Below, one piece after another: positions 1 through 29,616 of a stretch of 29,616 nt of DNA (position 1 is the first letter of the stretch; the number at the start of each line of letters is the position of its first letter). A model generated the notes under the pieces. The model was given only the letters and a program-made list of their open reading frames with translations, was not told the DNA's origin and searched no databases. The translations under genes and the position numbers were made by a program. The stretch covers positions 1 to 29,616 of IMG/VR virus record IMGVR_UViG_3300005664_000042, one strand, 5' to 3'. Source of the stretch: a virus.

Positions 1-123
1 ATACCTATAAACGCTGCGCACACCGGATAGGCCACGCTACGGCTAGATGAGTCGAATCGTCGAACCTGACGCCGGCAGGAGCAGTACCGGCAACAATTCA
101 GAAATCAGCCCAGCGAGGCGGTT
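1..123. other. Left edge before the first confident gene
   Basis: A stop in frame 3 (TGA at 48-50) could end a gene that begins outside the window, since the 15 codons before it are open and an ATG at 47 overlaps it (ATGA). The evidence is too short to call either. No tRNA or promoter was found here. Confidence 0.3.
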
Positions 124-348
124 ATGTTCGGACACAAGGCAAGACAGTTTGCGGAGTTTGAGGCGAGGCAGCAGCCGGAGCCTGTCTACGAATACACCCG
201 CACCGGCACACGCCGCCATGCCAGCCAGCAAGACTATTACTGGACGCTCCGCGCCAAACGCATAGTTGAGCAATGGCAGAAAGACAAGCAATTCAACGTC
301 AAGAGCCTTGCCCGCTTCCGTGGATACGCCTACAAGGGCGTGGCGTGA
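124..348 (+). CDS. Small basic protein of unknown function, upstream of the packaging genes
   Basis: The 74-residue product is rich in Arg, Lys, Gln and aromatic residues and has no membrane segment or recognised motif. The ATG is preceded by a GAGGCGG Shine-Dalgarno-like stretch at good spacing. Its stop overlaps the GTG start of the next gene (GTGA), so the two are probably co-translated. The composition is like a small nucleic-acid-binding protein, but that is only inference. A second frame opening at 47 overlaps it and looks like a shadow after its first 25 codons. No family is recognised. Confidence 0.6.
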   Translation: MFGHKARQFAEFEARQQPEPVYEYTRTGTRRHASQQDYYWTLRAKRIVEQWQKDKQFNVKSLARFRGYAYKGVA

Positions 349-1361
349 CCCCCTACCAAGCCGCCAGCCAAGCCGCCGCCCTTATCCGGTCAGGATGCAC
401 TGACCTTGTACAGTACGACCGTCTGATAGCCAAGTTCCCCAAGATCAACTACCTCAAGGCCGCCAAGGGTGAGGCCGCTTTCAAGGCTGGGGACGTTAAG
501 ACCGGCCTGTCACTGTGCAAGTACCGATGGGCACTGTCGGGAATGGTCAAGGCCGACATTACCTGCCCTGAATGGGACGGCAAGGAAGACTGCCACCTGA
601 TCGTGATATGTGAGCAGGGGTTGGGGGAACAAATCCTGCTGTCCTGCATGTTCGGCAAGATCAAGCCGGCCACTATCGCCACTGACGAACGCCTGATACC
701 TTTGTTCGCCAGATCGTTCCCGAATCACCAGTTCGTCCCACTTGCCGAAGTCCGCCAGCACCAGACAAAGCACTCCCGCCACATCTACACGATGGACTTG
801 GCCGTCACCTACCTTGGCGACGGCAACCCATCACCGTGGCTGATACCCGACACCTCCAAGCGCCAAGCCTACCAAGACGGCCTGATGAACACGTTTGGCC
901 ACACAACGAACGTAGGCCTATCCTGGCGCTCACACAACACGGCATGGGGCGGTGACAAGTCGATAGACCGGGAAAGCCTGCTGCCCCTTGTCCGTGATCC
1001 ACGGATAGCGGCCATCAGCCTACAGTACGGCTACGACCAGACCGACGCCGTGTTCTGGTCAATCAACGGGCAGAACGTCCACGCCCTTGCAGGACTCGAC
1101 ACGTCCAACGACCTTGACGGCGTGGCCTCACTGATGGACGCCCTAGACGTAGTTGTTACCTGTAGTAACACGGTAGCCCACATCGCCGCAGCAATCGGCA
1201 AGCCCGTCCTGCTGATCATCCCGACCGAGTTCAACCTGTGGTATTGGGGAAAGGAAGACAGAACCCCTTGGTATCCGTCCGTGCGCATAATTCGACAGCC
1301 GGACTATTCCACACTGGCCGATACTGTTATAACATTGAGTCATAAGCAGCCGGCGCAGTAG
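345..1361 (+). CDS. TPR/GT9-type glycosyltransferase-like protein (ADP-heptosyltransferase superfamily)
   Basis: The GTG start is chosen because it makes a 4-base GTGA overlap with the preceding stop and gives a 338-residue product. The order of signals matches bacterial TPR-linked family 9 glycosyltransferases. There is a short helical repeat-like N-terminus (about 1-65), then EQGLGE at 90-95 corresponding to the usual EQGLGD nucleotide-fold motif. A VGLSWRS strand follows in the middle. The SNTVAHIAAAIGKPV segment starting near 274 corresponds to the DTSVAHLAGALGKPV donor-binding motif, and a TPWYPSVRIIRQ tail closes the match. The family transfers sugars from nucleotide donors, classically heptose to lipopolysaccharide. 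Here SN replaces the usual DT, so the donor pocket may differ. It lies directly before the terminase genes. It could modify a host surface glycan or a virion protein; neither is shown. Confidence 0.75.
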   Translation: MTPYQAASQAAALIRSGCTDLVQYDRLIAKFPKINYLKAAKGEAAFKAGDVKTGLSLCKYRWALSGMVKADITCPEWDGKEDCHLIVICEQGLGEQILLSCMFGKIKPATIATDERLIPLFARSFPNHQFVPLAEVRQHQTKHSRHIYTMDLAVTYLGDGNPSPWLIPDTSKRQAYQDGLMNTFGHTTNVGLSWRSHNTAWGGDKSIDRESLLPLVRDPRIAAISLQYGYDQTDAVFWSINGQNVHALAGLDTSNDLDGVASLMDALDVVVTCSNTVAHIAAAIGKPVLLIIPTEFNLWYWGKEDRTPWYPSVRIIRQPDYSTLADTVITLSHKQPAQ

Positions 1362-1363
1362 TC

Positions 1364-1374
1364 GGTTAGTAACC
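1364..1374. repeat. Short perfect inverted repeat between the glycosyltransferase and terminase genes
   Basis: GGTTA, a central G and TAACC form an 11-base palindrome just after the stop at 1361 and 18 bases before the small terminase ATG. It is too short for a terminator and has no following T run. It might be a protein-binding site, but chance is quite possible. Confidence 0.3.
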
Positions 1375-1391
1375 ACCTAGCAGGGCGGTGC

Positions 1392-1823
1392 ATGGCCTCT
1401 ACCAAGATGAAGTCCCGCGACGAAAGAGCCGCCGAACGTAGGGAAGACCTACGGGCGCGTATTGGCGCGTCTAACCTTTTGACCGACATTGAAAAGGTTG
1501 AGGATGACGTAAAGGCTATAGCAGCCGGCCCGGTTATAACTGAAAGTTATGACGAAGACGCCAAAGAGGTAGCCACCAAGACGTGGCTTGCAACCTCCCC
1601 GATCAAGATTCAGGCCGCCAAGGTGCTGCTTGACAGCAAATACAAGCGACTCGCAAAGGTCTTGCCAGACCTGAAGGCGGTTGAACTTTCCCAAGACCCT
1701 GACAATCCGGTGTTCACCGATGAGCGAACCTTGGACGCGTATCTTGAGCGCGCTGCCAACCTTATCGCTGGCGCAGAAGTCCGAGTTGCTTCCGCTGTTA
1801 CAGGCAAAGGTAAGGTTCATTGA
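1392..1823 (+). CDS. Probable terminase small subunit
   Basis: The 143-residue protein has a very basic start, then a largely helical body. The stretch IKIQAAKVLLDSKYKRL resembles the helical segment often seen in phage small terminases, which bind the packaging site and recruit the large subunit. The strongest support is position, because the Sf6/P22-like large terminase follows immediately. An AGGGCGG stretch precedes the ATG. Its last 104 bases overlap the large terminase in another frame if that gene starts at 1720. No helix-turn-helix can be stated with certainty by eye. Confidence 0.6.
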   Translation: MASTKMKSRDERAAERREDLRARIGASNLLTDIEKVEDDVKAIAAGPVITESYDEDAKEVATKTWLATSPIKIQAAKVLLDSKYKRLAKVLPDLKAVELSQDPDNPVFTDERTLDAYLERAANLIAGAEVRVASAVTGKGKVH

Positions 1824-3171
1824 ACGCAACCGCCTGCGGTACTACGCCCCGTATGACAAGCAACGAGCCTTCCATGCGGACGGGTCGGATAAGCGCGAAC
1901 GGGCGTTTCTCGCAGCCAACCAGGTGGGGAAAACGATTGCAGGCGGGGCTGAAACAGCCTTCCACCTCACCGGCCTGTATCCTGATTGGTGGACTGGCCG
2001 GCGCTTCGACAAGCCCGTCCGCTGCATGGCTGGATCGGAGTCTGCCGAACTTACACGGAAAGGGGTGCAGCGCATCCTGCTTGGCCCGCCGGAAGACCGC
2101 AACGCATGGGGAACCGGCTTCATCCCGGGTGACTGCATTGTCTCGCACAGTATGCGTCAGGGAGTGGCGGACGCCGTGGCAAGCCTCACGGTCAAGCATG
2201 TATCGGGTGGTAACTCGGTAATGCAGTTCGCATCCTATGACCAAGGACGGTCGAAGTGGCAGGCTGATACGCTGGATTGGGTCTGGTTCGACGAAGAGCC
2301 GCCGCCGGATGTGTACACGGAAGGCCTGACCCGTACCAACGCGACCCGTGGTGCCGTGATCGGTACGTTCACCCCGCTCAAGGGCATGTCTACGGTGGTG
2401 ATGCGGTTCCTGCACGAACCCCACGCTGACCGTGGCGTTACCTTTATGACCATTGACGACGTAGGCCACCTGTCTGCCGAGGATAAGGAGCGCATCGTCG
2501 CGTCCTACCCTCCGCATGAACTTGAGGCACGAACCAAGGGCATTCCGATGCTCGGGAGTGGGCGTATCTTCCCCGTCACAGAAGAATCAATCCGGCTGGA
2601 TGGCTTCGTCCTTCAACCGCACTGGCCCCGCATCGCCGGGATGGACTTTGGCTGGGACCACCCAACCGCTGCTGTATGGATGGCATGGGATCGGGACACC
2701 GACACCGTGTACATATACGACACCTATCGCCAGAAGGAAGTCACGCCGGCCATTGTGTCCAGTGCCATGCGAAAGCGCGGTGACTGGATTCCGGTAGCAT
2801 GGCCGCACGATGGATTGCAGCATGACAAGGGGTCGGGCAAGCAGTTGGCCCAGCAGTATCGGGAAGAGGGCATTGACCTGCTGTTCAAGCAAGCCATGTT
2901 TGAGGATGGCAGCAACGGCGTAGAAGCCGGCCTGATGATGATGCTTGACCGCATGAAAACCGGCAGGCTAAAAGTCGCCGCGCACCTATCCGACTGGTGG
3001 GAAGAGTTCCGCATGTACCACCGCGAAGACGGCAAGGTAGTCAAAGAGCGTGACGACCTTATGGCGGCCACCCGCTACGGCCTGATGATGCTCCGCTATG
3101 CCGTACTTCACCCGAACGCCGTCGAGGACTTCGACGCCAGCAACCGCCAGTATCGTGACGAGGATTTGTGA
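1720..3171 (+). CDS. Terminase large subunit, Sf6/P22 gp2-like (packaging ATPase and nuclease)
   Basis: The packaging motor cuts concatemeric DNA and pumps it through the portal into the procapsid using ATP. The ATPase domain shows Walker A ANQVGKT (about 66-72) and Walker B WVWFDEE (about 187-193). The coupling motif TFTPLKGMS lies near 216-224. The C-terminal RNase H-like nuclease begins at GMDFGWDHP, with later acidic positions in AWPHDG and ERDDLMAATRYG. The 483 residues match the Sf6 gp2 length (about 470), and the whole order of conserved phrases recalls that protein, suggesting headful packaging. The start at 1720 is chosen because its short helical leader matches the family N-terminus, although the ribosome site is weak and an upstream TTG at 1681 is possible. 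Confidence 0.93.
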   Translation: MSEPWTRILSALPTLSLAQKSELLPLLQAKVRFIERNRLRYYAPYDKQRAFHADGSDKRERAFLAANQVGKTIAGGAETAFHLTGLYPDWWTGRRFDKPVRCMAGSESAELTRKGVQRILLGPPEDRNAWGTGFIPGDCIVSHSMRQGVADAVASLTVKHVSGGNSVMQFASYDQGRSKWQADTLDWVWFDEEPPPDVYTEGLTRTNATRGAVIGTFTPLKGMSTVVMRFLHEPHADRGVTFMTIDDVGHLSAEDKERIVASYPPHELEARTKGIPMLGSGRIFPVTEESIRLDGFVLQPHWPRIAGMDFGWDHPTAAVWMAWDRDTDTVYIYDTYRQKEVTPAIVSSAMRKRGDWIPVAWPHDGLQHDKGSGKQLAQQYREEGIDLLFKQAMFEDGSNGVEAGLMMMLDRMKTGRLKVAAHLSDWWEEFRMYHREDGKVVKERDDLMAATRYGLMMLRYAVLHPNAVEDFDASNRQYRDEDL

Positions 3172-5327
3172 TGAACCCGACCAACCCAGGCGCAGTACCA
3201 GACCGCTACACCGTTCCCGACGTATCGGCGGATGATGTCATCGACGTTGACAGTGCTGACACCGAAGCCGAGTTCGCGGAACCCGCGCCGGACATGGGTC
3301 TGCCGGGAACGATGAACCGCCTGATGCAGTTCATCCAGTCGGAGAACATTGCCACGCTGCTGCCTGACGATGTGCTTGAGGAAATCGGCAAGCGCGTCAC
3401 TGACGACTACGACCTTGACAAGGACTCATGCTCCGACTGGTACGAAGTCAACGAAAAGGCGCTGGCATTGGCCAAGCAGGAAGGGGTACACAAGTCCTTC
3501 CCGTGGGAGGGGGCCGCCAACGTGGTCGTCCCGATTATCACGTCCGCATCCATCGCCTACGGTGCCCGCGTGCTGCCCGAGATTATCCGGCAGGGCGGCG
3601 TGGCCAATACCCGCATTCTTGGCAAGATGACCGACGCGAAGAAAGACCGCGCCGAACGGGTCAAGAACCACCTTGACTACCAACTGCTGTTCCAGATGAA
3701 GGAATGGCGGCGCGATACCGACAAACTTCTGTCGGTCTATTCTGTGTCGGGTGTCGCCTATCGGAAGGTCTGCTACGACCCGATCAAGGGCCGCAACGTG
3801 TCCATGTTACTGACGCCTGCCGAGGTCGTGGTAAACAACGGTATCACGTCGCTTGAGTCCGCTCGCCGTATCAGTCATGTCATGGAGATGTTCGGCAACG
3901 ACGTTGAGTCGAAGAAACGCGCCGGACTGTATCGTGACGTGGAACTGCACGTTGACCCGAGTGCCGGACTGGAAGACGCCAAACAGCCAGACGATGATCC
4001 GGCGTACAAGATTCTCGAACAGCACCGCTGGCTTGACCTTGATGACGACGGCTACGAAGAACCGTACATTGTCACCGTCGAAAAGGAGTCCGCGCAGGTT
4101 CTGCGCATCGTTGCCCGCTATGACGAGCGGGACGTAACGCACAAGGACGACGGAACGGTAGTTGCCATCGCTGCCCGCAGTTACTTCGTCGACTACCACT
4201 TTGTTCCGTCCTTTGATGGCACTTTCCTGTCGTATGGCTTCGGGGCGTTGCTTGGCAACCTGAACCGCGCAGCCAATAGCGTCCTTAACGCGCTGCTGAA
4301 CGCCGGCATGTTGAGCAACACGCAAGGGGGCTTTCTCGCCAAGGGATTCCGAATGCAGGGCGGCAATAAGCCACTGGCTGCCGGCGAGTGGCGCAAGACG
4401 GAAGTGCCTGCGGACATCCTGCAAAACTCCCTTCTTCCTATTCCGGCCAAGGAGCCGTCTGCCGTACTCGGTGCGCTGCTGGATAAGCTGATCGAAATGG
4501 CGCAGGCCATCGTATCGGTACAGTCCATCGGCCTTGATCAAATGCCTGCCAACGCAGCGGCATCGTCTGTCCTGTCAGTTATTGAGCAGCAGTCCAAGGT
4601 GTTTAACGCCACGTTCCTGCGGTTCTATCACTCTCTGTCCGATGAGCTTGTCCTGTACGGCGACCTGAACGCGCGTTACCTGAAGGACGATGAATACTTC
4701 CGCATCAATGACAGCGAGGGGAACATTAGCCGCGACGACTATGCGTCAAGCGACTTCGACATCATCCCGGTAGCCGACCCGACCATCACGACCCAAGCGC
4801 AGCGCATGGCGATTGCCAACACGACGTTTGAGGTTGCCAAGGCTGTTCCAGGATCGAACCTTGTCGAGGCGGGCCGCAACGTGCTGAAGGCCATCGGTGC
4901 CCCGGACATTGACCAGATCATCGCGCCGAGCGGGGCCGACACTGTGCCGCCAGAAGTTCAGCAGCAAATGCAGGCATTGCAGCAGCAGGCGCAGCAGGCC
5001 ACGCAGTTGGCGCAGCAGATGGGCGACGAACTGAAGGCCGTCAATCAGTTGCTGATCAACAAGGACAAGGAAAATGCAATCCGTGCATATGAGGCCATCA
5101 CCAAGGGTGAGGTCGGGCAGTCGCAGATTGTGAAGAATCTAGCCGATGCGCAAGCAAAGGGAGATAGCGCGGCAGTGGCTGCGTTTCAGGCTCAACTGGC
5201 AGCAGTTGGGCAATTAGGTAAATCGTTAGAGGCGACTATCAATGCAGCAAACAATAACACCGGAGACGGTGGCGGAATGGCTGGACAACCCGGTGACGCG
5301 CTTGCACCGAGAGCGGCTGGAAATTGA
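3171..5327 (+). CDS. Portal protein, P22-type large podovirus portal
   Basis: Twelve copies should form the ring at the unique capsid vertex through which DNA enters and leaves. The 718 residues are close to the P22 portal (725). An acidic N-terminus leads into SFPWEGAANVVVP, a segment typical of podoviral portals. The C-terminal part, from about residue 585, is a long Gln/Ala-rich helix like the portal barrel, ending in a Gly/Asn-rich tail. The ATG at 3171 shares its A with the terminase stop (TGATG) and sits 6 bases after GAGGA; a GTG three bases earlier is less well placed. Its order after the large terminase and before scaffold and capsid supports the call. Confidence 0.9.
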   Translation: MNPTNPGAVPDRYTVPDVSADDVIDVDSADTEAEFAEPAPDMGLPGTMNRLMQFIQSENIATLLPDDVLEEIGKRVTDDYDLDKDSCSDWYEVNEKALALAKQEGVHKSFPWEGAANVVVPIITSASIAYGARVLPEIIRQGGVANTRILGKMTDAKKDRAERVKNHLDYQLLFQMKEWRRDTDKLLSVYSVSGVAYRKVCYDPIKGRNVSMLLTPAEVVVNNGITSLESARRISHVMEMFGNDVESKKRAGLYRDVELHVDPSAGLEDAKQPDDDPAYKILEQHRWLDLDDDGYEEPYIVTVEKESAQVLRIVARYDERDVTHKDDGTVVAIAARSYFVDYHFVPSFDGTFLSYGFGALLGNLNRAANSVLNALLNAGMLSNTQGGFLAKGFRMQGGNKPLAAGEWRKTEVPADILQNSLLPIPAKEPSAVLGALLDKLIEMAQAIVSVQSIGLDQMPANAAASSVLSVIEQQSKVFNATFLRFYHSLSDELVLYGDLNARYLKDDEYFRINDSEGNISRDDYASSDFDIIPVADPTITTQAQRMAIANTTFEVAKAVPGSNLVEAGRNVLKAIGAPDIDQIIAPSGADTVPPEVQQQMQALQQQAQQATQLAQQMGDELKAVNQLLINKDKENAIRAYEAITKGEVGQSQIVKNLADAQAKGDSAAVAAFQAQLAAVGQLGKSLEATINAANNNTGDGGGMAGQPGDALAPRAAGN

Positions 5328-5499
5328 GCGGTCTGACTTGATCAATGACGCAGCCTTGCGCGGTGTTGTTGGCGGGTCGTTGACTGCCGAGGAAGTCGGG
5401 ATGCGGACGATTGGCCATGTGAACAAGGCCGATGGTATCGCCACCGCCTACGACCGCGAGGATATGTATTCCTGGTTGCTGGAGGCCGTCCATGACTGA
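5242..5499 (+). CDS. Small protein of unknown function overlapping the portal gene end
   Basis: This 85-residue, mildly acidic soluble protein starts inside the portal gene in another frame, sharing 86 bases with the portal's low-complexity tail. The ATG has AGAGG nine bases upstream, and the end overlaps the next gene by 8 bases. These points and the ordinary composition favour a real gene. No motif is recognised. Its place in the head operon suggests a minor assembly role, but this is inference only. Confidence 0.7.
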   Translation: MQQTITPETVAEWLDNPVTRLHRERLEIERSDLINDAALRGVVGGSLTAEEVGMRTIGHVNKADGIATAYDREDMYSWLLEAVHD

Positions 5500-5830
5500 C
5501 CTGACCAAAGCCGACTTGGAAGGCAAGACCTTCCGCGCCACACTGAACCGCGTGCATGTCCGCATGGTGAAGATGGACGACATGACCAAGGGCGGGATTG
5601 CATTGCCGCCCGGTGTCGCCAACAAGGAAAAGATGGCCTGTGACGCTGGTGTGGTCATGGACATGGGCGCTGACGCCTACGCTGACTATGCCGACAATCG
5701 CATCAAGGTCGGGTCTGTCGTCCTGTTCGCCAAGTATGCCGGCGCGATTGTTCCGGGCACCGAGGATCGTGAGCGGATCATCAACGACACAGACGTTTAC
5801 GGGCTTGCCGATGAGGTGACCAATGGCTGA
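5492..5830 (+). CDS. GroES-like co-chaperonin (Cpn10 family)
   Basis: The 112-residue product follows the Cpn10 pattern throughout. An opening beta segment with NRVHVRMVK (19-27) corresponds to the family's RVLVKR. A TKGGIALPPGVANKE stretch (32-46) is in the position of the GroEL-binding mobile loop, with IAL at 36-38 in place of the IVL-type hydrophobic triplet. Then come GVVMDMG, VGSVVLFAKYAG (73-84) corresponding to the family's VGDKVLFGKYAG, and a closing INDTDVYGLADE like the usual EDDILAVIE. The family forms a seven-membered cap on GroEL; T4 gp31 is the known phage version and is needed to fold the T4 capsid protein. The start at 5492 is set by GGAGG six bases upstream. The gene sits between portal and scaffold, suggesting a role in folding head proteins. 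Confidence 0.85.
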   Translation: MTDLTKADLEGKTFRATLNRVHVRMVKMDDMTKGGIALPPGVANKEKMACDAGVVMDMGADAYADYADNRIKVGSVVLFAKYAGAIVPGTEDRERIINDTDVYGLADEVTNG

Positions 5831-6755
5831 CGAACTTGACGAAATGGCGCTAGAGTCGCAGTTGGACACACTGGCCCGCAACATTGCCACTGGTGAAGTT
5901 GAGCCTGAACCGAAGCCAGCCGAACCTGCTGCCGAGCTGGTCGAAGAGTTCGAGGAAGAGGCCGCCCCGGTCGTTGAAGACGATGCCGAGGAGGCCCGCG
6001 CCCGTGCTGACGGCCATGTGTCATACGACGAATGGGTGCAGTCCGGCAAAGACCCTCGCGCATGGCGACCTGCTGCGGAATACAACCGTCGCGGCGACAT
6101 GCTCAAGACGCCCAAGCCGGAACTGATCGACAAGGTTGAAAGCCTGCTGAAGATGCAGGAAAAGCAACTGGAACTGGCTCGCGAGTCGCACCGGATAGCG
6201 CAGGAAGAAAAGCAGGCCGCTTACCTTCGCGGCAAGCAGGAGGCAATCGAGCAGGCGCGGCAGGATCAGGAACAGGCCTTTGCCGTGGGTGACCGGAAGG
6301 CGCATCAGGAAGCATTGCAGCGTGAGCAGGAAGCCGTGGCCGACATTCAGGCGACACAGCAGCGCCAGCCCGCCGCCGTAGACCCGGAACTGGTCGCATG
6401 GCAAGAGGGTGCCAAGTGGTTCACCGAAGGGTTTGACGCCAACAATCAGCCGAAAACGCCAGAAGTTGAGGCGTTTATGGACTACCAGCGGTCATTCATG
6501 CTGGCCAATCCATCGGCCAAGGTCGTTGACTCGGTGAAGTTTGCCGAGGCCAAGGTCAAGCGCCTGATGCCTGACGCATTCAAGCCCAAGACGCCACGCG
6601 CCACAGCTCCGGCAGTCGATACCGCCCCGAGGGTGGCCCGCTCCGGCGCTGACCCGCTGGCGAAATACTCGGTAGCAGAGCGCCAAGTGATCCGTGAAGC
6701 GGCCAAGGCGTTTGGCAAGTCCACAACCGAATACCTGAAAATGATCGAGGGTTAA
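5823..6755 (+). CDS. Probable capsid scaffolding protein
   Basis: The 310-residue protein has the usual shape of a scaffold. It has a very acidic Pro/Glu-rich N-terminal third, a long charged coiled-coil region (about 95-185, rich in Gln, Glu, Lys and Ala), and a smaller basic-to-amphipathic C-terminal segment (about 240-310) that could bind coat subunits. Scaffolds guide procapsid assembly and leave before or during packaging. It lies after the portal and before the capsid gene, the standard place. A GAGGTGA site precedes the ATG, and the gene overlaps the co-chaperonin by 8 bases (ATGGCTGA). No protease motif is seen. Confidence 0.75.
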   Translation: MADELDEMALESQLDTLARNIATGEVEPEPKPAEPAAELVEEFEEEAAPVVEDDAEEARARADGHVSYDEWVQSGKDPRAWRPAAEYNRRGDMLKTPKPELIDKVESLLKMQEKQLELARESHRIAQEEKQAAYLRGKQEAIEQARQDQEQAFAVGDRKAHQEALQREQEAVADIQATQQRQPAAVDPELVAWQEGAKWFTEGFDANNQPKTPEVEAFMDYQRSFMLANPSAKVVDSVKFAEAKVKRLMPDAFKPKTPRATAPAVDTAPRVARSGADPLAKYSVAERQVIREAAKAFGKSTTEYLKMIEG

Positions 6756-6759
6756 GAAC

Positions 6760-7296
6760 ATGACACAAGAAATCATCGGCAATCCAGAAGCGACCGAAGC
6801 CAATCGTCCGATGGGCCGCCCGAAGCGTGAGCCGACTCCGGTTGGCATGGCCAGCCCGCTGACGGCTGCGAAGCCAGGCGCAAAGCAGCGCAAGCGTGTA
6901 GGCGAGGCAGCGCGTCAAATCCTCCCCGATACCCGCAACATGGATCAGAACTACATCTACCGTGTAGTGAACGAGGGGCAAAATGGTGTCGGCATTCAGG
7001 GCCTGCTTGACAGGGGCTATGAAATCGTGAATGCTGACGGGAGTCTAGTGACGGAAGAGGCTGGCAAAGCTGCCAGTCTGACGACACAAGTCCAGATCGT
7101 TGCGAACGCAAGTTCGGGCGAAAAGGGCGTCCTCATGCGAATCCATAAGGATTATCACGCAGAGGATCAGGCCGACAAACAGCGCGTTGTCGACAAGACC
7201 GAGACGATGATGAATCTGGTGTCCAAAGACCTCAAGGGCCAATACGCCCCGAGGGACGAAAACGGGCAGCAGGTCGGAATCCGCATCGGACGTTGA
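6760..7296 (+). CDS. Head-operon protein of unknown function
   Basis: The 178-residue protein begins with a basic, Pro-rich, apparently disordered region (about 1-60) followed by a compact domain. That domain contains YIYRVVNEGQNGVGIQGLLDRGYEIVN and, later, VLMRIHKDYHAEDQADKQ. Similar proteins with a 'wrong-footed' GY-hinge and MRI-kDYxxxDQ tail commonly sit just before capsid genes in environmental podovirus genomes, as far as I recall, but the function is not known to me. The ATG follows a GAGGGTTAAG stretch. A role in head assembly is inferred from position only. Confidence 0.75.
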   Translation: MTQEIIGNPEATEANRPMGRPKREPTPVGMASPLTAAKPGAKQRKRVGEAARQILPDTRNMDQNYIYRVVNEGQNGVGIQGLLDRGYEIVNADGSLVTEEAGKAASLTTQVQIVANASSGEKGVLMRIHKDYHAEDQADKQRVVDKTETMMNLVSKDLKGQYAPRDENGQQVGIRIGR

Positions 7297-7323
7297 CACC
7301 ACTAACCTGTTTGGAGGCCTCAA

Positions 7324-7926
7324 ATGGCTAACCCGGATACCCCCTATGGCTTGCAGCCGACGAACCGCAACGGCGGTGAGTATGACGGCCAAGTCAACGT
7401 GTACTACGTCCCGGCGACCGATGGCACTGCCATCGCTGTCGGTGACCCCGTAACCCTTGCTGGCTCCGCAGACGCCGACGGTGTTCCTACCGTCAAGCGC
7501 CTGACTGCCGGTTCCACGTCTGCCAGCGCCGCCAACATCCCTGTAGGGATTGTTGTTGGCTTTGCCGTTGACCCGCAAAACCTGAATGTGCCGAGCTACC
7601 GTGCCGCGTCTTCGTCCGCCTATTTGGTGGTCGCTGACGACCCGAACCTGTTCTTCGCTGTTCAGGAAGACTCGGTTGGCGGCGCACTTGCGGCTACCAA
7701 CGTCGGCCAGCGCATCAACTTCATCATGGGCACCCCGTCGGCAACGACCGGCCTGTCCAACGTGGAGATTGATTCCAGCACGGCTGCCGCTACCGCAGAC
7801 CTTCAGGCGCAGATCATTCGCTTGCTCCCGGTGCCGAACAACGTCATCGGAACGAACGCGAAGTGGATTTGCAAGTTCAACGCCCACCTCTATGCAGGCA
7901 GCGCCTTTGGCGCGGCTGGCGTTTAA
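7324..7926 (+). CDS. Probable capsid decoration (cement) or minor head protein
   Basis: This 200-residue beta-rich protein opens with MANPDTPYGLQPTNRNGGEYDGQ and soon has VNVYYVPATDGTAIAVGDPVTLAG. That opening is common to a family of phage structural proteins encoded just before the major capsid gene. It is rich in Ala, Val, Thr and Asn and lacks Cys except near the end. A strong GGAGG lies upstream of the ATG, and the capsid gene follows after only 13 bases, so it should be expressed at a high level along with it. A cement role on the capsid surface is plausible but not shown. Confidence 0.7.
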   Translation: MANPDTPYGLQPTNRNGGEYDGQVNVYYVPATDGTAIAVGDPVTLAGSADADGVPTVKRLTAGSTSASAANIPVGIVVGFAVDPQNLNVPSYRAASSSAYLVVADDPNLFFAVQEDSVGGALAATNVGQRINFIMGTPSATTGLSNVEIDSSTAAATADLQAQIIRLLPVPNNVIGTNAKWICKFNAHLYAGSAFGAAGV

Positions 7927-7939
7927 GGAGTAAGCAGAC

Positions 7940-8863
7940 ATGGCAGGTGTAATTACTACTGGCAGTTTTGCCAAACTCATGCGGCCAGGCCTCAAAGGCC
8001 TGTTTCAGCTTTCCTACTCGCGTTACGACCAGTGGAAGGACTTGTATCCCAACAAGACCACTTCCGACAAGGGCTACGAGGAATATGCCGGCTTCCAGGG
8101 CCTCGGCTATGCAGCCATCAAGCCGGAAGGCTCGCCGGTTGTGTACTCGACCATGCAGCAGGGCTACATCCCGCGTTTGACCAACGTGGCGATCAGCCTC
8201 GGCTACATCATCACGAAGGAAGCCCGCGACGACAACCAGTACATGCAGTCCGCCAAGGCAATGGCCAAGGCGCTCGGCGTGTCGTTCGGCCAGACCAAGG
8301 AAGTGCTTGGCGCAAACGTGTACAACCGTGCATTTGACTCCAACTACGTCTACTGGGACGGCGTGGAAATGTGCTCGACTGCTCACGTTACCAAGTCCGG
8401 CGCGACCTTCTCCAACAAGTTGGCAACCGATGCCGACCTGTCGGAAGCGGCCATCGAGCAAGCGACCATCGACATCGCCAACCTGATCGACGAAAACGGC
8501 CTCCGCATCAACGTGAAGCCGCAGAAGTTGATCGTTGCCAACGGTAACCAGTTCGAGGCGACTCGCATTCTGAAGTCCAACTATCAGACGAGCACCGCCA
8601 ACAACGACGTAAACGCCGTGGTCAACATGGGTGTGCTGCCGAAGGGCTGGGCACTGAACAACTACCTGACGGACACCGGCGCTCACGGCGCATGGTTCAT
8701 CCTGACGGACGTTGATCAGGGTCTGACCTATCAGGAGCGTCAGGCAATCGACTTTACGGACGATAACGAGTTCGACACCGAGAACGCCAAGTTCAAGGGA
8801 TACGAGCGTTATGTGTTCGCGCCGATTGACGTTCGCGGTATCTTCGGCTCGCAAGGCGCTTAA
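7940..8863 (+). CDS. Major capsid protein
   Basis: The 307-residue product is of typical size for an HK97-fold coat protein without a cleaved N-terminal domain. The N-terminal region contains FAKLMRPGLKGLFQLSYSRYDQWKDLYP. The middle has a long helical stretch with KAMAKALGVSFGQTKEVLGANVYNRAF, resembling the spine helix and surrounding A-domain of Mu gpT-type and related podoviral coats. The C-terminal part has VKPQKLIVANGNQFEATRIL and a final beta strand FKGYERYVFAPIDVRGIFG. It has an AAGGAG site and follows scaffold and the putative cement gene, the standard order. It is the likely client of the GroES-like protein encoded upstream. The family link is by pattern only. Confidence 0.88.
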   Translation: MAGVITTGSFAKLMRPGLKGLFQLSYSRYDQWKDLYPNKTTSDKGYEEYAGFQGLGYAAIKPEGSPVVYSTMQQGYIPRLTNVAISLGYIITKEARDDNQYMQSAKAMAKALGVSFGQTKEVLGANVYNRAFDSNYVYWDGVEMCSTAHVTKSGATFSNKLATDADLSEAAIEQATIDIANLIDENGLRINVKPQKLIVANGNQFEATRILKSNYQTSTANNDVNAVVNMGVLPKGWALNNYLTDTGAHGAWFILTDVDQGLTYQERQAIDFTDDNEFDTENAKFKGYERYVFAPIDVRGIFGSQGA

Positions 8864-8880
8864 CGGGTAAAACCTCGGAC

Positions 8881-8914
8881 ACGCGGGGGTAAAACCCCGC
8901 GTTGCTGACAACGC
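8881..8914 (+). promoter_or_regulatory. Two mutually exclusive hairpins after the capsid gene
   Basis: Stem one pairs 8881-8888 (ACGCGGGG) with 8895-8902 (CCCCGCGT) perfectly. Stem two pairs 8899-8904 (GCGTTG) with 8909-8914 (CAACGC) around CTGA. They share 8899-8902, so only one can form at a time. No T run follows, so this is not a textbook terminator. It may protect the capsid mRNA end, act as a processing site, or set the level of downstream genes. Confidence 0.55.
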
Positions 8915-8937
8915 AACGTGAATTGAGGTGTTTTGAT

Positions 8938-9621
8938 ATGGGTACTCCCACTCGCTATCCTTCTGGCGTTACCAACGTCGCCAAAGCGTCCGACTTGGGC
9001 ATGTTTACTGCCCCCGATCCGACCAAGAATCATGTTTACTTCAACGACTTCGACACCTACGTCGCGGGCGATTGGACTGTTACGTCCGCTGGCACGGTAT
9101 CTGCCGCCGCTATTGCTGACGTTGACGGTGGTGCCATCACGCTGACCACCGATGCCGGTGCTTCCGACAACGTGTTCCTGGACAAGAAAGGCGAGTCTTT
9201 CCTGTTCGCGGCTGGCAAGCCTATCTGGTTCAAGACCCGGCTGAAGGTTTCCAACGCAACGTCCAGCACGTTTGTTGCCGGACTGCAAATCACCGACACC
9301 AGCCCGCTGGCGGTGAGCGACGGCGTGTTCTTCATCAAGGCTGGCGGCTCCACTACGGTGCAGATGCTGGTTGAGAAGAACGGCACCGCGACTACGGTAT
9401 CGGCTGCCACGATGGTTGACGACACGTTCATCACGCTGGGCTTCTACTACAACGGTGTTGATGGCATTTCGTACTTCGCTGACGGTGTGCAAATCGGCAC
9501 CGCCGCTGTGACGAATCTGCCGGATGACGAACTGCTGACCGTGAGCCTTGGTGTTCAGAACACGACCACCTCGGCGCGCGTGCTGACCGTGGACTACGTT
9601 CTGGCCGCCAAAGCGCGCTAA
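8938..9621 (+). CDS. Virion structural protein with a lectin-like beta-sandwich
   Basis: The 227-residue protein is almost entirely beta and Thr/Ser/Val-rich. The segment VYFNDFDTYVAGDWTV opens a domain whose strand order resembles concanavalin A/LamG-like sandwiches. This includes an IWFKTRLKVSN strand, an ITLGFYYNGVDGISYFADG hairpin and a closing VDYVLAAKA strand. Such proteins often follow the capsid gene and are virion components. The ATG at 8938 is picked over an upstream in-frame ATG at 8902 because GAGG lies nine bases before it and the upstream start falls inside the hairpin. Carbohydrate binding on the capsid surface is a reasonable guess, not shown. Confidence 0.72.
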   Translation: MGTPTRYPSGVTNVAKASDLGMFTAPDPTKNHVYFNDFDTYVAGDWTVTSAGTVSAAAIADVDGGAITLTTDAGASDNVFLDKKGESFLFAAGKPIWFKTRLKVSNATSSTFVAGLQITDTSPLAVSDGVFFIKAGGSTTVQMLVEKNGTATTVSAATMVDDTFITLGFYYNGVDGISYFADGVQIGTAAVTNLPDDELLTVSLGVQNTTTSARVLTVDYVLAAKAR

Positions 9622-9627
9622 TCGCAT

Positions 9628-9652
9628 GGGGCGGCAACGCCCCTTCTGTTCT
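9628..9652 (+). terminator. Rho-independent-like hairpin (possibly partial terminator)
   Basis: GGGGCG (9628-9633), a GCAA tetraloop and CGCCCC (9638-9643) form a perfect 6-base stem. It is followed at once by the pyrimidine-rich TTCTGTTCT. The T run is broken by C and G, so termination would be incomplete. The next gene's GGAGGG site lies directly after it. It could reduce expression of the genes beyond the capsid block. Confidence 0.5.
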
Positions 9653-9665
9653 GGAGGGATAAACC

Positions 9666-10307
9666 ATGCGACCAGCACGTTTTACAGTCACCCCGAGCGT
9701 AGACAGTGACGGCCTTGCGGCTGCGCAGTCTGTGTCGGCGGCTGGCTATCTGACGCTGAACGGCGCGATGATTTCCAATGGCAAGTGGTCTACCACCGGC
9801 CAAGGGTTTCAGGTCGCCATCACGTCTGTCGGTGCTGATACCGGCGTGACGTTCACGGTGTACGGCAAGGACGTAGACGGCAAGACGGTGATGGACAGTG
9901 TGACGGGTGCCAGCGCGAGTGCTGCGACTGTTTCGACGTACTTCCGTGAGGTGACTGGCATTTATGCCTCCACTGCGTCTGCCGCGACGGTAACTGCCGG
10001 CTTCCTTGGCGGTGCTTCGACGCCTACCTATGTCGTCAACTACAAGATGCCGAGCTTCGCAGCATCTCTTGCGGTGGATGTCACAGGGACAATCAACGGG
10101 ACTGTCCAGGACACGTTCGATAACGTGTTTGAGGCTGGATGGCTGGCTGATACGGGTGTGTGGCGTAACCACGACGACACCGACATGGTAGGCTTCACGG
10201 CTAACCAGAACAGCAACTATGCGTTCCCGCCTGTCGCTTGCCGGACTATCGTCAACTCGGCATCCAGCGCATCGGCGGTGACGTTTACGGTTATTGTTCC
10301 GGCGTAA
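9666..10307 (+). CDS. Virion structural protein of unknown role, beta-rich
   Basis: The 213-residue product is rich in Ala, Ser, Thr, Val and Gly. The N-terminal part has the pattern AAGYLTLNGAMISNGKW, then QVAITSVGADTGVTFTVYGKDVDGKT. This pattern recurs in a family of phage structural proteins with Ig-like or jelly-roll type sandwiches. No catalytic motif is visible. A strong GGAGGG ribosome site precedes the ATG. It lies between the capsid region and the tail-hub genes, so a head-surface or connector-associated protein is likely. Confidence 0.68.
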   Translation: MRPARFTVTPSVDSDGLAAAQSVSAAGYLTLNGAMISNGKWSTTGQGFQVAITSVGADTGVTFTVYGKDVDGKTVMDSVTGASASAATVSTYFREVTGIYASTASAATVTAGFLGGASTPTYVVNYKMPSFAASLAVDVTGTINGTVQDTFDNVFEAGWLADTGVWRNHDDTDMVGFTANQNSNYAFPPVACRTIVNSASSASAVTFTVIVPA

Positions 10308-10310
10308 GCC

Positions 10311-10574
10311 ATGAGCAAGCATCGCCCGCCCAAGTTCAAGGACGGAGAGCATTTGATGCTCTGCGACTTGTCTGGGCGGTCGTGCTACTCATCCGATATG
10401 CGCAGAATGTGGAACGGCCTGATGGTTCACAAGGACTATTGGGAGCCGCGCAACCCGCAAGACTTCATTTACGCAATCCGCGACCAAGTGGCACCGCCTG
10501 TCGTCCGCCCTGATACGGACGGTGACGTAGTGATAGACACGGTAACGCTTGCCGACCTGAACAATATGCAGTGA
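10311..10574 (+). CDS. Small basic protein of unknown function
   Basis: The 87-residue protein has two Cys close together (LMLCDLSGRSCYSSDMRR), then a conserved-looking MWNGLMVHKDYWEPRNPQDF and an acidic C-terminal tail. Proteins of this shape are often found before gp4-like genes in podoviruses, to my recollection, but no function is known to me. The start lies 3 bases after the preceding stop, and the ribosome site is weak, which suggests translational coupling. Confidence 0.65.
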   Translation: MSKHRPPKFKDGEHLMLCDLSGRSCYSSDMRRMWNGLMVHKDYWEPRNPQDFIYAIRDQVAPPVVRPDTDGDVVIDTVTLADLNNMQ

Positions 10575-10588
10575 GTCCGGGGTAAAGC

Positions 10589-11566
10589 ATGACCGTAGGA
10601 ACAACCTCCGACTTCAACCTTGGCCGCAACGAGATTATCACCGAGGCGCTGCGCGAGTTGCGCGTCATCGGGGCTAATCAAACAACGGCCACGGGTAACC
10701 AGATTGCGCTGTGCAGCACCCGACTGAACCTGATGCTGCGCGCATGGCAGGCAGACGGACTGCATGTGTGGACTGAACACACGGGCGTGCTGTTCCAGAC
10801 CACGAACCAGGCGCAGTACAACACCGACACGGATCGGCTGTGCGACATTGACGACCTTGTGATTACGTCGCTTGGCGCTGCCGAGGCTGCCGGACAGACG
10901 GTTATCACGGTGGCAGACTCGACTGATATGACCGCTGCTGACGAAATCGGCATTCTTCTGGATGACCAGACGATGCAGTGGACGACCATCGTGACGGTGG
11001 ACTCGCCTACGCAGGTCACCATTGCCGACGCGCTCACCGACGACGCCGCATCGGGCAACAACGTCTACGCATTCACGACGCGGCTTGGCAAGATCGTCAA
11101 GATTCACGACGACATTCGTGTGCGTAACATGACGACCGGAACCAGCACGCAGTACAACGAAACGCCAATCTTCCTATTCAGCCGGCAGGAATACAACATC
11201 CTGTCCAATAAGACGAACACCGGCTTGACTTCGCAGGTGTACTTTCAGCCGCTTCGTGACAAGTCATCCTTCTACCTGTGGCCTGTGCCGGCGAACGAAA
11301 TCAACCTTGTCCTGTTCACCTACGACCGCAACCTGCTGGACTTCGACACGCCGACCAACTTCGCAGACGCGCCGGCTGAATGGACACGGACGTTTGTCAT
11401 GTGTCTGGCTGCCGAGGTGGGCAACCTGTTCGGCGTCCCGCAGGATCGGCTGGCAGACATTGTAGGTCGCGCCAACTCCATGCGCGAAAACCTACTTGGC
11501 TGGGATAACGACCAGTACAGCATCCGCATCCAGCCAGACTACCGGACGGGGTATCCTTTTGGGTAA
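10589..11566 (+). CDS. Tail-hub adaptor / head completion protein, P22 gp4-like
   Basis: In P22, gp4 binds below the portal and closes the channel after packaging. The first part here, IITEALRELRVIGANQTTATGNQIALCSTRLNLMLRAW, has the helical pattern seen in that family. The end has SFYLWPVPANEINLVLFTYDR and ADAPAEWTRTFVMCLAAEV, which fit its later helices. Between them (about 90-160) lies an extra beta-rich block with AAGQTVITVADSTDMTAADEIGI. This makes the protein 325 residues against about 166 in P22. The gp10-like gene follows with an 8-base overlap, in the P22 order. The assignment rests on order and pattern, not a search. Confidence 0.72.
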   Translation: MTVGTTSDFNLGRNEIITEALRELRVIGANQTTATGNQIALCSTRLNLMLRAWQADGLHVWTEHTGVLFQTTNQAQYNTDTDRLCDIDDLVITSLGAAEAAGQTVITVADSTDMTAADEIGILLDDQTMQWTTIVTVDSPTQVTIADALTDDAASGNNVYAFTTRLGKIVKIHDDIRVRNMTTGTSTQYNETPIFLFSRQEYNILSNKTNTGLTSQVYFQPLRDKSSFYLWPVPANEINLVLFTYDRNLLDFDTPTNFADAPAEWTRTFVMCLAAEVGNLFGVPQDRLADIVGRANSMRENLLGWDNDQYSIRIQPDYRTGYPFG

Positions 11567-12950
11567 CCAGAATGTTCCTTTCCCGTTCCTTGGCGGGGCG
11601 AATCGTACCCGTTCGGCTGCTGCTGATGCGCAGACGACGGTAAACCTGTACCCCGAGATTGACCCCGAGTCGCGTGGCAAAGGGGTGCTGTACGGCGTGC
11701 CCGGTCTGACGCAGTTTGCCGACACCGGCACCGCAATATGCCGTGGCTCGCACGTCATGGCGGGTATTGCTTACTTCGTCAACGGCTCGACGCTGTATCA
11801 GGTACTATCCAACGGCACTGCTGGTGCATTAGGCTCAATCGGCGGCACCGGCCCCGTGAGTATGGCCGACAACGGCACACAAATGCTGATCGTGAACGGC
11901 TCGCAGGGGTACGTTTACACGACTGGCCTCGGCCTGCAAACGATCACAGACCCCGACTTTCTGCCGTCTTACACCTGTGCGTACATCGCCGGCTACTTCA
12001 TTGTCGCGCAAGTAGGTTCTGGTACTTGGGGAGTCTCCGCGCTGGATGACGCGATGTCATGGGATGCCATCAACCGAGGCGTTGCCGAGTCTTCGCCCGA
12101 TGGTATTCAGGCCATCGCCCGCTTCAACGGGGAAATCCACATCCTCGGCGAGAGTAGCCGCGAAGTCTGGTACAACGCTGCCAATCCGACGGCCAACCCG
12201 TTCAGCCCAAACCAAGGCGCTGCGATTGACCGTGGCTGCATTGCGAAATACTCGGTAGCAACTGACCTGACCGCCCTGTACTGGCTTGGCGATGACCTTG
12301 TGGTCTATGCCGCGTCACAGTACACCCCGACACCGATCAGCAATAACGCCGTGAACTACGACATTTCGATCACGGCCAATCCTGAAGACGCCATCGGGTT
12401 CACGTTCCAGGATCAGGGCCATTACTTCTACGCACTGACCTTCCCGTCTGGCAAGACTTGGGTCTACGACATCACGACGCAACTGTGGCACCGTCGGCAG
12501 TCCTACGGGATTGACCGCTGGCGCGCAGTCTGGCCTTGCAAGGCTTACGGCAAGTGGCTGTTCGGGGATTACCTGTCATCGCTGATTGGTGAGCAGGACT
12601 ATGACGCCTTCACCGAGTACGGCGACTACCTGCGCTGGGAGCGTACCTGCGCCCCACTGACGCAGGGGAACAACGGGATATTCCTCGACCGCTTCGAGAT
12701 CGTCATGGAATCCGGCACGGGCGCGTCTGACGTGAACCCTGTCGTCAACCTAGAGTATTCCACCGACGGCGGGCGCACGTTCTGCGACCCGATTGAAGCG
12801 AACTACGGCGCGGCTGGTGAATACCGCTGGCGCACGTTCTGGTGCGGGCTTGGCTACGGCGAGAACTTCACGATGCGGTTCTGGTCGGCGGATGCCTACC
12901 GCCGGAACATTGTCGATGCGTCCATTTCCTTTGAGGTCGGCGCGCCGTGA
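11559..12950 (+). CDS. Tail-hub / packaged DNA stabilisation protein, P22 gp10-like
   Basis: The P22 homologue forms a hub under gp4 and stabilises packaged DNA. The 463-residue product (P22 gp10 has 472) shows the family pattern. VPGLTQFADTGTAICRGSHVMAGIAYFVNG is followed by repeated beta motifs. RGCIAKYSVATDLTALYWLGDDLVVYAASQYTPTPISN is the signature region for the later blade. C-terminal parts include LEYSTDGGRTF and YRWRTFWCGLGYG, consistent with a beta-propeller-like fold. A TTG start at 11559 (TTGGGTAA, 8-base overlap) is preferred because it removes a non-matching leader; the next in-frame ATG upstream, at 11496, lies well inside gp4. The start is therefore less certain than the rest. 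Confidence 0.78.
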   Translation: MGNQNVPFPFLGGANRTRSAAADAQTTVNLYPEIDPESRGKGVLYGVPGLTQFADTGTAICRGSHVMAGIAYFVNGSTLYQVLSNGTAGALGSIGGTGPVSMADNGTQMLIVNGSQGYVYTTGLGLQTITDPDFLPSYTCAYIAGYFIVAQVGSGTWGVSALDDAMSWDAINRGVAESSPDGIQAIARFNGEIHILGESSREVWYNAANPTANPFSPNQGAAIDRGCIAKYSVATDLTALYWLGDDLVVYAASQYTPTPISNNAVNYDISITANPEDAIGFTFQDQGHYFYALTFPSGKTWVYDITTQLWHRRQSYGIDRWRAVWPCKAYGKWLFGDYLSSLIGEQDYDAFTEYGDYLRWERTCAPLTQGNNGIFLDRFEIVMESGTGASDVNPVVNLEYSTDGGRTFCDPIEANYGAAGEYRWRTFWCGLGYGENFTMRFWSADAYRRNIVDASISFEVGAP

Positions 12951-13327
12951 ATCTTGGCCTTCCCAAGCACAACGTACCGATCAGCGACCGCGTTATGTCG
13001 CTGGACTGGTACAAGTTCTTCGTGCGGCTGAATGCTGCCGTCAGTGCAAGCAGCGGCATGGTGACTAGCGACCTGACCATCAAGAACGGCGGATTCTATG
13101 AGGTTGACGCGACTGCTGGGCCTGTCACTGTGACATTGAACGCCGCGATATTTGCGGGGTTTCCTAGCGTCACCGTCAAGAAGATAGACGCCACCGCCAA
13201 CGCTGTCACCGTCACGCCAAACATCGGCACCATTGACGGCGCTGCGTCTTTGTCATGGTCTACGCAATGGCAGAGTTATACGCTGTACCCGAGCCCGGCC
13301 AATAACGGGAATTGGGGCATCGTATGA
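12947..13327 (+). CDS. Small virion-associated protein with a tail-fibre type beta domain
   Basis: The 126-residue protein begins with a short helix containing ISDRVMSLDWYKFFVRLNAAV, which resembles openings of small phage tail proteins. It then has a domain with GGFYEVDATAGPVTVTLNAA and VTVKKIDATANAVTVTPNIGTIDG. That second pattern is a recurring beta domain of tail fibres and knobs. It starts with GTG in a GTGA overlap with the gp10-like gene, with GAGGT about 8 bases before. A role as a tail-hub attachment piece is inferred from position. Confidence 0.65.
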   Translation: MNLGLPKHNVPISDRVMSLDWYKFFVRLNAAVSASSGMVTSDLTIKNGGFYEVDATAGPVTVTLNAAIFAGFPSVTVKKIDATANAVTVTPNIGTIDGAASLSWSTQWQSYTLYPSPANNGNWGIV

Positions 13328-13884
13328 GTTACAACCCCAACAGCGGCGGCGGTGGCAGCGGGACAGTCACTAGCGTAGGCGTTGCGACGGCAAACGGTTT
13401 TGCTGGCACTGTCGCCAGCCCATCAAGCACGCCAACCATCACCGTTAAAACGACTGTCACCGGCCTGCTGAAAGGTGACGGAACAGGCGTAAGCGCGGCT
13501 AGTGCTGGCACCGATTACCTAGCGCCAAACGGCGACGGCTCAGACCTGACCGGAATAACCGCCGGCCAAGTTGGCGCAGACCCTGCTGGCACTGCCGCAG
13601 AACTGGTGTCGTGGAAATCCACAACGGTAGATTTTGGCTCAACGCCAGTGTCTGACGCGTCCTTTATCATTACGGAAGCGGCCTGCACATCGGCCAGCGT
13701 GGTAGAGTTTGCGGTCAGTGCAGCGAGCACCACTGCAACGAACGACGCCAACAGCCACGGTCAGGCTGCGCTGCTGTTTTTGTTCTCCGCAACACCGTCT
13801 GCCGGGCAGTTCTCGCTTGATGTTGGAACAATGTTCGGCTTTGTCACTGGTGAGTTTGTTATCAAATACAGGGTGGGCGCATGA
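13324..13884 (+). CDS. Tail fibre-like protein with Gly-rich linker
   Basis: The 186-residue product begins with a Gly-rich run, then GTVTSVGVATANGFAGTVAS, a tail-fibre repeat unit known from many phages. This is followed by GLLKGDGTGVSAASAGTDYLAP and a C-terminal beta domain that starts at about STTVDFGSTPVSDASF. The start ATG overlaps the previous stop (ATGA). It may be a short appendage or a fibre connecting piece. Low complexity makes a family link beyond the fibre repeat unsafe. Confidence 0.65.
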   Translation: MSYNPNSGGGGSGTVTSVGVATANGFAGTVASPSSTPTITVKTTVTGLLKGDGTGVSAASAGTDYLAPNGDGSDLTGITAGQVGADPAGTAAELVSWKSTTVDFGSTPVSDASFIITEAACTSASVVEFAVSAASTTATNDANSHGQAALLFLFSATPSAGQFSLDVGTMFGFVTGEFVIKYRVGA

Positions 13885-15365
13885 GCTGGGTTCAGAAGAT
13901 CGTCGGTTACGTCACCGGAAACGGCGTCGAGGTAACCAGCACCAACCGCCTGAAGGTCGAACTTGAGACCAACGCAGAAACCAACCCCGGCCAAGTCGGC
14001 GGCGTGCGTGTGTTCAGCGAGAACGATGCCGGCGCCACTACTGGCGCTGCCTACCTGAAGTCGCCAGAAACGTCGCCGGACTACCGCCTGCGAGCCGGCA
14101 TTGATACCGTCCTGTTCAATGATGCGTTCAACGCGACGGCGCAGAACACAAACCTGTGGGCGTACACGTTCGCCACCCTGACAGCGGCACAACCAGGTGC
14201 AGGCACGGTCAATTTTTCAGCCGTTCAGGGTACGACCGCTGCACATGGCGCATTCATGCGGACGTTCCAGTATTTTCCGTTGGTAAACACCGCGCCACTG
14301 GCGGTCGAGTTTGTCGGCGGTCAGTTCACGTCTGCGCTGGTATCTGGTGAAATCTGGCTCGCCGGACTTGGCCTTCCTACTGCTGCTGTAACGCGCCCGA
14401 CCGATGGCGTATGGTTCAAGCTGACCAGCGCAGGGCTGACAGGCGTCATTGCCTTCAACGGCACTGAGGTTGAAACCGGCATCCTGATGGGTGTAAGCGA
14501 CATCGCGCTTGGCGATATGGGCAAATATCTTATCGTTGTGGGCGAGCGCGAGATTGAGTATTGGGTGGATGACGTTCTGCTGGGCGAGCAGGAAATCCCG
14601 ACGGCGAACGGTATTCCGTGGCTGTCCGCGTCTGCGCCAATCTTCATGATGAAGTACAACACCGGCAACGTGGCAAACACGAACACAATGCGCGTCTCGC
14701 GTGTTGGCGTGTCGCTGATGGACATCGCAACAAACAAGAAGTGGAACCACACACAGTCCGGCATGGGTATGTTTTGCGGTGTCGGGCAAAACGGCGGCAC
14801 AATGGGCAGCACGGCTGGCGGCTTCAGTCAGGCCGCTATCGCTGCCACGGCGGCAGGCTCAAACACAGCCGCAAACGTCACCGGCATCGGTGGTTATGGC
14901 GTAATGACCGCGCAGGCAACCAACGTTGCGGCTGCTGGCGACATGATCGCGTCGTCATTCCTTAACCCTGCCTCCACCATCAACATCACTGGCCGCAACC
15001 TGTACATCACGGGCGTCTCTATTGCCTGCATGAACACAGGCGCGGCGGTGGCAACCACGGCAACGTCGCTGGTATGGGGCTTGGCATGGGGCCACACGGC
15101 GGCATCGCTGGCCACGCTTGAGACGGGTTCATTCGTCACCGCTACGACCCACTCGCCGCGCCGCATACCGCTTGGCATGTGTTCGGCGGCAATTGGCACG
15201 GTAGTAGGCGGAACCTACGACAAAGAGATTGTCCGCACGTTCGATACGCCGGTCGTGGTCAGGCCGGGCGAGTACATCGCCACCACTGTCCGCTTCCGCG
15301 TAGGTACGGCAACAGCGTCGCAAGAATTGACCTACGTCGTGCAGTTTAACGGCTATTGGGAATAA
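13881..15365 (+). CDS. Large beta-rich virion protein of unknown role
   Basis: The 494-residue protein begins with a short helix (MSWVQKIVGYVTG). A region with SPETSPDYRLRAGIDTVLFNDAFNATAQNTNLW then opens the first beta domain. Around 160-260 there is a lectin-like sandwich with GVWFKLTSAGLTGVIAFNGTEVETG and REIEYWVDDVLLGEQEIP. The C-terminal third (about 300-494) is Ala/Thr/Gly-rich beta structure. The opening pattern is shared by phage structural proteins in environmental podoviruses, as far as I recall. It is the last gene of the hub block, ATGA-coupled to the previous gene, and is followed by 92 untranslated bases. Confidence 0.68.
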   Translation: MSWVQKIVGYVTGNGVEVTSTNRLKVELETNAETNPGQVGGVRVFSENDAGATTGAAYLKSPETSPDYRLRAGIDTVLFNDAFNATAQNTNLWAYTFATLTAAQPGAGTVNFSAVQGTTAAHGAFMRTFQYFPLVNTAPLAVEFVGGQFTSALVSGEIWLAGLGLPTAAVTRPTDGVWFKLTSAGLTGVIAFNGTEVETGILMGVSDIALGDMGKYLIVVGEREIEYWVDDVLLGEQEIPTANGIPWLSASAPIFMMKYNTGNVANTNTMRVSRVGVSLMDIATNKKWNHTQSGMGMFCGVGQNGGTMGSTAGGFSQAAIAATAAGSNTAANVTGIGGYGVMTAQATNVAAAGDMIASSFLNPASTINITGRNLYITGVSIACMNTGAAVATTATSLVWGLAWGHTAASLATLETGSFVTATTHSPRRIPLGMCSAAIGTVVGGTYDKEIVRTFDTPVVVRPGEYIATTVRFRVGTATASQELTYVVQFNGYWE

Positions 15366-15371
15366 GCATTA

Positions 15372-15400
15372 TTGCTTTGCGCGTCGAGGATTGTTATATT
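15372..15400 (+). promoter_or_regulatory. Candidate sigma-70 promoter before the cupin gene
   Basis: TTGCTT (15372-15377) and TATATT (15395-15400) are separated by 17 bases. The -10 box matches the consensus at five of six positions, the -35 at three of six. It lies in one of the few real gaps between rightward genes. The leader behind it contains GGGGA (15404-15408) and TCCCC (15436-15440), which could pair weakly. The gene's GAGGG site follows at about 15446. No second example was noticed in the window. Confidence 0.42.
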
Positions 15401-15457
15401 CGCGGGGAGCCAGCCAGTCCAGCGCAGACGGCGAGTCCCCATAGTTGAGGGTTCCGC

Positions 15458-15946
15458 ATGTCCGCTGCGCTTCAATTCCCTGCTGGTGGCGTTCCTGATT
15501 GCCCCCCGCAAATCCCCGACGCACTAGATACCCGCGAGCATATCTTGCGGCTTCAGGCTGCGTGCGCGGATATGCCGCAGGTTGAGTGCCCGCTGATTCA
15601 TCACTATGCGCCGGGGCTGTACGCTCGGGAAATCGCCATTCCTGCCGGCTCGCTGGTCGTCGGGAAGATCCACAAGCACGCGCATATCAACGTCATTTCC
15701 CACGGTTCCGCCATTGTCGTGACCGAGTTTGACCGCATCCGCGTGCAGGCTCCGTACACCTTCGTATCGCAGCCGGGCACCAAGCGCACCCTGATCGCAG
15801 AAACCGACCTCGTATGGACGACGATTCACACGAATGAGGACGACTGCACGGACGTGCTGGAAATAGAGTCCCGCCTGATCGCGCCGGACTACGCGGCCAT
15901 CGGCATTGAAGGCCGACCGGCCACTGTTTTGGAGTTCAAGCAATGA
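15458..15946 (+). CDS. Cupin-fold protein
   Basis: The 162-residue protein has a beta-barrel pattern of the cupin/RmlC type. GLYAREIAIPAGSLVVGKIHKHAH brings a HKHAH cluster (72-76) onto the strand where cupins place their first metal-binding histidines. A Glu at 90 and a PGTKR turn at 106-110 follow, with a later His at 124 in TTIHTNEDD, as in the second cupin motif. A single-domain cupin can be an enzyme or a structural or binding protein, and substrate cannot be read here. It interrupts the structural block, has its own promoter candidate, and overlaps the first ejection gene by 4 bases. Confidence 0.75.
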   Translation: MSAALQFPAGGVPDCPPQIPDALDTREHILRLQAACADMPQVECPLIHHYAPGLYAREIAIPAGSLVVGKIHKHAHINVISHGSAIVVTEFDRIRVQAPYTFVSQPGTKRTLIAETDLVWTTIHTNEDDCTDVLEIESRLIAPDYAAIGIEGRPATVLEFKQ

Positions 15947-16701
15947 GTTTTGTCGCCACAGCAATCGGCGTGTCTACGGCGGTCGGCGCTGGCTCGGCCA
16001 TTGCGCAGTCCAATTCGGCAGCATCAACCGCGCGCCGGCAAATGCAGCAGGCGCAGTCGCAATTCGACCAGACCAGCGCGCTGAACCAGCCGTATATGTA
16101 CGCCGGCAACGCTGCGCTGAACCCGCTGCTGAACCTGTACGGCATCAACGCAGGCTTGGCCACTGGCCCCGGCGGTAGCGAGCAGAATGGTGCGACCGCT
16201 GCAACGCCAGAACAACGTCAGGCCGCGCTTGACCAGTTCTATGCTTCCCCTGAATACACCATCCAGAAGCAAGCCCTTGACCAAGCCATGCAACGTCAGG
16301 CCGCTGCGCAGGGGACTCGCTATTCCCCATCGACCGCACTCGGTAGCGCAGAAATCGCGGGCCGCACGTTCGGTGACTGGCGCAATCAAATGGCATCCTT
16401 CGGCAACATGGGGCCGCAGGGCGCGAACAATCAGGCCGGCAACATCGCCACGCTGACCAATGCCAACATTGCAGGCCTTGGCGCTCAAGGTCAGGCCCGT
16501 GGCAACCTGTACGGCGCTCTCGGCCAGACGGCGCAAGACGCTATCGGGCAGGGCAGCAATTACATGCAGTACCAGAACCGCACCAGTGAACTGATGAAAC
16601 TGCTGCAAGGTGGCGGTATGGGTGCATCATCCACGCCGTTCACCGGTGCGCAGCAAGGATTCACCGGCCTGTCGCCCACCATCCAGAGTTTCAACTTCTG
16701 A
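15943..16701 (+). CDS. Ejection protein, P22 gp7-like by position and composition
   Basis: The 252-residue protein (P22 gp7 is 229) starts with a hydrophobic Ala/Gly/Val-rich segment (about 5-22). It then becomes a Gln/Ala-rich helical region with ARRQMQQAQSQFDQTSALNQPYMYAGNAAL, and ends in Gly/Gln/Asn-rich sequence. The opening followed by a QPYMYAGNAAL phrase is common in phage DNA-transfer proteins that leave the virion with the DNA. It has an ATGA overlap with the cupin gene and a TGATG overlap with the next. It is assigned as the first of three ejection genes. Confidence 0.72.
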   Translation: MSFVATAIGVSTAVGAGSAIAQSNSAASTARRQMQQAQSQFDQTSALNQPYMYAGNAALNPLLNLYGINAGLATGPGGSEQNGATAATPEQRQAALDQFYASPEYTIQKQALDQAMQRQAAAQGTRYSPSTALGSAEIAGRTFGDWRNQMASFGNMGPQGANNQAGNIATLTNANIAGLGAQGQARGNLYGALGQTAQDAIGQGSNYMQYQNRTSELMKLLQGGGMGASSTPFTGAQQGFTGLSPTIQSFNF

Positions 16702-18104
16702 TGCCAAGCCCATTTTACACTCCTGGCCCAGACATCTTCGGCGGCGGACTCCAAGCCCGACGCGAGGCGCAGAACGACTTTGCCAGCCGCCTCGGTCAAC
16801 TGTACGCAGGCGGCAACCAGCAAGCCGGCCAGACGCTTGGCGGTATCGCGCCGGACAAACTCGACGCCATCCGGTCTGCGCTTGAGAAAATGCCGGCAAC
16901 CGAGCAGGCGAAGGCAAAGCAGCGCGTTGACATGCTCAAGAAGTGGGTCTACTCCATTTCGCAGACGCAGGACGAGCCTACGCGGGCGCTGATGTGGAAC
17001 CAGATGATTGCGCAGGCGCATCAGTCGGGGGCGGATATTTCCAATATCCAGCCGAATTACAGTGAGGCCGCGCTGCGTGAGGCGCAAGTTGGTATCAATT
17101 CGATTGACGAACTGATGTCGGGGGCCAAGGAAAGCCGTCTGGCTGAATCTGCCGGCGGTAACGGCACCGAGGGCGAGCGCAGGGACAAGCAACTGGCGCA
17201 GGGCGATCCATCGTCTACGGAATGGCAGACGATGTACCTGAACCGCTACATGACACCGCAGCGCGTCGGGTTCAACCCTGTCACTGGCCAAGCCATTTCC
17301 GAGTACATCCCCGCACCGTATGAGGTGGCAAAAAAGGCGTTGTCTGTTGGCCTTGGTCTTAACCAGCCAAGCAAGCAGGTTTATGATGCTTTCAACGCAC
17401 GGCAGACGACTGTGGCGACGGAAGGCACTCCCGCTCCCGCCCCAGCCGCCGCAACTGCTGCGCCCGCCGTGGCCGCCGGAGAAATCACCGCGCCCGGCTC
17501 GGTCATCAACGGCACGGCCATTCCGCAGCCGGCTCCTGTAGTACCGACGACCAGCGTATCAGGCCCGCGACCTGGGATGTCCCGCGCAGAGCAGGAGCGC
17601 ATTGACGCAGAAAACCGTCTCAAGGAACGCGAAGCCGCTGCCGGGACGCAGTATTCGATTGACCAGCAGAAGGCTGCCGGATTTGCCGCCCGCATGGATC
17701 AGGCTGATAAAGCGCTGTCGAATAACGAGGGGTTTGTACCAAACGAAAAGGACATCATCGCCCACAAGTATGACCTGACCCGCCGTCTTGCGTCCGACCA
17801 GTACAAACTGTATCGGCAGGCGCAGGAAAACTGGATCACGGCAAACCTTCGCCGTGAGTCTGGCGCTGTCATTGGCGTTGAGGAAATGGAGCAGGAGATC
17901 AAAAAGTATTTCCCGAGTCCGGGTGATTCCGAAGACGTTATCAAGCAGAAAGCCGAGTCCCGCCGAATTGCGCAGGAAGGCATGAAACAGTCAGCAGGCG
18001 GGGCTTACGGCCAGTTGAAGGCTACCGTTGGCAAGGGCGCTCCGAAAGATTCGGGCCACCCCGCCGACATCCAAGCCATTCTGAACAAACACCGGAGCAA
18101 ATGA
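16701..18104 (+). CDS. Ejection protein, P22 gp20-like by position and size
   Basis: The 467 residues match P22 gp20 (471) in size. The N-terminal half is helical and Gln/Ala-rich, and the middle (about 235-290) is a Pro/Ala-rich linker. The C-terminal part contains WITANLRRESGAVIGVEEM and IKKYFPSPGDSEDVIKQKAE, a block found in many phage ejection or internal virion proteins. The first ATG lies at the preceding stop (TGATG). No catalytic residues for lytic transglycosylase activity were seen, though the SGAVIGVEE turn is a conserved feature of this domain. The ejection role follows from order and this block. Confidence 0.74.
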   Translation: MPSPFYTPGPDIFGGGLQARREAQNDFASRLGQLYAGGNQQAGQTLGGIAPDKLDAIRSALEKMPATEQAKAKQRVDMLKKWVYSISQTQDEPTRALMWNQMIAQAHQSGADISNIQPNYSEAALREAQVGINSIDELMSGAKESRLAESAGGNGTEGERRDKQLAQGDPSSTEWQTMYLNRYMTPQRVGFNPVTGQAISEYIPAPYEVAKKALSVGLGLNQPSKQVYDAFNARQTTVATEGTPAPAPAAATAAPAVAAGEITAPGSVINGTAIPQPAPVVPTTSVSGPRPGMSRAEQERIDAENRLKEREAAAGTQYSIDQQKAAGFAARMDQADKALSNNEGFVPNEKDIIAHKYDLTRRLASDQYKLYRQAQENWITANLRRESGAVIGVEEMEQEIKKYFPSPGDSEDVIKQKAESRRIAQEGMKQSAGGAYGQLKATVGKGAPKDSGHPADIQAILNKHRSK

Positions 18105-20236
18105 TGGCGGACATGCAGGAAGTGTATGACGCACTCCGCGCCGCTGATGCTGCGGGTGATGCCGAGTCGGTCAACAGGCTGATTGCGTACATTGAATCCG
18201 TTGAGGCTGGCGCACCGGCCAAGGCCGCCAAACCCGCCGCACCCGTCAACGCGCCAGACGAACCGCTGACCGAGCGCGCCAAACGTGTCCTTGAGTCCGC
18301 CGCCACATCGCAGACCGCCACGGATATTGGCCGTGCCGGTGGCGTTATGGCGCGTGGCGTCATGGGTCTGCCGGCAATGGTTGCGCAAGCCGGTCAGGAA
18401 GCATGGAACCTGACCGCTCCCGCGCAGGCCAAGCTCGCCAACATGCTCGGCTACGAAAACATCACGCCGGAGAGTATCAGCGTTGCGCCGGAGAACATGG
18501 CGCTGACGAACCTGTACGGCGTTACCACGCGGGGCGGGCCGCCGCCTACGGGTAGCGCGATTGTGGAGGGCGGACTCGGGGCGCTGACTGGCGCTGGTTT
18601 TGCTCGGTCTGCGGCCAACTATGCGACGACGCCGGCACTGAAGAACCTAGCGCAGACGCTTGGCTACAACCGCGTATTGCAGGGCGTCTCCGGTATGACT
18701 GGCGCTGCCGCTGCTGAAGGTGCGCGTGAGATGGGTGCCGGCCCCGTGGGTCAGGTTGCGGCTGGCATGGCTGGCGCAATGGCTCCTGGTGCTGCCGTTG
18801 TCGGTACTCGCAATGCTATTGCCGGCGACGCTGCCGCCGTTGCTGCCCGTCAGAAACAGTTTGCGCAGGCCGGCGTATCCCCAACCGTTGGTCAGGTGAC
18901 GCAGAAGCGCGGCACGCAGGGTGTCGAAAGCGTAATTGGAAAGGCTCCCGGCGGTGTCGGCAAAATGTCCGAGTTCCGAGAAGGCCAGCAGGACGACCTT
19001 GCGGCTAAAGTTGACGTACTGGCTGACCGTCTCGGCAATGTCACGTCTGCGGAAAAGGCCGGCGACATCATCGTCAAGGGCTTGACCGGAGAGGGTGGAT
19101 TTGTAGACCGTTTCCAGCAGGCGCAGAAGATTGCGTACGACAAGCTGGATTCATTGATCCCGCCACAAATGCGCGTTGTCCCGCAGCAGACGCTAGACAC
19201 GCTCGACTTTCTGGCCGCTCCGATACCGGGCGCGAAAGCCACAACTGGCGGGCTGGTTAACCAGAAGGTACGCAGTCTGCGTGACGACATCGTGGCCGAC
19301 ATTCGCAGCAATGCGCAGCCGAGCGTATCTGGCGCGCCGGGCACCGCAGGGATTCCATACGAGGCGCTTGCCTCTATCCGTTCGCGTGTCGGTGCTATGC
19401 TTGGTCAAGATGAGGCTATTTCTGGCGCTCCGCGTGCTGAATTGAAGCGTATCTATGCCGCGCTGTCGCAGGATATGAAAGCCGCAGCCGTCGCCACTGG
19501 CGACCCGAAAGCGTTGCAGGCGTTCAACCGCGCCAATGCCCTGACGAAAGCAGGCCACACACGGATTGACGACGTATTGCAGTCGGTCATTGACAAGAAA
19601 CTTCCGGAGATTGTCTACCGTTCAGCCACAAACATGGCCGACATGAAACTCGGTGCGTCCAAGATTCGCACCGTGCTGAAGTCGTTGAAGCCGGAAGAGG
19701 CCGATGCCGTACGCGGGATGTTCCTGCGGCAACTCGGAAAGGCGACCGGATCAAACCAGAACGCAGCCGGAGACCAGTTCAGCAGCGAGACTTTCCTCAC
19801 AAACTGGGCAAGCAAGATCAGCCCCGAGGCAAAAACAGCATTGTTTGGTCGCGGTCAAATGCGCAGCGACTTGGATGCTATCGCCAAAACCGCCGACGAC
19901 ATTCGTGCATCGAATAAGGCAATGGGCAACCCGTCGGGAACCGCGCAGAACGTCGCGCCGTACATGGTCGGGTCTGCCGTTGCTGGTGCCGCCGGAAGTG
20001 GTCAGTACGGGCTTGCTGCCCTGATTGCCACGCAACCGCTGATCGCCAATGCCGGCGCTCGACTGATGACGAACCAGGCATTTGTGCGCTGGCTGGCAAA
20101 CGAGATCAAGACGCCGCAGGGCGCATACACGCAGGGGTCGTTGCAGGGCTTGCTTGACGTAATGAAAGATCAGCCACAATCGGTACAGGACGACGTGAAA
20201 GCGTACGTTTCCTCTGTCGAAGGACAAGGTGAATAA
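18101..20236 (+). CDS. Ejection protein, P22 gp16-like by position (large internal virion protein)
   Basis: The 711-residue protein (P22 gp16 is 609) is highly Ala-rich. It opens with VYDALRAADAAGDAESVNRLIAYIES, the repeat-like helix pair common to large phage internal virion proteins. A Gly/Ala/Met-rich hydrophobic stretch (about 75-235) could cross or perturb membranes, as expected for a DNA-translocating ejection protein. The rest is soluble helix, followed by another Ala/Gly hydrophobic part near 620-670. The GGAG site suits the second ATG (18104) slightly better than the first (18101). It is TAATG-coupled to the tail fibre gene. Confidence 0.72.
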   Translation: MMADMQEVYDALRAADAAGDAESVNRLIAYIESVEAGAPAKAAKPAAPVNAPDEPLTERAKRVLESAATSQTATDIGRAGGVMARGVMGLPAMVAQAGQEAWNLTAPAQAKLANMLGYENITPESISVAPENMALTNLYGVTTRGGPPPTGSAIVEGGLGALTGAGFARSAANYATTPALKNLAQTLGYNRVLQGVSGMTGAAAAEGAREMGAGPVGQVAAGMAGAMAPGAAVVGTRNAIAGDAAAVAARQKQFAQAGVSPTVGQVTQKRGTQGVESVIGKAPGGVGKMSEFREGQQDDLAAKVDVLADRLGNVTSAEKAGDIIVKGLTGEGGFVDRFQQAQKIAYDKLDSLIPPQMRVVPQQTLDTLDFLAAPIPGAKATTGGLVNQKVRSLRDDIVADIRSNAQPSVSGAPGTAGIPYEALASIRSRVGAMLGQDEAISGAPRAELKRIYAALSQDMKAAAVATGDPKALQAFNRANALTKAGHTRIDDVLQSVIDKKLPEIVYRSATNMADMKLGASKIRTVLKSLKPEEADAVRGMFLRQLGKATGSNQNAAGDQFSSETFLTNWASKISPEAKTALFGRGQMRSDLDAIAKTADDIRASNKAMGNPSGTAQNVAPYMVGSAVAGAAGSGQYGLAALIATQPLIANAGARLMTNQAFVRWLANEIKTPQGAYTQGSLQGLLDVMKDQPQSVQDDVKAYVSSVEGQGE

Positions 20237-21711
20237 TGTCTCGCTTCGTTAACCCGTTCCCGCAGTTCAGCCAAGTCGTCAGCGGCTACCTTCAGCCGGT
20301 CAGCGGTGGCCGTCTGTACTTCTACGTCAACGGTACAAGTGACCTTGCAGACATCTTCACCGATGCCGCCCTGACCATTCCGGCGAGCAACTACCAGCCG
20401 CTTGACGGCGAGGGCCGGATGACGCAGAACGTGTTTATCGGCACGTCGGTCTACCGTGTTCGTCTGGCTGACAGCAACAACGCGACCATTTGGGATAAGT
20501 CGAACGTAACCGTTGCTGATACGGCGGAGATTGACGGCCTGATTGCCGAACTGGAAGCCCTGATTGCCAGTGTATCGTCTGACCTGTTCAGCGAGAACTA
20601 CGCGGCGAACGGCGGTATGTCGGTGGATAACCTCGACACGGCCAATACTCCCGTCACCCTTTCGACTTCGTACCAGAACACGGTCACCGGCTACGCTTCG
20701 GCCATCCTGACGAACTACTCCGCAGGCACAGCCAAGCAGTCCACTACGCAAGTTGGCGAGTCGGGCTATTCCCTTGCATACCTTGGGGTGACCTGTACGT
20801 CTGCCGGCGTTCCTGCGTTGCGCTACCGTATTGCCTCGGCTGACGCTATCAGTCTGACCGGCAAGACGCTGACCCTTTCGCTTGTGGTCAATCACAACGT
20901 CGGCGCGTCGATCAACTACACGATTGCCACCTACGTTGCCAACGCCAAGGACAACTTTGCGGCTGTGACGGCTACGGGATTGACCAGCACTACCGTTGTC
21001 CCGACCGGCACCGACACCACCATTTCCCTGACCTCGGCTTTCGGTGACGTAACCAACGGTCTGGAAGTGATCGTATCGTGCGCCCCGAACCAGTCAATCA
21101 CGACCAAGAACTTCTACTGGTCGGACGTACAGTGCAACATTAGCGGGGTTCTGCTGCCGTTCCGTCCGCCGGTCTATCGTGGCGAGCAGTATCGCGCCAT
21201 CGACCCGTCTACCCTTGCGACTGATGCGGAAGTGACGGCGGCGATTACGGCTGCGCAAAAGGTGCGCCAAGTGGTCAAGTCCGTCAGCACCACGGCGGCA
21301 CAGTACAGCACCTACATCCCCATCGATGGGACGATCCCGCAGAACACGGAAGGCACGGAAGTCGTGACGGTTACGATCACCCCGACCGCTGCCGACTCGG
21401 TGCTTGAGATTGACGCCGTAGCCTTCTGCGCTTCGCAGTCTGGCGAGATTGTCGTCGGGGCGCTGTTCGTTGACTCGACCGCTGACGCGCTTGACGCCTG
21501 CGGTGCGTTCACATCGTCCATCGGCTGCCAGCCTGTCCCGCTCCGTTACTACGTTGTGGCAGGCAGCACGACGGCCAGAACATACAAGTTCCGCGTCGGG
21601 ACGTACTTCAGCGGGCGGGACTGGTTCCTGAACCGCGACCTGACCTACGCGAACGTGTTCGGGTCTGGTAAAGTCACGTCAAGCATGATCGTGCGGGAAT
21701 ACGCGCCGTGA
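20236..21711 (+). CDS. Tail fibre / tailspike with P22-type head-binding N-terminus
   Basis: Residues 1-95 carry the head-binding domain pattern of P22-like tailspikes: VNPFPQFSQVVSGYLQPVSGGRLYFYVNGT, then a DAALTIPASNYQPLDGEGRM hairpin and an SVYRVRLAD strand. A short coiled coil (about 95-118, IDGLIAELEALIASV) leads to a jelly-roll-like middle (about 125-310). The C-terminal domain begins near VRQVVKSVSTTAAQYST (about 340) and ends in SGKVTSSMIVREYAP, a tail often seen in phage fibres. No parallel beta-helix or obvious hydrolase site was recognised, so it is probably a binding fibre and not an enzyme. It overlaps the next gene by GTGA. Confidence 0.8.
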   Translation: MSRFVNPFPQFSQVVSGYLQPVSGGRLYFYVNGTSDLADIFTDAALTIPASNYQPLDGEGRMTQNVFIGTSVYRVRLADSNNATIWDKSNVTVADTAEIDGLIAELEALIASVSSDLFSENYAANGGMSVDNLDTANTPVTLSTSYQNTVTGYASAILTNYSAGTAKQSTTQVGESGYSLAYLGVTCTSAGVPALRYRIASADAISLTGKTLTLSLVVNHNVGASINYTIATYVANAKDNFAAVTATGLTSTTVVPTGTDTTISLTSAFGDVTNGLEVIVSCAPNQSITTKNFYWSDVQCNISGVLLPFRPPVYRGEQYRAIDPSTLATDAEVTAAITAAQKVRQVVKSVSTTAAQYSTYIPIDGTIPQNTEGTEVVTVTITPTAADSVLEIDAVAFCASQSGEIVVGALFVDSTADALDACGAFTSSIGCQPVPLRYYVVAGSTTARTYKFRVGTYFSGRDWFLNRDLTYANVFGSGKVTSSMIVREYAP

Positions 21712-22976
21712 CCATTTCACCACTTTCCGGTATCAGCAGTCCAAACGGCATCACCGGCACGCTCACGGGCATTTCCAACGCTGGCGGTCTTTCGTCGCAG
21801 GCCGGCGGAGCGCCTGTTGCTGCTGGATACCCCCTGAACGACGACGGCACACTCGCCGCATCGCTCGGCTTCGGATGGCTTGAGACTGACGCGACCGCGT
21901 ACAACAACGCCGACTACACGTACACGGGTGCGGCGACTGGTGATGCGGTGATTGGCCTGCCGACCACCGCCAACTGGCTCGCATCGCAGGCCATCGTTGT
22001 CGATACCGGCACGATCCTCGCTTGTGAGGCTGTGATCAATTCCGCGTCATCTGCGCAGTTCGCAAACTTCGGCCTCGCTGCCGCCGTATCATCTGGCGGG
22101 ACACCATCAGGCGTTGCGGTAGTCAATTCTGTAGCCAACAACGGTTCTCCGCAGTGGATCGTATCGGGCACGGGCGGGACTCGCGCACGTTCTGGTGCTA
22201 CATCTGGTTACCGCGTCGGCATCGAGCTGAACGGCAACGACGGCACGATCACGATGCGTTCGTCTGACGGGTCGGCGCTGTGTTCCACGACCTTCACCCC
22301 TGGCGTTGCGTTCACGTTCTACCTGTTCGCCACTGACGCAGGCAACCCGGCTGCCGGCCAGACCGCGAGCATTACCCTTGTCCCGGTCGGTGCCGACATG
22401 CAACTCGGCTATACCACTGGTGCGACCGACTTCAACGGCGATCCGTGTCCGCAGGGTTATGCGCAGTGGAACCGCTACGACGCAGAAGCCACGATCACGG
22501 TATCCAGCGACAATCTGACGGCGACTACCGCGTCCGGCTGGGTTGGTCTGCGCAGCAACGTCGGGTGTGTAACCGGCGATTACTACGTCGAAATGACATC
22601 GAATGCCGATAACTCCAGCACTTACGGGGAGTTCGGCATTGGCACGTCTGCGGCATCTCTGGCGACCTACATCGGGCAGTCGGGTGACTCCGCTGGCGCA
22701 ATGACGCACGGTTTCGCTTCGTACATCTACCTGACCGACTTCATGGTGACGCTGGCCGCCGGTCAGACCTGCGGCCTTGAGATTCGCCGCAGCACCGATG
22801 AGCTGATCGTGCGCTTCCAGAACAGCGTCGTGTGGACGTTCGACATCTCGGCCCTCAACGGCGACGAATTGTTCCTGATGGCGTCCATGGTCGGCGCGTC
22901 GGTCACTCTGAACGCCGGCCAGTCGGCCTTCGTCTACTCCGTCCCGTCAGGTTGCACAGCAGGGTTGCCAGCATGA
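21708..22976 (+). CDS. Second receptor-binding candidate with a SPRY-like C-terminal domain
   Basis: The 422-residue protein has a Gly/Ser/Thr-rich opening, a first sandwich (about 40-200) with a pattern like a lectin or jelly roll, and a C-terminal domain (about 250-422). The C-terminal part resembles SPRY/B30.2-like sandwiches. GDYYVEMTSN is followed by GEFGIGTSAASLATYIGQSGDSAGA, then a CGLEI strand and VVWTFDISALNGDELFLMASM. It starts with GTG in a GTGA overlap with the tailspike-like gene. It probably forms a second virion appendage or the distal part of one. Receptor binding is inferred from location. Confidence 0.68.
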   Translation: MTISPLSGISSPNGITGTLTGISNAGGLSSQAGGAPVAAGYPLNDDGTLAASLGFGWLETDATAYNNADYTYTGAATGDAVIGLPTTANWLASQAIVVDTGTILACEAVINSASSAQFANFGLAAAVSSGGTPSGVAVVNSVANNGSPQWIVSGTGGTRARSGATSGYRVGIELNGNDGTITMRSSDGSALCSTTFTPGVAFTFYLFATDAGNPAAGQTASITLVPVGADMQLGYTTGATDFNGDPCPQGYAQWNRYDAEATITVSSDNLTATTASGWVGLRSNVGCVTGDYYVEMTSNADNSSTYGEFGIGTSAASLATYIGQSGDSAGAMTHGFASYIYLTDFMVTLAAGQTCGLEIRRSTDELIVRFQNSVVWTFDISALNGDELFLMASMVGASVTLNAGQSAFVYSVPSGCTAGLPA

Positions 22977-23230
22977 AGCAGACAGTATTTTTCCAGCGGT
23001 CGGGGCCAGGAGTCCCGTTCAACATTCCCGCCGGCCAGTATCAGGCTGAACTTGCTGGCGAGTTTGTTGGCTCGTTCACGCTTGAGCAATTCGTCGCTGG
23101 TCGCTGGGAAATCCTGAAAGACCGCACGGCTCCCGATGTCGTCAACGGCACGGTAAACGCTCCGGCCCTGCTGCTGTGGCGCTGCCATTCCATCGACGGC
23201 GAGGCGTCTGCCTCCATCGAGGGAGCCTGA
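22973..23230 (+). CDS. Small beta-rich protein after the tail fibre genes
   Basis: The 85-residue protein is mostly beta and opens with MKQTVFFQRSGPGVPFNIPAGQY. It has one Cys and no membrane segment. The ATG at 22973 overlaps the previous stop (ATGA), and an upstream in-frame extension reads like a shadow. It could be a fibre cap, a fibre chaperone or a small decoration protein. Nothing in the sequence decides between these. Confidence 0.6.
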   Translation: MKQTVFFQRSGPGVPFNIPAGQYQAELAGEFVGSFTLEQFVAGRWEILKDRTAPDVVNGTVNAPALLLWRCHSIDGEASASIEGA

Positions 23231-23232
23231 CG

Positions 23233-23544
23233 ATGAGTGCAGCGGAACAGGAAGCAATCTGGGAGCGCCTTGAGAAGCACGGCGACCTGATCAACGGTAT
23301 GCGCGTAGACCATGCGCAGTTGTCCGCAGACGTTAAGAACCTGACCAGCCTAGTGCGTGCGCGGGCTAACAAGGCCGAGGAACAGCACAAGGAAATCATC
23401 GCCAGTATCACGGCCCTGACCGCTGCCGAGAACGAGCGCGGCGGCATGGCGAAACTCGGCAGGGGCGCTGCAATGGTCATCGGTGCGATTGCTGCGGCTG
23501 CCGGCGTGATTGTCGCTGCGATGCACTGGAAGGGGTCGCCGTGA
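23233..23544 (+). CDS. Coiled-coil / transmembrane lysis-region protein (XhlA-like)
   Basis: The 103-residue product has a charged helical N-terminal region (about 1-70, with IWERLEKHGDLINGMRVDHAQL and ADVKNLTSLVRARANKAEEQHKEIIAS). A single hydrophobic segment follows (about 78-96, MVIGAIAAAAGVIVAAMHW). A coiled coil plus one C-terminal membrane anchor is the shape of XhlA-type hemolysin proteins and some holin or antiholin proteins near endolysins. The endolysin gene overlaps its end (GTGA). A lysis function is likely, but which role is open. Confidence 0.65.
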   Translation: MSAAEQEAIWERLEKHGDLINGMRVDHAQLSADVKNLTSLVRARANKAEEQHKEIIASITALTAAENERGGMAKLGRGAAMVIGAIAAAAGVIVAAMHWKGSP

Positions 23545-23954
23545 TCAACTCCCGCGCCATCAACGACCTAGACCCTCGCGTTGCCGCCAAATGCTTGGCA
23601 CTACAGGACGCCTGCCGCGATGCCGGCATAGACCTGATCGTCACATCCACCTATCGTGACTTCGCGTCACAGGACGCAATCTACGCGCAGGGGCGGACGG
23701 CACCCGGGAAGATCGTTACCAAGGCCCGGGCTGGCCAGTCGTGGCACAACTACCGGCTGGCCTTCGACGTTGTTCCGGTAGTGAACGGTAAGGCTGTCTG
23801 GAACGATTCTGCACTGTGGGCCACCATCGGTAGGCTTGGCGTGGCAGTCGGTTTAGAATGGGCTGGCAACTGGAAAACCTTTAAGGAAATGCCGCACTTC
23901 CAATGGACGGGCGGACTCACTCTAAAAGACCTGCAAGCGGGGAAAAGGCCATGA
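23541..23954 (+). CDS. Endolysin, M15 peptidase family (L-alanyl-D-glutamate-type)
   Basis: The enzyme should cut a peptide bond in murein at lysis. The 137-residue protein carries the M15 zinc-site set: SWHNYRLAFD gives His 69 and Asp 76, and EMPHFQW gives His 119. Glu 116 sits where related endolysins such as T5's have the catalytic Asp (D-x-x-H). STYRDFASQDAIYAQGR before them is a typical substrate-cleft stretch. The length matches small M15 phage endolysins, and no signal peptide is present, so it should need a holin. GTG start, GTGA overlap with the upstream gene. Confidence 0.88.
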   Translation: MINSRAINDLDPRVAAKCLALQDACRDAGIDLIVTSTYRDFASQDAIYAQGRTAPGKIVTKARAGQSWHNYRLAFDVVPVVNGKAVWNDSALWATIGRLGVAVGLEWAGNWKTFKEMPHFQWTGGLTLKDLQAGKRP

Positions 23955-24145
23955 AACTCGCAGACAACATTGGCAAGGCGTGGAGCGTGTGGCTCCTTTC
24001 CGCAGCGACCGCGCTGGCTGGCCTTGAGCCGTTCTTCCCAGCGCTGAAAGAGGCATTGCCGCCGAACTGGTACGCCGTTGCGCTGCCGGTCATTCTTGCG
24101 GCTCGCGTCATCAAGCAGGCATCCCATGAACATGAAACCCTCTGA
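23951..24145 (+). CDS. Probable holin (two membrane segments)
   Basis: The 64-residue protein starts at the ATG overlapping the endolysin stop (ATGA), with two hydrophobic segments. WSVWLLSAATALAGLEPFFPAL is followed by NWYAVALPVILAARVIKQ. The charged tail and the leading WSVWL phrase match a small holin family common in phages of Proteobacteria, as I recall. It is placed directly after the endolysin, as expected for timing of murein access. A longer in-frame start at 23903 exists but lies inside the endolysin gene and has no ribosome site. Confidence 0.75.
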   Translation: MKLADNIGKAWSVWLLSAATALAGLEPFFPALKEALPPNWYAVALPVILAARVIKQASHEHETL

Positions 24146-24245
24146 CCGCTGGGCGGCCCTGCTGCTGTTCCTGCTCTATACCGGCTTCGTGTTTTTCTGC
24201 GGTGTCGGAACGGGCGGTGTCTCATGCGCCGCTTCAGTTTTCTGA
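24126..24245 (+). CDS. Tiny membrane protein in the lysis region
   Basis: A 39-residue frame opens at ATG 24126 with another ATG two codons on (24132). It overlaps the holin end by 20 bases. The product has a short polar start and one hydrophobic segment (about 9-25, WAALLLFLLYTGFVFFC), followed by Gly/Ala/Cys-rich residues. Two Cys are present, but neither sits in a proper lipobox. It may be a lysis accessory or an outer spanin-like peptide that has not been recognised. It could also be chance; the dense packing and clear hydrophobic helix argue for a gene. Confidence 0.45.
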   Translation: MNMKPSDRWAALLLFLLYTGFVFFCGVGTGGVSCAASVF

Positions 24246-24361
24246 ACAACGTGTGGTTCTACGTCACAGCGTTCGCCATGCTGATCCTGTTCATTGTCGG
24301 CCTGTTCGTTCTGGCCGGCATGTGGCTTGTTGGCCGCTTGAGTCCTGACGATGAACCGTGA
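24224..24361 (+). CDS. Tiny single-membrane-segment protein in the lysis region
   Basis: A 45-residue frame runs from ATG 24224 to TGA 24361. It overlaps the preceding tiny frame by 22 bases and the following gene by 11. The N-terminus is basic (MRRFSFLNN), then a long hydrophobic helix (about 11-37), then an acidic tail (SPDDEP). The positive-inside layout fits a type II-like small membrane protein with the acidic end out. It may be a pinholin-like, antiholin-like or spanin-associated peptide, but no family is recognised. Confidence 0.5.
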   Translation: MRRFSFLNNVWFYVTAFAMLILFIVGLFVLAGMWLVGRLSPDDEP

Positions 24362-24905
24362 CGCATATCTGGCGATTGCCTGCGGGCTGCTGGGGCTGGC
24401 GCTGGGGTATGCCATATGGGGCACGACTGATCGGGTGATCATCGAAACGCCCGCGCCGTCTGTGACGTGGCAGGACGGCAGCGTGACGGCGGCCCGCGTC
24501 GTCGATACCAAGCCCAAGTTGCCCGCACCGTCGAAGCCGAAAGGCGGCAAGACGATCCGAACCGTAGAGGTGACGGTTCAGCCAGTAGTCAAGGAACCCT
24601 TGACACCTGCGTTCCCGGTTCCGGAACAAGGAACAAAAAACACACAAGACTGCCTGCCTGTCAACCTGCGGATTGACCTCGACCAGTACAAGGACGGCAT
24701 CCGCGCCTCGGTAATTGCCGAGAATGGCTCGGTAGTTGACGCCGCCGACTATCCAATTTCCCCGCTCATCCAGCCGATACGCTTCAAGTGGGCAATCGGC
24801 ATAGACGGTCACGCGCTTGCGATAGACCGCGACCTTGGCCGCGCCCGTGTTGGCGTGTCGATTGGCGACGGCGAGGTCAGGTATCGGGCGCTGGTGCGGT
24901 TCTGA
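24351..24905 (+). CDS. N-terminally anchored periplasmic protein, possible spanin-related
   Basis: The 184-residue product has a single N-terminal membrane segment (about 6-24, YLAIACGLLGLALGYAIWG). A Pro/Lys-rich linker follows (about 55-75) and then a soluble beta-rich C-terminal domain (about 100-184) with LRIDLDQYKDGIRASVIAENG. The layout is that of an inner-membrane-anchored periplasmic protein. An inner spanin would have this topology but also a long coiled coil, which is not seen. The Cys at 11 is not in a proper lipobox, so it is not a clear lipoprotein either. It is the last gene before a 78-base gap. Confidence 0.65.
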   Translation: MNRDAYLAIACGLLGLALGYAIWGTTDRVIIETPAPSVTWQDGSVTAARVVDTKPKLPAPSKPKGGKTIRTVEVTVQPVVKEPLTPAFPVPEQGTKNTQDCLPVNLRIDLDQYKDGIRASVIAENGSVVDAADYPISPLIQPIRFKWAIGIDGHALAIDRDLGRARVGVSIGDGEVRYRALVRF

Positions 24906-24983
24906 TACGTTCGTCCGGCGTCCGTTGACTTTCCTGCCGTTTGTAGGTACTTGCACTGACAGTCCAATAAAAAGGGGTCGGTT
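24906..24983 (+). other. Intergenic gap before the phosphoesterase gene
   Basis: A 78-base gap separates the lysis region from the phosphoesterase gene. It holds a TTGACT at 24925-24930 without a good -10 box at normal spacing, and an AAAAAGGGG ribosome site just before 24984. Weak transcription control may start here, but nothing firmer can be said. Confidence 0.4.
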
Positions 24984-26144
24984 ATGGATGCGTCGTATCT
25001 TGAGTTCTGTATATCTGATCGGCAGCGGCAGGTAGTCAATGAATGGGTGAGGGTCGGCTCCAACATCAGGTGCGCGCAAGCCCTCGGCGTCAACATCCGC
25101 ACACTTGAAAAGACGCTTGCCAGAATCAGGCTGCAAGCGGCGCAAAGGGGATACAGTCCCGCGCACGGCATGACCCATCCAACCCCGCCTACACATTACC
25201 TGAAGGGAACCAGCACCTACTACAACCGCGACGGCGTACAGTCCGGCCAATGGGTCAAGACTGACCGCGTTGCTGAGTCGATAGGCGAGCAAATCCGCGC
25301 CGTTGTCGATGGGCTGAAAGACGAAATACCCCGCGCCGCCAAGGTGCAAAAACCCGACAAACACGGCAACGCCGACCTGCATAACGCCTACATCATCACC
25401 GACTACCACCTCGGCATGTTGGCATGGGGTGAGGAGTGCGGAGAGGATTGGGACTTGGCCAAGGCCGAGGAACTTCTGTACAAATGGTTTGAGGCCGCAA
25501 TCGTGGCCGCTCCACGGGCAGCCAGCGCGACGTTTGCGCAGCTCGGTGACTTTATCCATTGGGATGGTCTGGATGCAGTCACGCCGGCAAGCAAGCACAT
25601 CCTTGATGCCGACACCAGGTTCCCCAAGGTAGTCCGCGCTGCCATCCGACTGATCCGTCGAATCATTGCCCTCTTGCTGACCCGCCATGACTCGCTGAAC
25701 GTCATCATGGCCGACGCTAACCACGATCCCGCGTCAGGCGTCTGGATGCGCGAAATGCTGGCCGAGTTCTACTCGGACGAATCGCGGGTGACGGTCGATA
25801 ACTCCCCCGACAGTTACTACGCGGTGCGGTTCGGTGACGTGCTGATGATGTATCACCACGGGCACAAGCGAAACGTCAGCAACGTGGACAGCGTAATGGT
25901 CGCCAAGTTCCGCGAAGACTACGGTCAGACCAAGTACCACTACTGCCACACGGGGCACCTGCACCACGATAAGGTTAGGGAGTCCAACCTGATGCACATC
26001 GAACAGCACGAAACACTATCGGCAAAGGACGCCTACGCCAGCCGGCACGGGTTTATGTCGCACCGTTCGGCCAAGGTCATCACCTGTCATGCCCGTTTTG
26101 GCGAAGTTTCCCGCGTGACAATCCGACCGGAGATGCTCAAGTGA
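24984..26144 (+). CDS. HTH-metallophosphoesterase fusion (calcineurin-like)
   Basis: The N-terminal part (about 10-52) is a LuxR/sigma-r4-like helix-turn-helix: ISDRQRQVVNEWVRVGSNIRCAQALGVNIRTLEKTLARI. The rest carries every motif of a calcineurin-like phosphoesterase: D140-x-H142, G188-D-x-x-H192 within LGDFIHWDG, N246-H247-D248, H291-H-G-H294 and G324-H-x-H327 in TGHLHHD. The family binds two metals and cleaves phosphate esters or DNA. Here the N-terminal HTH suggests a DNA-acting enzyme. It lies after the lysis genes, the first gene of a small block with DUF3310. Proteins of this layout occur in other phages, to my recollection, and the true substrate is unknown. Confidence 0.85.
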   Translation: MDASYLEFCISDRQRQVVNEWVRVGSNIRCAQALGVNIRTLEKTLARIRLQAAQRGYSPAHGMTHPTPPTHYLKGTSTYYNRDGVQSGQWVKTDRVAESIGEQIRAVVDGLKDEIPRAAKVQKPDKHGNADLHNAYIITDYHLGMLAWGEECGEDWDLAKAEELLYKWFEAAIVAAPRAASATFAQLGDFIHWDGLDAVTPASKHILDADTRFPKVVRAAIRLIRRIIALLLTRHDSLNVIMADANHDPASGVWMREMLAEFYSDESRVTVDNSPDSYYAVRFGDVLMMYHHGHKRNVSNVDSVMVAKFREDYGQTKYHYCHTGHLHHDKVRESNLMHIEQHETLSAKDAYASRHGFMSHRSAKVITCHARFGEVSRVTIRPEMLK

Positions 26145-26362
26145 ACGACCAAGTAAACCACCCGTCGCACTACACATCAGGCGCAATCGAGTGCATCGAC
26201 GCCATCGAATCGGCCACCGCCAACTTGACCGGAACGGAAGCCTACTGCACCGGCAACGCCATCAAGTACCTGTGGCGCTGGAAGCAGAAAGGCGGCAAGC
26301 AAGACCTTGCCAAAGCCCGCTGGTACATCGAGAGGATGCTGGCCGATGGACAAGCCAAGTGA
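26141..26362 (+). CDS. DUF3310 protein (related to T7 gp1.7)
   Basis: The 73-residue protein starts with GTG in a GTGA overlap. It has NHPSHYTSGAIECIDAI near the start and YCTGNAIKYLWRWKQKGGKQDLAKARWYIERML after it, the full DUF3310 signature. The domain is widespread in phages and is found in T7 gp1.7, a nucleotide kinase that affects thymidine analog sensitivity. The isolated domain has not, to my knowledge, been shown to do the same. A role in nucleotide metabolism during phage DNA synthesis is therefore possible but unproven. Confidence 0.85.
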   Translation: MNDQVNHPSHYTSGAIECIDAIESATANLTGTEAYCTGNAIKYLWRWKQKGGKQDLAKARWYIERMLADGQAK

Positions 26363-26660
26363 CAAGAAACTCGGCAGGATTGGCATAGCCAGCCAGACGG
26401 AGAAACTGGCCGACCCGCTGCGGGAAATGCTTGTCGATAAACTGCTGCACATGCTGGCAGAGGTACGAGCTGGTCGTATGGTTGGCCTGTTCGGGGTTGC
26501 CGTGCTCGAGGACGACAACGAACACGGCATAGAGATCATTGAGGAAGGCTACACGCTGGTCGAGGCTGACGTGATCCTGGGTCTTGAGTACACGGCGCGT
26601 GACCTTCGTGAGTCGTGGGAGGCCGAGAGGATCCACGGGATAGACCCTGCTGCGGACTGA
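26346..26660 (+). CDS. Small acidic protein of unknown function
   Basis: The 104-residue product begins with a charged Lys/Asp stretch (MDKPSDKKLGRIG). It continues into a helical region with LREMLVDKLLHMLAEVRAGRMVGLFGVAVLEDDNE and ends acidic. The ATG at 26346 overlaps the DUF3310 gene by 17 bases; an upstream in-frame ATG at 26307 would overlap more and looks like a shadow. It is the last rightward gene before the convergent region. No family is recognised. Confidence 0.6.
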   Translation: MDKPSDKKLGRIGIASQTEKLADPLREMLVDKLLHMLAEVRAGRMVGLFGVAVLEDDNEHGIEIIEEGYTLVEADVILGLEYTARDLRESWEAERIHGIDPAAD

Positions 26661-26661
26661 C

Positions 26662-26691
26662 GTGTATAGAAAAACGCCATTTCCTATACAC
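26662..26691. repeat. Inverted repeat in the convergent intergenic region
   Basis: GTGTATAG at 26662-26669 and CTATACAC at 26684-26691 are perfect reverse complements around a 14-base loop, extended by AAA/TTT with one bulged base. Neither side is followed by a good T run beyond the loop, so it may be a stability hairpin, an operator or part of a double terminator with the next stem. Confidence 0.6.
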
Positions 26692-26695
26692 AAAA

Positions 26696-26728
26696 AGACG
26701 CCCCATCGACCGGGAGGAAGTGGGGCGT
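26696..26728 (-). terminator. Rho-independent terminator for the leftward operon
   Basis: ACGCCCCA (26698-26705) and TGGGGCGT (26721-26728) form a perfect 8-base stem with a 15-base loop. Read on the minus strand the stem is followed by CTTTTTG (complement of 26691-26697), a T tract in the correct place. It lies 57 bases past the end of the last leftward gene. On the plus strand no T run follows, so it would serve the leftward transcript first. Confidence 0.7.
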
Positions 26729-26784
26729 TGAGGGCCGCTTGTGGCGGCTTGGAGCATTAAAACACCGGATGAAAGTGTGGCCCG

Positions 26785-26988
26785 CTAGGTACTCCCGGCG
26801 AACACGCAAACATCGTTGCGCTTAAGCAGCCAGCACAGCACCTCCATAGCCTGCTCGGAGTTGTTGGCGGGGTCGAAGATGTTGGCCATCTCGCACTTGT
26901 TGTCGACCCATATCCGGCCTGCGCCATCCATGAATGCGGACGGGTCGTAAGCCCGCGCCAGTTTCAGCATCGCGTCTTGGTCGGTCAT
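26785..26988 (-). CDS. Small acidic protein of unknown function, last gene of the leftward operon
   Basis: The 67-residue protein starts at ATG 26988, which overlaps the preceding stop (ATGA) and follows a perfect AGGAGG five or six bases away. An in-frame ATG at 27039 lies inside the neighbour and is not preferred. The product has GRIWVDNKCEMANIF and a helical LCWLLKRNDVC segment. Two Cys could pair or bind metal, but no motif is recognised. Confidence 0.7.
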   Translation of the reverse strand: MTDQDAMLKLARAYDPSAFMDGAGRIWVDNKCEMANIFDPANNSEQAMEVLCWLLKRNDVCVFAGST

Positions 26989-27215
26989 GGTACCTCCTGT
27001 GCGAATAGGTCTGGCGTTCTGTTTTCTGGACGAATCCATGCGCTCAACATTTTTGCTGATGTTTCACGGTCAACTAGCCGGACAATGCCGCCACGCTTTT
27101 CCCATGAGTCAAAAGTCTTCGCATCCGACACCCTGCGCGAGTCGTCAGGAACAAGGGCTGCAAACGCTGTGCCCGGCAAGTTCGGGTCTTCTGCAACCCA
27201 TATCATGTCGGTCAT
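26985..27215 (-). CDS. Small protein of unknown function
   Basis: The 76-residue product begins MTDMIWVAEDPNLPGTAFAALV. It has a mixed alpha/beta look with an SWEKRGGIVRLVDRETSAKML segment. The start at 27215 is set by a GGGGGAG ribosome site and a 4-base overlap with the preceding stop; a farther upstream in-frame ATG is rejected. It resembles small phage accessory proteins with no known function. Confidence 0.65.
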   Translation of the reverse strand: MTDMIWVAEDPNLPGTAFAALVPDDSRRVSDAKTFDSWEKRGGIVRLVDRETSAKMLSAWIRPENRTPDLFAQEVP

Positions 27216-27523
27216 TTCTCCCCCTTGCCGGACTCGGCTTTCTGCTTGTACGGGACTACGTTTTCCAGTTCGCGTTTGACGCCTCCTGCCTCGCGGAACT
27301 CTCGCCACATGAGCGTGTGTCCGGGGCAGTAGTGCATGTTCGGCGCAACCTCAAATGAATGCGCGTGACACAGCGGCATGTCGCACGTCTTTCCGCCACT
27401 CACCGGAAAATCGCACAGGTTTTCGCTTACGTCGCCGCAGTTGGCATCACCGCAGTGCGGGCCAAGGTCGCCGCACAGGAACGCATGGCCGCCGTCTTTG
27501 AGGTGAATCCTGTAGCAGGGCAT
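27212..27523 (-). CDS. Cys/His-rich, probably zinc-binding small protein
   Basis: The 103-residue protein has Cys at 3, 17, 24, 29, 37, 47, 52 and 66, and His at 23, 53, 55, 64 and 69. These make up one or two zinc sites in the segment LGPHCGDANCGDV to CDMPLCHAHSFEVAPNMHYCPGH. Proteins of this pattern recur in phages, but their function is unknown to me. The ATG at 27523 shares its A with the upstream stop (TGATG). A GGGGGTGGAG ribosome site precedes it. The tail after residue 75 is charged and probably flexible. Confidence 0.75.
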   Translation of the reverse strand: MPCYRIHLKDGGHAFLCGDLGPHCGDANCGDVSENLCDFPVSGGKTCDMPLCHAHSFEVAPNMHYCPGHTLMWREFREAGGVKRELENVVPYKQKAESGKGEK

Positions 27524-27831
27524 CACTCCACCCCCTTTCCGGCTGACTGCGCGGCTCTCGGGTATCCGTTGTAGGTATCATGCTTCGACATTTCGTTAAT
27601 CAGGTGCTCTGTCAACGCTGCCGCAATCTCTTTAGCCGCTTCCTCACGCAAGCGCACAACCCGTTTCTCTGAAGGTGATCCGGGCAGCCACCCACCGTAA
27701 ATGGCAGCGACAAGCGGGTCGTCTGCTGTTTTCATAGGCTTGAACGCTTCCACAAGTGGTTCTGCCACGACAATCGACGCGCCACCTGAAAAGTGGTTTC
27801 CATCAGCGTTAACGGTTATTCGGAGTCTCAC
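27523..27831 (-). CDS. Small protein of unknown function
   Basis: The 102-residue product starts with GTG in a GTGA overlap, after a GGAAGGAA ribosome site. It opens MRLRITVNADGNHFSGGASIVVAEPLVEAF. A helical, charged segment (about 55-85, SEKRVVRLREEAAKEIAAALTEHLINEM) follows, and the tail is basic. No family or motif is recognised. Confidence 0.65.
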   Translation of the reverse strand: MRLRITVNADGNHFSGGASIVVAEPLVEAFKPMKTADDPLVAAIYGGWLPGSPSEKRVVRLREEAAKEIAAALTEHLINEMSKHDTYNGYPRAAQSAGKGVE

Positions 27832-28058
27832 GTTCCTTCCCCCTTCGCTGCCTGCTGGGAGGCGGCGAGGTCGTCATAGGCGACTATCGCGTAGCCGAAG
27901 CAATCCGTACCAACATCACGCGCATCGCGTCGCAAACCCGTCCACGGATTGAACAGCCACGCTACGCTTCCGTGATAGATGCGGTACTGGTCTGCGTGCG
28001 ACGGGTAAGGCTTTTCTGCTCCGGTCGCCGGGTCGTAAATCATCAGATGTTTGCTCAT
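27828..28058 (-). CDS. Small protein of unknown function with shared C-terminal tail
   Basis: The 76-residue protein starts at ATG 28058 (ATGA overlap with the neighbour) with GGAG upstream. It has an aromatic-rich middle, YRIYHGSVAWLFNPWTG, and ends AASQQAAKGEGT. The end is nearly the same as that of the next upstream gene (AASQQAAKNGETP), and the DNA under it is identical over 22 bases. No family is recognised. Confidence 0.65.
   Translation of the reverse strand: MSKHLMIYDPATGAEKPYPSHADQYRIYHGSVAWLFNPWTGLRRDARDVGTDCFGYAIVAYDDLAASQQAAKGEGT
27847..27868. repeat. 22-base direct repeat, copy 1 (gene end)
   Basis: The plus-strand run beginning GCTGCCTGCTGGG and ending GGCGGCGA is identical to 28077-28098, 230 bases away. 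On the minus strand both copies encode the AASQQAA part of two gene ends in the same frame. It suggests module exchange or local duplication at gene ends. Confidence 0.8.
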
Positions 28059-28393
28059 GGCGTTTCTCCATTTTTGGCTGCCTGCTGGGAGGCGGCGATC
28101 ATGGCGCGGTAGATTCTGGCCGCTGCGTTCTGATCGTTTTCAGTTGAACCGCTAATCCCGTATTGCTTTGCGCAATCAAAGAAGGTTTCGCCACCTACGA
28201 TATACATTTCTGCGGATATTTCTTCCGCCGCCGCCTCCCGCTTGGCGATGGCCGCCAGAACGACACGGATTGCATCAGACAGCCGGCGCTGCATGTTCGA
28301 TGTCAGTTCGGTGTTCTCGCCAATCGTTGCGTCAGCAAACTCGTCAGCGTAGGCGCCGAGCAATTCGGTTGCGTCTTTCAGTTCGTCGCTCAC
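28055..28393 (-). CDS. Small acidic helical protein of unknown function
   Basis: The 112-residue product begins with GTG in a GTGA overlap and opens MSDELKDATELLGAYADEFADATIG. It is largely helical, with RRLSDAIRVVLAAIAKREAAAEEI in the middle, and ends AASQQAAKNGETP. The tail is shared with the next gene downstream. No motif is recognised. Confidence 0.65.
   Translation of the reverse strand: MSDELKDATELLGAYADEFADATIGENTELTSNMQRRLSDAIRVVLAAIAKREAAAEEISAEMYIVGGETFFDCAKQYGISGSTENDQNAAARIYRAMIAASQQAAKNGETP
28077..28098. repeat. 22-base direct repeat, copy 2 (gene end)
   Basis: Identical to 27847-27868 and lying at the end of the upstream neighbour in the leftward operon. The in-frame reading is conserved in both copies. 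See copy 1. Confidence 0.8.
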
Positions 28394-28986
28394 GTTGCGT
28401 CTCCTTTGGCGAGGATGGCCGAAACCATTGCGTACTCGTCAGATGATTCCATACCAATGTCTTCCAGCAACATTGACACGCGATTAAGCGCATCCCGCGC
28501 ATCGCCGGCAGTCTCCGTGGCAGGCTGCGCTTTGCTGACCGCATCAATAAACGGCTCAACGTCGTGCCGGTCGCGGCCTTTCAGCGCGCAAGACAGGAAG
28601 AACCGCAGGCGCTCTACCGGGTTTTGTTCTTCATCTCCGCCGGCAGCCATGTATGCAGCGATTGCAGGGGCAGGCGGCTGTGCTGGGGCGGCTGCGTAAA
28701 TAGTGTCGATAACCTCGGACAGTTTTACGTAAGCGAATCGCTGCCCACCTAGCGACTCAAGACGGCTGGGAATATCCCGGATTCGCTTCGCAAGGTCTGT
28801 GCGAAACTCCGACAGGTTTGCCGGCACCGCCCGCCGCGCACCTTCCAGCGCGTCGCAGGCTGTGCGGATGGCTTCCGTAACTGTACTCGGCGTCGGCGCT
28901 TCTTCCGATTCGTCTCCGCAGCGCCATGCGTTGAACGCGCGCAAATACGCAATCGCTTCGTCTTCCGTCATCTTCTGGGTAGTCAT
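28390..28986 (-). CDS. Protein of unknown function in the leftward operon
   Basis: The 198-residue protein is the longest complete gene of the operon. It starts at ATG 28986, with AGGAG before it and a 4-base overlap with the upstream gene; the more distal in-frame ATG at 29007 is not preferred. The opening, MTTQKMTEDEAIAYLRAFNAWRCGD, resembles the start of several phage hypothetical proteins. A Pro/Ala linker lies at about 105-115, and the rest is helical. No catalytic motif is seen. Confidence 0.65.
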   Translation of the reverse strand: MTTQKMTEDEAIAYLRAFNAWRCGDESEEAPTPSTVTEAIRTACDALEGARRAVPANLSEFRTDLAKRIRDIPSRLESLGGQRFAYVKLSEVIDTIYAAAPAQPPAPAIAAYMAAGGDEEQNPVERLRFFLSCALKGRDRHDVEPFIDAVSKAQPATETAGDARDALNRVSMLLEDIGMESSDEYAMVSAILAKGDAT

Positions 28987-28998
28987 GGCTTCTGCTCC
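28983..28998. repeat. 16-base direct repeat at a stop/start junction, copy 1
   Basis: TCATGGCTTCTGCTCC on the plus strand is the same as 29344-29359. On the minus strand each copy carries the GGAGCAGAAGCC leader, the next gene's ATG and the final codons of the upstream gene (ending EQKP). Confidence 0.75.
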
Positions 28999-29189
28999 TG
29001 CTGGCATGTCCTAATACGCATCTGGCTTGATGAAAGAATCTCGCCACTTGCGTCGGTGATTGTTACTGTGCCTTCGGTGAATATCGGATAAGGACAAGGC
29101 TCTCCCATCCAGTTCAACACCGCGTAGCACATGCCAAAAACAGCGGCGAATGTGGACCCCATAATTACCATCCCGACGCTGATTTTCAT
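28983..29189 (-). CDS. Small single-pass membrane protein of unknown function
   Basis: The 68-residue product has an N-terminal hydrophobic segment (about 5-27, VGMVIMGSTFAAVFGMCYAVLNW) and a polar C-terminal domain, PIFTEGTVTITDASGEIL. It ends QEQKP. The start overlaps the upstream stop (ATGA). Its 3' end shares 16 bases with another gene end in the operon. It is a likely inner-membrane protein with the C-terminal part outside or inside the cell; topology is not decided. Confidence 0.65.
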   Translation of the reverse strand: MKISVGMVIMGSTFAAVFGMCYAVLNWMGEPCPYPIFTEGTVTITDASGEILSSSQMRIRTCQQEQKP

Positions 29190-29347
29190 TTCTTGCCACC
29201 GTTCAAGTAGTTGACTCTTGCCGCCGCATCACTGCGTTTCGCATGGTCACTGTCACCCTGCCACTCTCCTGACGGATCGTAAAATCCAACAGTGAAAACC
29301 CCCGGCTCTGTTTCGATATAAACCCAGCACGTCATTACGTCTCTCAT
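29186..29347 (-). CDS. Small protein of unknown function (53 residues)
   Basis: This short frame runs from ATG 29347 to TGA 29186 and overlaps both neighbours by 4 bases. It has GGAG upstream. The product opens MRDVMTCWVYIETEPGVFTVGFYDPSGEW and continues with a charged SDHAKRSDAAARVNYLNGGKK end. It resembles small phage proteins where a beta hairpin precedes a helix, with conserved GFYDP-like phrase and an 'AA-rVNYLNGG' tail. That is a common small phage protein pattern to my memory. No function is known. Confidence 0.7.
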   Translation of the reverse strand: MRDVMTCWVYIETEPGVFTVGFYDPSGEWQGDSDHAKRSDAAARVNYLNGGKK

Positions 29348-29359
29348 GGCTTCTGCTCC
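29344..29359. repeat. 16-base direct repeat at a stop/start junction, copy 2
   Basis: Identical to 28983-28998. It spans the end of the partial gene at the window edge and the ribosome site and start of the 53-residue gene. Confidence 0.75.
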
Positions 29360-29616
29360 AAGTTCGGGCGGGCGATTACCTCACGCGTTTCAAACTGCGG
29401 AAGGTGTGGGTTTTCGGAATTAAACTTTTTGCACTCATCTACCGTGCATTGGCTGGCTTGGTTCCATGTGCCAATACCTCCAAGCCGGTACTGAAATCCT
29501 GCCGATGGCGCATCCGCCACCAGCGCCTTAACCCGAGCGATTTCCGCCTGCGACTCGCCCCACAGCGTTGACAGCCTGTTGCGTTCCGCCGTCAGGGTTG
29601 CGACTTGGGCGCGGAG
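29344..29616 (-). CDS. Partial protein of unknown function, cut by the window edge
   Basis: Ninety codons are open from the window edge to TGA at 29344, with no internal stop. The start is outside the window. The visible part begins with a coiled-coil-like LRAQVATLTAERNRLSTLW. A small domain with FQYRLGGIGTWNQASQCTVDECKKF follows, and it ends LEQKP. It may bind ligand or partners through the coil. No family is recognised. Confidence 0.7.
   Translation of the reverse strand, partial: LRAQVATLTAERNRLSTLWGESQAEIARVKALVADAPSAGFQYRLGGIGTWNQASQCTVDECKKFNSENPHLPQFETREVIARPNLEQKP

Follow-up and report, generated by a model that had tools for sequence, protein, structure and literature searches.

The gene at 24984-26144 of the window, that is, of the 29.6-kb virus record analyzed here, which is possibly a fragment, encodes a PHROG 704 family protein in which a predicted N-terminal helix-turn-helix (HTH) domain is fused, through a β-hairpin linker, to a calcineurin-like metallophosphoesterase (MPE) core. 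The best explanation of this protein, which we hold with moderate confidence, is an HTH-guided DNA nuclease of phage DNA metabolism. The less expected result concerns how it has diversified: the putative DNA-binding half appears to have been exchanged between phages, with the catalytic half nearly unchanged. The gene and its parts are laid out as follows.

24972-24977, plus strand: AAGGGG, a Shine-Dalgarno-like element 6 nt before the MPE ATG (sequence)
24984-26144, plus strand: HTH-MPE gene, PHROG 704 member, 386 aa (open reading frame, profile, model, alignment)
24990-25145, plus strand: predicted tetrahelical HTH, residues 3-54, LuxR/GerE- and sigma region 4-like (model, profiles)
25194-25268, plus strand: conserved β-hairpin linker, residues 71-95, containing 'KGTSTYYNRDGVQSGQWVKT' (alignment, model)
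25368-26123, plus strand: MPE catalytic core, residues 129-380, with D140, H142, D189, H192, N246, H247, H292, H325 and H327

In the list of open reading frames, the gene starts with ATG and spans 386 codons and a stop; the closest relative, L002, has an ATG at the equivalent position. Between these two genes dN/dS is ~0.12 overall, with synonymous sites near saturation, a pattern that at the sequence level shows purifying selection and therefore marks a real gene, not a chance reading frame. The product matches the PHROG 704 profile over residues 26-386 (E=1.8e-124, 416.8 bits) and has that family's layout of HTH, QWVKT-type hairpin and MPE. Pfam and NCBIfam scans with the single window sequence returned nothing, which reflects a limit of those models and is no evidence against the fold. 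By tblastn, 1,996 of 50,697 phage records carry a member, 1,921 of them with a match over at least 80% of the protein; going by sequence, the HTH fusion is the norm within the family. LIMEzero ORF27/28, Era103 gp26, Jersey gp24 and MPK9_00027 have the same layout as the window protein, and members share with the window gene lysis- or nuclease-adjacent locations. The nearer members are ~45-56% identical to the window protein, which differs from the others in having its own divergent HTH. The LIMEzero member (L082, 7920-9043) is split into ORF27 and ORF28 in its record, possibly by a frameshift or sequencing error. The label that PHROG 704 carries, "DNA repair exonuclease", is a database name only.

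The sequence-only reading of this gene had proposed an HTH fused to a calcineurin-like phosphoesterase, and an AlphaFold2 model built on 86 relatives (mean pLDDT 91.9, pTM 0.76) bears it out: the HTH is present in the model at residues 3-54 and the phosphoesterase at residues 129-380. The four HTH helices (residues 3-8, 12-24, 27-34 and 38-54) are predicted with a mean pLDDT of 94-98. In the first AlphaFold2 model, made from 24 close relatives, the MPE core came out poorly (pLDDT 72.7), and matches to it are not relied on; the HTH was well modeled, and Foldseek linked it to −35-binding domains of sigma factors (prob 0.97 and 0.82). Over positions 9-60, the family profile finds its best PDB sequence match in GerE, which has a LuxR-type HTH; the match is weak (E=0.22). 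On these two matches, the earlier description of the HTH as "LuxR/sigma-like" is a fair one. Two Pfam HTH models matched 19/24 and 13/24 relatives; neither matched the window protein itself. More widely, an N-terminal HTH is aligned in 266 of 283 relatives and none is aligned in 16 of 283; some relatives thus do without an aligned HTH, and the domain would therefore be dispensable for whatever the MPE core does.

The five MPE motifs (D140-x-H142, G188-D189, N246-H247-D248, H292 and G324-H325-x-H327) are all intact, as had been claimed from the sequence, and together with the fold they place the protein in the calcineurin-like metallophosphoesterase superfamily. Within an alignment of 284 relatives that extends to ~24% identity, D140, H142, D189, H192, R268, H292 and H325 are invariant, N246, H247 and H327 are each kept in 283, and so is W90 of the hairpin. 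Such invariance of catalytic residues over very divergent relatives is unlike a retired enzyme, and the conserved part of the protein is the MPE core, not the HTH. Both observations weigh against a transcription regulator, whose HTH would bind a phage operator, for example near a lysis or late promoter, and whose MPE core would be structural or regulatory. Such a regulator would have a counterpart in the Bxb1 phage MPE Gp47, which reportedly has no phosphoesterase activity and serves as a recombination directionality factor (PMC12287305), and would suit both the fast divergence of the HTH domains and the position of the gene between early/middle and lysis genes in MPK9 and Drexlerviridae. However, Autographiviridae, which have their own RNA polymerase, carry the MPE gene among nucleases, and a regulatory role seems to us very improbable.

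Structural comparison points instead toward DNA cleavage. Searched with the 86-relative model, Foldseek returned 114 PDB matches at E≤0.001, and the matches listed are mostly MPE proteins. The nearest solved folds are PolD DP1, which proofreads as a 3′-5′ exonuclease (E 3.8e-8), and Mre11 (E 1.3e-7); Rv0805, LpxH, Vps29 and GpdQ come next, at E ~1e-5 to 1e-6. That the two nearest are DNA nucleases favors, without proving, cleavage of DNA by the MPE core, and a DNA-directed hydrolase, already proposed from the sequence, is with moderate confidence still the best reading. The top match, PolD DP1 (the DNA polymerase small-subunit phosphoesterase), has ~11% identity to the window protein at TM 0.33-0.40, and no DP2-type polymerase partner was seen. 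Mre11/SbcD has in common with the window protein the MPE fold, the metal site and the GD-x-x-H histidine; when the family profile is aligned with Thermotoga maritima Mre11, H192 falls on the histidine of "GDLLH". From motif position we infer that H192 corresponds to PfMre11 H52, and H247 to H85. The H85S substitution in PfMre11 abolishes exonuclease and endonuclease activity alike, whereas H52S retains the endonuclease and loses the exonuclease (PMC8007570). Unlike Mre11/SbcD, which has a C-terminal capping/Rad50-binding region, the window protein has an N-terminal HTH. Orthology with SbcD/Mre11 was rejected: no NCBIfam SbcD model matched, and hhalign gave 18.5% over only 26 columns, at the N-H-D motif. 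SbcD/Mre11 is kept as a working analogy for the MPE protein.

As a DNA nuclease, the protein would dock on double-stranded DNA through its HTH, probably with a preference for sequence or structure. The MPE core, with two bound metals that are probably Mn2+ as in Mre11, would hydrolyze a DNA phosphodiester at an end, at a nick or in a recombination or packaging intermediate. We favor this reading because the high-confidence model combines an HTH with an MPE whose nearest folds are DNA-nuclease MPEs, because H192 never varies and both H247 and the metal ligands are invariant or nearly so, because DNA-processing genes are repeatedly linked to the gene in Autographiviridae and Drexlerviridae, and because Gp48, another phage MPE, breaks down DNA in vitro. 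Against it stands the promiscuity of the MPE fold, evident from the matches to Rv0805, LpxH, Vps29 and GpdQ, together with low TM-scores to nuclease structures (only 0.33-0.48). Also against it, the literature searched, largely without subscription papers, yielded no biochemically characterized PHROG 704 member, no SbcC/Rad50 partner is annotated in the phage neighborhoods read or recognized among the window open reading frames scanned, and some relatives have no aligned HTH.

Nuclease chemistry could also be turned outward. A10ZJ24 Gp48, a mycobacteriophage MPE, degrades DNA in vitro and, besides degrading host DNA, acts in counter-defense (PMC12287305). T5 A1 (PHROG 1745, 556 aa), an MPE-superfamily phage protein linked to DNA degradation, is a predicted calcineurin-like phosphodiesterase (PMC7824862), and its annotation gives it a part in host DNA degradation. 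Both lend some credit to a host- or competitor-directed DNase that breaks the DNA of the host or of a rival replicon, counters defense or recycles nucleotides, with an exchangeable HTH picking the target; a shifting target would itself produce HTH exchange on a constant MPE. But neither T5 A1 nor D29 gp66, which is related to Gp48, is a detectable sequence relative. D29 gp66 (PHROG 547), also a mycobacteriophage MPE, has ~200 aa and no HTH, and was rejected as the same family (hhalign prob 1.3%, a different PHROG); T5 A1 was likewise rejected (hhalign prob 2.1% over 20 columns, a different PHROG). By eye, the N-H-D and G-H-x-H motifs of T5 A1 resemble those of the window protein; querying the PDB by sequence with T5 A1 added nothing of use. 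In many phages, moreover, the MPE gene keeps company with late or lysis genes and would presumably be expressed once the host has been taken over; no target emerged from the analysis either, and we consider such a DNase unlikely.

The genomic setting bears on all of these readings. The neighbors of the MPE gene in the window are the following.

23541-23954, plus strand: M15-type endolysin, a lysis gene upstream of the MPE gene (family scan)
23948-24145, plus strand: holin-like gene (family scan)
24351-24905, plus strand: 184-aa gene directly 5′ of the MPE gene, a putative spanin from its position; no match in a PHROG scan
26141-26362, plus strand: DUF3310/"nucleotide kinase"-type small gene, its start overlapping the MPE stop by 4 nt
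26346-26660, plus strand: small open reading frame of 104 aa with an ATG start, overlapping the end of the DUF3310-type gene (open reading frame list)

The gene thus follows lysis genes and precedes a DUF3310-type gene, as the sequence-only reading had it; the further claim that this location is unexpected did not survive comparison with relatives. Of the 194 relatives in which the MPE gene has 2 kb or more on each side, 67 have a recognizable endolysin within 2 kb of it: 17/36 window-like, 22/44 Drexlerviridae-like, 18/50 Rhodobacter-like, 8/53 Vibrio-like and 2/11 genome loci. These counts are lower bounds, because the search covered only endolysins resembling 15 query proteins, and are not independent, because many loci are near-duplicates. 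Lysis genes adjoin or nearly adjoin the MPE gene in Drexlerviridae, in the lambdoid MPK9 (putative nucleotide kinase, MPE, one gene, holin, endolysin), in Rhodobacter RcMrWorf (holin and endolysin, then at some remove MPE) and in a Vibrio phage; in JLBYU09, Dam is followed at some remove by MPE, holin, endolysin and spanin. A place beside lysis genes is an ordinary, common location for this gene. Other arrangements occur: in Drexlerviridae, helicase, nuclease and Dam precede the MPE gene, and in Jersey it lies in an oppositely oriented block among tail genes. In the T7-like Autographiviridae the order is exonuclease, endonuclease VII, MPE and polynucleotide kinase.

This last arrangement is the chief attraction of an end-healing enzyme, a 3′-phosphatase or 2′,3′-cyclic phosphodiesterase that would repair DNA or RNA ends together with a polynucleotide kinase and a ligase. 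Just 3′ of the MPE gene, LIMEzero, Era103 and J8-65 carry a polynucleotide kinase gene, and Era103 has an ATP-dependent DNA ligase as well; MPE enzymes commonly hydrolyze both mono- and diesters. The kinase partnership is nevertheless seen only in Autographiviridae and is absent from the window and from the Drexlerviridae, Guernseyvirinae, lambdoid, Vibrio and Rhodobacter neighborhoods; with nucleases as the nearest folds as well, end healing appears distinctly unlikely.

Within the window, the 4-nt overlap suggests co-translation, and the DUF3310-type gene is probably translationally coupled to the MPE gene. The small open reading frame at 26346-26660, which had no match in a family scan done from its longer TTG start, probably closes the plus-strand unit. 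Between the convergent units, at 26685-26735, lies a GC-rich hairpin (ACGCCCCA...TGGGGCGT) accompanied by a minus-strand T-run, a possible terminator. Beyond it, small open reading frames on the minus strand have C-terminal coding tails in common: one, coding for "AASQQAAK...", at 27831-27868 and 28061-28098, and another, coding for "...EQKP" and an exact 16-nt repeat, at 28983-28998 and 29344-29359; these tails look as if gene ends had been duplicated or recombined. A search for Rfam matches, tRNAs and sigma-70-like promoters turned up nothing that clarified regulation of the MPE gene, and megablast found no phage DNA close to the window. In L002, a different M15-like endolysin (4524-4859) occupies the place of the window's 23541-23954 gene, and no DUF3310-type gene was recognized 3′ of the MPE gene, so that the lysis/cargo region is mosaic between L002 and the window. 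A small minus-strand protein (window 26785-27039, L002 8120-8437) starts near-identically in the two ("MTDQDAMLKLARAYDPSAFMDGAGRIWVDNKCEMANIFDPANN") and diverges thereafter.

The sharpest contrast between L002 and the window runs through the MPE gene product, with 91% identity in the MPE, 81% in the hairpin and 41% in the HTH. The same pattern recurs elsewhere. Compared in 60-nt steps, L007 and L011 are 75-98% identical over nearly all of 2.5 kb upstream and over ~1.2 kb downstream, and identity drops to 58-72% at ~20 to 200 nt into the MPE gene; nowhere in this pair's aligned flanks is the drop as sharp as in the HTH. Synonymous differences between L008 and L011 jump from a pS of 0.30 in the MPE to 0.67 in the HTH, which goes beyond fast protein change and points to replacement by recombination or to long-kept alleles. 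L053 and L063 have MPEs 99% identical and an HTH pN of 0.45. The reverse case is found in L040 and L228, where the HTH is 93% identical and the DNA flanks ~85-87%, with only 49% identity in the MPE. These alignments argue that the HTH and MPE halves are exchanged separately between related phages, or that the HTH is hypervariable.

Counts across the family agree. Grouping MPEs at 93% identity or above yields 44 clusters. Two or more HTH types (types being <65% identical) occur together in 9 of them, two or more hairpin/linker types in 3, and two or more types of any equal-sized MPE segment in none, although clustering on the MPE core itself biases against variable MPE segments. Anchored on residues 236-386 only, the counts become 13/42 for the HTH, 8/42 for the hairpin/linker and 0/42 for MPE segments outside the anchor. 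Chance mosaicism, checked by these equal-sized windows along the protein, was rejected as the source of HTH divergence on the 44-cluster counts. HTH exchange, taken with the relatives that have no aligned HTH, argues that the domain is a detachable module, as expected of a targeting domain. The swapping of DNA-recognition domains is familiar in phage repressors and related proteins, so the exchange is notable but has precedent. By eye, no DNA site covarying with the HTH was found in the flank identity profiles. A more speculative extension of the nuclease reading, to which we assign a low likelihood, is that recombination re-aims the enzyme, swapping the HTH on a constant MPE, and occasionally the reverse, as the DNA sequence read by the HTH changes; its target might be, for example, the DNA of a rival phage or a processing site of the phage itself.

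PHROG 704 is present in ~4% of the phage records searched and carries a functional label for which no direct support was found. For specialists, the interest lies in the combination of an exchanged HTH with an abundant enzyme family. The natural HTH-exchange pairs (L007/L011, L053/L063 and window/L002), together with the model and the catalytic residues, make both activity and specificity testable. If the HTH does set the target of a nuclease, the family would constitute a widespread phage DNA-targeting enzyme.
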